52,585 nucleotides of DNA from an uncultured Pseudomonadota bacterium. Lineage in GTDB: Bacteria > Myxococcota_A > UBA796 > SXON01. The notes beneath the pieces were generated by a model that saw only the letters and a program-made list of their open reading frames with translations, did not search any database and had not been told where the DNA came from. Below are positions 1 to 52,585 of the stretch, piece after piece; position 1 is the first letter of the stretch, and every line of letters starts with the position of its first letter. The position numbers were made by a program, and so were the translations under genes. The stretch lies in assembly GCA_903959175.1 (NCBI GenBank), contig CAJBVW010000082.1:1-52585 (forward strand). The letters run 5' to 3'.

Positions 1-232
1 CGGCGGAGGCGCGGGCGGCGTGCCCGGCGAGCGGGAGGGGGTTGGCCTCCCAGTGCCGCCGGCTGGTGCCGCAGGCGCGGAGCAGCGAGCGGATGCGACG
101 GTTGACGGGGCCCCACTCCTCCTCGGTGCCGCGGAACTCGGCGTGGACGAGGCGCAGGACGTCGTCGTTCGTGCGGACGATCTCCGGGAGGTGGACCGTG
201 GGCGCGGAGAGCCAGACGTCGGGGAGGGTCAT
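1..232 (-). CDS. FabH-like (beta-ketoacyl-ACP synthase III type) protein, N-terminal fragment
   Basis: Only about 77 N-terminal codons are inside the window; the gene runs off the left edge. The start ATG (232-230) overlaps the TAA of the upstream lipoprotein gene by one base (TAATG), so the two are translationally coupled. Near residue 14 the sequence LPEIVRTNDDV resembles the start of KASIII/FabH-type condensing enzymes (LPENVLTNDDL pattern), followed by an Arg-rich stretch where FabH has its RTGI segment. The active-site Cys-His-Asn triad would lie outside the window, so catalytic competence cannot be judged. If correct, it would condense acyl chains in lipid or secondary metabolism. It closes a minus-strand run that also holds an acyl-CoA dehydrogenase and an arylsulfotransferase-like protein. 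Confidence 0.5.
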   Translation of the reverse strand, partial: MTLPDVWLSAPTVHLPEIVRTNDDVLRLVHAEFRGTEEEWGPVNRRIRSLLRACGTSRRHWEANPLPLAGHAARASA

Positions 233-1188
233 TACGGGGTGAACTCTGCGCCGACCTGCACCACGGTCAGGAACGGCGGCGCGGGGTTGGCGCAGGCGGT
301 GCAGCGCAGCGCGACGAGCCAGAGAGCGCCCCCGCCGAAGCCCGAGAAGGCCTCGCCCGCGCTGTTGGTGGCGAGGGAGAGGTCCGCCTTGTAGTCGACG
401 ACGTCGTACACGTCCGCCGTGTAGAGGTCGCTCGCGATGCGGTCGACGTTGATGAAGTCGGCCTCGATGTCGTCGAGGGTCATGCCGTCGTACCGCGCGA
501 TCATGAGCTGATCGAGCGAGTTGAGCACGATGTCGTTGCCGTTCGCGTGGGTGGCGAGGGTGGACCAGTCCGCCGTGTAGGTGGCGGGCTCGCCGTAGAA
601 GGCGAAGGGCGTGAGGGACTGGAGGTCCGCGTCGAAGTCGAGGGCTGCCGCGTCGGAGCCGAGGACGAAGGTGTGGTTCTCGCTGGTCTCGGTCGGGCGC
701 GCGAAGGCGAGCATGCGGTTGGTGGAGGCGCCGGAGGTGGCGCGCACGAGCCAGGTGCCGGAGCCGTCGACGAAGTCGGTCTCGGGCTGGATGACGTTGT
801 CCGGCGGGAACACGAACTCGGAGAGGAGCGCGGTTGTCGTGTCGGCGGGGTCGTTGTCGAACTGGACGTAGGGGCCCACGTCGAGCTGGAGGAGGCTGTC
901 CGTCAGGATGGCGGCGACGACGTCGGCCTCGGAGAGGTTGGGGAACTGGACCATCCACACGAGGTCGACGTCGGTGGCGGGGTCCATCGCGTGGCCCAAG
1001 AGGTCCGTCGTGAGGCCGGACCAGTCGAAGGTCACGTCGTGGGCGAGCTGGACCTCCTGCGTGGTGACGTCGAGCGCGCTGGTGTAGCCGTAGTTGTTGG
1101 CGTCCGTAAGGACGAAGTTGCCGTCGAAGCCGGCGGCGGTGTCGTCGGTGTCGGGGCCGACACAGGCGAGGAGGAGCAGGAGTGTCAT
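232..1188 (-). CDS. Unknown secreted lipoprotein
   Basis: A 318-aa protein with a short signal peptide ending in the lipobox LLLAC (Cys9), then an Asp/Thr-rich tether (GPDTDDT). It should be exported and lipidated at the envelope. I do not recognise the mature domain; it is rich in beta-strand-like and aromatic segments, and has a CTAC pair near residue 303 that could form a disulfide or bind metal. An in-frame extension upstream is Arg/His-rich and is the antisense of the neighbouring gene, so the start at 1188 is preferred. This start overlaps the stop of the arylsulfotransferase-like gene by 4 bp (ATGA), so the genes are probably co-transcribed and their products may act together at the cell surface. 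Function unknown. Confidence 0.75.
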   Translation of the reverse strand: MTLLLLLACVGPDTDDTAAGFDGNFVLTDANNYGYTSALDVTTQEVQLAHDVTFDWSGLTTDLLGHAMDPATDVDLVWMVQFPNLSEADVVAAILTDSLLQLDVGPYVQFDNDPADTTTALLSEFVFPPDNVIQPETDFVDGSGTWLVRATSGASTNRMLAFARPTETSENHTFVLGSDAAALDFDADLQSLTPFAFYGEPATYTADWSTLATHANGNDIVLNSLDQLMIARYDGMTLDDIEADFINVDRIASDLYTADVYDVVDYKADLSLATNSAGEAFSGFGGGALWLVALRCTACANPAPPFLTVVQVGAEFTP

Positions 1189-2579
1189 GGGGTCTCCACG
1201 CCGCCGAGCGCGTCGATGTGGTGGGTGAACCCGATGGCCGCGCCGATGGAGAGGCTCACCTGGAAGGCGGTCTCGCCGTCGGGCGTGACCTCGGTGATGG
1301 TGCCGCCGCTGCCCCACGCGATGAGCGTGTTGCCATTGGCGAGGCGCTCCACGTCACCGAGGAGGTACGAGGAGATCCGCTGCCCGAGGTCGTAGTGCCA
1401 GACCGGGGTGTAGGTGCGGGCGTCCATGTCGACGCTGTACTCGACGGCTTCGGAGTAGGCGTCGGGCGCGTTGATGTCGCCGTTGTCGAAGAGCATGAAG
1501 CGATCCGCGGCGATGAACTCGGGGGAGTGCTGGCCGACGAAGGCGCGGCCCTCGGTGCGCGTGAAGTCGCTCGCGACGCCGCCGAGGGTCCAGAGGAGGT
1601 CGCCGCTGGCGCGGTCGATCTGGGCGACGGCGTCCTCCTTGCGCACGGACATCACGTAGGTGCCGGTGTCCTCGTCGAACTTGAGGCTGTTGCTGTGCGT
1701 CCAGTCGAGGCCGAAGGGGTAGAAGTCGTCGTCTTCCGTGGGGCTGACGGCGACGGTGAGGTCGTCCCAGGTGGACCACACGGCGCGGTTCCCGGAGTCG
1801 TCCGTGGCGCCCTCGGGGACCTCCATCAGCGTGTCGCCGACGACGGTGTAGGTCAGCCCGTCGTCGGGGTTGACCCACTCCCGCGTGTCCGCCGCGATGT
1901 AGGCGAAGCCGCCCTCGGGAAGGCCCACGAAGTCGTGATGGCCCATGACGGTGCGGGTCGCGGAGAGCTGCTCGCCGTCGAGGCGGATGCGGCGGATCTC
2001 GCCGACATCCGTGCCGAAGTTGAGGCTGGCGACGTTGTAGAGGATGGAGGTGCCGTCCGGCGAGAGGCGCACTTGGGCGAAGACGGTGCCTTCGTCCGCC
2101 GCCTTCCACCACACCGGGTTCCCCTCCGTGTCGAACACGATCAGCCAGGCGTTGACGCCGAGGGAGGTCGTGATCGTGTAGCCGGGGAGGGCGAGGCTGG
2201 CGTCGTAGCTGGTGTTCTCGACCTCGGGCAGCTCGCGCGGCGCGACGCCCGTCTCGAGGCTCATCAGCTTGCTCTTGTGCAGCTCGCCGTCGATCTCCGT
2301 GACGGCGCGCCAGTACCACGTCGACCGGGGGCTCATGCCCGCGAGGAGCACGGCGTGCGCGGTGGAGGCGACCGTGCCGGGCACGGTCGTGCGGCCGAGG
2401 TCCTTCGTGGGGCCGTACTCGACCCAGGAGGTGCCGGGATCGTCCGTCTCCCAGCGGACCCACGCCACGGTGGGGATGTCGTCCTCCAACGTCGCTTCGG
2501 CGGCGAGGGCGGGGGCGTTGGTGTCATCCGGCTCGTCGGTCGGCCCGCAGGCGAGAGCGAGCAATACGAGCGGGAGCAT
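1185..2579 (-). CDS. Arylsulfotransferase (ASST)-like lipoprotein
   Basis: A 464-aa protein. Its N-terminus is a lipoprotein signal (LLALAC, Cys11) with an acidic tether. Residues ~25-110 look like a fibronectin-III-type domain (WYWRAVTE), followed by a beta-propeller with the features of the arylsulfate sulfotransferase family: a GHHDFVGLPEGG segment, WTHSNSL and GQHSPEF, each carrying a His, and LANGNTLI near the end. Family members move sulfuryl groups between phenolic compounds in the periplasm without PAPS. Here the enzyme would be membrane-anchored. I cannot assign the sulfonated His with certainty. It overlaps the downstream lipoprotein gene by 4 bp. Some family members are uncharacterised propellers, so the exact substrate is open. 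Confidence 0.75.
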   Translation of the reverse strand: MLPLVLLALACGPTDEPDDTNAPALAAEATLEDDIPTVAWVRWETDDPGTSWVEYGPTKDLGRTTVPGTVASTAHAVLLAGMSPRSTWYWRAVTEIDGELHKSKLMSLETGVAPRELPEVENTSYDASLALPGYTITTSLGVNAWLIVFDTEGNPVWWKAADEGTVFAQVRLSPDGTSILYNVASLNFGTDVGEIRRIRLDGEQLSATRTVMGHHDFVGLPEGGFAYIAADTREWVNPDDGLTYTVVGDTLMEVPEGATDDSGNRAVWSTWDDLTVAVSPTEDDDFYPFGLDWTHSNSLKFDEDTGTYVMSVRKEDAVAQIDRASGDLLWTLGGVASDFTRTEGRAFVGQHSPEFIAADRFMLFDNGDINAPDAYSEAVEYSVDMDARTYTPVWHYDLGQRISSYLLGDVERLANGNTLIAWGSGGTITEVTPDGETAFQVSLSIGAAIGFTHHIDALGGVETP

Positions 2580-2626
2580 CCGTCCTCGGGGGGCGACCCC
2601 AAGTGTAGCCCGTCGGGCCGCCCCGG

Positions 2627-2743
2627 TCAGAGCCCCGTGAGCATGTACCGCATGTGCCCCATCCAGATGACGCCGAACACGAGCAGCCCGGTCGCGAACA
2701 GGAACAGCAGCATCGCGGTGTTGGTCGAGACTTCGTCGGTCAT
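2627..2743 (-). CDS. 38-residue single-pass membrane peptide
   Basis: A small ORF in the gap between the acyl-CoA dehydrogenase and the ASST gene. It has a strong Shine-Dalgarno (GGAGGA, 4 nt before the ATG at 2743) and ends with TGA at 2627. The product starts with a short acidic N-terminus (MTDEVSTNT), has one hydrophobic helix of about 20 residues (residues 10-29, AMLLFLFATGLLVFGVIWMG), and ends in a short His/Arg/Tyr-containing tail. This layout is typical of small regulatory or complex-stabilising membrane proteins. The good ribosome site, the codon pattern and the fit between two same-strand genes argue for a real gene. No function can be assigned; a role with its lipid-related neighbours is only a guess. 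Confidence 0.65.
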   Translation of the reverse strand: MTDEVSTNTAMLLFLFATGLLVFGVIWMGHMRYMLTGL

Positions 2744-2825
2744 GCGGTCCTCCGGCGATCGCTCCGACAAGCGTGGTGCAGGCGGCGGCGGCGGCGAGGG
2801 GCGGCGCGCGATCCGGTGGGCGACG

Positions 2826-4463
2826 CTACCGCGCGCCGAGGGGCGCCACGAGCGTTGCGATGCGCCCGGCGAGGCCGACGTCGTCGAGCGGATCCCAGCC
2901 GCGGCGGGTGACGGTGAGCAGGTGCTCGGTCACGATGGGGAGCAGCGGGTCGGCGCCGGGGGTGCGGGCCTCCGCGGTGAGCGTGGCGGCGACGGCGAGG
3001 GGGCGGAGCTCCTCCACGAGGTCGCGGACGTGGGCGGCGGCCTCGGCGTCGGGGAGCGCGAGGAGGCGGGCCCAGCGGGCGCGGGCGTGGTCGAGCGGGG
3101 CGCGGAGGGCGTCTCCGCCGAGGGTCGCGAGCAGGTCGAACATCGGCGCGTGCAGGGACTGCTTCTTCGCGTCGCGGAGGATCTGGGCGCAGAGCACGCC
3201 GTGGCCGCCCTCCCAGGCCTCGAGCACGAGGCTGTCGCGCAACAGGCGGGGCAGGACCGAGAAGTCCTCGATGGCGCCGTTGCCGCCGAGGACCTCGATC
3301 GCGTCCCGCATCGCGGCGGGGCAGGTGAGCGCGGTCCAGATCTTGTTGAGGTTCACGAGCATGCGCCACGCGGGGCTCGGCGTCTCGCCGGTGGCGGGTG
3401 CCTGGGACGCGAGGAGGAAGCTGACGGATCGGGCGGCGTAGGCCTCGACCTTGAGGCGCGCGACGGTGCGGGCGATGGAGGGGAACGCGAGGATCGGGCT
3501 GCCGAACGCCGTGCGGACGCGCGCGTAGCCGTCGGCCTCGCGCCAGGCGCGCTGGTGGAAGCCGGCCGCGCAGATGGCGTTGTAGAGGCGCGAGGTGTTG
3601 AGCACGATCTCGACGGTACGGCGGAAGTCGCCGACGGGGTGGGCGACGGCGCCGCGGAAGTCGACCTCGGCGGAGGCCATGGAGCGTGTGCCGAGCTTGT
3701 ACTTGAGGCGCCGGATCTCGAAGTGGTTGACGGTGCCGTCGGGGAGGGCGCGCGGGACGACGAAGGCGCGGAGGCCCGCGGTGCCCGAGGCGGCGCCGTC
3801 GGGACGCGCGGTCACGAGGAAAAGGTGGGCGTCGATGACGGAGCAGAACCACTTCTCGCCGTGGACGGCCCAGCCGGACGCGGTCTCGCGCGCGACGAGC
3901 GCGTTGGCGCCGACGTCCGAGCCGCCCTGGACCTCGGTGAGGAACTGGCTGCCGTGGAAGTGGGTGTCGTAGTCGGGGTCGTAGAGGCGGGCGAGCCACT
4001 CGGGGTGGGCGTTCGCGGCCTGGAGGATCTTGATCATCCCGGCGGTGCACGCGAGGGGGCAGCAGTGGCCGGCCTCGCCGTCCTGGGCGAGCAGATAGAC
4101 GAGGCCGAGGGTCTCTAATTCGCGGCCCGGCTCCGCGTACCGGCTCATGACCCCGGTGCGGTACACCGCGCGCCCGATCGCGTGGTAGTCGGGGTGGAAG
4201 ACGACCGCCTCGACCCGGTTGCCGTGGCCGTCCCAGCGGCGGAGCTGGGGGAGGTGCTCGTCCCGGTTGGTCTCGACGACCATGCGGTCGAGGGGGCCGG
4301 CGCACGCGGCGCCGAAGGCCTGGAGCGCGGGCGCGGCGGCGGCGTGGCCGTGGTGGCGGAGGAGCGAGGCGAGGTGCGGATCGTCGTCCCACCAGGAGGT
4401 CAGCGAGGCCCGCCAGGCGGCGAAGGCGGCGCGGGCGGAGGCCGGGGTGGGCGGGGTGAGCAT
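2826..4463 (-). CDS. Acyl-CoA dehydrogenase family protein (AidB-like)
   Basis: A 545-aa flavoprotein, longer than the usual ~380-residue acyl-CoA dehydrogenases and matching the AidB branch (~540 aa). Visible signatures are FLTEVQGGSDVGANA (residues ~168-182, FAD/substrate loop), KWFCSVIDAH and, near residue 380, EVLGGNGAIEDFSVLPRLLRDS followed by WEGGHGVL, which closely follows the AidB pattern GGNG-x-E-x-PRL-x-R with WEG. AidB binds FAD and DNA in E. coli and is induced by alkylation, while other members oxidise acyl-CoAs. Which activity applies here is not clear. It is divergent from the YdcF-like gene (56 bp apart) and heads a minus-strand run through the small membrane peptide and the lipoproteins. 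Confidence 0.85.
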   Translation of the reverse strand: MLTPPTPASARAAFAAWRASLTSWWDDDPHLASLLRHHGHAAAAPALQAFGAACAGPLDRMVVETNRDEHLPQLRRWDGHGNRVEAVVFHPDYHAIGRAVYRTGVMSRYAEPGRELETLGLVYLLAQDGEAGHCCPLACTAGMIKILQAANAHPEWLARLYDPDYDTHFHGSQFLTEVQGGSDVGANALVARETASGWAVHGEKWFCSVIDAHLFLVTARPDGAASGTAGLRAFVVPRALPDGTVNHFEIRRLKYKLGTRSMASAEVDFRGAVAHPVGDFRRTVEIVLNTSRLYNAICAAGFHQRAWREADGYARVRTAFGSPILAFPSIARTVARLKVEAYAARSVSFLLASQAPATGETPSPAWRMLVNLNKIWTALTCPAAMRDAIEVLGGNGAIEDFSVLPRLLRDSLVLEAWEGGHGVLCAQILRDAKKQSLHAPMFDLLATLGGDALRAPLDHARARWARLLALPDAEAAAHVRDLVEELRPLAVAATLTAEARTPGADPLLPIVTEHLLTVTRRGWDPLDDVGLAGRIATLVAPLGAR

Positions 4464-4519
4464 GCCGCCGATGTATCCCCCCTTGTCGCCGACGCCGCGT
4501 CGATGCCATCCTGCCGCGC

Positions 4520-5152
4520 ATGGACCTCAAGCGCGCGCCGTTCGACGGCGTCCTCATCCTCGGAAAGGAGCTGCGCCGCGACGCGGAGCGCGCCCGCCGT
4601 GAGCTGCGTGCCCGCGCGGCCGCCGCCGCCGCCGCGTGGCGTGCCGGCGCCCCCTTCATCGCGACGCTGGAGGCCCGCCTGCGCGGCCAGGAGGACTCGG
4701 GGAGCGCGATCGTGGCGGGCTACCTCGCGGAGCTCGGCGTGCCCGAGAGCGCCATCGTCCGCATGGACAAGACGCGCTCCACCCGCGAGGAGGCGGTGGA
4801 GGGCGCGGCGCTGTTCGCGGCGAAGGGCGTGCGCCGGGGGCTCGTCGTGACCGCGCGGTACCATGTCCCGCGCGCGCGTAGGCTGTTCGCCGACACCTTC
4901 CGCGGTCAGCCGCCGGCGGTGATCCACGCGCCCGAGGGCTTGTGGCGCTTCGCGAACTCGACCGAGCGCGCGTGGATCGAGGGCGGCACGCCGGACGCCG
5001 CGGTGATGGCAGACGAGTGCCGGATCGAGGCGCTGCTCTCCACCCTCGCGCGGGGCCTCGCGGTGCTGCCCGTGCCGGTGCGGGCGCGGGTGGAGATCGT
5101 GGCGGGGGCGTGGTTCCGGGGCGTCTCGGACGCGGCGGCGGCGCGGGGGTAG
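4520..5152 (+). CDS. YdcF/DUF218-family protein
   Basis: A 210-aa protein with the DUF218 (YdcF/SanA/ElyC) pattern. An N-terminal beta strand VLILGKELRRD is followed by an Arg-rich helix, IVAGYLAELGVPESAIVRMDKTRSTREEA near residues 66-94 (the family's E-x-S-x-[ST]-T-x-E region) and VVTARYHVPRARRLF, which carries the family HxxRA element. These proteins adopt a Rossmann-like fold and are linked to envelope or polyprenyl-phosphate-related functions; the substrate is unknown for most. No signal peptide or membrane segment is seen, so this copy is probably cytoplasmic, unlike SanA. The gene is convergent with the MOSC gene (11 bp between stops). The start ATG at 4520 is the first in the divergent gap. 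Confidence 0.7.
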   Translation: MDLKRAPFDGVLILGKELRRDAERARRELRARAAAAAAAWRAGAPFIATLEARLRGQEDSGSAIVAGYLAELGVPESAIVRMDKTRSTREEAVEGAALFAAKGVRRGLVVTARYHVPRARRLFADTFRGQPPAVIHAPEGLWRFANSTERAWIEGGTPDAAVMADECRIEALLSTLARGLAVLPVPVRARVEIVAGAWFRGVSDAAAARG

Positions 5153-5163
5153 CGCGGGCCGGG

Positions 5164-5610
5164 TCACTCCACCTCGATCGTGTCTCCCTCGTTCACGGTG
5201 CCGGTCTCCAGGATCTCCGCGCGCAATCCGCCGCGGTTGACCAGCGCGCGGAGGACGCCGGGGCGCGTCATCTCCTCGAGGTGCAGGCAGGGGTCGCACA
5301 GCTCGAGGCCGCGGGCGCGCATGGCGCCGATGCGGAAGGTGCGGCCCACGAGGTCGTTGAGGGGGACGCCGCGGGTGACGAGGTTGCGTCGCGACGCGCC
5401 CGGCGGGAGAGGCGGGCGGAGGCGGTCGAGGGCCTCACCCTCGATGAGGGTGAGCTGGTTCTCCGGCTTCTCGCACAGGCCGAAGAGGGAGGGCTGGGCC
5501 TGGTGGTGGTCGCCGTCCAGGCCGAGGCCGGCCACCGCGTGCGCCGAGGGGCGCCGGGAGGGGGCGCCGCCGCGGACGGGGAAGAGGTAGATCGCCTCGA
5601 CGCGGGCCAT
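5164..5610 (-). CDS. MOSC-domain protein
   Basis: A 148-aa stand-alone MOSC domain. Visible elements are LFPVRGGAP at the N-terminus, GLGLDGDHH (residues ~28-36), ASRRNLVTRGVPLNDLVGRTFRIGA (the G-x-R-x-N-[IL]-x-[TV]-x-G-x-x-L motif of the family) and LCDPCLHLEE, where the conserved Cys is expected to contact a molybdenum cofactor or sulfur. MOSC proteins handle sulfur or reduced N-hydroxylated compounds through Moco. Small single-domain forms such as YiiM reduce N-hydroxylated bases. The ATG follows the stop of gloB directly (TAG-ATG), so both genes are probably one transcript. The exact substrate is not evident. Confidence 0.8.
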   Translation of the reverse strand: MARVEAIYLFPVRGGAPSRRPSAHAVAGLGLDGDHHQAQPSLFGLCEKPENQLTLIEGEALDRLRPPLPPGASRRNLVTRGVPLNDLVGRTFRIGAMRARGLELCDPCLHLEEMTRPGVLRALVNRGGLRAEILETGTVNEGDTIEVE

Positions 5611-6366
5611 CTACCAGCGGTCCTTCGCGGCGCGGAGGGCGCCGAAGACCGCGTCCGGGTCGGTGGGGTCGGCGCCGAGGCGGGCGGCGGCGGCCTGCAC
5701 GGCGGGGGCGCCCCAGCGGACGAAGGGGTTGGTGGCGCGCTCGTCGGCGAGGGGGTGGCCGACGGTGGGCTCGCCGCGGGCGCGGAGGGCGCGGGCGGCG
5801 TCGAGACGGGCGGCGACGGCGGGCTCGGGCGCGAGGGCCTGCGCGAACTCGAGGTTCTTCACCGTGTACTCGTGGCCGCACCACACGCGGAGCGCGGGGT
5901 CGAGCGCGGCGAGGCGGTCGATCGAGGCGCGCATCGTCGGCATCGTGCCCTCGAACACGCGGCCGCAGCCGCCGGCGAAGAGGGTGTCCCCGGTGAAGAG
6001 CGCGCCGCCGATCTCGTAGGCGATGGCGCCGAGGGTGTGCCCCGGGATGTCGTGGACGCGGCCCTCCAGCGCGCCGAAGCGGACGGTGTCGCCCTGGCCG
6101 ACGGCGACGGTCTGGCCGTGGATGCGCTGCTCCGCGAGGTCGTGGCGGCTGCCGACGACGGGGACCGCGCCGCGGGCGAGGAGGGCCTCGATGCCGCCGA
6201 CGTGGTCCCAGTGGTGGTGGGTCAGCCAGATGGCGTCGAGCGTGAGGCCCTCGAGGGCCGCGAGGACGGGGGCGGCCTCGGAGGGGTCGACCACGACCGC
6301 GTGACCGTCCTGTACGAGGACATACGCGTAGTTGTCGGACAGGCAGGGGACGGCGCGCACGTTCAT
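5611..6366 (-). CDS. gloB: Hydroxyacylglutathione hydrolase (glyoxalase II)
   Basis: A 251-aa metallo-beta-lactamase-fold enzyme of normal GloB length. It shows NAYVLVQDGHAVVVDPSEA-type N-terminus (LSDNYAYVL), the metal motif THHHWDHVGG (residues ~51-60, HxHxDH form), GHTLGAIAY, GDTLFAGGCGRVFEG and CGHEYTVKNLEFA, which contains the substrate-binding Lys/Tyr region. It hydrolyses S-lactoylglutathione to lactate and glutathione in methylglyoxal detoxification. The C-terminal HAGH domain is present (NPFVRWGAPAV). It is directly upstream of the MOSC gene. The enzyme's job is clear. Whether the cell uses glutathione or another thiol cannot be told from here. Confidence 0.9.
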   Translation of the reverse strand: MNVRAVPCLSDNYAYVLVQDGHAVVVDPSEAAPVLAALEGLTLDAIWLTHHHWDHVGGIEALLARGAVPVVGSRHDLAEQRIHGQTVAVGQGDTVRFGALEGRVHDIPGHTLGAIAYEIGGALFTGDTLFAGGCGRVFEGTMPTMRASIDRLAALDPALRVWCGHEYTVKNLEFAQALAPEPAVAARLDAARALRARGEPTVGHPLADERATNPFVRWGAPAVQAAAARLGADPTDPDAVFGALRAAKDRW

Positions 6367-6387
6367 CCGGGAGAGATAACGAGGCCA

Positions 6388-7764
6388 ATGGCAACCCGTT
6401 CATCCGGTAGGAACATCTTCGAGCGGCGCACCGCGATGCCGGTATCCTCGGACGCGCTCTACGCGTGGCACGCCGCCGATGGCGCGCTCCAGCGGCTCCT
6501 CCCCCCCTTCGACAAGGCCGAGGTGGTCGAGGCGAGCGGGCCCTTCGCCTCCCGCCGCGTCGTCATCCGCGTGAACGTGATGGGACCGGTCTGGCAGACG
6601 CTCGAGGCGAAGCACCAGAACGCCGTCCCCGGGGAGTCGTTCCAGGACGTCCAGGGCAACGGCCCCTTCTCGGTGTGGGAGCACACGCACTCGTTCCCCG
6701 CGACGAACGAGGGCAGCGAGCTGGTCGATCACATCGAGTACACCTTGCCGATGGGCATCCTCGGGCAGACCTTCGGGGGCGCCTTCGCGCGCGCCCGGAT
6801 CGACCGGATGTTCGACTTCCGCCACCAGCGCACCCGCGAAGACCTCGCGCGCCACCAGGACGGCCCAACCATGCCCCTCCGCATCGCCATCACCGGCGCC
6901 TCCGGCCTCATCGGCACCCAGCTCGGCGCCTTCCTCCGCGCCGGCGGCCACACGGTGCTCCCGCTGGTGCGTCGCGACGCGAAGCCCGGGGAGATCGCGT
7001 GGGATCCGGCCCGCCGGACGATCGACACCCGCGCGCTCGAGGGGGTGGACGTCGTGGTGCACCTCGCCGGCGAGAACGTGGCGGGCGGTCGGTGGACGGA
7101 GAAGCGCAAGCGGGACGTGATGTCGAGCCGCGTGGACGGCACCCACACCATCGCGACCGCTGTGGCGCAGCTCGACAAGAAGCCGCTGCTGATCTCGGCC
7201 TCCGCCGTTGGCTACTACGGCGACACCGGCGACACCCTCGTGGACGAGTCCTCGCCCGCGGGCACGGGTTTTCTCGCCGACGTGTGCCGGGCGTGGGAGG
7301 CCGCCGCCGACCCCGCGCGCGCCGCGGGCGTCCGCGTCGTGCACCCGCGCATCGGCGTGGTGCTGTCCGGTGCGGGCGGCGCCGTCGGCGAGATGAAGAC
7401 CCCGTTCCTCTTCGGCGCGGGCGGGCCGGTCGGCAGCGGCAAGCAGTGGTTCCCGTGGATCGCGATGGACGACACCGTGGGCGCCCTCCACCACCTGATG
7501 ACCGCGGGCCTCGAGGGGCCGGTCAACCTCGTCGCGCCCGCGCCGGTGCGGCAGGCCGAGTTCGCCAAGGTGCTCGGACGCGTGCTCGGGCGCCCGGCGG
7601 TGCTGCCGCTGCCCGCGTTCGCGGTGCGGGCGATCTTCGGCGAGATGGGCGAGGGCGTGCTCCTCGCGGGGCAGCGCGTCGCGCCGAAGCGGCTCCTGGA
7701 GAGCCGGTTCCGCTACCTCCGCGAGGACCTCGAGCAGGCGCTGCGCTTCGAGCTCGGCAAGTAG
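6388..7764 (+). CDS. SRPBCC domain fused to TIGR01777-type NAD(P)-dependent epimerase
   Basis: A 458-aa two-domain protein. Residues 1-150 form an SRPBCC/polyketide-cyclase-like domain (NIFERRT, LYAWHA, VWEHTHSFP, DHIEYTLPMGILG, FDFRHQRT). Residues ~160-458 form an extended SDR domain with the glycine motif ITGASGLIGTQL, VVHLAGENVAGGRWTEKRK, the YYGDTGD segment in place of a plain YxxxK, and the C-terminal TIGR01777 pattern. This fusion is known in the family; SRPBCC is thought to bind a hydrophobic ligand. The first ATG (6388) keeps FERRT, which aligns with the family's start, so it is preferred over the ATG at 6436. E. coli YfcH is the stand-alone relative. The substrate is unknown. The gene is divergent from gloB with a 21-bp gap. 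Confidence 0.85.
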   Translation: MATRSSGRNIFERRTAMPVSSDALYAWHAADGALQRLLPPFDKAEVVEASGPFASRRVVIRVNVMGPVWQTLEAKHQNAVPGESFQDVQGNGPFSVWEHTHSFPATNEGSELVDHIEYTLPMGILGQTFGGAFARARIDRMFDFRHQRTREDLARHQDGPTMPLRIAITGASGLIGTQLGAFLRAGGHTVLPLVRRDAKPGEIAWDPARRTIDTRALEGVDVVVHLAGENVAGGRWTEKRKRDVMSSRVDGTHTIATAVAQLDKKPLLISASAVGYYGDTGDTLVDESSPAGTGFLADVCRAWEAAADPARAAGVRVVHPRIGVVLSGAGGAVGEMKTPFLFGAGGPVGSGKQWFPWIAMDDTVGALHHLMTAGLEGPVNLVAPAPVRQAEFAKVLGRVLGRPAVLPLPAFAVRAIFGEMGEGVLLAGQRVAPKRLLESRFRYLREDLEQALRFELGK

Positions 7765-7814
7765 CGAGGCCGCATCGGCACGCCTCCCGGCCCCCGCCGG
7801 GATAGCCGCGCGCC

Positions 7815-8900
7815 ATGAAGTGGTACGCCGTCGCCCATCCCGGTCTCGAGCCCGTCGTCGCGCGGGAGCTCGCGATCCTCGGCGTCACGGGGACGCTCGC
7901 GCCCGGTGGCGTGCGGTTCGAGGCCACCCTGGAGCAGGGCGCCGCGCTCCTGCCGCGGCTGCGCACCCCGTCGCGCCTCCTCCTGGAGCTCGTCGAGGGC
8001 CCCGTCAACGCGACGGAGCAGCTCGTTTCCCTCACGCGGCGCGTGCAGTGGAAGACGTACCTGCCTCCCGACGCGCAGATCGACGTGTCCGCCTCCATCA
8101 AGACCTCGCGCATCCACTTCCGCGAGTCCGCCGAGAAGAAGGTGCTCCACCACATCCGCGAGGCGCTCAAGGGGCCCCGCGTGGTCGAGCGCACCCGCAA
8201 GCCGACGGTCCCCCAGCGCGTCGCGCTCCGCGTCGAGGAGGACCGGGCCACGCTCTCGCTGGACGCCGGTGGCGGCGAGCTCCTCCACTTCCGCGGCTGG
8301 CGCACCGAGCAGGGCCCCGCGTCGCTCCGCGAGAACCTCGCGGCCGCCATGCTCTACGCCGCCGGCTGGACCGGGGACGAGGCCCTGGTGGACCCCTTCT
8401 GCGGCTCCGGCACGCTCCCGATCGAGGCCGCGCTGCTCGCCTCCGCGCGGTCCCCCTTCGTGCGGCGCGTGTTCGCGGCGGACGAATGGCCCGCGCTCCA
8501 GAAGCAGAAGGCCGCGACGACCGTGCCCTCGCCCATCACCGTGCCGATCCTCGGCTACGACCGCGACGGCCGCGTGCTCAAGGCGGCGGTGGCCAACGCG
8601 AAGCGCGCGGGCGTCACCGTGCAGTTCGAGCAGCGCGAGGTCGCCGACCTCGGGCCGCCGGGCCCGCACGGGCTCGTCATCGCCAACCCGCCGTACGGCA
8701 AGCGCCTCGGCGAGGGCTCCGAGGGCCGCGCCTACGCCGAGTTCGGCGAGACGCTCCGCGGCCGTTTCGAGGGGTGGCGCGTGCTGTTCCTCTCGCCGGA
8801 CGCCGGGCTCGCGGCGAAGGTGCATCGCGACGCGGAGCGCCTCCTGTTCTTCAGCAACGGCGGCGTGCGCGTCGGGATGTACGCGCTCGAAGTCCGGTGA
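7815..8900 (+). CDS. THUMP-domain class I SAM-dependent RNA methyltransferase (RlmL/Trm11-like)
   Basis: A 361-aa protein. The N-terminal ~160 residues match a THUMP RNA-binding domain (VAHPGLEPVVARELAILG at the start, and IDVSASIKTSRIHF). The C-terminal Rossmann domain has VDPFCGSGTLPIEAA (residues ~192-206, SAM motif I) and the catalytic NPPYGKRLGEG (residues ~294-304), the NPPY signature of amino-methylating enzymes. It probably makes N2-methylguanosine in 23S rRNA or tRNA. It resembles the first half of E. coli RlmL without the C-terminal RlmK half. The exact target nucleotide cannot be read from sequence. It follows the epimerase gene by 50 bp on the same strand and precedes recN. Confidence 0.85.
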   Translation: MKWYAVAHPGLEPVVARELAILGVTGTLAPGGVRFEATLEQGAALLPRLRTPSRLLLELVEGPVNATEQLVSLTRRVQWKTYLPPDAQIDVSASIKTSRIHFRESAEKKVLHHIREALKGPRVVERTRKPTVPQRVALRVEEDRATLSLDAGGGELLHFRGWRTEQGPASLRENLAAAMLYAAGWTGDEALVDPFCGSGTLPIEAALLASARSPFVRRVFAADEWPALQKQKAATTVPSPITVPILGYDRDGRVLKAAVANAKRAGVTVQFEQREVADLGPPGPHGLVIANPPYGKRLGEGSEGRAYAEFGETLRGRFEGWRVLFLSPDAGLAAKVHRDAERLLFFSNGGVRVGMYALEVR

Positions 8901-9029
8901 GCGGCGCGGCCGAGCGCGCGCACGGGGAGAAGCCCCTGGGCTGAGCGGCTCGCGAAAATCGCTGTTCGGACATTTTATGGTCGCGTGAGGGGCTTACCTG
9001 TTCCCGTGGCGTGCTACCTGAGGCGGGTC

Positions 9030-10778
9030 ATGCTGACCCACCTCCGCGTCCGCCGCTTCGCCATCATCGACCAGCTCGAGGTCGCCTTCGGCCCTGGGCT
9101 GAACGTGGTCACGGGCGAGACCGGCGCGGGGAAGTCCATCCTCGTCAGCGCGCTCCAGCTCGTGCTCGGGGCCAAGGCGCGCCCGGAGATGGTGCGCACG
9201 GGGGCCGAGCGCGCCGAGGTCGAGGCCCTGTTCGACATCCGGGACGACGGCGCCGCGCGCGCGCGCCTGCTCGCGATGGGCATCGAGGACGAGGAGCTGG
9301 TGGTGCGCCGCGTGGTCGAGGCCGAGGGCCGCACGCGCGCCTACGTCAACGGCAAGCTCGCCACCGCGGCGCAGCTCGCCGAGCTGGCGGCGGGGCTGGT
9401 GGACATCTCGTCGCAACACCAGCACCACACGCTGGCCGACTCGGGGACCCACCTCGGCTTCCTCGACGGCTTCGCCGGCCTGGGGCGGGAGCGCGCGGAG
9501 CTCGCGGAGCGTTGGCGGGCGTGGGTGGCGGCGCGGACGGTGGCGGACGAGGCCGACGCCGCGGCCCGGGCGCGCGGGGACCGCGAGGACCTCCTTCGCT
9601 TCCAACTCTCCGAGATCGGGAAGCTCGCGCCGAAGGACGGCGAGGAAGAGTCCCTGGCCGAGCAGATCGGGCGGCTGCGGCACGGGGCCCAGCTCGCGGG
9701 GCTCACGACGCGCGCCGAAGAGGCCCTCTACAGCGGCGAGGCCGACGTGGTGGGGCAGCTCGGACGCATTGTGGCCGACCTCGAGAGCGGCGCCCGGGTC
9801 GACCCCGCGCTGGCTCCCCTCGCGGAGCAGCTCGCGGGTGCGCGGGCCGAGGTGGAGGACGTGGGGCGGGAGCTCGGGCGCTACGGCCGCACGCTGCGCG
9901 CGGACCCCGAGCGGCTCGCCGAGCTGGAGGAGCGGCAGCACCAGCTCCGTCGCCTCGCGCGGAAGTTCGGCGGCACGCTGACCGCGGCGCTGGCGTACCG
10001 TGAGGTGGCGCAGGCCGAGCTCGACGCGCTGGGGGGCGCCGAGGAGCGCGCGGGGGTGCTGCGCGCCGCCGCGGACGCCGCGCTGGCGGAGGTGACGGTC
10101 CTCGCGCGCGTCGTGTCCGCGCGCCGCCACGCCGAGGCCGCGAAGCTCGGGGCCGCCATCACCGAGGAGCTCGCGTCGCTCGGGATGGGGGAGGCCCGGG
10201 TGGAGGTCGCCGTGGCGATGGAGGAGCGCCCGGGAGAGGTGCTGGTGGACGGCGGGCGCCTCGGCGCGACGGGCTTCGACCGCGTCGAGTTCCTCATCGC
10301 GACCAACCGCGGCGAGGCCCCGCGGCCGCTGCGGAAGGTGGCGAGCGGCGGGGAGCTCTCCCGCGCGCTCCTGGCGCTCAAGCGCGTGCTCGCGGCGCAG
10401 GGGCCCGTGGGCCTCTACGTCTTCGACGAGGTCGACACCGGCGTCGGCGGCGCCGTGGCCGAGGTCATCGGGCGCAAGTTGCACGAGGTGGCGCAGCACC
10501 ACCAGGTGCTCTGCATCACCCACCTCGCGCAGATCGCGGTCTACGCGGACACCCACTTCCAGGTGCGGAAGGAGGTCGTGGACGACCGCACGCGCAGCGC
10601 CGTGCGGCCCCTCACTCCGCCCGAGCGGGACGACGAGATCGCCCGCATGGTGGGCGGGATCCACGTCGGCGAGGGCACGCGGCGCGCGGCGCGCGAGATG
10701 ATGCGGGCGGCGCGCGGGGAGCGGCCGGGGGAGCAGGCGGCGGAGGGGTCGGCGAAGCAGCAGGGGGACAACGGATGA
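9030..10778 (+). CDS. recN: DNA repair protein RecN
   Basis: A 582-aa SMC-like ATPase of standard RecN length (~555-580). The start LTHLRVRRFAIIDQLEV is the typical RecN opening. Walker A is GETGAGKS (residues 29-36), a Q-loop-like SSQHQHHTL region follows, then a long Ala/Glu/Leu/Arg-rich coiled-coil middle. The C-terminal half holds KVASGGELSRALLALK (ABC signature), LYVFDEVDTGVGG (Walker B/D-loop) and CITHLAQIAVYAD with the H-loop His. RecN promotes sister-chromatid cohesion during double-strand break repair. The ATG at 9030 gives the family start; the in-frame ATG at 8985 would add a non-homologous extension. No clear LexA box was found upstream. A TA-rich stretch at ~8966-8981 may hold a promoter. 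Confidence 0.95.
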   Translation: MLTHLRVRRFAIIDQLEVAFGPGLNVVTGETGAGKSILVSALQLVLGAKARPEMVRTGAERAEVEALFDIRDDGAARARLLAMGIEDEELVVRRVVEAEGRTRAYVNGKLATAAQLAELAAGLVDISSQHQHHTLADSGTHLGFLDGFAGLGRERAELAERWRAWVAARTVADEADAAARARGDREDLLRFQLSEIGKLAPKDGEEESLAEQIGRLRHGAQLAGLTTRAEEALYSGEADVVGQLGRIVADLESGARVDPALAPLAEQLAGARAEVEDVGRELGRYGRTLRADPERLAELEERQHQLRRLARKFGGTLTAALAYREVAQAELDALGGAEERAGVLRAAADAALAEVTVLARVVSARRHAEAAKLGAAITEELASLGMGEARVEVAVAMEERPGEVLVDGGRLGATGFDRVEFLIATNRGEAPRPLRKVASGGELSRALLALKRVLAAQGPVGLYVFDEVDTGVGGAVAEVIGRKLHEVAQHHQVLCITHLAQIAVYADTHFQVRKEVVDDRTRSAVRPLTPPERDDEIARMVGGIHVGEGTRRAAREMMRAARGERPGEQAAEGSAKQQGDNG

Positions 10779-10841
10779 CAGCCGGGCCCGCGGCTCCACC
10801 CTACCTCCGGGGGGTGGACCTCGAACCCGGAGCTACAGCGC

Positions 10842-11972
10842 ATGTCGATCCTCATCGGGCTCCTGCTGGGGCTTCCCCTCTGCCCCTGGCACGCCGATCG
10901 GCGCGAGGAGCCCGCGCCGGGGCCCTCGGATCAGCCGGGCGCGTGGCTGTACGAGGAGGGCAGCATCCACGACTTCGCGTTCGAGCTCACGCCGGACGCC
11001 GTGGACCTGTTGGGCCGGGACGAGCCCGATGTGCACGCCCGCATGACCTACATGGGCGTGAGTTGGGACGTGGGCTTCAAGCTCAAGGGGAGCAGCACCT
11101 ACCAGGACCTGGGCGGGAAGCCCTCCCTGAAGGTAGACCTCGAACAGTGGGTGGACGATCAGCAGGTCCTCGGCGTGCGGCGGTTCACGCTCAACGCCAT
11201 GACCTTCGACTCCACGATGCTGCGCGAGCACGCGGCGTACCGGCTCTACGCCGCGATGGGAGTGCCGGCGCCGCGCCACGGCTGGGCGCGGGTGGCGATC
11301 AACGGCGAGGACTACGGCCTCTACGGCGTCATCGAGACGCTCGACGAGCAGTGGCTCCGCCGCAACTTCCCCGGTGACAGCGAGGGCAACCTCTACGACA
11401 CCACCTTCACCTACGCCGACCTCACCGGCACCGGTCTGCCCAACTACACGCTGGAGGAGGGGAAGCCGCTCGAGCCCTACGCGGATCTGAAGGCGCTCGT
11501 CGACGACATCGACAGCATGGACATCCTGGAGCTGTTGGACACCCGCTTCGACCGCGAGGCCGTGCTGGGGATGTGGGCGGTGGACATCGCGACGCCGAAC
11601 TGGGACGGGTACAGCCGGAACACAAATAACTACCTCCTCTATCACGCGACCGTCTCCGACCGTTGGTACTTCGTCCCCTGGGGCCAGGACACCGCGTTCC
11701 GGGGCGGGGGCTCGCTGTACGCGGGGGTTCGGGGGAGGCTGGTGACAGCCTGCCTCGGTGACCGTGCCTGCAGAGCGGCGCTCGAGGACAAGCTCGTGAC
11801 GGTCGTCGATACGTGGGTGGGCATGGACCTCGCGGGCTACGCCGAGGCCGCCGGGCAGGACATCGCGGCCGACTGCGCCTCGGACCCCCGCCGATCCGGT
11901 AGGTGTGAGCCCGAGAAGCTGATTGAGGCGCTGCGCGAGCGCCCCGAGCAGGTGCGCGCGGAGCTCCCCTGA
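10842..11972 (+). CDS. CotH-family protein (spore-coat kinase-like)
   Basis: A 376-aa CotH-fold protein. Supporting elements are FKLKGSSTYQDLGGKPSLKV (residues ~80-99, the family's G-S-S-x-x-x-x-x-K-x-x-x-K region), RFTLNAMTFDSTMLREHAAYRLYAAMGVPAP, INGEDYGLYGVIETLDEQWL, TPNWDGYSRNTNNYLLYH and WYFVPWGQDTAFR, where the last Asp is equivalent to a metal ligand of CotH kinases. CotH in Bacillus phosphorylates coat proteins. Bacterial homologues outside spore formers are mostly secreted or surface proteins. The N-terminus is hydrophobic (LIGLLLGLPLC) and fits a short export signal, though not a good lipobox. It is 63 bp after recN on the same strand, but no functional link is evident. The C-terminus has two Cys that may form a disulfide. 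Confidence 0.8.
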   Translation: MSILIGLLLGLPLCPWHADRREEPAPGPSDQPGAWLYEEGSIHDFAFELTPDAVDLLGRDEPDVHARMTYMGVSWDVGFKLKGSSTYQDLGGKPSLKVDLEQWVDDQQVLGVRRFTLNAMTFDSTMLREHAAYRLYAAMGVPAPRHGWARVAINGEDYGLYGVIETLDEQWLRRNFPGDSEGNLYDTTFTYADLTGTGLPNYTLEEGKPLEPYADLKALVDDIDSMDILELLDTRFDREAVLGMWAVDIATPNWDGYSRNTNNYLLYHATVSDRWYFVPWGQDTAFRGGGSLYAGVRGRLVTACLGDRACRAALEDKLVTVVDTWVGMDLAGYAEAAGQDIAADCASDPRRSGRCEPEKLIEALRERPEQVRAELP

Positions 11973-12113
11973 TCGGGGGGCGTGCGGCGACCACGGCCGC
12001 GCTCGCGCTGACGATAACTTTCCGCTTCGATCCTTCCGCCTGCTCGCCGGTGCCGGCACCCGCCCTACGTTGTGCGTGGCATTCGTTTCGTGACACCAAC
12101 GCGGAGGTGCAGC

Positions 12114-13175
12114 ATGGCAGAAGACATCCCGGTCACCGGCCCGGGGAGCGCGGCCCCGCCGCACGCCGACTACAACGCGGCCGCGGCGCGGCTCGGTTAT
12201 CCCTCGTACGTGGGGGTGCCGCCCGCCTCGGCGCAGCGCGTGTCCTGGGGCGCGATCTTCGCGGGGACCGTGGTGGCCCTCGTCGTGGAGCTGATGCTCG
12301 GCACGTTGGGGCTCGCGGTCGCGCTCGGCAACATCCACCCCGCGACCGAGACCCGCACCTTCGAAGGGATGGGCGTCGGCGCGGGCATCTGGTTCGTGGT
12401 GACCACGCTCGTGGCGCTGTACGCGGGGGGATGGACCGCCGGCCGCCTCGCCGGGATCCCGCGGCGCGCGGACGCGCTGCTCCACGGCGTCGTGACCTGG
12501 GGGCTCGTCACGTTGTTCTCGACGTGGCTCTTCAGCAACCTCGTGAGCGGCGTCGTGGGCGGCGCGGTCAGCGCGGTGGGTGCCACCCTCGGCGCCGTGG
12601 GGGAGGGCGTCGGCGCGGTGGCGAGCCAACAGTTGGGTCAGGCGGGCGGACCCAACGTGGGCAGTGAGATCGAGCGCTTCCTGCGCGAGACGGGCGATCC
12701 GCAGCTGCGCCCCGAGGCGCTGCGCCAGCGGGCGGTCGAGGCCCGGGGCGAGGCCGGTCAGGCCGCCGGGGAGGCCGCGCGGGCCGGCGGCACCGCGTTC
12801 GACGCGATCCAGGCGGCCCTCTCGGGCCTCGCCAAGACGGGCTCGGACGTCGTCAGCGAGGTCGACCGGCAGGACGCCATCAACGTCATCGTGGCGCGTT
12901 CGGACCTGTCGGAGGCTCAGGCCGGCCGGGTCGTCGATAACTGGGTCCAGAATTGGAACCAGCTCCGGGCCACGATCGGCACGACCACCGAGCAGGTCGG
13001 CCAGACCGCGGCGCAGGTCACGGAGGACGTGAGCGGTGCGCTCGGCGACGTGATGTTCTGGTCCTTCGCCGCGATGCTCCTCGGGCTCGGAGCGGCGGTG
13101 GTCGGGGGCTCGGCCGGCGCGCCGAAGTTCGTGCCGGTGGCGATGGCGCCCATCGGCGTGACCGCAGAGCACTGA
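12114..13175 (+). CDS. Conserved multi-pass membrane protein of unknown function
   Basis: A 353-aa protein with a good Shine-Dalgarno (GGAGG, 6 nt before the ATG); an in-frame start 42 bp upstream is less convincing. The first ~45 residues are hydrophilic and cytosolic-like. Hydrophobic helices lie around residues 44-72, 86-110, 124-152 and 312-335. Between the third and fourth lies a long Ala/Gly/Glu-rich, probably helical region (REALRQRAVEARGEAGQ) of the kind seen in membrane proteins with amphipathic repeats. Similar proteins are annotated as PhnA-like or hypothetical membrane proteins, but I would not assign a function. A 140-bp gap separates it from the CotH gene, and it is followed by a strong hairpin before the convergent VIT/VWA gene. 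Confidence 0.7.
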   Translation: MAEDIPVTGPGSAAPPHADYNAAAARLGYPSYVGVPPASAQRVSWGAIFAGTVVALVVELMLGTLGLAVALGNIHPATETRTFEGMGVGAGIWFVVTTLVALYAGGWTAGRLAGIPRRADALLHGVVTWGLVTLFSTWLFSNLVSGVVGGAVSAVGATLGAVGEGVGAVASQQLGQAGGPNVGSEIERFLRETGDPQLRPEALRQRAVEARGEAGQAAGEAARAGGTAFDAIQAALSGLAKTGSDVVSEVDRQDAINVIVARSDLSEAQAGRVVDNWVQNWNQLRATIGTTTEQVGQTAAQVTEDVSGALGDVMFWSFAAMLLGLGAAVVGGSAGAPKFVPVAMAPIGVTAEH

Positions 13176-13183
13176 ACGGGCGC

Positions 13184-13213
13184 GGGAGGGCGCCCCGCGT
13201 GGCGCGCCCTCCC
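13184..13213. terminator. GC-rich hairpin between convergent genes, likely bidirectional terminator
   Basis: The arms GGGAGGGCGC (13184-13193) and GCGCCCTCCC (13204-13213) pair perfectly over 10 bp with a 10-nt loop. It sits between the stop of the membrane protein gene (13175) and the stop of the VIT/VWA gene (13224). There is no U tract, so termination on either strand is inferred from position and stem stability only. Confidence 0.5.
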
Positions 13214-13223
13214 CGATCGCCGC

Positions 13224-15674
13224 CTACGCCAGGAGGCCGCCGAGGATGCGGCCTTCCGCCGTGTCCTCGACGAGCATCCGCAGCTCGGCCTTGCGGCCGG
13301 CGTCGTCGCCGCGCTCCACCCGCGCCAGGGCGCCGAGGGCCACGGAGGCGTGCGGGTCGGCGGCGCGCGCGTGCAGCCACGCCGCGGCCTTGTGCACCGC
13401 GCGCTTGCGGAGCCCCACGAGGCGCGTGTTGCCGAGCAGGACGAGGGCCAGGAGCGCCGACGCCGTGCGGTGGACGTCGCCGCCGTAGCTGCCGTCGGCC
13501 GACTGCGTGCGCGCGAGCTCGGCGCCCGGATCCGCGGCCGCCTGCTTCTTCGCGGCCTTCTCCTCGTCCTTCGCCGGGGCCTCGTCCCGCGCCGTGAGCA
13601 TCGACCGCAGGGCCTCGCCCGCCATCGGGGCGGCCGAGGCCATCGCCGGCGGGGGCGCGCCGACGGGCTCCGCGCGGCCGCCGCGGCCGAGCACGGTGTC
13701 CACCACCTTGCCGACGGCGCGGCGGATGGGGCTCGGGGCCGGGGCGCGCGGCGCGGACATCCCGTCGATGCTCCCCGCGTCTTCGTCGGCCTCGACGTAG
13801 GATTCCGAGGCGGACTGCGGCGGCATCAGCGCGGACAGGCGCGAGTAAAGGACGGCGCCCGTGGCTGCGCCGACGGCCCCCCCGAACGCCCCGCTCCACC
13901 CGTGCGGCACCATGGCGGGCTGCACGACCTCCACGCGCTCGCCCGTCGTGCGCGTCGTCGCCTCCACCGCCACGAACGCCGTGAAGCGGGAGGCGATGTG
14001 GTGCTCGAGCGCCACGCGGAGGATCTCGCCGCGCAGGGCCTCCTCCTCGAAGGGACGGAGGGTGAGGCGGTCCTCGAGGTCGGCCACGCGCTCGCGGGCC
14101 CAGAGCGCGCCGAGCGGGAAGTCCACCTTGGTCGGGGTGATCGTGGCGGAGAGCGGGGCCCCGGACGTGCGGCCGCTCACCTGGACGGTGGCGGGCGCGC
14201 CGCGCAGGAGGGCCGTGACCGGGCGCCCGGCGAAGAGCACGCGCTCGGCGGGGCCGGCGAGCTCGCCGCCCTCGATGCGCACGCCTTCGGAGAGCGGCAT
14301 GCCGAAGCGGGCCTCGATCTTGGCGATCACGGCCTCGATGTCGTCCGTGGGCGCGCAGAGCTCGCAGGTGCCGCCGCCCACGCGGGCCAGCCGCCCGAGG
14401 AGCGCGCCGTTGACCGCCGTGTCGATGCCGAGGCTGAAGAACCGCGCCCGGCCGCGCCGGTTCGCCACCGCGGCGACGAGCTCCTGCTCGTTGTGCGCCT
14501 GCCCGTCCGTGATGAAGAGCACCGTGCGGAGGCGGCCTTCCGGCGTGTCCCCGTCGAGGGAGGCCACGATTGCGGGGAGCATCTCGGTGCCGCCGCGCGG
14601 CTCGAGGCGGCCCACCCACGCGTCCGCCGCGGCGAGCGAGGCGTCGTCGTAGGTGGCGAACGCCTTGCGGAAGTGCTCGACGCGGTCGTCGAACGCCACG
14701 ATCTGGAAGCGATCCCCGGGGAGCAGGCCGTGGAGGGCGCTCACGAGGGCGCGCTTGGCGGCCTCCATCTTCCCGCCGTCCATCGAGCCGGAGATATCGA
14801 CCACGAACACCGCGTCTCGCGGGATCGGCGCGGGGAGGACGCTGCCCGGAGGGTCCACCACGACGAGCGTGTAGGCGCCGTCCGTGAAGGCCCGCGCGTC
14901 CGTGCGGTCGGCCACGGCGGTGGTCCAGGTGGAGACGAAGTCGCGGTCGACCGTGGCGCCGCCCTGGGGCGCGATCCGCACGCTCCCGTCGTCCAACGTC
15001 AGCTTCGCGACGTGGAGCGAGCACTCCACGGTGCGCACCGCGCCCACCACCTCGAGCTCGAGGTCGAGCCGCGCGCCGGGGCCGATGAGCACGGGCGGCT
15101 GGAGGCGGGAGGCGTCGGGCACGTGGTCCGTGTCCGGGAGGACGCCGGGGCCGGCGTGGCCGGTCTCGGTCCCGGGGAGGTAGCGGGGCGCGATGGTCGT
15201 GGGAAAGCGGAACTTCGTCCTGCCGTCCACCGTCTCGAGGCGCTCGACGACGACGATGCGGACGACCACCTCCGCCTTGGGGGGGAGGTTGGTGACGCGG
15301 AGGGTGTGGATGTCGGCGCGCTCGGCGGTGAGCAGCGCGGCGCGGTGCCCGGCCTGGCGCGCGGCCTCGAAGGTGGCCTCGGCCTCCTTGCGCTCGCGGC
15401 AGTCCGCACGGACGACGAGATCGCCGGCGCGAAGCTCCATCTCGACCACCGCGCCGTCCTCCGGCAGCGGGAAGAGGTGGATGGCCTCGAGCGCCACGTC
15501 GTAGGGGTTGGCGTAGCGCTGATCGATCACGATCCGGGCGCAATCCCCGAGGGCGCGGGCGCGGACGCGCACCTCGCGGAGGGGGAGCGGGCGCTCCTGT
15601 CCGTTCACGAGGGCGACGAGCCCGCCGAGGCCGCGGGGATCGGGGGTGGCGAGGGCGTGGAGGGCAGGGGTCAT
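13224..15674 (-). CDS. VIT and von Willebrand factor A domain protein
   Basis: An 816-aa protein. Residues ~15-165 form a VIT (inter-alpha-trypsin) domain (YANPYDVALEAIHLFPLPE, IHTLRVTNLPPKAEVVVRI). Residues ~288-460 form a VWA domain with an intact MIDAS (DISGSM, residues 293-298; the downstream Thr and Asp are in RGGTEM and FITDGQAHNE). A C-terminal third includes an Ala/Pro-rich linker and a helical domain. No signal peptide or membrane helix is evident, except a weak hydrophobic segment near residue 615 (GGAVGAATGAVLY), so the location is uncertain. VIT-VWA proteins bind divalent metals and partner proteins; bacterial ones are rarely studied. The start overlaps the MerR stop by 4 bp, so the regulator and this protein form one operon. 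Confidence 0.85.
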   Translation of the reverse strand: MTPALHALATPDPRGLGGLVALVNGQERPLPLREVRVRARALGDCARIVIDQRYANPYDVALEAIHLFPLPEDGAVVEMELRAGDLVVRADCRERKEAEATFEAARQAGHRAALLTAERADIHTLRVTNLPPKAEVVVRIVVVERLETVDGRTKFRFPTTIAPRYLPGTETGHAGPGVLPDTDHVPDASRLQPPVLIGPGARLDLELEVVGAVRTVECSLHVAKLTLDDGSVRIAPQGGATVDRDFVSTWTTAVADRTDARAFTDGAYTLVVVDPPGSVLPAPIPRDAVFVVDISGSMDGGKMEAAKRALVSALHGLLPGDRFQIVAFDDRVEHFRKAFATYDDASLAAADAWVGRLEPRGGTEMLPAIVASLDGDTPEGRLRTVLFITDGQAHNEQELVAAVANRRGRARFFSLGIDTAVNGALLGRLARVGGGTCELCAPTDDIEAVIAKIEARFGMPLSEGVRIEGGELAGPAERVLFAGRPVTALLRGAPATVQVSGRTSGAPLSATITPTKVDFPLGALWARERVADLEDRLTLRPFEEEALRGEILRVALEHHIASRFTAFVAVEATTRTTGERVEVVQPAMVPHGWSGAFGGAVGAATGAVLYSRLSALMPPQSASESYVEADEDAGSIDGMSAPRAPAPSPIRRAVGKVVDTVLGRGGRAEPVGAPPPAMASAAPMAGEALRSMLTARDEAPAKDEEKAAKKQAAADPGAELARTQSADGSYGGDVHRTASALLALVLLGNTRLVGLRKRAVHKAAAWLHARAADPHASVALGALARVERGDDAGRKAELRMLVEDTAEGRILGGLLA

Positions 15675-16252
15675 CGGGAGGCTCCGGGGGGCGAGGTGAG
15701 GGCGTGTGTAATGCGGGAGAGGACGGAGTCGGGGTCGGAGACGAGGCGTGGGTCGAGCGTGACGATCACCCCGGGGGCGACCTCACGGGTGACGAGGGCG
15801 CGAAGATGGGTGGGGACGGGCTCGGGAGTCATCGAGACGGTGGGTGCCACGGCGGGGAGCGGCGCGTCGCCGAGGGCCTCCCGCACGGCGGCCTCGAGCG
15901 CCTCCGTCGTGCGGCCGAGGAGGCTGCGCTGGACCTGCGCGAGGCTGTAGCCCTCGGCCTGGAGCAGCTTCGTCGCCACGGCCTGGAGGAGGTGCCGCTG
16001 GCCGTAGACGGCCTCCCGACCGTCGTGGCGGAGCGGGCGGTCGAGGATGCCGAGGGACTGGTAGTAGCGGATCGTCCGCGCGTCCGGAAAGCTGGATACC
16101 CGCTCGTCTCCCGAGGGAGAAGCAGGCGAACGGTGTCCCCCCGCGAGCAGCAGCGCGCGCGCCGCGGCCACGAGGGAGGCGAGGGTGTGCTCCGCCGTCG
16201 GGGGCGGCGCGGGGCCTCCGGACGGCGGGGTGCGGGGGGGCTCGAGGTTCAT
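15671..16252 (-). CDS. MerR-family transcriptional regulator
   Basis: A 193-aa protein. Residues ~50-115 match the MerR winged helix: FPDARTIRYYQSLGILDRP, RHDGREAVYGQRHLLQAVATKLL and AEGYSLAQVQRSLLG. The N-terminal first helix is degenerate and preceded by a Pro/Gly-rich segment. The C-terminal ~70 residues show no Cys cluster or known sensor domain, so the effector is unknown. It lies directly upstream of, and overlaps, the VIT/VWA gene, and so probably regulates it and itself. The ATG at 16252 has no Shine-Dalgarno, and sits 6 nt after a -10 element, which suggests a leaderless mRNA. The inverted repeat in the spacer is a likely MerR operator. Confidence 0.75.
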   Translation of the reverse strand: MNLEPPRTPPSGGPAPPPTAEHTLASLVAAARALLLAGGHRSPASPSGDERVSSFPDARTIRYYQSLGILDRPLRHDGREAVYGQRHLLQAVATKLLQAEGYSLAQVQRSLLGRTTEALEAAVREALGDAPLPAVAPTVSMTPEPVPTHLRALVTREVAPGVIVTLDPRLVSDPDSVLSRITHALTSPPGASR

Positions 16253-16258
16253 GGTGAC

Positions 16259-16288
16259 ACTGTAAAGTTGACAGCGATTACTGTCAAC
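16259..16288 (-). promoter_or_regulatory. merR promoter with inverted-repeat operator, leaderless layout
   Basis: On the minus strand -35 TTGACA (16287-16282) and -10 TACAGT (16264-16259) are 17 nt apart. The palindrome GTTGACAG / CTGTCAAC (16267-16274 and 16281-16288) overlaps the -35 and the spacer, as expected for an autoregulated MerR gene. Only six bases separate the -10 from the ATG at 16252, so the predicted start of transcription is at or next to the start codon. Confidence 0.7.
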
Positions 16289-16393
16289 CTTGCTGCGCGA
16301 GGACCTCGAGCGTGCCCGGCGGGAGCGGTCGTGCCGGGGGCCGAATCCGTGGTGGTCCCCGCGGCCGTCCGTGCCGTCGGATAGGCCCCTGGG

Positions 16394-17134
16394 ATGTGCG
16401 GACGCGCCAAGCTGGACAGCGACTGGAGCGAGCTGGTCGCCTACTTCGGCCTCGACCTCACCGACCTCGCCGACTTCGTCCCACGCTACAACATCGCCCC
16501 CACCGACCTCGTCCCCGTGATCACGGGCCGCCGGGGCGACCGCCACGCGCGCTGGGCCTCCTGGGGCTTCGTGCCGCACTGGGAGCGCACCGCGAAGCCG
16601 AAGGCCCGCCCCATCAACGCGATGGCCGAGACCGTCGCGACCAACGGCGTGTTCAAGGGCGCCTTCGGGCGCGGCCGCTGCGTCGTGCCCGCTACCGGCT
16701 TCTACGAGTGGGCCACCCTCCCCGCGGGCAAGCAGCCCTACCTCTTCTCCCGCGTCGACCGCCGCCCCCTCGCCCTCGCCGGGGTCTGCTCCTTCTGGCG
16801 CCCCGATCCCGCCGCGGTCGCCGAGGCCCTCGCCGCCGCCGCCGCCAAGGGCCGCGAGCCCGCCCCGTGGCTCCGCCTCCTCGGCGCCGAGGGCCGCCTC
16901 GCCACGTACGCTGTCCTCACCACGACCCCCAACGTCGTGACCCGCGCCGTCCACGACCGCATGCCCGTCGTGCTCCCCGACGCCGCCGCCATCGACGCGT
17001 GGCTCGACGAGACCGCCCCGGTGGACGCCCTCCTCCGCCCCGCGCCGGACGACCTCCTCGACGCCCGCCGCGTCAACCCCGCGATGGGCTCCGTGAAGGT
17101 CGACACGCCGGAAGGGTGCGCGATCCTGGATTAG
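16394..17134 (+). CDS. SOS response-associated peptidase (SRAP, YedK/HMCES family)
   Basis: A 246-aa SRAP protein of normal length. The catalytic Cys2 is at the start (MCGRAK), exposed after removal of Met. Other family elements are RYNIAPTDLVPV (residues ~31-42), SWGFVPHW, INAMAET, RCVVPATGFYEW (with the conserved Glu) and VVTRAVHDRMPVVL (conserved His). YedK and HMCES form a thiazolidine crosslink with abasic sites in single-stranded DNA and shield them from strand breaks. The NARAE motif of other members reads NAMAE here, a mild change. It is convergent with rlmN, overlapping its stop by 4 bp, so the two stops share bases. No LexA site is apparent. Confidence 0.9.
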   Translation: MCGRAKLDSDWSELVAYFGLDLTDLADFVPRYNIAPTDLVPVITGRRGDRHARWASWGFVPHWERTAKPKARPINAMAETVATNGVFKGAFGRGRCVVPATGFYEWATLPAGKQPYLFSRVDRRPLALAGVCSFWRPDPAAVAEALAAAAAKGREPAPWLRLLGAEGRLATYAVLTTTPNVVTRAVHDRMPVVLPDAAAIDAWLDETAPVDALLRPAPDDLLDARRVNPAMGSVKVDTPEGCAILD

Positions 17135-18195
17135 GTCGGGGCCGCCGAGCGCGTCGCCGCGAGCATCCCGCACGCCGAGTTCTGGTCCTGCCCGACCGAG
17201 TAGCGGCGCACGACCGGCACCCCGAGCACCTGGAGGCGGTCGAGGAACGTCGCGAGTTCCGCGGGGGAGGCGCGCCGGAAGCCGTCGGGACGGTTGTCGT
17301 TCACGTCGATGAGGTTGATCCGCAGCTTCAGCTCGCCGAGCAGCGTGCGGAGGCCCTCGACCTCGTCGTCCCCCGTGTTCACGCCGCCGATGACCACCCA
17401 CGCCACGGTGGTGCGGTCCTGCGCGACCTCCGAATATTCGCGGATCGCGGCCACGAGCTCCGCGAGGTCCGTCCGCCCGGCGACCGGCAGGAGCTCCACC
17501 CGCCGGCTCGCGACGGTGGAGGTGAGCGAGACGATGAGCTTGTACGGCTGCTTCTCGCGCGTGAAGCGGCGGATCTGCGGCACGAGGCCGACGGTGGAGA
17601 TGGTGATGTTCTCCTTCGCGACGCGGCCGCCGGCGGGCTCGGAGAGGACGCGCGCGGTCTGGATGACGGCGTCGTAGGTGTGGAAGGGCTCGCCCTGCCC
17701 CATGAACACCGCCCCGCTCACCCGCCCCCCGAGCTCGTCGCGGGCCTCGTCGCGGATGGTGACGAACGCCGAGACGATCTCCCACGGCGCGAGGTTGCGC
17801 GTGAGCCCGAGGCGCCCGGTCGCGCAGAAGGCGCACTGCATCGCGCAGCCGACCTGGGACGAGAGGCAGACGGTGTAGTGGCCCGGCTTGTGGAGGCCGA
17901 TGCGCACGGCCTCGGAGAGGGCGCCGTCGGGAGAGCGGAAGAGGTAGCGGACGCTCTTGCCCTCCTCGTCCGGGACGCGCTCGAGCACCTCGAGCCGGCC
18001 CCACGTCGTGTGGCGGTGCAGCGCCTGGACCAGCGCCTTGCGTGGCTCGCGCTTGGGCGTCGGGTCGGCCGAGCCCTCCGAGATCACGCGGGAGAGCACC
18101 TGGCGCGCCTCGGTGAGCGAGCAGCGCTCGCCCTGCGCTTCCATGTGGGCGACGAGGTCGGCGGGGAGGAGGCCGAAGAGGTGGAGGGGCGTCAT
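17131..18195 (-). CDS. rlmN: RlmN/Cfr-family radical SAM methyltransferase (23S rRNA m2A2503 and tRNA)
   Basis: A 354-aa radical SAM enzyme. The cluster motif is CAMQCAFC (Cys117, 121, 124; CxxxCxxC). The mechanistic Cys110 (TVCLSSQVGC) and the C-terminal Cys342 (SACGML) match the two catalytic cysteines of RlmN that carry the methyl group. GEPFHTYD (GEP motif), LIVSLTSTVASRR and VIGGVNTGDDEVEGL are also present. It methylates C2 of A2503 in 23S rRNA and A37 of some tRNAs. Cfr (C8 methylation) is closely related, and sequence alone does not fully exclude a Cfr-like specificity. It converges on the SRAP gene; its start (18195) faces the LysR gene stop, 36 bp away. Confidence 0.85.
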   Translation of the reverse strand: MTPLHLFGLLPADLVAHMEAQGERCSLTEARQVLSRVISEGSADPTPKREPRKALVQALHRHTTWGRLEVLERVPDEEGKSVRYLFRSPDGALSEAVRIGLHKPGHYTVCLSSQVGCAMQCAFCATGRLGLTRNLAPWEIVSAFVTIRDEARDELGGRVSGAVFMGQGEPFHTYDAVIQTARVLSEPAGGRVAKENITISTVGLVPQIRRFTREKQPYKLIVSLTSTVASRRVELLPVAGRTDLAELVAAIREYSEVAQDRTTVAWVVIGGVNTGDDEVEGLRTLLGELKLRINLIDVNDNRPDGFRRASPAELATFLDRLQVLGVPVVRRYSVGQDQNSACGMLAATRSAAPT

Positions 18196-18230
18196 GGAGC
18201 GGTCGGACTAACGCGGAGGCGGCGGCACCA

Positions 18231-19139
18231 TCAGGCGCGCGGTACGACCTCCCCCCGAAGCATCCCCGCCCGCGCCCGGAACACGTCGGTGATGTGGCGG
18301 AGCACGGCCCGGATGCGCGCGATGCGCTGCACGTCCTGGTGCACGGCGGTCCACACGTCGAGCGTCGCGACGGTCTCCTGGGGGAGGACGCGCCGGAGGG
18401 CGGGGTCCATCTCGCCGAGAAAGCAGGGGATGACGGCGAGGCCGACGCCCTCGGAGGCGGCGGTGGCGACCGAGAGGATGGTGTTGCCGCGGAACACGCA
18501 GCGGCCGGTGGTCGCGACGTTCGCCATCCAGCGCGCGGCCGCGAGGTAGCCGAGGGCGTCGCTGTAGCCGATGAGATCGTGGCGATCGAGGTCGTCCAGG
18601 GTGGCGGGGACGCCGGCGCGGGCGAGGTACTCCTCCGTCGCGTAGAGGCCGAACGCGGCCACGCCGATCTTCTTGACGACGATGTTCTCCTGGGCGTTGC
18701 GACGCGCGCGCACGGCGATGTCGGCCTCGCCGTGGCCGAGGTCGAGCATGCGGGAATCAGAGATGATCTCGATGCGGATGGCGGGGTGGCGGCGGCGCAG
18801 GGCGGGGAGGCTCGGCAGGAGGAGGCGGTTGGCGAAGGCCTCGTTGGTGGTCACGCGGACCTCTCCCTCGAGCCGGGCGTCGTCCCCCTCCACGGCGCGG
18901 GCGAGGGAGAGCATGGCCTCCTCCACGCGCTCGGCCGTCGGGAGGATGGCGTCACCCGCCGGCGTGAGCGTGAAGTCACGTGTCTGCCGAGAGAAGAGCC
19001 GCGCGCCGAGCGCGGCCTCGATCGCCGCGAGTCGCCGCCCTACCGTCGTCTGGTCGACCTTGAGGTGCCGCCCCGCCCCCGACAGCGTGCGGGTGCGGTG
19101 GATCGCGAGAAAATACCGGAGGTCGTTCCAGTCTAGCAT
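18231..19139 (-). CDS. LysR-family transcriptional regulator
   Basis: A 302-aa LysR protein of typical size. Residues 1-65 form the winged helix (WNDLRYFLAIHRTRTLSGAG and DQTTVGRRLAAIEAALGARLF). The remaining ~235 residues are the two-lobed periplasmic-binding-like effector domain (IRIEIISDSRMLDLGHGEADIAVR, VGLAVIPCFLG). The ATG at 19139 gives the normal family start; a longer in-frame reading would add only Arg/Gly-rich sequence. The target genes and effector are not evident. The upstream region contains a TGCA-rich dyad (19143-19155) and, further away, nested repeats, any of which could be a regulatory site. It is not in an operon with rlmN. Confidence 0.85.
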   Translation of the reverse strand: MLDWNDLRYFLAIHRTRTLSGAGRHLKVDQTTVGRRLAAIEAALGARLFSRQTRDFTLTPAGDAILPTAERVEEAMLSLARAVEGDDARLEGEVRVTTNEAFANRLLLPSLPALRRRHPAIRIEIISDSRMLDLGHGEADIAVRARRNAQENIVVKKIGVAAFGLYATEEYLARAGVPATLDDLDRHDLIGYSDALGYLAAARWMANVATTGRCVFRGNTILSVATAASEGVGLAVIPCFLGEMDPALRRVLPQETVATLDVWTAVHQDVQRIARIRAVLRHITDVFRARAGMLRGEVVPRA

Positions 19140-19564
19140 GTCTGCATTCTTGCATGGGTAGCCTGCGATAATCGACCCTTCCCTGCCGGGGCCCGCGGAC
19201 GCACATTGGAGGGGTATTCCTCTTCGCCGATACCGGCGGCCACGGACCTCGCGGGGGGACCACGGAGCCCCGCCCGTGCCGCTTACGGCACTCTGCGTCT
19301 CGGGCAACTTCGAGACGTGGCCGCTGGTACCGGCGAGTCAACTCGCCGTGTTGTCTCGCAACACGACCTCTGGCAACACGACCTCTCGCAACACGAGAAG
19401 CTTGGCGCGGCGCGCATCTCCCGGTGCCGCGCCCCGACGCCCGCACGCAGGCACTCCTGGCCGCGCACCCCGGCCCGCGGCTCACCAAGCCCTTCGGCTT
19501 GCGTGCCCTGCGCGAAGTGCTGCGCGAGGTCGCCTCGGCTCCCTCCCCCGCTTAGACGCGGCGG
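19140..19564. other. 425-bp intergenic region with nested repeats
   Basis: There is no convincing gene between the LysR start and the lipoprotein start; short frames across it look like noise. It holds a TGCA-rich segment next to the LysR start and the repeat cluster at 19331-19398. Its middle part has a lower GC content than its surroundings. Confidence 0.6.
19331..19398. repeat. Palindrome, hairpin and three 15-bp tandem repeats
   Basis: Palindrome CGGCGAGT / ACTCGCCG (19331-19338 and 19341-19348, 2-nt loop) is followed by CGTGTTG / CAACACG (19347-19353 and 19359-19365, 5-nt loop). Three tandem 15-mers then run at 19354-19368, 19369-19383 and 19384-19398, sharing a GCAACACGA core with one internal change in unit 2. 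The CAACACG box thus appears four times, once inverted. It looks like a protein-binding array or regulatory RNA element. Confidence 0.6.
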
Positions 19565-20059
19565 ATGCGCGTCTTCCTCCCCCTCGTCCTCCTGTCCGCC
19601 TGCGCGGACGGCTCCGGCTCCTCCGACGTCTGCCGCTCGACGGACGATCTCGACGCGGGGGCCGCCGTCGCCACGGTGGACGGCACCATGTGGGTCACCA
19701 CCGCCGACTGGTTGTGGCAGGGCGAGAGCCTCCAGATCAACGCCTCCCCGGCGGACGGCTGGTCGATCAGCTTCGTCGGCCAGCTCACGGCCGAGGGCGA
19801 CAGCTTCAAGGCCGCGGCGGACGCCGGCGCCCTCCCCATCACCGTGCCCCTCGACGAATCCAGCGCCTGGGCCCTCGTCTATCCGACGGACGGCGACAGC
19901 TACGACTCGCGAAACGGCGCGGGCGGCACCTTGACCGTCACCGACGTGGGAGACGAGCTGCTCGCCTGCTTCGACTTCGACGCCGCGACCGACGGCGGGG
20001 ACACCGTTTCGATGAGCGACGGCGCGCTCCGGGCGACGCTCTCGCCGTTCGCCGAGTAG
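19565..20059 (+). CDS. Small unknown lipoprotein
   Basis: A 164-aa protein. The signal MRVFLPLVLLSAC has a good lipobox (LSAC, Cys13), followed by a Gly/Ser/Asp-rich tether. The mature part is acidic, rich in beta-type residues (WLWQGESLQINA, WALVYPTDGDSY), and has three more Cys (20, ~137 and earlier) that could form a disulfide. It resembles the other secreted lipoproteins in the window in style only. No domain can be named. The upstream repeat array (19331-19398), about 170 bp away, may control it. It is the only gene downstream of that array on this strand before the GT4 gene. Confidence 0.7.
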   Translation: MRVFLPLVLLSACADGSGSSDVCRSTDDLDAGAAVATVDGTMWVTTADWLWQGESLQINASPADGWSISFVGQLTAEGDSFKAAADAGALPITVPLDESSAWALVYPTDGDSYDSRNGAGGTLTVTDVGDELLACFDFDAATDGGDTVSMSDGALRATLSPFAE

Positions 20060-20138
20060 GAGCCCGGGCCCTTCCCGGGGACCGTCGCCGTCGCTATCTC
20101 CGAGGAGCCGGGTTCGATCCGGCCGTTCGGGGGGACGC

Positions 20139-21185
20139 TTGCGCATTGCGATGATTGCTCCGCCCTTCGTGGCGGTGCCCCCTCCGAGGTACGGAGGGAC
20201 GGAGCTGGTGGTCGCCGGGCTCGTGGACGGGTTGGTGGCGCTCGGGCACGCGGTCACGCTCTACGCGGCCGGTGACTCGACGAGCGGCAGCACGCTCCGG
20301 GCCCACTACGCCCAGGCCGTGTGGCCGCCCAACCCCACCCGGGAGCTGGTGCACGCCGCCACGTCGGTGTGGGACATCCTGGAACGGCGGGAGGTCGACC
20401 TGGTGCACGTCCACTGCCCGGCCGCGCTGGCGTTCGCGCCGCTCGTGCCGCTGCCGATGATCTACACGGTGCACCACGCCCGCGACGAAGCCATCTGCGA
20501 GCTCATCGAGAGCGTCAAGCGCGCACAGCTCACGACGATAGCCATCAGCTACCGCCAGCGCGCGCTCCTCGGGTGCGGCGAGGCCACGGTCATCCACCAC
20601 GGGCTGCCCCCCGCGCGCTACGCCTTCGGGGCCGGAGCGGGCGGCTACGCCGTCTTCCTCGGCCGCTTCTCCCGGGACAAGGGCGTCGCCGAGGCCCTGG
20701 ACGCCGCGGCCCGCGCGTCGGTGCCGCTCCGCCTCGCCGGGCGCCCCCATCCGGAGGACGCCGACTACTTCCGGGACCAGCTCGCGTCCCGGCTCGCGCG
20801 CGAGGGCGTGCGCTGGTTCGGCGAGGTCGGCCCCGAGGCGAAGGCCCGGCTGCTCGGGGGCGCCGTCGCCACGCTGTTCCCCGCGACGTGGGAGGAGCCG
20901 TTCGGGCTCGTGATGATCGAGTCGATGTTGTGCGGCACACCGGTGATCGCCTTCCCGCGCGGGAGCGTGGCGGAGGTGGTGGAGGAGGGGGTGACGGGTT
21001 TTGTCGTGGACTCGGTGGACGCCATGGCGGAGCGCGTCCGGGCGCTCGTGTCCGGCGCCCCCTTCGACCGCGCGCGGTGCCGCGCCGTCGCCGTCTCGCG
21101 CTTCGGCGTCGACCGGATGGTGGCCGCCTACGCCGCGCTCTATGCGGCCACCGTCGCCCGACCGGCGCTCGCGGAGGCCAGATGA
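20139..21185 (+). CDS. Family 4 glycosyltransferase (GT-B fold)
   Basis: A 348-aa GT4 enzyme. The start MRIAMIAPP is the usual GT4 opening and requires a TTG codon at 20139; the ATG at 20151 is an alternative. A GGTE loop (RYGGTELVV, residues ~18-26) binds nucleotide sugar, followed by VHVHC, AVFLGRFSRDKGVAEAL (the donor-side G-R-x-x-x-x-K-G motif) and EEPFGLVMIESMLCGTPVIAF (E-x7-E motif). It probably moves a hexose from a nucleotide sugar to an unknown acceptor in the cytoplasm. Its stop overlaps the start of the debranching enzyme by 4 bp, suggesting that the two work on the same alpha-glucan or glucoside. This GT4/GDE pairing is recurrent in bacteria. Confidence 0.85.
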   Translation: MRIAMIAPPFVAVPPPRYGGTELVVAGLVDGLVALGHAVTLYAAGDSTSGSTLRAHYAQAVWPPNPTRELVHAATSVWDILERREVDLVHVHCPAALAFAPLVPLPMIYTVHHARDEAICELIESVKRAQLTTIAISYRQRALLGCGEATVIHHGLPPARYAFGAGAGGYAVFLGRFSRDKGVAEALDAAARASVPLRLAGRPHPEDADYFRDQLASRLAREGVRWFGEVGPEAKARLLGGAVATLFPATWEEPFGLVMIESMLCGTPVIAFPRGSVAEVVEEGVTGFVVDSVDAMAERVRALVSGAPFDRARCRAVAVSRFGVDRMVAAYAALYAATVARPALAEAR

Positions 21186-23386
21186 GCGAGGCCGAAGACC
21201 TCCCCGGGGGCCCCGCGCCCGCGGTACCAATGTCCCCGCCGCTCGAGCTCCCCCACGCCCTCGGCGTCTCCCGCCTCGTGCTCTCCCGCGGCAACCTCTT
21301 CGCGGTCACGGCCGCCGCCGGCAACATCGCGCCGGCCGGGGCGCGCGAGCTCGGCGTCTTCTTCCAGGACACCCGCCACCTGTCCTACTACGAGCTCCTC
21401 CTGCCGGGGCACCCGCCCACGCTCCTCTCCTCGGAGACGGAGTCCTCGCTCGCCGCCCAGATCGACCTCACCACCACGGACGAGGAGTTCGGCGGCCTCC
21501 TCGGCGAGCCCATCAACGTGCTCCACATCCGGCGGCGGCAGCTCCTCGACGGCGACTTCATCGACCAGATCGCGCTCACCAACCACATGGGCCGGCTCGT
21601 CGAGATCGAGTTCTCCGTCGCCTTCGCGGCGGACTTCGCCGACGTATTCGAGGTGCGCGGCGCGCGGCGGCCGGGGCGCGGCGCCATCCAGCCGCCCGAG
21701 CTCCGCGGCGACATGGTCCAGCTCGGCTACCACGGCCTCGACGGCGAGTCCTACCGCACCTGCCTCCACTTCCACCCCGCGCCGGACCGGCTCGAGGGGG
21801 GCGCCGCCCACTTTCGCGTGCTCCTGCCGCCGGGCGCGACGCACACGGTCGAGGTGACCGTGCGGTGCTCCCGCGGCGCGCTCAAGGCCCCGCGCCAGCG
21901 TCGCTCCTTCGGGACCCGCCTCTCGCTCGTCCGCGGCGAGGTCTGCCACTTCCTCGCCGACTGCACCCGCATCCGGTGCGACAACGAGCTGGTGCTCCGC
22001 GGCCTGGAGCGCTCCCTCGGCGACGTGTTCGCCCTCCGCATCCAGGAGGGGGGCCGGTGGATGGTCGGGGCGGGCATCCCCTGGTTCGCCGCGCCGTTCG
22101 GGCGGGACGCGCTCATCACCTCCGCGCAGGTGCTCGCCTTCGCGCCCCACCTCGCGGCGGAGACGCTCCGCTTCCTGGCCGCCTACCAGGGGAAGCAGGA
22201 CGACCCCTACCGCGAGGAGGAGCCCGGCAAGATCATGCACGAGCTGCGCCGCGGCGAGATGGTGCGCACGCGGGAGATCCCTCACGCGCCTTACTACGGC
22301 ACCGTGGACGCGACGCCGCTCTTCGTCGTGCTCGCCGGCGAGTACCTCAACTGGACCGGCGATCTCGGGCTCATCGACGAGCTCTGGCCCGCGCTCCTGG
22401 CCGCGGTGGGCCACCTCGACCGCTCCACCGCGGAGGGCGGCGACTTCCTGCGGTACCAACGCCGGAGCCCGCGCGGCCTGGACAACCAGGGGTGGAAGGA
22501 CAGCCGCGACGGCGTCTCGCACCCCGACGGCACCCACGCGGTCGGCCCCATCGCGCTCGTGGAGGTGCAGGGCTACGCGGTGGACGCGTGGCGGCACGCG
22601 GCGCGGATGGCGACGATGCGCGGGCTCGGGGACCTCGCGCGGACCTGGACCGAGCGCGCCGCCGCCTTCGGGGTGGCGGTCGAGCGCGCGTTCTGGAGCG
22701 AGGAGCAGGGCTACTACGCGCTCGCGGTGGACGGGAACGGGGTGCGGGTGCCGACGGTCACCTCCAACCCCGGGCACCTCCTCTGGAGCCGCGCCATCGG
22801 CGAGGACCGCGCGCGACGCGTCGTGAACATGCTGCTCTCGCACGACATGTACTCGGGCTGGGCCATCCGCACGCTCGCGCGGGGGCAGCGCGTCTACAAC
22901 CCGCTGAGCTACCACAACGGCAGCGTCTGGCCGCACGACAACGCGATCGCGGCGATGGGGATGTCCCGCTACGGCATGGGGCGCTCGGCGCAGCGCGTGT
23001 TCGCCGGGCTCCTCGCCGCGTCGGACCACTTCCGGCACCAGCGCCTCCCCGAGCTCTTCTGCGGGATGGACCGCGGAGAGCGGGAGTTCCTCGTCCACTA
23101 TCCGGTGTCGTGCAGCCCCCAGGCCTGGGCCTCCGGCTCGCTCCTGATGATGCTCCAGGCGGTCCTCGGCCTCGAACCGGACGCCTTCGCCGGCCGCCTC
23201 GTCATCCGGAACCCGCGGCTCCCGCCCGGCATCGCGCGGCTCGATCTGCTCGGCATGCGCGTGGGGACCGCGCACGTCGACCTGCGCTTCGTGACCGTGG
23301 ACCACCACACGCACGCCGAGGTGCTCGACATCCGGGACGGTCCGATGCGCGTGGAGATCGAGGTCAGCCCATCGCTCCGGGACTGA
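21182..23386 (+). CDS. Amylo-alpha-1,6-glucosidase / glycogen debranching-type enzyme
   Basis: A 734-aa protein. The N-terminal ~230 residues match the bacterial debranching-enzyme N domain (NLFAVTAAAGNIAPAGARE, LGVFFQDTRHLSYYELLL). The C-terminal (alpha/alpha)6 catalytic domain shows GIPWFAAPFGRDALI, YYGTVDATPLFVVLAGEY, LDNQGWKDSRDGVSHPDG (acidic residues), PTVTSNPGHLLW and YHNGSVWPHDNAIAAMGMSRYG near residues 575-600. These are typical of GH133-like/MGH1-type glucosidases. It should trim alpha-1,6 or short alpha-glucosyl branches; the true substrate could instead be a glucosylated small molecule. It is co-transcribed with the GT4. The stop codon is inside the left arm of a TGATACA palindrome. 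Confidence 0.85.
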   Translation: MSEAEDLPGGPAPAVPMSPPLELPHALGVSRLVLSRGNLFAVTAAAGNIAPAGARELGVFFQDTRHLSYYELLLPGHPPTLLSSETESSLAAQIDLTTTDEEFGGLLGEPINVLHIRRRQLLDGDFIDQIALTNHMGRLVEIEFSVAFAADFADVFEVRGARRPGRGAIQPPELRGDMVQLGYHGLDGESYRTCLHFHPAPDRLEGGAAHFRVLLPPGATHTVEVTVRCSRGALKAPRQRRSFGTRLSLVRGEVCHFLADCTRIRCDNELVLRGLERSLGDVFALRIQEGGRWMVGAGIPWFAAPFGRDALITSAQVLAFAPHLAAETLRFLAAYQGKQDDPYREEEPGKIMHELRRGEMVRTREIPHAPYYGTVDATPLFVVLAGEYLNWTGDLGLIDELWPALLAAVGHLDRSTAEGGDFLRYQRRSPRGLDNQGWKDSRDGVSHPDGTHAVGPIALVEVQGYAVDAWRHAARMATMRGLGDLARTWTERAAAFGVAVERAFWSEEQGYYALAVDGNGVRVPTVTSNPGHLLWSRAIGEDRARRVVNMLLSHDMYSGWAIRTLARGQRVYNPLSYHNGSVWPHDNAIAAMGMSRYGMGRSAQRVFAGLLAASDHFRHQRLPELFCGMDRGEREFLVHYPVSCSPQAWASGSLLMMLQAVLGLEPDAFAGRLVIRNPRLPPGIARLDLLGMRVGTAHVDLRFVTVDHHTHAEVLDIRDGPMRVEIEVSPSLRD

Positions 23387-23416
23387 TACATCGGTCGTGT
23401 GTCACGGCTGTATCAG
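23383..23416. repeat. TGATACA palindrome between convergent genes
   Basis: Perfect arms CTGATACA (23383-23390) and TGTATCAG (23409-23416) with an 18-nt centre. The left arm contains the stop codon of the debranching enzyme. The first 14 bases of the element from TGATACATCGG are nearly identical to the palindrome at 29533-29554. It could be an operator of the carotenoid regulator, or a transcription end signal, since it lies between stops. Confidence 0.6.
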
Positions 23417-23432
23417 CCCGCCCCCGGGGGCC

Positions 23433-24107
23433 TCACAGCCCCGCGCAGCCGCTCGCGCCGTCCACCCGCCACATCGCGAAGGTCGACCGCTTCATGTCCG
23501 GCCGCGTGTCGGGCGTGAAGTCGAACACGCGGTGGCTCGCGCCGAGGGTCGCCTGGGCCATCTCGACGATGACCACGCTGCCCTCGACGCGGTCGGGGCC
23601 CACCACGCGCCCGGCGAGGCGGCTGTGGCCGCGCTGCGCGATGTAGACCTCGCCCTTGCCGAAGCCCGGCACCTCGATGATCACGGTGGCGCCGGGGCGG
23701 CCGTCCTTGTCGGCGTCGAGCACGTTGGCGTCCGTGCCGCGGGTGGGGAGGGCGCCGCGGGCCTCGTCGTAGCCGATGGTCTGCAGGCCGGTGTCGGCGG
23801 CGTAGGCCCAGCCGTCCCCCTCGGCGGTGAGGGTGAGCGGGTACGAGCGCGGCTGCATCACGTCGACCCATGCGGGCGGGAGCACGGCCTTCGCCAGCTT
23901 GGACCCTCCCTCCATCCACGTCCGGCACACCGTCTGGGACTGCGTCCACGCGGGAAGGGCGGCGGCGGCGTCCGCGGTGACGGTCACGAGCATGCGCGTC
24001 TTCGAGGTGCTGTGCGTCTCCCCGATGATGGGCGCCTTGGAGACCGTGCCGATGACGACCTCGAGGGCCCAGGTTCCGGTCAGGTCGGGAGGGAGATCGA
24101 GCGGCAT
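23433..24107 (-). CDS. Lipocalin-like beta protein, unknown function
   Basis: A 224-aa protein. The start LPPDLTGTWALEVV has the G-x-W of lipocalin folds (residues ~9-15). Most of the sequence alternates as in a beta barrel (TVIIEVPGFGKGEVYIAQRG). There is a calcium-loop-like D-x-D-x-D-G motif at DADKDGRPG near residue 130, and two Cys (61 and ~222). No signal peptide is visible. It is the last gene of the GT2-PlsC-unknown operon, with its ATG overlapping the PlsC stop by one base. A role in binding or packing the glycosylated carotenoid is a guess from context. The fold assignment is weak and the function unknown. Confidence 0.55.
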   Translation of the reverse strand: MPLDLPPDLTGTWALEVVIGTVSKAPIIGETHSTSKTRMLVTVTADAAAALPAWTQSQTVCRTWMEGGSKLAKAVLPPAWVDVMQPRSYPLTLTAEGDGWAYAADTGLQTIGYDEARGALPTRGTDANVLDADKDGRPGATVIIEVPGFGKGEVYIAQRGHSRLAGRVVGPDRVEGSVVIVEMAQATLGASHRVFDFTPDTRPDMKRSTFAMWRVDGASGCAGL

Positions 24108-24820
24108 CAGCGGGGCCCCGTGAAGAGGGAGAGGAGGCGCGCGCCGAGGCCCCGATCCGCACGCGCCGCGGGTGCGGGGGTGAGCGGGTGGAAGCCGGGC
24201 GCGCCGGTGTCGAGGAATTGATCGACACGGGCCAGCCCCTCGACGAGGGCAGACTCGAGGTCCGCCGGGGGGACCGGGGCCCCGAAGTGGAGGAAGGCGG
24301 CGGGGGCGGCGTCCTCGCGGAAGGCGTAGGTGAGCGCGACGGGCACGACCGGCGCGTTGGAGATCCGCGCGACGAGGGCGGTGCCCGGCCGCACGTCGAG
24401 GGGGCGGAGCCAGGCGGGGCGCTGCCGGCCCTGAGGGTAGATCCAAAGGGCCCGGCCGGGGCGATCGAGGACCTCCGCCGCGGCGCGGATGCCGGAGCGC
24501 GCCCGGGCGCCGCCGGTGCGGTCCACCGCGAGGGCGCCGACGCGCGCGAGCCACGGGAGGCGGGCGAGGGTCGGGGCGTCGACCAGCACGAAGTCCTCGG
24601 CGCCGAGGGCCGCCCCGGCGAGGGTCACGAGGAGGCCGTCCCACCACGCGACGTGGGTGGCCGCGAGGATGAGCGGGCCGTCCGCGAGCCGCGCGCGCGT
24701 CTCTTCCAGGCCGGAGACCCACACGCCCCCGAGCGAGCGGCGGACGCGCCACCGGCAGTAGCCGCGCCAGAGGCGTACGGCCGTTGGGTTGCGACGAAGG
24801 GGCGGGGCGGGCGGGCTCAT
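24107..24820 (-). CDS. PlsC-family acyltransferase, probably for glycosylated carotenoid
   Basis: A 237-aa protein of the lysophosphatidate acyltransferase family. The H-x4-D catalytic motif is HVAWWD (residues ~53-58, THVAWWDGLL). LWIYPQGRQRP corresponds to the EGxR/FPEGT motif, but in altered form (PQGR), and PVVPVALTYAF is the P-loop-like motif. No obvious transmembrane helix is present, although the region near residue 70 is hydrophobic. By analogy with CrtO of Staphylococcus or CruD, and from its position between a GT2 and carotenoid genes, it likely esterifies a sugar of a carotenoid glycoside. It overlaps the GT2 gene by 4 bp and the lipocalin-like gene by 1 bp, forming one operon. Confidence 0.75.
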   Translation of the reverse strand: MSPPAPPLRRNPTAVRLWRGYCRWRVRRSLGGVWVSGLEETRARLADGPLILAATHVAWWDGLLVTLAGAALGAEDFVLVDAPTLARLPWLARVGALAVDRTGGARARSGIRAAAEVLDRPGRALWIYPQGRQRPAWLRPLDVRPGTALVARISNAPVVPVALTYAFREDAAPAAFLHFGAPVPPADLESALVEGLARVDQFLDTGAPGFHPLTPAPAARADRGLGARLLSLFTGPR

Positions 24821-25914
24821 GCGCCTCCCCGGGCGCCGCGGGCCGCGTAGATGCGCCCCCGCCAGCGGATCGTCCCGCTGCGGCTCCACCGCCACGAGTT
24901 CACCGCGAGCGCGAGGAGGGCGAGGACCCCGACGGGGTGCGCAGGGACGACCCACGCCGCGTGCCGGAAGCGCACGGCGAGCAGGACGCGCTGGGTGAGG
25001 TTGGCGAGCACGCCGACTGCCGCCGGGATCGGCGCGAAGGGGAGGGCGAACCAGGGGAGCAGGAAGCATGTCGCGTAGAGCGCGAGCGTGAGGGCGAGCG
25101 CCCCGGCGCTGGCGCCGATGCCCTCGTACAGGTTCTTGGAGAAGCCCTCCCACGCCTCGCGCCCCGACCGATACATACGACACGTGGCGATACATGCGCC
25201 GTCCACGAAGGCCACGCGCAGGCCCGCACGCTTGGCAGCGCGGCAGAACGCCATGTCGTCGACCACCTCGCTCGCGACCGAGCCGTAGCCCCCGAAGCGC
25301 GCGTAGGCCTCCCGGCGGACGGCCATGATCTGGCCGTTGGCGGCGAGGATCCGCGGGTCGGACAGGGCGCGCACGAGGCGGAGCGGCAGCCAGCTCGTGT
25401 ACGTGAGGTGGAGGAGCGGGACGACCAGCCCCTCGCCGGCGCTGCCCGTCTGCTGGAGGGGGAGGAAGGAGACGACGTCGGCGTCCGCGACGGCGGCGGA
25501 GACGCGCTCGAGGGCGTGGGGCTGGAGGATCGTGTCGGCGTCGACGAACACGAGGAGGTCACCCGAGGCGGCGGAGGCGAGCTGATGGCAGGCGTGGGCC
25601 TTCCCGACGCGGCCCGCCGGGAGGGGCACGCCCTGGAGCACGCGGAGGCGCGGCTCGCGCGCGGCGAGGGCGGCGAGGATCTCGGGCGTCGTGTCCGTGG
25701 AGCGATCGTCGCAGACGATGATCTCGGTGAAAGGCTCGCGGAGCAGGGCCTCGACACACGCGGCGATGCCGCCCTCCTCGTTCCGGGCAGGCACCAGGGC
25801 GCTCGCGCGGAGGGGCGGGGCGCGGGTGGTCGCCGGGCGCCAGGTAGCAAGGTTGATCGCGGTGATCGCGAGGGGAACCAGCGGCGGGGCGACGAGGAGC
25901 AGCCAGGCGGTCAT
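24817..25914 (-). CDS. Family 2 membrane glycosyltransferase, probably carotenoid-specific (CrtQ-like)
   Basis: A 365-aa protein. One N-terminal helix (residues 1-20) is followed by a GT2 domain: ALVPARNEEGGIAACVEALL, CDDRSTDTTPEIL (DD), LLVFVDADTILQP (DAD), a EVVDDMAFC motif and RMYRSGREAWEGFSKNL, which resembles the R-x-Y...W-x-G-x-S-K-N element of carotenoid GT2 enzymes. Two more helices follow near residues 265-290 and 325-340. The ATG at 25914 has an SD (GGAG, 5 nt upstream). A longer in-frame start at 25977 would pass through the operator and is rejected. The gene is first in the operon with the acyltransferase, divergent from crtE across a shared control region. Its coding sequence also contains two CGATACAT boxes. 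Confidence 0.75.
   Translation of the reverse strand: MTAWLLLVAPPLVPLAITAINLATWRPATTRAPPLRASALVPARNEEGGIAACVEALLREPFTEIIVCDDRSTDTTPEILAALAAREPRLRVLQGVPLPAGRVGKAHACHQLASAASGDLLVFVDADTILQPHALERVSAAVADADVVSFLPLQQTGSAGEGLVVPLLHLTYTSWLPLRLVRALSDPRILAANGQIMAVRREAYARFGGYGSVASEVVDDMAFCRAAKRAGLRVAFVDGACIATCRMYRSGREAWEGFSKNLYEGIGASAGALALTLALYATCFLLPWFALPFAPIPAAVGVLANLTQRVLLAVRFRHAAWVVPAHPVGVLALLALAVNSWRWSRSGTIRWRGRIYAARGARGGA
25169..25195. repeat. Two CGATACAT boxes, 19 bp apart, inside the GT2 gene
   Basis: CGATACAT occurs at 25169-25176 and 25188-25195. On the coding strand they give TGT ATC and ATG TAT codons with nearby TGT and CGT, which are unusual codons here. They resemble the TGATACAT elements elsewhere in the carotenoid cluster and may be regulatory sites placed in coding DNA. 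Confidence 0.45.
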
Positions 25915-25925
25915 CGGATCTCCGT

Positions 25926-25980
25926 GCTTGCACACTCTGTGCAGGAGTTGTATAAGGTTTGTATGGAGTTTGCACAACTC
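25926..25980. promoter_or_regulatory. Bidirectional crtE/GT2 promoter with 11-bp direct-repeat operator
   Basis: Plus strand (crtE): -35 TTGCAC (25928-25933), 17-nt spacer, -10 TATAAG (25951-25956). Minus strand (GT2): -35 TTGTGC (25977-25972), 17-nt spacer, -10 TATACA (25954-25949). The two -10 boxes overlap. Units starting at 25937, 25948, 25959 and 25970 are 11-bp repeats (C/TTGTGC, TTGTAT, TTGTAT, TTGCAC). CarH in Thermus binds 11-bp direct repeats. A TGCACA/TGTGCA dyad lies at 25929-25943. Confidence 0.7.
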
Positions 25981-25994
25981 TTCGCGGAGGCGGA

Positions 25995-27047
25995 ATGCGC
26001 TACGATCGGATCGAGAGGGCGGGGCTGAGCGTCGCGGACGAGCAGGAGATCGACCCTCCCGGGCTCTGGGCGGCGGACGGCCTCTCCGAGGTCGAGGAGG
26101 TCATGAGCCAACTCGCCGTGGGTACGCGCCTCGAACGCTCCGGCCACATCGTGCAGGAGCACCTCGCGACGGGCGGGAAGCGGCTCCGCGCCCGGCTCGC
26201 GCTGTCTACCCTCGAGGCCCTCGGCGGCCGGCGGAGCGGCGGGATCGGCTGGGCCGCCGCGTGCGAGCTGGTGCACAACGCCACGCTGATCCACGACGAC
26301 CTCCAGGACGGCGACACCGTGCGCCGCGGGCACCCCACCACCTGGGTGCGTCACGGCGCGGCCCAGGCGGTGAACGCGGGGGACCTCCTCCTCATGTTGC
26401 CGTTCCTCGCGCTCGACTCCGTCGCGGTGGACGGCGCCGTGCGCTGGCAGCTCTCCCGCTCCATCGCCAAGCGGGCCGAGGCCACCGTGCGCGGGCAGTC
26501 GCTCGAGCTCGAGCTCCTCGCCGGCCGCCGCACCGACTGGGACACCTGGATCCGCGCGATCGAGGGCAAGACCGGCGCGCTGCTCGCCCTCCCCGTCGAG
26601 GGCGCGGCGCTCATCACCGGCCTCTCCCCCGAGGCCGCCGCGGCGTTCGGCCAGGAGTTCATTCGGATCGGCGTGCTCTACCAGCTCGCGGACGACGTGG
26701 TCGACCTCTTCGGAGACAAGGGCCGCGACGCCCGCGGCAGCGATCTGCGCGAGGGCAAGGTCAGCGCCCTCGTCGTCGAGCACCTCCGCCTCCACCCGGA
26801 GGACGCCGCGTGGCTCCTCGGCGTGCTCGAGGCCCCCCGCGAGCTCACCCTCGCCGCGGACGTGGCCAACACCATCGAGCGCTTCCGCGACGGCGGCGCC
26901 CTCGCCGGCGTGCTCGCCCGCTACGCCGCCTACGAGTCCCGCATCCTCGACGCGCCGCTCCTGCGCGCCGTCCCCGATCTCCACGCCGTGGCGCGCGCGC
27001 TCTGCGCCCAGATCCGCTCCACCCTCCCCGAGGTTCGCTCCACATGA
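25995..27047 (+). CDS. crtE: Geranylgeranyl (polyprenyl) diphosphate synthase
   Basis: A 350-aa isoprenyl diphosphate synthase. The first Asp-rich motif is DDLQD (residues 101-105, LIHDDLQDG) and the second is DDVVD (~residue 233, YQLADDVVDLFGDKG), both intact. GGKRLRARL (residues 60-68) supplies basic contacts, as expected. It should elongate isopentenyl units to GGPP for phytoene synthesis. The ATG at 25995 has GGAGG 4 nt upstream and is 32 nt after the predicted transcription start; an earlier ATG at 25959 lies inside the -10/operator region and is rejected. Its TGA overlaps the crtI start by 4 bp. Exact chain length cannot be proven, but the operon supports GGPP. Confidence 0.85.
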   Translation: MRYDRIERAGLSVADEQEIDPPGLWAADGLSEVEEVMSQLAVGTRLERSGHIVQEHLATGGKRLRARLALSTLEALGGRRSGGIGWAAACELVHNATLIHDDLQDGDTVRRGHPTTWVRHGAAQAVNAGDLLLMLPFLALDSVAVDGAVRWQLSRSIAKRAEATVRGQSLELELLAGRRTDWDTWIRAIEGKTGALLALPVEGAALITGLSPEAAAAFGQEFIRIGVLYQLADDVVDLFGDKGRDARGSDLREGKVSALVVEHLRLHPEDAAWLLGVLEAPRELTLAADVANTIERFRDGGALAGVLARYAAYESRILDAPLLRAVPDLHAVARALCAQIRSTLPEVRST

Positions 27048-28558
27048 AGCCCACCGTCGTCATCGGCGCCGGGTTCGCCGGCCTCGCCTCCGCGATCCGC
27101 CTCCGCGCCCAGGGTCACAACGTCCTCGTGCTCGAAGCCACCGACCAGGCGGGGGGGCGCGCGAGCGTCTTCAAGCAGGACGGCTTCGCCTTCGACGCCG
27201 GCCCGACCGTCATCACCGCGCCCTACCTCTTCGCCGAGCTCTTCGAGCTCGTGGGCCGCGACCCCGCCGACTACATCACGCTCCTCCCGGTCGACCCCTT
27301 CTACCGGGTCGAGTTTCCGGACGGCTCGCGCTTCGACTACGTCGGCGACGAGGACCGCATCCTCGCCCAGATCCAGGAGATGTCGCCCCGCGACGTCGAC
27401 GGCTACCGCCGCCTCGCCGCCCAGTCCAAGCGCATCTTCGACGTGGGCTACACCCAGCTCGTCGATCAGCCCTTCGACCGCTTCTGGGACATGGCGAAGA
27501 TCGTCCCGCAGATGATGCAGCTCCGCAGCTTCCAGACCGTGTACGGCATGGTCGCGAGCTACCTGAAGGACGAGCGCCTGCGCCAGGTGTTCACGTTCCA
27601 GCCGCTGCTCGTCGGCGGCAGCCCCTTCTCCACGACCTCCATCTACATGCTGATCCACTGGCTCGAGCGCAAGTGGGGCGTGTGGTTCGCGAAGGGCGGC
27701 ACGGGCGCCCTCGTCGACGCGATGGTCAAGCTGCTCGCCGAGCTCGACGTCGAGGTGCGGCTGAACAGCCCGGTCGAGGAGATCGAGGTCGAGAACGGCA
27801 AGGCCACGGCCGTGCGCATCACCGGCGGCCAGCGCATCGAGTGCGACACCGTCGTGTGCAACGCCGACCCCTCCTTTGTCTACACGAAGATGATCAAGCC
27901 GGAGCACCGCCGCACCCACACGGACGCCGCGGTGAAGCGCAAGAGCCCGTCGATGAGCCTGTTCGTCGCCTACTTCGGCGCCGAGCGGACCTACCCGGAC
28001 CTCGCCCACCACACGATCATCCTCGGGCCCCGCTACAAGGGCCTGCTGCACGATATCTTCAACCGGAAGGTGCTCGCGGACGACTTCTCGCTCTACCTGC
28101 ACGCGCCCGCGCGCACCGACCCGTCCATGGCGCCCCCGGGGAAGGAGGCGTTCTACGTCCTCTCCCCGATCCCGAACGACCGCAGCGGCCTCGATTGGGA
28201 GACCATCGAGCCGGAGTACACCGACCGCATCATGAGCTACCTCGACCGGACGCACGTGCCCGGGATCAAGGCGGACCTCTCGACGATAAAGACCGTCGAC
28301 CCCCGCTACTTCCGGAACAACCTCCGCTCGGTGGATGGCGCGGCGTTCGGCATCGAGCCGACGCTCACGCAGTCGGCGTACTTCCGCTACCACAACCGAT
28401 CGGAGGACGTGGACGGCTTGTTCTTCGTCGGCGCCAGCACCCATCCGGGGGCGGGGGTCCCCGGCGTGTTGAACTCGGCGAAGGTGTTGGAGAAGGTGGT
28501 GCCGCGGCCGGCGCATCCCGTGCCGCTGCCGCCGTCCCTCCGCGTCGTCGCGTCGTAG
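27044..28558 (+). CDS. crtI: Phytoene desaturase
   Basis: A 504-aa CrtI-type flavoprotein. The N-terminus has the FAD motif GAGFAGLASAIRLRAQGH (residues ~7-24) with VLVLEATDQAGGRA, then DAGPTVITAPYLF (residues ~53-65), and the CrtI signature near the C-terminus: GLFFVGASTHPGAGVPGVL (residues ~462-480). It should introduce double bonds into phytoene to form neurosporene or lycopene, at the membrane. Number of steps cannot be predicted from sequence. It overlaps crtE by 4 bp and is followed at 8 bp by the B12-domain regulator, so it is part of the crtE-crtI-regulator operon. It is distinct from the CrtD-like paralogue at 31625. Confidence 0.9.
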   Translation: MKPTVVIGAGFAGLASAIRLRAQGHNVLVLEATDQAGGRASVFKQDGFAFDAGPTVITAPYLFAELFELVGRDPADYITLLPVDPFYRVEFPDGSRFDYVGDEDRILAQIQEMSPRDVDGYRRLAAQSKRIFDVGYTQLVDQPFDRFWDMAKIVPQMMQLRSFQTVYGMVASYLKDERLRQVFTFQPLLVGGSPFSTTSIYMLIHWLERKWGVWFAKGGTGALVDAMVKLLAELDVEVRLNSPVEEIEVENGKATAVRITGGQRIECDTVVCNADPSFVYTKMIKPEHRRTHTDAAVKRKSPSMSLFVAYFGAERTYPDLAHHTIILGPRYKGLLHDIFNRKVLADDFSLYLHAPARTDPSMAPPGKEAFYVLSPIPNDRSGLDWETIEPEYTDRIMSYLDRTHVPGIKADLSTIKTVDPRYFRNNLRSVDGAAFGIEPTLTQSAYFRYHNRSEDVDGLFFVGASTHPGAGVPGVLNSAKVLEKVVPRPAHPVPLPPSLRVVAS

Positions 28559-28566
28559 GGGGCGAC

Positions 28567-29520
28567 ATGGGCTACCGCGTGAAGACGGTCTCCGCGATGA
28601 CGGGCATCCCGCGTCCGACGCTGCTGGCGTGGGAGCGGAGGCACGACATCCTCGAGCCGTCCCGGTCGCCCGCCGGGTACCGCGAGTACTCCGACGCGGA
28701 CGTCGCCGCGTTACGACGGCTCAAGGCGCTGGTGGACAGCGGGTACAGCATCGGAGAGTCCGTGGAGCTCGCCCGGAGCGCGTCGCCGCCGCCCTCCCGC
28801 GAGCCCGTGCGCGCCCCGCCGATGGTGGTCGCGGAGCCACTCTTCGCCGACCACGGGCTGGTGGTCCACGCCATCCTCCGCGCGCTCCTCGCCTTCGACC
28901 GCGCCACCGCCGACCGCCTCCTCCCGAAGCTGGGGCAGGTGTCCTTCGCCGTCGCGATCGACCGCGTGTTCGTGCCGGTGATGTACGCGCTCGCGGAGAA
29001 GTGCGACCGCGGCGAGGTCTCCATCGCGCAGGAGCACTTCGTCTCCGGCTTCTGCCGGGAGCACCTCCTCGCGATGTATCACGAGCTCGGCGGAGGCCCC
29101 GAGGGGGGCGTCACCGTCGCCTGCGCCACGCCGTCGGGAGAGCGCCACGAGTTCGGCCTGCTCGTGCTCGCGCTCAAGCTCGCCCTCGCCGGGCACCGCG
29201 TCCTGTGGCTCGGCATCGAGCTCCCCACCGCAGACCTCTGCGCGTTCCTCGCCGCCCAGCGCCCCCGCTTCCTGTGCCTCTCCTTCACGGGGCCCATCGC
29301 CAAGGAAGAGCTGGTCCGCTTCGGGCGGTCGCTCCGCGAGGGCGCCCCGGCCGACACCGAGATCGTCTTCGGCGGGCCCGGCGTGCACGATCACGTCGGC
29401 ACCCTCGCCGAGGGCGTCGTGGTCTTCGGCACGGTCGCCGAGCTCGAGGCGCGCGTGGGCCGCGCGGAGCCCGAGTCGTGGCGCAGCCGCGTCGTGCGGG
29501 AACCGCGTGCGTCCGGCTGA
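28567..29520 (+). CDS. CarH/LitR-type MerR regulator with B12-binding domain and altered photoreceptor motif
   Basis: A 317-aa protein. Residues 1-70 form a MerR helix-turn-helix (KTVSAMTGIPRPTLLAWERR and PAGYREYSDADVAAL). Residues ~90-175 form the four-helix B12-capping domain. Residues ~180-300 form the B12-binding Rossmann domain with E192-x-H194-x-x-G197 (ERHEFG), where His would bind cobalt, and GGPGVHD. In AdoCbl photoreceptors the helical domain has W-x9-E-H; here the E-H is kept (E156-H157) but the Trp is Cys146 (TGC, 29002-29004) and the next residue, His in CarH, is Asp147. Light response could be lost or changed. It likely represses the crtE/GT2 promoter. It is in the crtE-crtI operon and so would autoregulate. 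Confidence 0.85.
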   Translation: MGYRVKTVSAMTGIPRPTLLAWERRHDILEPSRSPAGYREYSDADVAALRRLKALVDSGYSIGESVELARSASPPPSREPVRAPPMVVAEPLFADHGLVVHAILRALLAFDRATADRLLPKLGQVSFAVAIDRVFVPVMYALAEKCDRGEVSIAQEHFVSGFCREHLLAMYHELGGGPEGGVTVACATPSGERHEFGLLVLALKLALAGHRVLWLGIELPTADLCAFLAAQRPRFLCLSFTGPIAKEELVRFGRSLREGAPADTEIVFGGPGVHDHVGTLAEGVVVFGTVAELEARVGRAEPESWRSRVVREPRASG

Positions 29521-29532
29521 CGCGGCCGCCGG

Positions 29533-29554
29533 TGATACATCGGGCGATGTATCA
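29533..29554. repeat. TGATACATCG perfect palindrome between regulator and crtB
   Basis: Arms TGATACATCG (29533-29542) and CGATGTATCA (29545-29554) are perfect over 10 bp with a GG centre. It lies between the convergent stops of the regulator and crtB, and includes the crtB stop codon (29552-29554). It matches the element at 23383 in 13 of 14 bases on its left side. Operator or bidirectional end signal are both possible. Confidence 0.65.
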
Positions 29555-30493
29555 GTCGGTGTCCGTCCCGGGCAGGCCCTCGAGGCCGACGTGCAACGCC
29601 CGCTCGTGCGGAGGCGCCTGCACCCACCCGGCGACCCTCGGGCGGAGCGCCGCGAGCAGGCCCAGGCTGGCCCAGACGCCCTTCTCCCACCACGGCACGA
29701 TGGTGCGGCCGGCCCAGGTGTCCGCGCCGTTGCGCAGCAGGCGACGCCCGATCGCGCGGTAGACACGGCTCGCGACGAGGATGGCGAGGCGGCTGCGCCA
29801 GGGGATGTGGCGCATCGCGTCGTCCGCGCTGGCGTAGTAGCGCTCGGCCAGCGCGAGCAGCTCCCGGACCACGCCGACCAGCTTCGCGCGGTCGACGTCG
29901 CCGGCGGCGAGGCGCTCGGGGTCGATCCCGGCGGCGCGCAGGCGGGTCGCGGGGAGGTAGACGCGGCCGAGGCCGGCGTCCTCCCGCACGTCGCGGCAGA
30001 TGTTGGTGATCTGCATGCCGATGCCGAGGTCGACCGCGTGGGCGAGGGCGCCGCGGTGGGTGACGCCGATGACGCCGCACATCATCAGGCCGACCGTGCC
30101 GGCGACGCGGTAGCAGTAGCGGAGCAGCGCGGCGTCGTCCGGGACGCGCACGGCGCCCTGGTCCGAGCCGATGCCGACGTTCAGCTCGTGGGCGCTCGCG
30201 AGGTCGATGCCGCGGCGGCGGGCCACGGCGTGCAGGGCGGCGACGAGCGGGCGCGGCGGGGCGGTGCCGAGCAGCTCGGCGTCGAGCTGGGCCAGGTCCG
30301 CGGCGCCGACGGCGGGATCCTCGGCTTCATCCACCAGATCGTCCGCGAGGCGGCAGAAGGCGTAGACGACGGCGGCGTCGTCTCGCGCATCTGCTGGCAG
30401 GAACACCGATGCCCAGCGGAAGGAGCGGGCGTGGGTCGCGAGCACGTCGCGGCTGGACGCGACGATGTCCGTCGTCTCGGGTTCGGCCGCCAT
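29552..30493 (-). CDS. crtB: Phytoene synthase
   Basis: A 313-aa squalene/phytoene synthase. The first Asp motif is DDLVD (residues 51-55, AFCRLADDLVDEAED); the second is DVRED (residues 168-172, NICRDVREDAGLGRVYLP), followed by the YLP element. It joins two GGPP into phytoene. The segment near residue 105 (HELNVGIGSDQ) is less conserved than the usual D-G-M-x-x-D motif of the family, which may alter substrate handling, though both magnesium motifs are intact. It is the only carotenoid gene on the minus strand in the right half of the cluster and starts 60 bp from the divergent crtC, so both are likely controlled from that gap. The stop codon lies within a palindrome. Confidence 0.85.
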   Translation of the reverse strand: MAAEPETTDIVASSRDVLATHARSFRWASVFLPADARDDAAVVYAFCRLADDLVDEAEDPAVGAADLAQLDAELLGTAPPRPLVAALHAVARRRGIDLASAHELNVGIGSDQGAVRVPDDAALLRYCYRVAGTVGLMMCGVIGVTHRGALAHAVDLGIGMQITNICRDVREDAGLGRVYLPATRLRAAGIDPERLAAGDVDRAKLVGVVRELLALAERYYASADDAMRHIPWRSRLAILVASRVYRAIGRRLLRNGADTWAGRTIVPWWEKGVWASLGLLAALRPRVAGWVQAPPHERALHVGLEGLPGTDTD

Positions 30494-30552
30494 GCCGCCC
30501 CGCTAACGCGCCCCCGGCCCGGCCGAGCGCCGACGGCCCCGCAGGAGCCCGC

Positions 30553-31632
30553 ATGCTGTCGTTGACCCGCGCCGACGTCCCCCCGCGCCGCGCGACGCTG
30601 GACGCGCCCGGCGGCTTCTCCTGGTGGTATGGCGACATCGTGGACGCCGCGGGCAACGGCCTCGTCGTCATCGGGGCCTGGGGCCTGCCGTTCCTCCCCG
30701 GCTACGCGGCGGCGGCGCGGCGGGGCGCCCCCGAACGCGCGGGGAGCCGCCCCTCGCTCAACCTCGCGCTCTACGAGGGAGGGCGGCCGGTGGCCTACCT
30801 CCTCCAGGAGACGCCGGGCGAGTGGGTCAGCGACACGTGTTGGCGCTTCGGCGACAGCGTGCTCACCAGCGAGATCGTGAACGGCGAGCGCCGCCTACAC
30901 GCGACGATCGACTGCCCCGTGGCCGGCACCTCCGCGCGCATGGTCGGCGCGCTCGAGATCGTCGGCCGCCCGCGCGTGTCCGGCCCCGACGAGCCCGCCG
31001 ACGGCCCCCACCGATGGACGCCCCTCGCGACACCCGCGCGTGGAGAGGCGAGCTTCTCCCTGGGAGACGGCTTCCGCTTCGCCGTGGCCGGCCGCGCCTA
31101 CCACGACCGCAACGAGTGCGAGGTCCCCCTCGCCGCCCTCGGCATCGGCGAGTGGTTGTGGGGCCGCGCGCCGCTCGGAGACGACGAGGTCGTGTGGTAC
31201 CTGCTCTGGCCTGAGGGCGGCGGCGCGCCGACCGCGTGGGGCCTGCGCCTCTCCCCGGACGGGCGGACCACGCCCGTCGAGGGCCTGACCGTGCGGCTGG
31301 CCGAGCGCCGCCGCAGCGTCTACGGCCTGGCGTGGTGGGACCATGTATCACTCGATGTATCAGGTGATACATGGCTCACCGTCCGTCACGGCACGCCGGT
31401 GGAGGACGGGCCCTTCTACCTGCGCTTCTTCCCGGTGGTGGAGGGGGCCGGCCTGAGCGGTCGAGGCGTGGCCGAGCTCGTGCGGCCGGATCGCGTGGAC
31501 CTCGACTGGATGCGCCCGTTCGTGCGGATGCGTGTCCGCCCGCCGGGCGCCGGCGCGTCGATGTGGCTGCCGCTGTTCGAGGGCCCCGCGGTGGGGCGGG
31601 CCGGGCGTCTGCTGGGGTTCGGCGGTGGCTGA
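30553..31632 (+). CDS. crtC: Carotenoid 1,2-hydratase (hydroxyneurosporene synthase-like)
   Basis: A 359-aa protein similar to CrtC. The family elements seen are GGFSWWYGDIVDAAGNGLVVI (residues ~16-36), YHDRNECEVPL (~residue 187, the YHD-N pattern) and the DxxLxWxMP-like terminal strand region. CrtC adds water to the terminal double bond of acyclic carotenes, giving 1-hydroxy groups for later glycosylation. It fits the absence of a visible cyclase. The ATG at 30553 follows an AGGAG at 30543-30547. The stop overlaps the crtD start by 8 bp. Inside it, at 31341-31374, three TGTATCA boxes force rare codons GTA, TCA and ACA. Confidence 0.75.
   Translation: MLSLTRADVPPRRATLDAPGGFSWWYGDIVDAAGNGLVVIGAWGLPFLPGYAAAARRGAPERAGSRPSLNLALYEGGRPVAYLLQETPGEWVSDTCWRFGDSVLTSEIVNGERRLHATIDCPVAGTSARMVGALEIVGRPRVSGPDEPADGPHRWTPLATPARGEASFSLGDGFRFAVAGRAYHDRNECEVPLAALGIGEWLWGRAPLGDDEVVWYLLWPEGGGAPTAWGLRLSPDGRTTPVEGLTVRLAERRRSVYGLAWWDHVSLDVSGDTWLTVRHGTPVEDGPFYLRFFPVVEGAGLSGRGVAELVRPDRVDLDWMRPFVRMRVRPPGAGASMWLPLFEGPAVGRAGRLLGFGGG
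31341..31374. repeat. Triple TGTATCA element inside crtC
   Basis: CCATGTATCAC (31341-31351) and GTGATACATGG (31364-31374) form a perfect 11-bp inverted repeat. A further ATGTATCA copy lies between them at 31355-31362, 12 bp after the first. The reading frame here uses GTA TCA, GTA TCA and ACA, all rare in this very GC-rich genome, so the DNA sequence seems to be conserved for a non-coding reason. Confidence 0.65.
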
Positions 31633-33115
31633 GCGCGACGCCATCGTGGTCGGCGCGGGCCTCGGCGGGCTGGCGGCCGCCATCGAGCTCGCGGCGCGCG
31701 GCTGGCGCGTGCGGGTGCTGGAGGGGGCGTCGGTGCCGGGCGGGAAGGCGGGCGTGGTGACGGTGGACGGCGTCGAGGCCGACACCGGACCGAGCGTGCT
31801 CACCCTGCCGGACGTGCTGGACGCCGTGCTGCGCGCGGGTGGATCGTCGCTGGCGGACGAGCTGGAGCTGCGCGCGCCCTCGCCGGCGTTCCGCTACCTC
31901 TGGCCGGACGGCGCCGCCCTCGACGTGGCGCACCGCGCGGACGAGACCCTCGCCAACGTGGGCGCGGCGCTCGGCGGGGCGGCGGAGCGGGAGCTGTCGA
32001 GCTTCCTCGCCTATTCGAAGCGCATCTGGGACGCGGCGGCGCCGAACTTCGTGCTCGGTCCGGCGCCGTCGGTGCTGGGCGTGGCGAAGCTCGGCTTGCG
32101 CGCCTTCGCGCTGGTGGCCGACATCGACAGCCTGCGCGCGATGGAGCGCGCCATCACGACGCGCGTGCGCGATCCGCACCTGCGCGACCTCCTCGGGCGC
32201 TACGCGACCTACAACGGCTCGGACCTGCGCGCGGCCCCCGCGACGCTCAACTGCATCGCCCACCTCGAGCTCGTGGGCGGCGGCTTCGGCGTGACCGGCG
32301 GCATGTACGCGGTGGTGCGCGCCCTCGTGCGCGTGGCGGAGCGGCAGGGCGTGGAGGTCCGGTGCGGCTGCCCGGTGACGCGCATCCTCGTCGAGGGCGG
32401 CCGCGTGACGGGCGTGGAGGCCGGCGGCGAGCGGCTGGACGCCGCGGTCGTCGTGGTGAACGCGGACGTGGGGGCGCTCCTGCCCGGAGCGCCCGGCGGC
32501 CTGCTCGGGCCCGAGGTGCGGAGCGGCCTCGCGATCGAGGCGCCGCGGTCGATGTCGGGGTGGACGGGCATCCTCCGCGCGCGGCGGGGCGCGCCCCGGG
32601 CGGCCCACACCGTGCTCTTCCCCGGGCGGTCCTACGCCGAGGAGTTCGCCGACATCTTCGACCGGGACCAGCCCCCGGTCGAGCCGACCGTGTACCTCTG
32701 CGCGCAGGAGGCGTGCCACGGCCGCGCCGGGTGGGCCGCGGAGGAGCCCGTGTTCGTGATGGTGAACGCGCCGGCCGAGCCCGCGACGGGCGCGCGGGAC
32801 CCCGCCCTCTGGGCGCGCGTGGAGGCGACGGCGATGGCGCGGCTGCGAGGCGCCGGGCTGGCGGACGCGACGGACACCCTCGTCTGGCGCCGCACCCCCG
32901 CCGAGCTGGCGGCGCGCTTCCCGGGCAGCCGCGGTGCGCTCTACGGCGCGGCGAGCAACACGACCTTCTCGGCCTTCCGGCGGCCCGCCAACACGGTTCC
33001 CAAGGTCCCGGGCCTGTTCCTCGCGTCCGGGAGCGCGCATCCGGGCGGGGGCATGCCGCTCTGCCTCCAGTCCGGGCGGCAGGCCGCGGCCGAGGTCGGC
33101 GCCCCGACCGGGTAG
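31625..33115 (+). CDS. crtD: CrtD-like carotenoid 3,4-desaturase (methoxyneurosporene dehydrogenase type)
   Basis: A 496-aa CrtI-family flavoprotein. The FAD motif is VVGAGLGGLAAAIELAARG (residues ~8-26), followed by EADTGPSVLTLPDVL and a C-terminal LFLASGSAHPGGGMPLCL, a GG-x-x-x-x-G form of the phytoene-dehydrogenase signature. It is the second desaturase in the cluster, placed after crtC. By position and sequence it likely makes the 3,4 double bond of 1-hydroxycarotenoids. It starts with GTG at 31625, 8 bp inside the end of crtC. Alternative: another CrtI-type dehydrogenase of phytoene intermediates, since CrtD/CrtI substrate use is not readable from sequence. Confidence 0.8.
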   Translation: MAERDAIVVGAGLGGLAAAIELAARGWRVRVLEGASVPGGKAGVVTVDGVEADTGPSVLTLPDVLDAVLRAGGSSLADELELRAPSPAFRYLWPDGAALDVAHRADETLANVGAALGGAAERELSSFLAYSKRIWDAAAPNFVLGPAPSVLGVAKLGLRAFALVADIDSLRAMERAITTRVRDPHLRDLLGRYATYNGSDLRAAPATLNCIAHLELVGGGFGVTGGMYAVVRALVRVAERQGVEVRCGCPVTRILVEGGRVTGVEAGGERLDAAVVVVNADVGALLPGAPGGLLGPEVRSGLAIEAPRSMSGWTGILRARRGAPRAAHTVLFPGRSYAEEFADIFDRDQPPVEPTVYLCAQEACHGRAGWAAEEPVFVMVNAPAEPATGARDPALWARVEATAMARLRGAGLADATDTLVWRRTPAELAARFPGSRGALYGAASNTTFSAFRRPANTVPKVPGLFLASGSAHPGGGMPLCLQSGRQAAAEVGAPTG

Positions 33116-33124
33116 GATCCGCCG

Positions 33125-33442
33125 GTGTCCCCGCTCCTCCCCGCCGATGTCCCGCCCCCGCCGCCCGTGGCCGGCGACTGGTTCGTGTACGTCCTCTGGT
33201 CGGACGCGCTCGGGCGCAGCTACGTCGGCATCGCGGTGGATGTCGCGCGCCGGCTCCGCCAGCACGGCGGGCAGCTCGTGGGCGGGGCGAGGGCGACGCG
33301 CGCGGGCCGGCCGTGGCGACTCGCGGCCTGGTACGGGCCGTTTCCCGATCGCGGCGGCGCGACGCGGGCCGAGCGGAGCGTCAAGGCGCTGCGCGGGCCG
33401 GCGCGGCTCGGCTGGGGTGGTGTGAACAAAGTTCGTGAATGA
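33125..33442 (+). CDS. GIY-YIG nuclease-like protein (UPF0213 type)
   Basis: A 105-aa single-domain protein. Residues ~20-50 show WFVYVLWSD, then SYVGIAVDVARRLRQH, in which the central Y-x-G and the conserved Arg of GIY-YIG are seen; RAERSVKAL near residue 84 carries the conserved Glu. The first Tyr of GIY reads VYV, normal for this group. Such small proteins are common and mostly uncharacterised; relatives of SLX1 act in structure-specific DNA cleavage. The start is GTG at 33125, 9 bp after the crtD stop, so it may be in the crtC-crtD transcript although a role in carotenoid synthesis is unlikely. Confidence 0.75.
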   Translation: MSPLLPADVPPPPPVAGDWFVYVLWSDALGRSYVGIAVDVARRLRQHGGQLVGGARATRAGRPWRLAAWYGPFPDRGGATRAERSVKALRGPARLGWGGVNKVRE

Positions 33443-33598
33443 CGACCATAATATGTCCGCGTGGGCTTACGGCGGCGGACGCCGTGTGTGTCGCCCTCAC
33501 CCCGGGCGGCATAGCGGTCGCGCATCCGTACGCCGCGCGGATCGGCGCCAGCCGGCACGCCCTCGCCCGGGGCCCCGTGGTTCCTCGCGCGCCCCGGC

Positions 33599-34783
33599 TC
33601 AGAACCGCCCGAACACCACGACGCCCGCGCCGGCCGGGGCCACGTGGAGCTCGAGGCTCCTCTGCGGCGAGGCGGACGCGCCCGGCATGGGCGGCGCCAT
33701 GCGCGGGCCGGGGCTGCCGGGGGCCGGTGTGGCCGTCGGGGCGGGGGCGGCGCCGGGGGGCGCCTCGGTGGTCACGGCGGCCGGCTTCGGCTTGGTGGTT
33801 GCCCACAACACGCCGGCGGTGACCGCGCTCGCAGCGGAGGCGCCGATGAACGCGTAGGAGAGCGTCCGGGGCGCCGCGACCTCGTTCGCGTAGAAGTTCT
33901 CGGGCTCGTCCGCGTAGGTGAGGTCGGCGTAGGTGGCGTAGTTGTCCACCGCGCGGTCGTACTGGAAGTACCCCGCGATACCGAAGCCGATCGCCGCGGC
34001 GCTCACGCCGGCGTCGAGCCCTACGCGCCCCCAGTACTCGGGCGCACGCGGCCCCTTGGCAGCCTTCACGGGCTTGGGTGCCAACTCCAGGGTGCTCCGG
34101 ACGATCTGGTAGGGGAGCACGGTCACCTTCTGCTCGGCGGGCAGGTAGCCGTCGAGCGAGGCGGACACGGTGTGGACGCCGGCAGAGAGCCCGTCCACCG
34201 TCATGGGGCCCGTGCCCTTCGTGGCGCCGTCGACGAACACCTCGGCTTCGAAGGGCGTCGGGGTGATGGCGATCGAGCCGATGGCCGCGGCGGGGAGATC
34301 CAGCCGCACGTCCACATGCCCCCGCAACGAGACCTCCACGGTGTAGGTCACCGTCTGCCGGCCGGGCGCGGTGGCCACCAAAGTGTGGGTGCCACACCCG
34401 AGCGGCACCGGACCGAAGCTGCCCGCACCCAAGCGGACCCCGCCATCGGTCACCTCCGCCTCCGGCGGGGTCGCTTCCACCTTCACCGTGCCCGTGCCCG
34501 GTGTCAGGGCGAGCGTCACGCGCTCGATGGCGTTCACCCGCACGGTGACATCCGTGGTGCCGGTCTTGCAGCCTTCATCCACGCGGATCGTGTGCGTGCC
34601 CGGCGGGACGCCGCGGATCACCCCGGGCGCGATGATCCCCGTGGTCGCACCGTCCAGGAACACCAGCCCACCGCCGCCGGTGACGCTCACGAACACGTCA
34701 CCCACGGCGTCCTCTGCGTGCGCGGGGGGAGCGAGCAGCAGCGCAACAGGAAAGAGCAGGGACATCGCAGCAACCGTTTGCAT
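33599..34783 (-). CDS. Secreted PEGA-repeat protein with C-terminal helices
   Basis: A 394-aa protein. A Sec signal peptide ends in APPAHA-ED (residues ~20-24). Three PEGA-type repeats follow: GLVFLDGATTGIIAPGVIRGVPPGTHTIRV (~residues 38-67), a second with PLGCGTHTLVA and a third with AEVFVDGATKGTG and GVHTVSASLDGY. Two hydrophobic helices (~residues 265-285 and 310-330) flank an acidic YATYADLTY loop, then comes an Ala/Pro-rich tail. PEGA domains occur in surface proteins of Myxococcota-like bacteria. Anchoring in the envelope is likely. An upstream ATG at 34810 is a poorer start than 34783, which has GAGG 6 nt before it. It is divergent from the Ig-repeat lipoprotein. Function unknown. Confidence 0.75.
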   Translation of the reverse strand: MQTVAAMSLLFPVALLLAPPAHAEDAVGDVFVSVTGGGGLVFLDGATTGIIAPGVIRGVPPGTHTIRVDEGCKTGTTDVTVRVNAIERVTLALTPGTGTVKVEATPPEAEVTDGGVRLGAGSFGPVPLGCGTHTLVATAPGRQTVTYTVEVSLRGHVDVRLDLPAAAIGSIAITPTPFEAEVFVDGATKGTGPMTVDGLSAGVHTVSASLDGYLPAEQKVTVLPYQIVRSTLELAPKPVKAAKGPRAPEYWGRVGLDAGVSAAAIGFGIAGYFQYDRAVDNYATYADLTYADEPENFYANEVAAPRTLSYAFIGASAASAVTAGVLWATTKPKPAAVTTEAPPGAAPAPTATPAPGSPGPRMAPPMPGASASPQRSLELHVAPAGAGVVVFGRF

Positions 34784-34837
34784 GGCAAACCTCGGCGGCC
34801 GGTATACCATGGGGCCACCTCTACCCGCGTGCGCCCG

Positions 34838-37246
34838 ATGCTCCGTTCCTCCGCCTTCCTCGTCCTCCTCGCGGGCTGCACCCCCATGCCCGAGCTGGCG
34901 TTCAACACCCCACCGAGCGCGCTGGTGCTCCACATCGAGCCGGCGTCGCCCACCACGTCGGACACGCTGATCGGGACGATCGACGCGGACTCGATCGACG
35001 CCGAAGGCGACGACATCGGCTACGAGTTCGCCTGGTACAAGGACGGGGTGGCCACCGGGATCGAGGCGCGGACGATCGACCCCGCCTCCACCGCCAAGGG
35101 CCAGGTGTGGGAGCTCGTAATCGTCGCGACCGACGGCGAGTTCGCCGGCGAGGAGGCCCGCGCCTCGGTGATCATCGTGAACTCGCCGCCCGTGGTCGAC
35201 CGCGTCGAGATCTCGCCCGCCGCCCCCGCCACGACGGACGACCTCGCGCTCTCCACCGTCGCGACAGACGCCGACGGGGACGTGGTCACCTGGAGCATCG
35301 TCTGGTCCCGGGACGACGTCCCGCTGTCCGCCTACGGCGGCGCCACGTCGATCCCCGAGGCCGCCACGGGCACCCTCGAGGATTGGTCCGTGACGGCCAC
35401 CCCCTCCGACGGGACCGACCGTGGCGAGACCACGAGCGTCAGCGTGTACATCGACAACACGACCCCCACGCTCGGCAGCCTCCGCGTGCTCCCCACCGCT
35501 CCCCAGGTGCAGGACGCCGTCATCGCCACCGTCCTCGACGTGACCGACCCCGACCAGCCCGGGCAGACCGTGAGCGTCGAGTTCGCCTGGTTCGTCAACG
35601 GGGTCGAGGCCCTGCGCGAGTCGCAGACGGACGGCAGCTCCTTCCTCTCGGACGGCTTCGCCAAGGGCGACGAGGTGACCGTCATCGCCACTCCGAGCGA
35701 CGGCTACGCCATCGGGAGTCCGCTCACCAGCTCCCCGATCACGGTGGTGAACACCGCGCCCTCGCTCGACGTCGCGTCCCTCTCCCCGACCACCGCCTAC
35801 GAGTCCACCACGTTGACGTGCGGCGCCGGCACCCCCTCGGATGAGGACGGGGACTCGGTCTCCTACGAATACGCCTGGTACGTGGACGGCACGCGTGTCT
35901 CCTCCGCCAGCTCGGACACCCTCACCGGCACCTCCTTCGGCAAGACGGACGAGGTCTACTGTGTCATGACGCCGGACGACGGCGACGACGCCGGCGATCC
36001 CGTCACGTCCAACACCGTCACCGTGTCCAACAGCGTCCCGACGTTCACCGGGGTGACACTCTCGCCCACCACTCCGACGGTCGCGACCACCGTCACCGCC
36101 AACGTCAGCGGCGGGGACGACGACGACGGCGACTCCATCAGCTACACCTACGCCTGGACCGTGAACGGCACCGCTGTCACCTCCACGTCCTCCCAGCTCT
36201 CCACGGGCAACTTCGTCCGCGGGGACTCGGTCCAGGTGACCGTGACCCCGGGGGACAGCAGCGGCTACGGCACCGCGCTCCCGTCCTCTGCCACCGAGAT
36301 CCAGAACGCCCGGCCCACGGTCTCCTCCACCTCCATCACGCCGTCCACCGCCTACACGGACGACGATCTCGCCGTCGTCGTGTCGGGCTGGTCCGACGCC
36401 GACGGGGACTCCGCCAACTACACCTACCAGTGGTACAAGAACAGCGTGGCGATGTCCGGCGCCACCGGCCTCACCATCGGTGAGGAGAACACCACCAAGG
36501 GAGACCGCTTCTACTGCGCCGTCACCCCGAACGACGGCTACGAGGACGGCACGACGCGCAACACCTACGTCACGACGATCCAGAACAGCCCGCCGGCCAC
36601 CTTCGCCGACGTGACGACAGGCCTGACCGCCAACGAGTGCGACGTCATCGAGATGGACGCCTCCGTCAGCACCGATGGCGACGATGACAGCCTCACCTAC
36701 GCCTGGAGCCTGACCACCCGCCCCACCGGATCGAACGCCGCCACGGCAGACTTCTCCTCGACCACCGCCGAGGCGCCGAGCTTCCTCGTGGACTACGAGG
36801 GCAACTTCGTGTTCGCCGTCGCCGCGAACGACGGGTCGACGAGCGTGTCCGACAGCGTGACGGTCACCGTGTACGACGCCGCCGACAACGTGGCGCCCGT
36901 CTCCGCGCCCGACTCGACCGACCCTGACCTCGAGCAGACCACCGGGTGCAGCTCGAGCGGCTCCGGCTTCGTGTGTACGCCGTGCTCGGGCACCTTCACG
37001 ATTGACGCGAGCGCCAGCTACGACGACGACGGGGACCCCCTCCACTACACCTGGAGCACCGCGAGCGGGTACGCCAGCATCACGTCCGCCACGGCGGAGT
37101 CCACCACGGTGGCGATGCGCAGCATGCCCGCCACGCACCTCACCACGCGCGACTATCAGGCCACCGTCACGCTGCGCGTGCAGGACTGCGCCGGCAACGT
37201 CTCCACCGAGGACCTCGTGCTCACCTACGCCTGCACCGGGAACTGA
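34838..37246 (+). CDS. Large lipoprotein with Ig/PKD-like repeats
   Basis: An 802-aa lipoprotein. The signal MLRSSAFLVLLAGC has a lipobox (LAGC, Cys14). About seven repeats of ~95 residues follow, each with a D-x-D-G-D acidic loop and a tyrosine-tryptophan turn (SYEYAWYVDG, SYTYAWTVNG, NYTYQWYKNS), resembling bacterial Ig/cadherin-like domains that bind calcium between repeats. A final domain has six Cys (VCTPCSG, VQDCAGNVS, YACTGN) that may form disulfides. It should be exposed on the cell surface, as a stalk or adhesin. It is divergent from the PEGA protein (54 bp apart), so the two may share control. There is no frameshift or broken repeat. Confidence 0.8.
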   Translation: MLRSSAFLVLLAGCTPMPELAFNTPPSALVLHIEPASPTTSDTLIGTIDADSIDAEGDDIGYEFAWYKDGVATGIEARTIDPASTAKGQVWELVIVATDGEFAGEEARASVIIVNSPPVVDRVEISPAAPATTDDLALSTVATDADGDVVTWSIVWSRDDVPLSAYGGATSIPEAATGTLEDWSVTATPSDGTDRGETTSVSVYIDNTTPTLGSLRVLPTAPQVQDAVIATVLDVTDPDQPGQTVSVEFAWFVNGVEALRESQTDGSSFLSDGFAKGDEVTVIATPSDGYAIGSPLTSSPITVVNTAPSLDVASLSPTTAYESTTLTCGAGTPSDEDGDSVSYEYAWYVDGTRVSSASSDTLTGTSFGKTDEVYCVMTPDDGDDAGDPVTSNTVTVSNSVPTFTGVTLSPTTPTVATTVTANVSGGDDDDGDSISYTYAWTVNGTAVTSTSSQLSTGNFVRGDSVQVTVTPGDSSGYGTALPSSATEIQNARPTVSSTSITPSTAYTDDDLAVVVSGWSDADGDSANYTYQWYKNSVAMSGATGLTIGEENTTKGDRFYCAVTPNDGYEDGTTRNTYVTTIQNSPPATFADVTTGLTANECDVIEMDASVSTDGDDDSLTYAWSLTTRPTGSNAATADFSSTTAEAPSFLVDYEGNFVFAVAANDGSTSVSDSVTVTVYDAADNVAPVSAPDSTDPDLEQTTGCSSSGSGFVCTPCSGTFTIDASASYDDDGDPLHYTWSTASGYASITSATAESTTVAMRSMPATHLTTRDYQATVTLRVQDCAGNVSTEDLVLTYACTGN

Positions 37247-37338
37247 CGCGCCGAGGGGGCGTGCATCCGCGCGCGCACGATGAGGAGCAGCGGGCGCTCG
37301 CTACGTCCACGCGGGCCGGCGCGGCGCGGGTCCCGCGC

Positions 37339-38424
37339 TCACTCCGCGACGAAGCCCTTCCACCGCCGCATGTAGGCGACGAAGGCGGGGGAGAGGCCCT
37401 GGTCGACGAGGTGCGCGGCGGAGAGGGGCGGCGTCGCGATCGGGGCGCCGCTGGCGGCGCGGCGGGGCCAGTCGAAGTTGGCGATGGCGGAGCGGCCGAG
37501 CGCGACGGCGTCGGCGCCGCGGGCGAGCTGGGCCTCTGCGTCCGCGCGCGTCCAGATGCCGCCGGCGACCACGATCGGGACGGCGGCGCCGACGGCCTCG
37601 CGGAAGAGCGGCGTGGCGTGGCTCTCGGGGCGCTTCACCGTGGTGGTGGCGGAGCGCCACAGGGACAGGTGGAGCACGTCCATGCCGTCCTCCGCGAGCC
37701 AGCGCGCGAGGGTGATCGTCTCGTCCAGGTCGATGCCCTTTGCCTGGCCGAAGTCCTCCGGGGAGAGGCGCACGAGCACGGCGAGCCCGGGTGCGGCGGC
37801 GCGGACGGCGCGCGTCGTCTCGCGGATCAGGCGGGCGCGGTTGACGAGGGAGCCGCCCCACGCGTCGCTGCGCTGGTTGTAGACGGTGCTCTGGAACTGG
37901 GAGAGCAGGTAGCCGTGGGCGCCGTGGAGCTCGACGGCGTCAAAGCCCGCGTCGGCGCAGCGGCGCGCGGCCGCGGCGAACTGCCCGATGACGCGGTGGA
38001 GGTCGTCCTCGGTGGCGGCGCGGGGCGAGGGGCAGCCCGGCTCGGCGTAGGCGCTGGCGCTCCAGGTGGGGAGGCCGCTCACGACGGGGTCGGCGCGGAG
38101 CCCCCCGTGGAACAGCTGGACGCAGGCGACGGGCCGCGGGCCGCCGTCCGCCGGGGCGTGGATGCGGGCGGCGAGGCGGGTCAGCCCGGGGAGCATCGCG
38201 TCGTCGTGCACGCCGAGCTCGCCGGCCCAGGCCTTGCCTTCCTGCGCGACGTGGGCCGCGCACGTCATCACCAGGCCGAAGCCCCCGTCCGCGCGGCGGC
38301 CGAGGAAGTGGGCCTCGGCGTCGGAGCAGGCGCCGTCGGGGTGGCTCTGCATGTTGGTGAGCGGGGCGAGCCACACGCGGTTGGGGGTGGTGACGCCGGG
38401 GCGGAGGGCGAGGGGGCTGAACAT
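37339..38424 (-). CDS. Old Yellow Enzyme family NADH:flavin oxidoreductase
   Basis: A 361-aa TIM-barrel flavoprotein of normal OYE length. The N-terminus MFSPLALRPGVTTPNRVWLAPLTN is family-typical; other elements are QLFHGGLRAD, FDAVELHGAHGYLLSQFQS (residues ~172-190, with H-x-x-H for substrate), NQRSDAWGGSLVNRARL (the FadH-like signature) and VIVAGGIWTRADAEAQLARGADAVALGR. It reduces activated C=C bonds using NAD(P)H and FMN. There is no C-terminal Fe-S domain, so it is a simple OYE rather than a 2,4-dienoyl-CoA reductase. The start at 38424 gives the family opening. Physiological substrate is unknown. It lies on the left border of the toxin-antitoxin region. Confidence 0.85.
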   Translation of the reverse strand: MFSPLALRPGVTTPNRVWLAPLTNMQSHPDGACSDAEAHFLGRRADGGFGLVMTCAAHVAQEGKAWAGELGVHDDAMLPGLTRLAARIHAPADGGPRPVACVQLFHGGLRADPVVSGLPTWSASAYAEPGCPSPRAATEDDLHRVIGQFAAAARRCADAGFDAVELHGAHGYLLSQFQSTVYNQRSDAWGGSLVNRARLIRETTRAVRAAAPGLAVLVRLSPEDFGQAKGIDLDETITLARWLAEDGMDVLHLSLWRSATTTVKRPESHATPLFREAVGAAVPIVVAGGIWTRADAEAQLARGADAVALGRSAIANFDWPRRAASGAPIATPPLSAAHLVDQGLSPAFVAYMRRWKGFVAE

Positions 38425-38529
38425 GGGGAGAGCTAACCTGGGGTCGCGACGGGGGCGCCTCGGGGCCCGGCCGACGTGCACCGCGTCTCCCGCGGATCGG
38501 ACCGCCGCTCCGCCGGTGGCGCGGGCGCC

Positions 38530-38741
38530 CTACACGGGCGAGGCTGCGCGGAGGTCGAGGAGGGCGCCGGTGCCCCTCAACCGTGCCAACACGGGTGCAA
38601 CATCCGACGATGACGGACCGGCCACAATCGCGGCGAGGTAGTCCTCGACACGTTTCGAAACCGACGTACCGGCAGCGGCGGCGTACATTTTGCGGCCGAA
38701 ACGACGTGCGGGTCCACGCTGAGCGTCAGTTTTGCGGTCAT
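38530..38741 (-). pseudogene. DUF6364-like antitoxin gene with a -1 frameshift
   Basis: The first frame starts at ATG 38741 and reads MTAKLTLSVDPHVVSAAK; the second frame continues as YAAAAGTSVSKRVEDYLAAI to TAG at 38530. Together they match the DUF6364 antitoxin layout (K-L-T-L-x-V-D ... A-K-x-Y ... G-T-S-x-S-x-x-V-E-D-Y). The change of frame is at a run of four A (38688-38691): one missing A, or a -1 slip on AAA AAA, restores the frame with Met at the variable position. Either a sequencing error, a pseudogene or programmed frameshifting would explain it. No toxin partner is seen next to it. Confidence 0.6.
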
Positions 38742-38788
38742 GCACGTACTCTTGATGCTCGAGTCGTACGTGCGACTCACTCAGTCGC
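38742..38788 (-). promoter_or_regulatory. Two operator-like inverted repeats upstream of the DUF6364-like gene
   Basis: GCACGTAC / GTACGTGC (38742-38749 and 38766-38773, perfect 8-bp arms) and GCGACT / AGTCGC (38772-38777 and 38783-38788, 5-nt loop) lie directly before the antitoxin start codon. Such dyads are typical of autoregulated antitoxins. Presence of intact control sites next to a frame-shifted gene supports either recent decay or a real shift. The rest of the 345-bp gap holds repeat copy A. Confidence 0.6.
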
Positions 38789-38848
38789 CAAGCCCACGGA
38801 CGCGAATACGTTGTTCGTGTGGGAGACGTGAGCCGCGGCGACAGAACG

Positions 38849-38964
38849 GACGAGCCACCGTTTCGTGAACCCGACCTTCGCCGCCACTGTTTGTCCCGAA
38901 ACCGTCGCATCGACTCCCCTCATTCAAGCTGTGCTTTCGGCTACCAAGACTCGTTTGCTCCGCC
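38849..38964. repeat. Non-coding spacer repeat, copy A (116 bp)
   Basis: Left block 38849-38871 (starts GACGAGCCACCGTTTCGTG) and right block 38916-38964 (CATTCAAGCTGTGCTTTCGG) are almost identical to copy B, with a variable centre. The copies sit in the same orientation, 1041 bp apart, between antitoxin genes. They are not coding, since the frames of the two blocks differ between copies. Confidence 0.75.
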
Positions 38965-39086
38965 TTCGGTTGCTTGCGCGCGAAACTGTGGCTGGTGGAA
39001 GTGTGAGAGGGTGGCACGACCAAGATCGAGGTCGACTGCGCGTTCTCCGTCGCACGGTGCTGTTCCGACCGCCTGAGGCCGCAGCG

Positions 39087-39494
39087 CTACCCCGTCCTCC
39101 GCTCGAACCGAAGCGCGTGCGAGCGGATGTACTCGCTCCGGGACGCCTCACCCCGCCGCTGGTCGAGCTCGCGCAACTCCCGCTCGGTGAGCTTGACCTG
39201 CACGGTTCGGTTCCGGGGTTCCTGCGGCTTACGACCAGGCCGCTTCGCCTCGGGAATCTCCTCCCCGAAGGCCTCGCGCCAGGCTGCTCGGATCAGGGGG
39301 TCGTTCCGCTTCGCCTGCGCCTGATCGCTGAACGCGAACGGCCGGAAACCGTCCTCGGAGCGGCAGCCGGACTCGCACTCCCAGGTCTCCAAAGGCACCG
39401 ACACGACGCGGTCGCCGCGCTTGATCCGGGTGGGGATCAGCACCGAGCGGGCCGGCTTCTCGCAGTAGGGACAGGTTTTCACGGCTTCATCCAT
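39087..39494 (-). CDS. Antitoxin-like protein with zinc ribbon and ribbon-helix-helix
   Basis: A 135-aa protein. Residues ~8-48 hold CPYC and CESGC, four cysteines suited to bind zinc, as at the N-terminus of MqsA-type antitoxins. Residues ~95-130 look like a ribbon-helix-helix DNA-binding domain (RTVQVKLTERELRELDQRR and ASRSEYIRSHAL) instead of the helix-turn-helix of classical MqsA. A basic linker with PGRKPQEPRNR joins them. It starts 4 bp after the stop of the MqsR-like gene and is co-transcribed with it. Toxin-first order matches mqsRA. Alternative: an unrelated zinc regulator. The combination of these two domains is unusual. Confidence 0.65.
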   Translation of the reverse strand: MDEAVKTCPYCEKPARSVLIPTRIKRGDRVVSVPLETWECESGCRSEDGFRPFAFSDQAQAKRNDPLIRAAWREAFGEEIPEAKRPGRKPQEPRNRTVQVKLTERELRELDQRRGEASRSEYIRSHALRFERRTG

Positions 39495-39498
39495 CTCA

Positions 39499-39798
39499 TC
39501 ACCCTCGGTGAAAGCTGACGACGATCATGTGCTGGCGCTCGCACAGTCGGATCCAGATTCGCCCCTCGTCCGTCATCGGGACGAACACCCAGATCATTCC
39601 GCCCTCCTCGGCCGTGCTTGGCTCGGCGAGGTGGAAGTCCTCCTCCTCCAGCACGCGGAGCAACGAGAAGATCTCGCCCTCGTCCCAGCCGAACTGGTCG
39701 AGCGCGACGTCGCGCGCCTCTCGGGTCGTGAACACCCCGTCCGCGTCGAGGGCCTCGTCGAGTCGCTGGAGGAAGGAGACGGTAGCGGAGCGAGGCAC
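39499..39798 (-). CDS. MqsR-like toxin (RelE-type fold)
   Basis: A 99-aa protein. It follows the MqsR pattern: FTTREARDVALDQFGWDEGEIFSLLRVLEEEDFHL (T-x-x-A...L-G...I-x-x-L-x-x-x-D-F in MqsR), WVFVPMTDEGRIWIRLCE and a final IVVSFHRG, matching the C-terminal VSFK of MqsR. MqsR cleaves mRNA at GCU. The catalytic set of MqsR (Lys56, Gln68, Tyr81, Lys96) cannot be placed with certainty; the R-x-W-x-R strand may replace some of it. It starts with GTG at 39798, close after a TATGAT box at 39815-39810. It is upstream of the zinc-ribbon/RHH gene. Confidence 0.55.
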   Translation of the reverse strand: MPRSATVSFLQRLDEALDADGVFTTREARDVALDQFGWDEGEIFSLLRVLEEEDFHLAEPSTAEEGGMIWVFVPMTDEGRIWIRLCERQHMIVVSFHRG

Positions 39799-39889
39799 GG
39801 CACCCCTATATCATAGTCACGCTTTCGGGGTGTGCGCGAGGAGTTCGTACGACGGGGATCGTCCGGTCGCCTACTCCGCTGGCGGCTCC

Positions 39890-40004
39890 GACGAGCCACC
39901 GTTTCGTGAACCTGGGTCGCGTCTCCACCGTCGGCGCCGAAACGGTCACTGGCCGCCCCTCATTCAAGCTGTGCTTTCGGCTACCATGACCCGTTTGCTT
40001 CGCC
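39890..40004. repeat. Non-coding spacer repeat, copy B (115 bp)
   Basis: The left block 39890-39912 and right block 39956-40004 match copy A. The centre contains ACCGTTTCG (39898-39906) and CGAAACGGT (39938-39946), a perfect 9-bp inverted repeat that has one mismatch in copy A. It lies between the MqsR-like module and the PIN module. Conserved ends with variable centre recall integron attC sites, but no RYYYAAC/GTTRRRY cores are seen. Confidence 0.75.
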
Positions 40005-40082
40005 CTGGGGTTCAAGGGAACAATGCACCCATGTGCTCGACACGCCGGAGGTCCGCTCGCCACGAAACCGAGCGTGAACCTG

Positions 40083-40319
40083 TCAGATCGCGTCTTCGGA
40101 GTCGGGTTCCCGGTCGGGCACGCGGCTCAGCGCAGCCTCGAACTTCACGCGGTCACCCCGACGCGCTCGCGCTGCCAAGTGCTCCTCGGTCGCCCAGGCA
40201 GCGAGCTTCTCGCCCGCGGCGCTCGCGATGAACTGGTTGATGGAGATGCCCTCCCGCCGGGCGGCCTCGCGGATGCCGTCGTGAAGCGACTCTGGGAGGC
40301 GGATGCTGATCGTGCTCAT
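40083..40319 (-). CDS. Ribbon-helix-helix antitoxin
   Basis: A 78-aa protein. It begins STISIRLPESLHDGIREAARREGISINQFIASAAGEKL, a typical HicB/CopG-type RHH with the basic beta-strand (ISIRLP) and two helices. The C-terminal 35 residues are Arg/Glu/Asp-rich and probably wrap around the toxin. The start ATG (40319) overlaps the PIN toxin stop by 4 bp (ATGA), so translation is coupled. Together they form a type II module with the toxin gene first. The antitoxin likely represses the module by binding the inverted repeat at 40739-40756. No sign of damage. Confidence 0.85.
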   Translation of the reverse strand: MSTISIRLPESLHDGIREAARREGISINQFIASAAGEKLAAWATEEHLAARARRGDRVKFEAALSRVPDREPDSEDAI

Positions 40320-40735
40320 GGGATTTCTCCGATCTCCTGAAGGTACTCACGCGGCGTCAGCGCGCGGATGCCGAAGCGATCGACGCCGACGAAGTCGCGA
40401 AGGTTGAAGGTGACGATGACCGGCGCTCCTGCGTCTACCGCGAGCTCCAACACCATGTCATCCTTGGGGTCGGGCAGCGTCGGCCGCCAGAGAAAGAAGA
40501 TGGGGCGGTGGATGGCGACCGAGCAGAGGTAGTCGAGGATGTCCGAGAGGTCACCGGCCGAGACAGCGAGGTCGGCGAGCATCCGGTCGGCGACGCCCTC
40601 GTACTCGAGTACGAGCGGCACCGAGAGTGCGATGTCGAAGCGCCCGGTGCCGACCAGCGAGAGTAGCCGGAACGATGCTCCCCGCCGTGAGCGAAGGGCC
40701 GAGATGAGGACGTTCGTGTCGAGGATGATGACCAC
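40316..40735 (-). CDS. PIN-domain toxin (COG1569-type)
   Basis: A 139-aa PIN-domain protein. Acidic residues suitable for metal binding are in IILDTNVLIS (Asp6), LVLEYE (~residue 44), PDPKDDMVLELA (~residue 89-97) and FNLRDFVG (~residue 114). It should be an Mg-dependent RNase. Its partner is the overlapping RHH gene. The start is a GTG at 40735; the bases before it contain no usable Shine-Dalgarno because GAGG touches the start codon. A strong promoter ends 6 nt before GTG, suggesting that the mRNA begins at the start codon. No mutation of catalytic residues is visible. Confidence 0.85.
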   Translation of the reverse strand: MVIILDTNVLISALRSRRGASFRLLSLVGTGRFDIALSVPLVLEYEGVADRMLADLAVSAGDLSDILDYLCSVAIHRPIFFLWRPTLPDPKDDMVLELAVDAGAPVIVTFNLRDFVGVDRFGIRALTPREYLQEIGEIP

Positions 40736-40770
40736 CTCGGTATCATAGGCGATACCAGAGCGTCGGTCAA
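40736..40770 (-). promoter_or_regulatory. Leaderless promoter and operator of the PIN-RHH module
   Basis: Minus strand -35 TTGACC (40770-40765), 17-nt spacer, -10 TATGAT (40747-40742), six bases, then GTG at 40735. The inverted repeat GGTATC / GATACC (40739-40744 and 40751-40756) overlaps the -10 and is a likely operator for the RHH protein. The arrangement equals that of the merR promoter at 16259 and of phd at 41014. Confidence 0.7.
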
Positions 40771-40871
40771 CCCCTTCTTGGTGCCGTCGGGGCCGAGAGA
40801 GGTCCGCTGCGGCGTGGTGCGGTCCCTGTGGCCATTGCCGCGATGGACCCAGCGGCTGGCCCAGTGCCGGG

Positions 40872-40972
40872 GCAAATCACATGGATCAAGGAAGCAGGCA
40901 GATTGTCGTTCACCAGCTCCCGCTGGGCCCGCCCGAGGGGTTCACGGGGACCATGGGAGACCGACCTCGTCG
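40872..40972. repeat. Diverged, inverted third spacer copy (C)
   Basis: On the plus strand this ~100-bp segment reads in the order GCAAA, CATGG, GAAGCA, CAG, TTG, then GGTTCACG (40939-40946) and CTCGTC, matching the reverse complement of copies A and B at both ends with many changes between. It lies between the PIN-RHH module and the phd-vapC module. Identity is low, so it is a tentative copy. The rest of the 313-bp gap is promoter and unremarkable DNA. Confidence 0.4.
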
Positions 40973-41013
40973 GCCGACGCTCTCGTGGCCCCTCGCCGTC
41001 GTGCGAGGCGGAC

Positions 41014-41042
41014 TCGACCATCTTGGTCAGGTTCGCTATGCT
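41014..41042 (+). promoter_or_regulatory. Leaderless promoter and operator of the phd-vapC module
   Basis: -35 TCGACC (41014-41019), 17-nt spacer, -10 TATGCT (41037-41042), six bases, then ATG at 41049. GACCA-TCT-TGGTC (41016-41028) is an inverted repeat around the -35 and spacer. No Shine-Dalgarno precedes the ATG, which agrees with translation of a leaderless transcript. Confidence 0.6.
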
Positions 41043-41048
41043 CTATCC

Positions 41049-41291
41049 ATGAACCCCGTGAATATCTACGACGCCAAGACCCACCTCTCTGAGCTCGTGC
41101 AGCGGGCTGCTGCCGGAGAGGAGATCGTGATCGCGCGCAACGGGAAGCCTGCGGCTCGGCTCGTCGCCTTGGCTGCGCCCCCCCCTCGCCGGCCAGGCGG
41201 CTGGGAGGGCCAGGTGTGGATGGCCCCGGACTTCGACGAAGCGGACGCCACGATCGCGGCGTTGATGCTCGATGGTGACACGTCCGAATGA
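41049..41291 (+). CDS. Phd/YefM-family antitoxin
   Basis: An 80-aa antitoxin. The N-terminus VNIYDAKTHLSELVQRAAAGEEIVIARNGKPAARLVAL is the canonical Phd/YefM fold (NxY-x-AK-x-x-L...GE-x-x-x-IxRxGKPVAxLV). The acidic tail after a Pro-rich hinge (APDFDEADATIAALM) would cover the VapC active site. Its TGA overlaps the vapC start by 4 bp. It likely represses its own promoter, where a GACCA/TGGTC dyad lies. The ATG at 41049 has no SD but follows a promoter by 6 nt. A longer in-frame start upstream at 40881 would cross the promoter and repeat copy C and is rejected. Confidence 0.9.
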   Translation: MNPVNIYDAKTHLSELVQRAAAGEEIVIARNGKPAARLVALAAPPPRRPGGWEGQVWMAPDFDEADATIAALMLDGDTSE

Positions 41292-41665
41292 GGCTGCTGC
41301 TCGACAGCCACGTATTCCTCTGGTGGAAAGCCCTGGATCCGCGCCTGTCCCCGGCGATGCTGCGCGCAATCGCTGAAGCGGACCAAGTCTACGTGAGCGC
41401 GGCCACGGCGTGGGAGTTGGGCCTGAAGATCTCCCTCGGGAAGCTCAGCCTCCCCGAGTCGGTGGAGGATGGCATCCTCGCGGCCGGGTTCACTGAGCTT
41501 CGGGTCGACTTCCGACACACGCGTCAGGCGGTCGTCTTGCCGCCCCACCATCACGATCCCGTCGATCGGATGCTGGTCGCGCAGGCGCTCTGTGAGGGCC
41601 TCACGCTCATGACGCACGACGACAAGATCACTCGATACGACGTGGCAGTCTTGCGGGTTCCGTGA
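41288..41665 (+). CDS. vapC: VapC-type PIN-domain toxin
   Basis: A 125-aa PIN-domain toxin. Conserved acidic residues: RLLLDSHVFLWW (Asp6), SAATAWELGLK (Glu43), HDPVDRMLVAQAL (Asp97 region) and MTHDDKI (~residue 115). HDPVDR-x-x-x-x-x-A is a strong family signature. It should be an RNase that cleaves tRNA or rRNA sites when freed from the Phd-type antitoxin encoded just before it. The genes overlap ATGA. The coding sequence is uninterrupted. Only 11 bp after its stop lies the remnant of a flavoprotein gene, so vapC marks the right edge of the inserted island. Confidence 0.9.
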   Translation: MRLLLDSHVFLWWKALDPRLSPAMLRAIAEADQVYVSAATAWELGLKISLGKLSLPESVEDGILAAGFTELRVDFRHTRQAVVLPPHHHDPVDRMLVAQALCEGLTLMTHDDKITRYDVAVLRVP

Positions 41666-41676
41666 GCTTCCGACGG

Positions 41677-41709
41677 CGGGCCGGCGCCGAGCACGAGGGC
41701 GTCGAACAT
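41677..41709 (-). pseudogene. Truncated flavoprotein start (remnant)
   Basis: ATG at 41709 opens MFDALVLGAGP, the first 11 residues of a Rossmann FAD/NAD protein, which normally continue AG-L-x-A. The sequence breaks exactly where the toxin-antitoxin DNA begins (after 41677) and then continues as antisense of vapC. No continuation was seen on the left border of the island (38425-38529). This suggests that the island replaced or deleted most of a gene. The match is short, so chance is possible. Confidence 0.4.
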
Positions 41710-41867
41710 GGGGGGATCGATCGCGGGCGACCGACGTGGGGCGCGGTCCCCGACGCCCCGAGCGGCGTCGACCGCGCCCGGTGAGCCTCGTCGCCAGCGC
41801 GGCCCTCCACCGTTGACAACCGGCCCCAACCCGGTGAAAGGCCCTCCCCCCCCTTCATCGAGGACAG

Positions 41868-44800
41868 ATGCCGGTCGGCCCCTTCGACACGCGCTCCGCC
41901 CCGGCCCTGCTCACCGGCGCCGAGGCGCACGGGATGGACGCGCTGCTCGACGGCAACGTGCTCGATCTGCTCGGCGGCGCCACGCTCTCCGGCCGCGTGC
42001 GCGCGCTGGTCACCCGCCTCGCGATCACCCAGGGCTGCGGCACGCTCCGCACGCTGCTCTCCACGTCCAAGGTGTGGAACGCGCTCGGGCCCGCCATCAC
42101 CGGCGAGGTCCTCGACGCCCTCGGCGCCGAGCTCACCGCGCGCGTCACCCCCGAGAGCGCCGCCCTCGCCGCCGCGGGCGGCCCCCCGCCGGCCCCCACG
42201 GTCACCGTCACCCCCGTCGACCCGCCGCGCGCTGCGTGGCGCGACCAGGACGCCCCCGGCGCCGACCCCGAGCCCCCTCGCCGCGCCCGCCCCGCCGTCG
42301 CCACGCCCTCGCCCACCCCCTCCACCAACGGCCCACCCGCCCTCGCCTCGGGCATGTCCGAGCCCGATCTGCGCGCCTGGGCCGACGCCCACGAGGTCAC
42401 CGTCGACCTCGACAAGAGCGCCCGCGTGCTGGACGACCGCGTCTCCGGCCGCGCCCGCTACTGGTTCTGGCAGGGCAGCGACCAGAAGATCCTCGACGTC
42501 GTCATCACCCGCCGCAGCCGCCTCGCCCTCGGCGGCATGCCCCAGGAGGTCCAGGAGGCCGCGATCACCTGGCTCGAGGAGCGCGTCGTCCGCATGCAGC
42601 GCGCCCAGGCGGACGAGCGGACCGTCCTCACGACGGGCTCGCCCCCGGAGGAGCCGCTCCTGCGCGCCTTGTGGGACCGCGTCGAGGCCGCTCGTGCCGT
42701 CGTCCGCACCCTCGCCACGCCCACTCCGGCCGGCGAGCTCGTCCGCATGCAGGTCCAGACGCGGGACGACCCGCCCACCTGGGCCCTCCGCGACGGCTGG
42801 CCCGCCCTCTGCGGCAGCGCGGCCGGCGGCGCCACCAAGACCATCCAGATCCAGGCCGCCTCCGACGTCGATTTCATGGCGTGCGACTGCGCCCGCCCCG
42901 ACCCGCGCTGCCCCCTCTCCCTCGTCGCCCTCGACCGCCTCCGCACCGCCATGGCCCGCCCCTCCGCCGAGCGGAAGTGGCTCCTCGACACCCTCGGCAC
43001 CCCCGCCTGGGCCCGCGTCCTTCACGACCTCGACGCGCTGCTCGCCACCACCAAGACCGAGGCGGACGACCTCTCCCTCGGCTGGCGCGTCGATCTCGAC
43101 GCGGGCACCCTCCTCCCCGTGGGCTGCCGCCCGAAAAAGCGCGGCGGCGGCTGGAAGGTCGCCAAGATGACCCTCGACGAGCTGCGCGAGCGCCCCGAGC
43201 GCTGCGCCCTCCCGAGCGACCACGAGGTCCGCGCCCTCGTCCTCGCCGAGCGCCCCGACGTCCAGCGCAGCGGCCAGGCCGTCTTCGCCACCCTCGCGCG
43301 CCTCGTCGGCCACCCCCGTGTCTTCGTCGGCACCGAGCTCGTCACCGTGCGCCGCGGCGTCGTCGAGACCGACTGGTCCCCCACGGAGGACGGCGGCGTG
43401 CGCCTCGGCGTCACCGTCGGCGGCCGCGAGCGGGACACCCGGGCCCTCCACGCCGCGGTCACCGCCGCCGGGCGGGGCGGCTGGTACGCCGTCCAGGACG
43501 ACACCGTCGTGACCGTCTTCCCGGTAGACGCGCAGACCCTCGGCCTCCTCGGCACCCTCGTCCGCCGCGGCAACGTCTTCCCCCCCGAGGCCACCGCCGG
43601 CCTCCTCGCGCGCCTCGCCCCGCTCTCCCAGGTGGTCCCTGCGCGCGTCGCCGCCGAGCTCCGCGGCGCCGCCCGCCCCGCCGAGGAGACGCCCATCGTC
43701 CGCCTCGACACCCTCGCCGAGGGCGGCCTCTTCGTGCAGGTCCTCGTGCGGCCCCTCGTCGGCGGCCTCGCCTTCACCCCGGGCGAGGGCCCCGCCCAGC
43801 TCCACGCCGAGCTCCCGGAGGGCCGCGTCCACGTCGCCCGCGACCTCCCCGCCGAGCCCGCCCGCGTGCGCGCCGCCCTCGCGACGATCCCGCTCCCTTC
43901 CGAGCTGGAGGCGCCCCCCTTCTCGTGGATGCTCACCGACAGCGACACCGCGCTGGACGTGATCTCCGCCCTCCAGGCCGGCGCCTTCGCCGTCGAGTGG
44001 GCGGATCCCGAGCGCCGCCGCGCCACCCGCCAGGCCGACACGAAGAACCTCACCATCCGTGTCAAGTCCAAGCGGGATTGGTTCGCGGTCGAGGGTGAGG
44101 TGTCGGTGGGGGAGGCCTCCGTCGAATTGGCGGCGGTGCTCGCCGCGGTCCTCGCGGGCCGGCGCTACGTCGCGGTAGACGGTGACACCTGGATCCGCCT
44201 CGGGGATCGCCTCTCCGAGCAGCTCTCCGGCGTGGCCGAGGCCGTCCACGGCGGCCGCGCCGGGCTCGAGGTCCCCGCCCTCGCCGCCCCGTTGGTCGAC
44301 GCGCTGAAGGAGGCCGGCGCCACCCTCGACACCCCCGCCGGCTGGGCGGACGTGCTCGACCGTGTCCGCGCCGCCGACGGCTACGCCCCCGCCCTCCCCG
44401 ACGGCTTCACCGCCGAGCTACGCGCCTACCAGCTCGCGGGTTTTCAGTGGCTCGCCCGCCTCGCGACCTGGGCCCCCGGCGCCTGCCTCGCGGACGACAT
44501 GGGCCTCGGCAAGACCGTCCAGGCCCTGGCGTTGCTCGCCCACCGCGCCGAGCTCGGCCCCGCCCTCGTCGTCGCGCCCACCTCCGTCGGCTTCAATTGG
44601 CTGCGCGAGGCCGCCCGCTTCGCCCCCACCCTCCGCGTCCGCGCCTACCGCGGCGCCGCGCGCCAGGCCCTCCTCCCCACCCTCGCTCCCGGTGACGTGC
44701 TGGTCACCAGTTGGGACCTCCTCCCCCGCGACGGTGAGGTCCTCGCCGCCGTGCCCTTCGCCACCCTCGTGTTGGACGAGGCCCAGGCGATGAAGAACGC

Positions 44801-45833
44801 CGGCACCGCCCGCGCCAAGGCCGCCGCCGCTCTGAACGCCGGCTTTCGTGTTGCGCTCACTGGCACCCCCGTCGAGAACCGCGTCGGCGAGCTCTGGAGC
44901 CTCTTCCGTGTCATCGCCCCCGGCCTCCTCGGCAGTTGGGAGCGCTTCCGCGACCGCTTCGCCACCGCCATCGAGCGCGACGGCGACACCCGCCGCCGCG
45001 CCGCCCTCGCAAAGCTCATCCGGCCCTTCCTCCTCCGCCGACTCAAGTCCGAGGTCGCCACCGAGCTCCCCCAACGCTCCGACGTCAACGTCGATATCGT
45101 CCTCTCCCGCGAGGAGCGCGTCCTCTACGATCACGCCCGCGCCGCCCTCCTCGACGACCTCTCCGCCGAGTCCGGCCCCCCCGAGCAGCAGCGCTTCAAG
45201 GTCCTCGCCGCCCTCACCCGCCTCCGTCAGTTGGCCTGTCACCCCCGCCTGCTCGACCCCACCTCCGTCCTCCCCTCCGCCAAGCTCACCCGCCTGCGCG
45301 AGCTGGTCGCCGAGCTACGCGAGAACGGCCACCGCGCCCTGATCTTCAGCCAGTTCACCAAGCACCTCGCCCTCGTGCGCGAGGCCCTCGAGGCCGACGG
45401 CGTCTCCCTCCGCTACCTCGACGGCAGCACCCCCGAGTCCCAGCGCCGCGCCGAGGTCGACGCCTTCCAGGCCGGCCGCGGCGACGTGTTCCTCATCTCG
45501 CTCAAAGCCGGCGGCGTGGGCCTCAACCTCACCGCCGCCACCTACGTCCTCCACCTCGACCCCTGGTGGAACCCCGCCGTCGAGGACCAGGCGAGCGACC
45601 GCGCCCACCGCATCGGCCAGACCCAACCCGTCACCGTCTACCGCCTCGTCGCGCGCGGCACCATCGAGGAGCAGATCCTCGCCTTGCACGCAGAGAAGCG
45701 CGAGTTGGTCGCCGGCCTCCTCGACGGCACCGGCGCCGCCGCCGCGATGAAGACGGACGAGCTCCTGGCATTGTTACAGGCGGGAGAGGCGGACGAGCCG
45801 GAGGAGGGGGTGGCGGAGCCGAGCGAAGGCTGA
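41868..45833 (+). CDS. SNF2/SWI2-family DEAD-like ATPase (helicase)
   Basis: A 1321-aa protein. The C-terminal ~480 residues are a complete SNF2 ATPase: DDMGLGKT (residues 876-883, Walker A), VLDEAQAMKN (~969, DEAQ), LTGTPVENR, FSQFTKHLALV, SLKAGGVGLNLTAATYVLHLDPWWNP and QASDRAHRIGQ (~1241). The N-terminal half has a CDC...RCP arrangement near residues 339-350, similar to the zinc SWIM motif but lacking its last His. The rest resembles bacterial SNF2 N domains of unknown function. It remodels protein-DNA complexes using ATP. A TTGACA occurs at 41813-41818 but no good -10. The start ATG has GAGGA 3 nt before it. Confidence 0.85.
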   Translation: MPVGPFDTRSAPALLTGAEAHGMDALLDGNVLDLLGGATLSGRVRALVTRLAITQGCGTLRTLLSTSKVWNALGPAITGEVLDALGAELTARVTPESAALAAAGGPPPAPTVTVTPVDPPRAAWRDQDAPGADPEPPRRARPAVATPSPTPSTNGPPALASGMSEPDLRAWADAHEVTVDLDKSARVLDDRVSGRARYWFWQGSDQKILDVVITRRSRLALGGMPQEVQEAAITWLEERVVRMQRAQADERTVLTTGSPPEEPLLRALWDRVEAARAVVRTLATPTPAGELVRMQVQTRDDPPTWALRDGWPALCGSAAGGATKTIQIQAASDVDFMACDCARPDPRCPLSLVALDRLRTAMARPSAERKWLLDTLGTPAWARVLHDLDALLATTKTEADDLSLGWRVDLDAGTLLPVGCRPKKRGGGWKVAKMTLDELRERPERCALPSDHEVRALVLAERPDVQRSGQAVFATLARLVGHPRVFVGTELVTVRRGVVETDWSPTEDGGVRLGVTVGGRERDTRALHAAVTAAGRGGWYAVQDDTVVTVFPVDAQTLGLLGTLVRRGNVFPPEATAGLLARLAPLSQVVPARVAAELRGAARPAEETPIVRLDTLAEGGLFVQVLVRPLVGGLAFTPGEGPAQLHAELPEGRVHVARDLPAEPARVRAALATIPLPSELEAPPFSWMLTDSDTALDVISALQAGAFAVEWADPERRRATRQADTKNLTIRVKSKRDWFAVEGEVSVGEASVELAAVLAAVLAGRRYVAVDGDTWIRLGDRLSEQLSGVAEAVHGGRAGLEVPALAAPLVDALKEAGATLDTPAGWADVLDRVRAADGYAPALPDGFTAELRAYQLAGFQWLARLATWAPGACLADDMGLGKTVQALALLAHRAELGPALVVAPTSVGFNWLREAARFAPTLRVRAYRGAARQALLPTLAPGDVLVTSWDLLPRDGEVLAAVPFATLVLDEAQAMKNAGTARAKAAAALNAGFRVALTGTPVENRVGELWSLFRVIAPGLLGSWERFRDRFATAIERDGDTRRRAALAKLIRPFLLRRLKSEVATELPQRSDVNVDIVLSREERVLYDHARAALLDDLSAESGPPEQQRFKVLAALTRLRQLACHPRLLDPTSVLPSAKLTRLRELVAELRENGHRALIFSQFTKHLALVREALEADGVSLRYLDGSTPESQRRAEVDAFQAGRGDVFLISLKAGGVGLNLTAATYVLHLDPWWNPAVEDQASDRAHRIGQTQPVTVYRLVARGTIEEQILALHAEKRELVAGLLDGTGAAAAMKTDELLALLQAGEADEPEEGVAEPSEG

Positions 45834-45893
45834 GAGGCGGGGAACAGGGCGGATGGACCGCGCGCGGACGCGCGGCCCCCGCGGTGGCAGGGT

Positions 45894-45933
45894 GGGCGGG
45901 GCGGGGGAGGGCGCCCCCCACTCCTCCCCGCCC
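45894..45933. terminator. Strong GC hairpin after the SNF2 gene
   Basis: GGGCGGGG (45894-45901) and CCCCGCCC (45926-45933) form an 8-bp stem around a second G/C-rich hairpin. It lies between the SNF2 stop (45833) and the next start (45953). With no U run, it could stop transcription or lie in the leader of the amidohydrolase gene. Confidence 0.35.
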
Positions 45934-45952
45934 TTCGCTACACTCCCGCACC

Positions 45953-48900
45953 ATGACCCTCCTCCTCCTCGCCGCCCCGCTCCTCGCGCTCTCCGCCCAC
46001 GCCTCCGTGGGGGACGAGGGCCCGAACCTCCACGCGCTCCCGGGCACGCCCACCGCGGGCGAGGCCCCCGCGACGCCCCCCGGTGACGCGCCGAAGTCCA
46101 CCTGGAAGGTCGACGATCCGCACGGCCCCACCCACCCCGTCTCCTTCGACCTGCGCGAGGGGACCTGGATGAGCGTGACCGTTCACGGCGACCGCGTCGT
46201 GTTCGATCTCCTCGGAGACCTCTGGTCGATGCCCCTCGCGGGGGGCGACGCGCTCCGCCTGACCTCCGGCGCGGCGTGGGACGCGCAGCCGCGCTTCAGC
46301 CCCGACGGCGCGCACATCGCCTTCGTGTCGGACCGCGGCGGCAACGAGCAGCTCTGGGTGATGGACGCGGACGGCACCGATGCCCGCGCGCTCACCGCCG
46401 AGGGCGAGGCCCGCGTGACCGAGCCCCTCTGGGACCCCGCCGGGGAGTGGATCATCGCGCGCCGCCGCACGGTGGACACGCGCAGCATCGGTGTCACCGA
46501 GCTGTGGCAGTACCACCTCGAGGGCGGCAACGGCTTCCGGCTCACCAGCCTCGACGCCCACCCCCACGCGGGCGAGGCCACGACGGACGGCCGCTTCGTT
46601 TGGTTCTCGTCGCGCAGCGGCCGCTTCGAGTACAACCACGATCCGCTCTCGAGCCTCTGGTCGGTGTGGCGGATGGACCGCAAGACCGGCGCACAACTGC
46701 CCATCCTGACCGGCGCGGGGAGCGCGTCCCGCCCCATGCTCACGCCCGACGGCAAGCAGATGGTCTTCATGTCGCGCGAGCGCAGCCAGTCCATCCTCGA
46801 GGTGCTCGATCTCGCCACGGGCAAGCGCCGCGTGCTCGCCGATTGGTTGGACCGCGACGAGATGGAGGCCTTCGCGCTTCACGGCACCTACCCGCAGATG
46901 GACTGGACGGACGACGGCCAGCTCGTGCTCTGGGCGAAGGGCAAGCTCTGGAAGCTCGCGCTCGACGGGACGAAGGCGGAGATCCCCTTCCACGCGAAGG
47001 GGGACTGGCAGTTCCGCGACGTGACGCGCTGGGCGCGCGCGGTGCCGGACACGGTCCAATCGAAGGTCCTGCGCTGGCCGGTGTGGGGCCCCGACGGCTC
47101 GGTCGCCTTCTCAGCGATGGGCGTGTTGTGGGTGCGGAAGCCGGACGGCACGGTCGAGCGCGTGAGCCCCGGCACCGGCTACGCGCCCGCCTGGAGCCCC
47201 GACGGCACCGCGCTCGCGTGGACCTCCTGGAGCGACACCGAGGGCGGCCGCCTGCACATCACGAAGATGGGCAAGAAGCGCACGGACGAGGTCCTCCCGC
47301 TGGAGGGCCAGCTCGTGAACCCCGCGTGGAGCAAGGACGGCTCCCAGTTGGTCGTGCTCCGCGGCGTGGGCGGGCAGACCTCCCCCGATCTCGGCAGCGA
47401 GAACTACTTCGAGATCGTGCTCGCCACCCGCGGCAAGAAGGCGTGGACGACACAGTTGGTCACCTCCGCCGCCAACCGCGGCAGCGCCGCGCGTGCTACC
47501 CGGCTGAACCTCCACGACAACCGCGTCTGGTACATGACGGACCTGCCGGGCGCCGGCCGCACGCCCGGGCAGACCGCGCTCGTGTCCGTCGCGCTCGACG
47601 GCACCGATTCGCGCACGCACCTCGTCTTCCAGGGCGCCGAGGAGATCGTCATCGCGCCCGACTTCCAGCGCGTCGCCTACAAGCTGGATCACCAGGCGTA
47701 TGTCACCGCGCTCCCGATGTGGGGCAGCGCCGTGACGGTGGATGGGTCGGTGCCCACCCAGCAGCTCACGAACGTGGTCGGGGACTGGCTCGGCTGGACG
47801 CCCGACGGCGCCTCCGTCACCTGGGCGACCGGCCCCACCCTCTCCCGCAAGCTCGTCACGGGCGTCGGCGCCCTCCAGAAGGACCCCCTCACCGGCAAGG
47901 TCCCCGACGCCGACTACACGAAGGGCGTCGAGACCGTCGCGGTCACCCTCGCCGTGCCCCGCGCGCGCCCCGAGGGCGTCCTCGCGCTCACGCACGTGCG
48001 CGTGCTCACGATGAAGGGAGACGAAGCCCTTGAGGACACCACCGTCGTCATCGAGCGCGACCGCATCGTGTCCATCGGCGGCCCGGTGCCCGCAGGGGCG
48101 AAGGTGGTCGACTGCACCGGCAAGACCGTGATCCCCGGGTTGGTCGATGTCCACGCGCACCTCCACTACACCGCGGGGGACGTGCTCCCCGAGCAGGAGT
48201 GGCGCTACCAGACCTCGCTCGATTTTGGTGTCACCACCGTCACCGACCCGTCCGCGTCCACCGACACCGTCTTCACCCAGGCCGAGCGCGTGGAGGCCGG
48301 CTACGAGAAGGGGCCCCGCGTCTACTCGACGGGCGGCGTGCTCTACGGTGCGCTCTCGAACGACGGCGCGAAGACCCCCGACGAGGACGCCGCGCGGCAC
48401 CACGTCACGCGTATGAAGGCGGCCGGCGCCACCAGCGTGAAGGTGTACCAACAGAGCCAGCGCGAGCGGCGCCAGTGGTTCGTCCAGGCGTGCAACGAGC
48501 TCGAGATCCTCTGCGTCCCCGAGGGCGGCGGGGACCTCTTCCAGAACCTCGGCATGGTGCAGGACGGCTTCCACGCCATCGAACACTCTCTCCCCATCTC
48601 GCCGGTGTACGCCGATGTCATCCAGTGGATGGCGGGCAACCACACCGCCACCAGCGCCGGCACCGCGTGGACGCCCACCCTGCTCGTCGCCTACGGCGGC
48701 ATCATGGGCGAGAATTGGTTCTTCCAGTACGCCAACCCCCTGAACGACGCTCGGTTGTTGAAGCACTACCCGCGCCGCGCCCTGGACGCCCAATCCTGGC
48801 GCCGTGGCATCCTCGCGCAGGACACCGACTGGAACTTCATGGCCGCCGCGCGGGACGCCGCGAAGGTGGTCCGCGCGGGCGGGCTCGTGACGCTCGGGGC

Positions 48901-49156
48901 CCACGGGCAGCTCCAGGGCCTCGGCGCCCACTGGGAGCTCTGGTCCCTCGCCGGCGAGGGCGCGCTCACCCCGATGGAGGCCCTGCGCGCCGCGACCATC
49001 GGCGGCGCCACCTACCTCGGCCTCGACAAGCAGATCGGCACGGTGGAGGCCGGCAAGCTGGCTGACCTCGTGGTGCTCGACGCCGACCCGCGCGCCGACA
49101 TCCACAACTCCGTCAAGATCGACTTCGTCGTGAAGAACGGTGAGATCTGGGAGTGA
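45953..49156 (+). CDS. TolB-like beta-propeller fused to an amidohydrolase
   Basis: A 1067-aa secreted protein. A signal peptide ([17 protein letters not shown]) is followed by two sets of TolB/WD40-like blades ([37 protein letters not shown] at ~residues 115-150, [27 protein letters not shown]). The C-terminal third is an imidazolonepropionase-like amidohydrolase: [14 protein letters not shown] (His734 and His736 metal ligands), KVYQQ (Lys bridge), EHSLP and [16 protein letters not shown], with [32 protein letters not shown]. It probably hydrolyses a peptide or amide in the periplasm; propeller may control access. The family is recurrent but mostly uncharacterised. It overlaps the uracil-DNA glycosylase by 4 bp. 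Confidence 0.85.
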   Translation: [1067 protein letters not shown]

Positions 49157-49770
49157 AGCCCGCTCCGGAGACGTGGATCCCCGCCCACTTCGAGGCCCTT
49201 CGCGCGTGCCGCCGGTGCCCCGCCATGGCGCCGCCGCCCATCGTGGGACGGCCCGTGGCGAGCCGCGTGTACCTCGTGGGGCAGGCGCCGGGCCCGCGGG
49301 AGGGCGCGTTGGGCCGCCCCTTCGGGTGGACGGCGGGGCGCACCCTGTTCACCTGGTTCGCGTCGCTCGGCCTGGACGAAGAGGCCTTCCGGTCGCGCGT
49401 CTACATCGCGGCGGTGTGCCGGTGTTTTCCCGGCAAGGCCACCGGCGGCGGCGACCGCGTCCCCAACCCGACGGAGATCGCCGCGTGCGCCGCGTGGATG
49501 GACGCCGAGCTCGATGTGTTGGATCCCGAGCTGATCCTCCCCATCGGCCGGCTCGCGATCTCGCGCTTCCTGCCGTCGGCGCCCCTCGATCGCATCATCG
49601 GTCGCGTGCACCGGGTCGAGGTCGGCGGCCGCGTTCGCGACGTGCTGCCGCTGCCGCACCCCTCGGGCGCCTCGACGTGGTTCCGCACGGAGCCCGGCAA
49701 GACCCTCCTCGCGGAGGCGCTCACCCGGCTGGGCGAGCACCCGGAGTGGCGAAGGTTGGTCGAAGGGTAG
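49153..49770 (+). CDS. Uracil-DNA glycosylase family protein (Fe-S type)
   Basis: A 205-aa protein. GQAPGPREGALGRPFGWTAGRTL (residues ~38-60) is the family A motif region, and LPLPHPSGAST near residue 160 the HPS motif. Cysteines in ACRRC (residues ~19-22), AAVCRCF (~residue 95) and TEIAAC (~residue 115) fit the 4Fe-4S cluster ligands of type 4/5 UDG. It removes uracil or other deaminated bases from DNA. The start is GTG at 49153 inside the stop of the amidohydrolase (GTGA overlap); the coupling of a secreted enzyme with DNA repair is odd and may be only packing. Confidence 0.8.
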   Translation: MKPAPETWIPAHFEALRACRRCPAMAPPPIVGRPVASRVYLVGQAPGPREGALGRPFGWTAGRTLFTWFASLGLDEEAFRSRVYIAAVCRCFPGKATGGGDRVPNPTEIAACAAWMDAELDVLDPELILPIGRLAISRFLPSAPLDRIIGRVHRVEVGGRVRDVLPLPHPSGASTWFRTEPGKTLLAEALTRLGEHPEWRRLVEG

Positions 49771-49839
49771 GCGCGGTGACAGGCGCGCGGTCGGCGCCGT
49801 CCGCGGCGCCGGGCACCGCGCAACACGCCTCCTTCAGCC

Positions 49840-50688
49840 CTACTTCGCCGCCGCCGCCTTGAGCTCGTCGAAGCCGGGCAGGTTGGAGAGGTCCGGCACG
49901 ACCACGATCTCGATGCGGCGGTTGGCCGCCTTGCCCTCGGCCGTGTCGTTCGCGCCGACCGGCTTGTACTCCCCGTAGGACGCCGCGCTCACGCGGGTGT
50001 TGGGGAGGCCGGCGGTGATCATCGTGCGCACCACGGTCAGGGCGCGCGCGGACGCGAGCTCCCAGTTGGACGGGTACTTGTCCGTCTTGATGGGCACGTT
50101 GTCCGTGTGGCCCTCGACCTGGTAGGCGCGGTCGGGGATGGAGCCGAGCACCGCGGCGACCTCGGCGATGGCGCCGTTGCCGTCCGCGGAGAGGTCGGCC
50201 GAGCCGGACGCGAAGAGCACGTCCGTCGCGAGCGCGACGACCATGCGCCCGTCCACGATCTTGACGCGGAGCTTGCCGGCGTCGATGAGCTTCTTGAAGC
50301 GCACGAGCAGGGACTGGTACTCGGCGATGCGCGCCTCGGCGGCGTCGCGGCGGGCCTCGAGCTCCGAGAGCGCGGCCTTCATCTCGTCGACCGAGCCCTT
50401 GAGCTTGGCCTTGTCGGTCAGCAGCCCGGCCTTCTCGTCGAGGAGGGCCTTGGTGCGGGCCTCCTCGGCGGCGAGGGAGGCCTGGAGCGCGGTGTGTTGG
50501 GCGTCGAGCGCGGCGAGCTTCGCCTGCTCCTCGGCGAGGGCGCCCTCGAGGGTGGTGACCTTCTGGTCGCGCTCGGTGAGCTGGGCGCCGAGGGCCGCGC
50601 GGGTGGTGTCGAGCTCGGCCTGGAGGGCGTCGTACTTGCCCTTGCCCACGAGGCAGCCGCCGAGGAGCAGGGTGGTGAGGAAGGTCAT
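49840..50688 (-). CDS. OmpA-family lipoprotein with coiled coil
   Basis: A 282-aa lipoprotein. The signal MTFLTTLLLGGC gives Cys12. Residues ~20-135 are a long Ala/Glu/Leu/Lys coiled coil. Residues ~145-265 form an OmpA/MotB peptidoglycan-binding domain: LFASGSADLSADG, YQVEGHTDNVPIKTDKYPSNWELASARA and NRRIEIVVVPD. It should span between the outer membrane and the peptidoglycan. The Asp and Arg for diaminopimelate binding are present (EGHTDN and NRRIE). The start overlaps the stop of the upstream GT87-like gene by 4 bp, so both are co-transcribed. The coiled coil could mediate oligomerisation. Confidence 0.85.
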   Translation of the reverse strand: MTFLTTLLLGGCLVGKGKYDALQAELDTTRAALGAQLTERDQKVTTLEGALAEEQAKLAALDAQHTALQASLAAEEARTKALLDEKAGLLTDKAKLKGSVDEMKAALSELEARRDAAEARIAEYQSLLVRFKKLIDAGKLRVKIVDGRMVVALATDVLFASGSADLSADGNGAIAEVAAVLGSIPDRAYQVEGHTDNVPIKTDKYPSNWELASARALTVVRTMITAGLPNTRVSAASYGEYKPVGANDTAEGKAANRRIEIVVVPDLSNLPGFDELKAAAAK

Positions 50689-52130
50689 GGGGCTTGCCTT
50701 GGGTGTGTGGGCGGCGTTGTAGCACGCATCCACGGCTGGGGATCCCCGGGGCCGCCGGGCGGCGGCGCGCCGGAGAGCGGCGGGCCGTTCGGGCCGGGGG
50801 CGGGCCGGCTGGGCGGGAGGAGCGTCAACGCGCACGCGACGGCGACGACCGCGCCGAGCCCGACGACGTCGCGGCGAGCGAGGGGGCCGGCCTCGTGGAG
50901 GGCGCGCGCGGCGGTGACCAGCCACACGGCCTCCGCGACGACCACCGCGCGGAACTGCGCCGGGTGCCCCGCGAACCAGTCGGGGCCGAACGTGGCGTAG
51001 GCGCCGAGCGCCACGAGCACCCCCACCACGCTCCACCGGGGGGCCCCCGCGGCGAGCGGCCAGACCGCCACCCACGCGAGGCTGGCGAGCCCCAGCGGCA
51101 GGTACAGCAGGTGTTGGGCGGAGGCGTCCGCCGCGAGCCACGCGTAGACCAGCGCCACGCCACCCACGAGCGCGCCGGGGCGCCGGCTCCAGCCCACCCG
51201 CGCGGCGATTACGACGGTGAGCAGTCCGAGCGGGAGGTGGCGGAGGGCGACGAGCGCGTTCATCCACTCCGGCGCGCCGGGCGGGAGGCCCGCGACCACG
51301 AAGCGCGACGCGTTCGACTGGTAGCCGAGCGTGTCCCACACCCCGAGGAACACGCGGGTGAGCGGCAACGAGAGGGCCGTCCACCCGAGGAGCGCCGCCC
51401 CGGTCACGACGGCGCCGACGAAGGCGCGGCGGTGGCGCGCGGCGATCAGCGGCCACGCCGCGAGCAGCGGGACGAGCTTCACCCCGGCGCCCAGCGCGAG
51501 GAGGGCGCCCGCGAGGCCCCCGAGGCCCACCGACAGGGCCAACTGGACGAGGCCGGCGCCCGCCGCGAGGAGGAGGTTGACCTGACCGAGCCGCGCGCAC
51601 GTCAGGGCGACCGGGAAGCCCACCGTCGCGACGAGCGCCCCGAGCGCCGCCGCCAGCGGCCACCGCGCCCGGGGCACGCCCGCCATCGCGCCCGCGGCCC
51701 CCGCCACCACCGCGCTCCAGAGGAGCACGCCGTGCCACGCCATCGCGAACGTGGGCCAGCCCGGCGCCACGAAGGGGGCGAGGATCGCGGACGTGGTGCC
51801 CGGGTAGAGGGTGGAGAAGGTGTCGGCGACCACGCTGAGCTTCTCGCTCGCGTAGGTCTGGGCGAGCGCGGCGGCGGTGGTGGGGTCTCCGCCGCGGCGG
51901 AGGGTCTGGACGCCGAGGTAGAGCGGCAGGGCGTCCGCGGTGCCCTCCTGCGGCCAGGTCCCGGCGAGGGTGATGGCGCCGCGCATCCACCACGCGACCG
52001 CGCCGACCGCGCCCGCGGTCACCGCCCCCGCGAGGGCCGTGCGCGCGCGCGAGGAGACCGCCGGGACGTCGTGTTCATCGGGCACGGCGCACCGTAGCGC
52101 CGCCCGAGGGAAAGGCCAAGCGGGGCGCAC
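50685..52130 (-). CDS. Multi-pass membrane glycosyltransferase (GT87/DUF2029-like)
   Basis: A 481-aa polytopic protein with ten or so hydrophobic helices. The first loop, after helix one, contains YLGVQTLRRGGDPTTAAALAQTYA and STLYPGTTSAIL, similar to the acidic/aromatic loop of GT-C enzymes that bind polyprenyl-phosphate sugars. HLLYLPLGLASLAWVA and YAWLAADASAQHLLYLP are further helices. It may transfer mannose or arabinose from a lipid-linked donor at the periplasmic face. Start: GTG at 52130 has AGGAGG 4 nt before it, which is stronger than the GTG at 52085. It overlaps the OmpA-lipoprotein gene by 4 bp. Confidence 0.65.
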   Translation of the reverse strand: MRPAWPFPRAALRCAVPDEHDVPAVSSRARTALAGAVTAGAVGAVAWWMRGAITLAGTWPQEGTADALPLYLGVQTLRRGGDPTTAAALAQTYASEKLSVVADTFSTLYPGTTSAILAPFVAPGWPTFAMAWHGVLLWSAVVAGAAGAMAGVPRARWPLAAALGALVATVGFPVALTCARLGQVNLLLAAGAGLVQLALSVGLGGLAGALLALGAGVKLVPLLAAWPLIAARHRRAFVGAVVTGAALLGWTALSLPLTRVFLGVWDTLGYQSNASRFVVAGLPPGAPEWMNALVALRHLPLGLLTVVIAARVGWSRRPGALVGGVALVYAWLAADASAQHLLYLPLGLASLAWVAVWPLAAGAPRWSVVGVLVALGAYATFGPDWFAGHPAQFRAVVVAEAVWLVTAARALHEAGPLARRDVVGLGAVVAVACALTLLPPSRPAPGPNGPPLSGAPPPGGPGDPQPWMRATTPPTHPRQAP

Positions 52131-52138
52131 GGGGCCTC

Positions 52139-52585
52139 CTACTCGGTCAGCTCCCGCTCCAGCTTGTCCAGCGCCTTGCCGGCGCGCGCGGCGCGCTCGT
52201 CGGTGCGGACGCGCGCGGGGTGGTCCGCGTCGATCGAGACCGCCACGAGGCCCAGCCCGTCGGCGTCGCCGCTGGTGAGCGTGACCTGCACGTCGAGGGC
52301 GTCGGCGAGGGCCGCGCCGAGCTGCTCGCGCCAGTCGGGGTCCGCGCCGTCGTAATCGAAGATCGCCACGCAGGGCCCGCCGACGCAGTCGATGTCGAAC
52401 AGATCGACGCCGGGCACCGCGTCGAGCGCGGCCTCGAGGCGCTCCTCGTCGTCGAGGGTGGCGTGCTCGTCGGGGCGGCCGGTGCCGGGCTCGGCGTCGG
52501 GCGCGGCGGGCACGACCGTGGGGGAGGCGTGGGAGGGGGAGGCGAGGGTGGGGCTCGCGGCGACTGCCTCGGGCGCGGCGACCAC
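52139..52585 (-). CDS. Partial unknown protein, possibly periplasmic
   Basis: The gene is cut by the right edge of the window; 148 codons are visible, ending in TAG (52139). After an Ala/Pro-rich stretch of about 45 residues, the remaining domain has FDIDCVGGPCVAIFDYDGADPDWREQLGAAL, with two Cys four residues apart likely in a disulfide, and mixed alpha/beta composition. The linker plus Cys pair suggest export or a tether to a membrane. No known family was recognised. It is followed at 8 bp by the GT87-like gene on the same strand, so they may belong to one operon. Real N-terminus not visible. Confidence 0.6.
   Translation of the reverse strand: MVAAPEAVAASPTLASPSHASPTVVPAAPDAEPGTGRPDEHATLDDEERLEAALDAVPGVDLFDIDCVGGPCVAIFDYDGADPDWREQLGAALADALDVQVTLTSGDADGLGLVAVSIDADHPARVRTDERAARAGKALDKLERELTE

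What the first reader, a model, noticed from the sequence alone, without database searches (positions are those of the whole stretch)
25926..25980. Overlapping divergent promoters crtE/GT2 covered by 11-bp repeats
Both promoters have 17-bp spacers and share a single AT-rich block as the -10 box (TATAAG and TATACA). At least three, probably four, TTGTAT/TTGCAC units repeat with 11-bp phasing across the block. CarH in Thermus is known to bind 11-bp direct repeats over a promoter, so one regulator could control the desaturase and the modification operons together. Because the -10 boxes overlap, polymerase can use only one direction at a time.
Basis: partly seen in the sequence, partly recalled or inferred. 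Interest (0 to 1): 0.75.

Follow-up and report, generated by a model that had tools for sequence, protein, structure and literature searches.

The report
CarH-type operator over divergent carotenoid promoters
Between two back-to-back sets of carotenoid genes of an uncultured myxobacterium lies one 44-bp site of four 11-bp repeats that very probably lets a CarH-family repressor shut both promoters at once; this arrangement is already known from Sorangium, but the local repressor has lost a residue thought essential for vitamin B12 light sensing.

Summary
Two promoter-like sequences with 17-bp spacers face each other between a GT2 glycosyltransferase gene and crtE, and their -10 boxes overlap by 4 bp. 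Read on the minus strand, the block is four contiguous 11-bp units (25937-25980) fitting the published CarH repeat nnnnTnnACAn: two full repeats, two one-off. It scores 14/16 and is the only site of its kind (up to 3 mismatches, overlapping registers aside) in the 7.2 Mb genome. Shuffles reach this score once in 5000. Comparable operators, and overlapping divergent promoters with mostly 17-bp spacers, recur at the same place in many relatives of the same order (Myxococcota).

This is a new member of a known kind. In Sorangium cellulosum one CarH site was shown experimentally to lie over overlapping divergent crtE-crtD promoters (PMC9304148). Two corrections: only crtE-crtI-carH and GT2-acyltransferase are under this site (crtB, crtC and crtD are not), and the linked regulator lacks the Trp of the Wx9EH motif (Cys here), which relatives keep wherever the motif is readable. 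Direct B12/light control is therefore less certain than operator-based repression.

The parts
25937..25980 (-). 44-bp CarH-type operator: four contiguous 11-bp units (dr 25980-25970, dr 25969-25959, DR 25958-25948, DR 25947-25937)
   Evidence: 14/16 to (TnnACA)x4 with 11-bp period; only site of its kind in the genome; 1/5000 shuffles; consensus from PMC9304148
25926..25936 (-). possible weak fifth in-phase unit (2 of 4 consensus bases); also holds the + strand -35
   Evidence: second register 25927-25965, units 3,4,4,2
25928..25956 (+). crtE promoter candidate: TTGCAC - 17 bp - TATAAG
   Evidence: TTGCA and GTATA invariant in 9 aligned sequences; fails strict sigma-70 scan
25949..25977 (-). 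GT2 promoter candidate: TTGTGC - 17 bp - TATACA
   Evidence: fails strict sigma-70 scan
25995..27047 (+). crtE, polyprenyl (GGPP) synthase
   Evidence: PF00348 E=3.9e-44
27044..28558 (+). crtI-type phytoene desaturase, start overlaps crtE stop
   Evidence: mostly 62-72% identical to its syntenic counterparts in relatives; name by homology from general knowledge
28567..29520 (+). CarH/CarA-family regulator (MerR HTH + B12-binding_2 + B12-binding); Cys in place of the Trp of Wx9EH
24817..25914 (-). GT2 family glycosyltransferase, likely carotenoid modification
   Evidence: PF13641 E=1.2e-23; conserved in crt clusters of the order
24107..24823 (-). acyltransferase overlapping the end of GT2 (probable operon; ATG within 24817-24823)
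   Evidence: PF01553 E=3.8e-8

Best explanation
The 44-bp block is an operator for the CarH-family repressor encoded as the third gene of the crtE operon. Several repressor subunits bind side by side to four 11-bp repeats, cover both overlapping -10 boxes and the minus-strand -35, and so shut the crtE-crtI-carH and GT2-acyltransferase promoters together; carH represses itself. When the repressor lets go (in CarH proteins, when light breaks adenosylcobalamin), RNA polymerase can enter, one promoter at a time because the -10 boxes overlap. Shown here: repeat anatomy, uniqueness in the genome, promoter geometry, recurrence in relatives, regulator family and fold. Inferred: binding, repression, autoregulation, release by light.
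For: Operator fits the published CarH consensus and layout: two full plus two imperfect repeats is the Haliangium ochraceum layout, and one site over overlapping divergent crt promoters is the Sorangium layout. Only such site in 7.2 Mb and 1/5000 in shuffles. In 294 kb of relatives' crt loci, 26 of 29 hits scoring 12/16 or more lie outside the mapped genes, in or upstream of the crt divergent region. Overlapping divergent promoters reach p<=0.02 in 15 of 29 relatives and operators p<=0.05 in 15 of 29; TTGCA and GTATA are invariant in 9 aligned sequences. Regulator: MerR and B12-binding domains; best solved-structure matches are Thermus CarH by sequence and by fold. Adenosyltransferase and mutase genes indicate adenosylcobalamin use.
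Against: No binding, footprint or transcript data. Promoters fail a strict sigma-70 scan. Two of four units are imperfect. The regulator lacks the Trp (and the Gly of GxxW) held essential for capping the adenosyl group, which weakens the light/B12 step. About half of the relatives' sites do not reach significance on their own. The offset overlap of two TATA-like boxes is partly built in, because TGTATA reads as a -10 on both strands.
Confidence: 0.8

Rival explanations
1. Same operator and repressor, but the local regulator is CarA-like: it binds DNA without needing B12 or light, and another factor (such as an antirepressor) or simple derepression controls it.
For: C-x9-EH instead of W-x9-EH, with A and D at the neighbouring signature positions, while the B12 motif is intact, is close to the state described for CarA. 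Sister L006 (G024) keeps the Trp, so the loss is on this branch.
Against: CarA and its partners are reported only from Cystobacterineae. A partner search (CarF family PF10520) was uninformative: the controls were silent. Single genome, from an assembled metagenome-type assembly of 611 contigs.
Confidence: 0.3
2. The repeats are an operator for a different regulator, such as the distant paralogue on contig C568, which keeps the Trp.
For: A second MerR + B12-domain protein (30% identical) with GEAWEAGEIQVFHEH exists in the genome.
Against: It lies beside unrelated genes, no operator-like site scoring 11/16 or more was found near it, and the crt-linked regulator is syntenic across the order.
Confidence: 0.07
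3. The repeats are a by-product of two opposed AT-rich promoters in 73% GC DNA, with no regulator binding.
For: Promoter elements (TTG, TATA) alone make part of the repeat; the strands share a near-palindromic TGTATA.
Against: The 11-bp period across four units is rare in shuffles of the same composition (1/5000), and operator-scoring sites recur at relatives' crt promoters.
Confidence: 0.05

Closest known systems
CarH operators of Sorangium cellulosum (PcrtSc1, PcrtSc2; PMC9304148)
   Same: One CarH site of tandem 11-bp repeats over overlapping divergent crt promoters; crt genes on both sides
   Different: Three repeats there, four here; partner gene is crtD (or crtI-carH) there, GT2-acyltransferase here; binding shown there, not here
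CarH operator of Haliangium ochraceum (PcrtHo; PMC9304148)
   Same: Four tandem 11-bp units, two full and two imperfect, overlapping -35/-10
   Different: Described upstream of one carotenoid gene cluster, not as a divergent pair
Thermus thermophilus CarH (PDB 5C8D, 5C8E)
   Same: Fold, domain order, 11-bp direct repeats, lower axial His motif
   Different: Three repeats including the -35; W131 and H132 there are Cys and Asp here
Myxococcus xanthus CarA
   Same: B12 motif and EH kept, Trp lost
   Different: CarA occurs in tandem with CarH in Cystobacterineae; here one regulator stands alone in the cluster, and its relatives are in another order of Myxococcota

Membership tests
CarH-type operator | Tandem 11-bp repeats nnnnTnnACAn, three to four, imperfect units allowed | tested here: met
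   14/16 over four units, minus strand 25980-25937
CarH-type operator | Overlaps -35/-10 of a carotenoid promoter | tested here: met
   Covers both -10 boxes and the minus -35; the promoters themselves are predictions
CarH-type operator | Bound by CarH in the dark with adenosylcobalamin, released by light | not testable with these tools
   Needs EMSA and footprinting
CarH photoreceptor | MerR HTH plus four-helix and Rossmann B12-binding domains | tested here: met
   PF13411 and PF02607 above cut-off, PF02310 29.8 bits just under its 32.1 cut-off; fold match to 5C8D
CarH photoreceptor | D/ExHx2G/P x41 SxT/V x22-27 GG B12 motif | tested here: met
   ERHEFG, 41 residues, SFT, 27 residues, GG in the translation
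CarH photoreceptor | Intact Wx9EH adenosyl-capping motif | tested here: not met
   C-x9-EH; Trp kept in relatives wherever the motif is readable
CarA | EH and B12 motif kept, Trp lost | tested here: met
CarA | Paralogue in tandem with carH, clade inside Cystobacterineae | tested here: not met
   Only one regulator in the cluster; it groups with same-order relatives; no CarA sequence was in the tree
CarA | CarF, CarQ, CarR, CarS, CarD, CarG partners | tested here: inconclusive
   Only CarF tried; the search rang in no control

The most novel reading that the evidence does not exclude
Outside Cystobacterineae, a CarH that kept its ancestral operator has lost its adenosyl-capping Trp and become, independently of CarA, a B12-independent or differently triggered repressor of carotenoid genes.
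Probability: 0.3. Interest if true: 0.5.

Novelty: new member of a known kind. Interest (0 to 1): 0.33.

Why it matters
It extends the experimentally known myxobacterial CarH switch to a set of uncultured Myxococcota and suggests that the overlapping divergent promoter plus single operator is an old, conserved layout. The Cys-for-Trp change offers a natural test of whether losing the adenosyl cap is enough to turn a B12 photoreceptor into a CarA-like repressor.

Tried and rejected
First genome-contig scan with the single regulator found nothing; the alignment query worked. CarF search uninformative. Strict sigma-70 scan found no promoter, kept as a caveat. Looking for operators immediately upstream of crtE failed in L099, L100 and L101; sites there lie about 0.9-1.2 kb further up. 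No site in L119, whose contig ends near crtC. Regex reading of Wx9EH mis-hit several proteins (L009, L012, L016, L030); the Trp is visible in their translations. L163 and short fragments could not be read for this motif. An inverted repeat TGCACA-ctc-TGTGCA (25929-25943) was considered as an alternative operator and set aside because the four-unit register explains more bases.

Full report
Observation. The intergenic between GT2 (ATG at 25914, minus) and crtE (ATG at 25995, plus) is 80 bp with 52% GC in a window of about 73% GC. It holds TTGCAC-17-TATAAG on the plus strand and TTGTGC-17-TATACA on the minus strand, with the -10 hexamers overlapping by 4 bp. Three TTGTAT/TTGCAC words are exactly 11 bp apart, and a fourth in-phase unit precedes them. 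The TTGCAC at 25928 is not in that phase.

Reading it correctly. Perez-Castano et al. (PMC9304148) give the CarH repeat as nnnnTnnACAn. On the minus strand the block is GAGTTGTGCAA / ACTCCATACAA / ACCTTATACAA / CTCCTGCACAG: four contiguous 11-bp units at 25980-25937, two full repeats and two in which one fixed base differs, 14 of 16 fixed bases in all. It is the best site in the window, reached in 1 of 5000 dinucleotide shuffles of the intergenic. With up to 3 mismatches, the only hits in the 7.2 Mb genome are this site and its neighbouring register.

Relatives. In that order crtE-(crtI)-crtB-carH is commonly divergent from crtC-GT2-acyltransferase-crtD. Of 29 relatives' intergenics, 15 have an operator at p<=0.05 and 15 have overlapping divergent promoters at p<=0.02, in 300 shuffles each. 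In most of the latter the -10 offset is 2 or 4 bp and the spacers are mostly 17 bp. In nine aligned sequences TTGCA and GTATA are invariant. In 294 kb of crt loci 29 hits score 12/16 or more; three lie inside coding sequence (one in L097, two in L104), the others in or upstream of the crt divergent region. Part of the -10 overlap is automatic, since TGTATA reads on both strands; the two flanking -35 boxes are not.

Regulator. The 28567-29520 protein has MerR, B12-binding_2 and B12-binding matches, is closest among solved structures to Thermus CarH by sequence, and its AlphaFold model (mean pLDDT 84) has 5C8D, 5C8F and 5C8E as best fold matches. The B12 motif is complete: ERHEFG, 41 residues, SFT, 27 residues, GG. 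But Trp131 is Cys, His132 is Asp and the Gly of GxxW is Ala. The Trp is present in the relatives wherever the motif could be read, including sister L006; the residue at His132 varies widely, so only the Trp and Gly losses stand out. The paper uses an intact Wx9EH to tell CarH from CarA, and the Trp stacks on the adenosyl group in the dark form. So membership in the CarH photoreceptor family fails one defining test, while 'works like a CarH/CarA repressor at this operator' stands. Adenosyltransferase and methylmalonyl-CoA mutase genes are present, so the cofactor is probably available.

Scope of control. The site can serve crtE-crtI-carH and GT2-acyltransferase. crtB (29552-30493, minus) and crtC-crtD (plus, from about 30550) form another divergent pair with about 60 bp between them and no comparable site (best 9/16). 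In most relatives crtB is in the crtE operon and crtC leads the opposite one, so here part of the pathway seems to have left CarH control. This is inference from position only.

Verdict. Real, and more than chance, but of a known kind: S. cellulosum has an experimentally mapped CarH site over overlapping divergent crt promoters, and H. ochraceum has the same make-up of two full and two imperfect units. The new points are the recurrence of the layout across an uncultured order and the Trp-less regulator.

Noticed in passing
window 28567-29520: Regulator has C-x9-EH in place of W-x9-EH, with A and D at the adjacent signature positions; relatives keep the Trp wherever the motif is readable.
   Followed up: partly
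window 29552-33115: crtB (minus) and crtC-crtD (plus) are split off from the usual crt operons, with a GC-rich intergenic of about 60 bp lacking a CarH-type site.
   Followed up: partly
G034 and G035 (same genus; no locus fetched): The two same-genus genomes show no match to the regulator and only weak crtE paralogues, so the cluster is either gained here or lost there.
   Followed up: no
L122 and L123, whole loci: Public MAG records titled Klebsiella pneumoniae carry this myxobacterial-type crt cluster; the titles look mistaken.
   Followed up: no
L085 5024 to about 6300: In relatives with a gap of about 1.3 kb between crtE and crtC, the first gene of the crtE operon looks like a lycopene cyclase (by eye in L085, no HMM run); the window lacks it.
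   Followed up: partly
L170 1603-2493 (G000 contig C568): Distant second CarH-like paralogue that keeps the Trp, near an acetyl-CoA synthetase-like gene (function by eye).
   Followed up: partly

Follow-up and report, generated by a model that had tools for sequence, protein, structure and literature searches.

A CarH-like regulator without the Trp and Gly of the GxxW light-response signature in a carotenoid gene cluster

The dark-state assembly of CarH is stabilized by stacking of Trp131 on the adenosyl group, to which Glu141 of the Thermus protein also hydrogen-bonds (PMC10442372, PMC8221060). The published light-response signature consists of GxxW, EH, GxxH, and GxxxP (PMC11796333), and the published CarH operator is a tandem array of nnnnTnnACAn (PMC9304148). 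The CarA protein of M. xanthus has no such Trp but retains both the EH pair and the B12 motif, and its repression does not require B12 (PMC9304148, PMC8156234). The literature places Trp loss from a CarH protein together with B12-independent repression only in this CarA paralogue, which is found in one myxobacterial suborder and lost its Trp after gene duplication (PMC9304148).

The window analyzed here, which is the whole stretch of 52,585 nucleotides, carries a carotenoid (crt) cluster in which a carH-like regulator gene lies between crtI and crtB. The cluster and its candidate regulatory site are arranged as follows, with the evidence for each assignment in parentheses:

24817..25914, minus strand: glycosyltransferase family 2 gene of the crt cluster (synteny, Pfam)
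25938..25981: candidate CarH-type operator in the intergenic region between the glycosyltransferase gene and crtE, four 11-bp repeats, TGTGCAGGAGT TGTATAAGGTT TGTATGGAGTT TGCACAACTCT
25995..27047, plus strand: crtE, polyprenyl (GGPP) synthase (Pfam PF00348, synteny)
27044..28558, plus strand: crtI, phytoene desaturase-type oxidoreductase, ending 8 bp upstream of the regulator gene (Pfam)
28567..29520, plus strand: carH-like regulator gene, 317 aa (translation, Pfam, NCBIfam, PDB matches, AlphaFold2 model)
29533..29554: a 10-bp sequence and its exact inverted copy, TGATACATCG/CGATGTATCA, where the 3' ends of the regulator gene and crtB converge
29552..30493, minus strand: phytoene synthase gene crtB, in reversed orientation compared with the usual order (PF00494, synteny)
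30553..31632, plus strand: crtC-like gene, with 37-45% identity to its positional counterpart in relatives (synteny)
31625..33115, plus strand: crtD-like gene, a second CrtI-type oxidoreductase (synteny, Pfam)

The usual order in relatives is crtE-crtI-crtB-carH, beside a block of crtC, glycosyltransferase, acyltransferase, and crtD genes, whereas the order in the window is crtE, crtI, the regulator gene, and an inverted crtB, with every gene intact. The crtI of the window is 62-72% identical to that of most relatives, and a Pfam search of the crtC-like gene returned no match. The window lacks the CrtL-type lycopene cyclase gene that relatives usually carry between crtE and crtC, and a CrtL-type gene of 42% identity sits at a contig edge elsewhere in the same genome (G000:C504:127-1344, L262). 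The inverted repeat between the regulator gene and crtB is possibly a terminator or a repeat element. Repeats of this type had eight near-matches in the window versus 0.7 expected, with others of them at 23384, 29072, and 31341-31374, and a similar run precedes a crtB remnant in a congeneric genome (L096).

The repeats at 25938-25981 are the reverse complement of nnnnnTnnACA and match the published CarH operator, which makes this site a predicted operator by similarity of sequence. With a score of 14/16, it was the top four-repeat site of the whole window, while 20 shuffles gave a maximum of 12, and its exact two-repeat core is expected to occur only 0.06 times. The site ends 13 bases ahead of the likely crtE start at 25995, and in most relatives the region around the crt promoter has similar phased repeats as its highest- or second-highest-scoring site. 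It was located by a relaxed phased score; a search for three exact TnnACA repeats returned no match, and a simple scan of the site detected no sigma-70 consensus promoter.

The encoded protein has the CarH architecture, a MerR DNA-binding domain followed by a two-part cobalamin-binding domain, and the parts of it that matter below are these:

Residues 3-69: MerR DNA-binding domain (Pfam)
Residues 101-163: four-helix B12-binding_2 domain (Pfam)
Residues 183-290: Rossmann B12-binding domain (Pfam)
28993..28995, plus strand: GCG, Ala143, replacing the Gly of GxxW (homologue alignment)
29002..29004, plus strand: TGC, Cys146, replacing the adenosyl-stacking Trp, W131 in Thermus (homologue alignment)
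29032..29037, plus strand: Glu156-His157, the EH of Wx9EH, kept
29140..29376, plus strand: cobalamin motif E192xH194xxG197-x41-S239xT241-x27-G269G270 (translation, conservation counts)

Thermus CarH (3whp/5c8d) provided the top PDB sequence matches of the regulator, and CarH structures were likewise the top PDB fold matches of its AlphaFold2 model (mean pLDDT 88), in which C146-D147 stands at the end of a helix spanning residues 127-147. The score against the CarH model NF052513 was 106 bits relative to a curated cut-off of 400, which was passed in 0 of 14 control genomes. As judged by the definition ExHx2G-x41-SxT/V-x22-27-GG (PMC9304148/PMC8156234), the lower-face cobalamin motif is complete, with spacings of 41 and 27, and the EH pair, H194, and GxxxP (G216-P220) of the light-response signature are kept as well. 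The initial annotation had reported the open reading frame and its coordinates, the residues E156-H157 and E192/H194/G197, Asp147, and a TGC codon for Cys146 at 29002-29004, all of which match the translation.

To place Cys146 and its neighbors among their counterparts, homologues from related genomes, a class-wide search, a phylum-wide search, and a named genome scan were aligned. Among 154 distinct sequences, the column of residue 146 holds Trp in 144 and a deletion in nine, and Cys occurs in the regulator alone, which is the only substitution at this position, a pattern that exceeds chance. The alignment is free of gaps from Cys146 to Glu156-His157 against both Thermus CarH and all crt-linked relatives, which rules out a Trp at a shifted position and bears out the earlier claim that Cys has replaced it. 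An intact Wx9EH is consequently absent, with Cys146 standing for the Trp and the EH present. A second departure, which had been overlooked, is Ala143, since the Gly of GxxW is found in 143 of the 145 deletion-free rows; thus, the GxxW signature is broken by both Ala143 and Cys146, and these two are the only deviations of the regulator in the 16 columns that are ≥97% conserved among the Trp-bearing rows. Eight of the nine deletions belong to the myxobacterial CarA clade. The ninth is a lone CarH-like variant (L213, G258:C567) in which a longer deletion takes out the Trp and the EH pair is also broken, possibly a separate route to a B12-insensitive regulator.

The adjacent Asp147 had been taken for the loss of a His that serves as the light-state cobalt ligand. 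This argument fails because position 147 is variable (E 39, H 33, A 32, S 12, Q 8, and others in the 144 Trp-bearing rows), so His is not ancestral there, and because Arg, Gln, or Tyr replaces His132 in experimentally confirmed photoreceptors (PMC11796333). Asp147 as a lost ligand was therefore ruled out. The accompanying description of the rest of the helix as normal holds downstream, for DRGEVSIAQEH, but not upstream of Cys146, where the helix is altered, including at Ala143. The residues at positions 136, 140, 143, 145, 146, and 147 are absent from every other crt-linked homologue, and the helix of residues 127-147 holds six of the 22 residues unique to the regulator (hypergeometric p 0.003, or 0.011 without Cys146), a clustering of only moderate significance in a helix that was singled out for its missing Trp. 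A permutation test with a scan window along the regulator returned p 0.0095; among 40 sequences this was the lowest value, though suggestive at most once 40 tests are allowed for. In this helix the regulator is the most divergent of 15 sequences, at a distance of 2.56 versus 1.04-1.61. Judging from their spacings of 4, 3, and 4, residues 136, 140, 143, and 147 would share one face of the helix, and that face would carry the Gly and the position of the light-state ligand of Thermus CarH.

In a tree computed with the columns around 143-150 omitted, the regulator nests in a Trp-bearing, crt-linked clade of 15 rows (SH-aLRT 99), and the CarA rows form a single branch (support 100) apart from that clade. 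The tree requires two losses of the Trp, one on the CarA branch and one in the regulator, and since the regulator lies inside a Trp-bearing clade away from CarA, we conclude that its Trp was lost independently. Membership of the CarA clade was ruled out by the tree and by the deletion of CarA, which is absent in the regulator. Judging from named relatives of the same clade, the source organism would be placed near Myxococcota. The regulator is the only crt-linked copy of the CarH family found in the window genome; carH duplication is common in the order, with two crt-type carH genes each in G034, G043, G048, G050, G051, G012, G011, G038, G023, and G024, so a second copy could have gone unseen in the window genome, which is incomplete. 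A second MerR-B12 gene of the same genome (L032, G000:C568:1648-2436) has Trp and EH intact and falls in a different clade, one with members in many related genomes. It adjoins a copper-type P-type ATPase gene, a neighbor that other members of its clade do not share. It was rejected as an intact partner of the regulator, being 29% identical to it, from the other clade, and without adjacent crt genes.

Taken on the sequence evidence, there is in our estimate an about even chance that the regulator, a member of the CarH lineage that would have lost its light-sensing cap, acts as a CarA-like repressor no longer coupled to photolysis of AdoCbl. We consider this the best reading because stacking of the Trp stabilizes the dark-state assembly, the Gly and Trp of GxxW belong to the light-response signature, and CarA, which is without the Trp, represses B12-free. 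The regulator is probably a natural light-blind version of CarH that arose separately from CarA. Its MerR domain would still recognize the 11-bp operator repeats that lie shortly before crtE. The cobalamin pocket is still encoded, and binding of the regulator to DNA would be independent of adenosylcobalamin and its photolysis. With the Trp gone, the Gly changed, and the helix altered, photolysis of AdoCbl would no longer be expected to control assembly, and de-repression, if any, would come through another signal. For the regulator we thus infer DNA binding, B12-independence, and the absence of a direct light response, from one sequence in one fragmented assembly (611 contigs). The initial annotation had suggested a B12-dependent but light-insensitive repressor; light-insensitivity with respect to AdoCbl is to be expected from the role of Trp131, and B12-dependence is the weaker half of that suggestion in view of CarA, the nearest natural precedent. 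The window genome encodes an adenosyltransferase and methylmalonyl-CoA mutase, so AdoCbl should be available and B12-independence is therefore not forced by a missing cofactor; a lack of AdoCbl as the cause was rejected on the same grounds. It weighs against a CarA-like repressor that no CarS-like or other de-repressor was recognized near the crt cluster. CarF (PF10520), which belongs with CarS, CarQR, and CarDG to the circuit that accompanies CarA, was likewise not found in the window genome, a search for which the control was mixed, as it was found in one of two CarA-bearing genomes.

The main rival to a CarA-like repressor, because the carotenoid pathway is dispensable in the genus, is a relaxed, non-repressing relic, in which the Trp loss would have locked the protein in an apo- or light-like state, made crt expression constitutive, and left the regulator heading for loss. 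The adenosyl-Trp contact does stabilize the dark assembly of CarH (PMC10442372, PMC8221060), and the homologue search of related genomes yielded no counterpart of the regulator in either congener. In one of them (G001), only remnants of the acyltransferase gene, crtB, and crtD are left at the crt site, with no carH (L096, G001:C100 9295-10379), and its flanks are intact, the neighbors being 79% and 81% identical. Within the genus, that congener's carotenoid cluster, together with carH, has gone in two or more steps of deletion, and the loss of most of the pathway in a sister species is just as compatible with relaxed selection on light control. Its crtB remnant has the orientation seen in the window, and the inversion of crtB is therefore probably older than the split between the two. 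Yet the open reading frame of the regulator is intact, its other conserved residues are kept, and its divergence does not exceed that of its sisters, the whole-protein mean distance ranking fourth of nine crt-linked CarH proteins, which is not unusually fast. Its DNA-binding domain and EH helix are well conserved (divergence ranks 12 and 14 of 15), and a nonfunctional gene should have accumulated changes in such places too. The crt enzymes of the window are intact and among the least divergent. General decay of the gene is unsupported, with an ordinary overall divergence and only two of the 16 conserved columns changed, and we regard the relic as an unlikely, though not far-fetched, explanation.

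A changed cobalamin chemistry is less probable again. Here the pocket would still bind a cobalamin, Cys146, or Asp147 or Tyr140, would contact its upper face, and the regulator would sense another form of cobalamin or the redox state rather than light. The lower-face motif is complete, cofactor enzymes are encoded in the genome, the unique residues 136, 140, 143, 146, and 147 lie in the same helix, and in CarH the residue at the Trp position enters the vacated adenosyl space (PMC8221060); however, Cys is common to no relative, and one isolated Cys could easily have arisen as a neutral change. The Cys might form an adduct with cobalt. We think it very doubtful that the crt genes are controlled by a cobalamin-thiolate or other non-adenosyl state based on Cys146, which would be a redox or cobalamin-form sensor evolved in place.

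It is also quite improbable, slightly more so than an altered chemistry, that the regulator is still an AdoCbl photoreceptor in which the helix has changed elsewhere so as to make up for the lost Trp. The EH pair, the lower His, and the GxxxP residues are kept, and position 147 varies among proven photoreceptors (PMC11796333), so the pocket tolerates some change, but all other deletion-free homologues, from several phyla, keep the Trp, and both conserved letters of GxxW are gone. Least credible of all is a mistake in assembly or base calling at 29002-29004. In its favor, TGC is one base from TGG and the assembly is fragmented, but the changes upstream of Cys146 mean that one miscalled base would not explain the whole change (Gly143Ala and four more unique residues of the same helix would all need to be errors), the reading frame and third-position G+C are undisturbed, and paired compensating frameshifts are unlikely because the altered stretch has no TGG in any frame and G or C at every third codon position.

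The Trp loss described here is separate from that of CarA and occurred by substitution in a protein that retains its DNA-binding and lower cobalamin parts. The regulator offers a natural way to ask which residues turn CarH into a photoreceptor and whether loss of the Trp suffices for a CarA-like repressor. Compared with TtCarH of Thermus thermophilus, a class I LitR/CarH protein and AdoCbl photoreceptor-repressor, the regulator has the same MerR, four-helix, and Rossmann architecture, and the two have in common the EH pair, the ExHxxG-SxT-GG motif, linkage to crt genes, and 11-bp repeats as the known or, for the regulator, candidate operator, but the regulator is without the Trp and Gly of the GxxW/Wx9EH signature. 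Like class II LitR (Pseudomonas PplR/PmlR, which are effectors of short LOV photoreceptors), it is a member of the CarH family that would not sense light through B12, whereas class II LitR keeps only the four-helix domain (PMC9758184) and the regulator has both cobalamin domains and the lower-face motif. With CarA of the Myxococcaceae and Archangiaceae, it shares the missing Trp, the retained EH and cobalamin motif, and a place in a crt locus. CarA differs in having a 5-residue deletion (8/8 CarA rows), whereas the regulator has a substitution that keeps the length of the helix without a gap, and CarA adjoins an intact carH, whereas the regulator is the sole crt-linked copy found in its genome.
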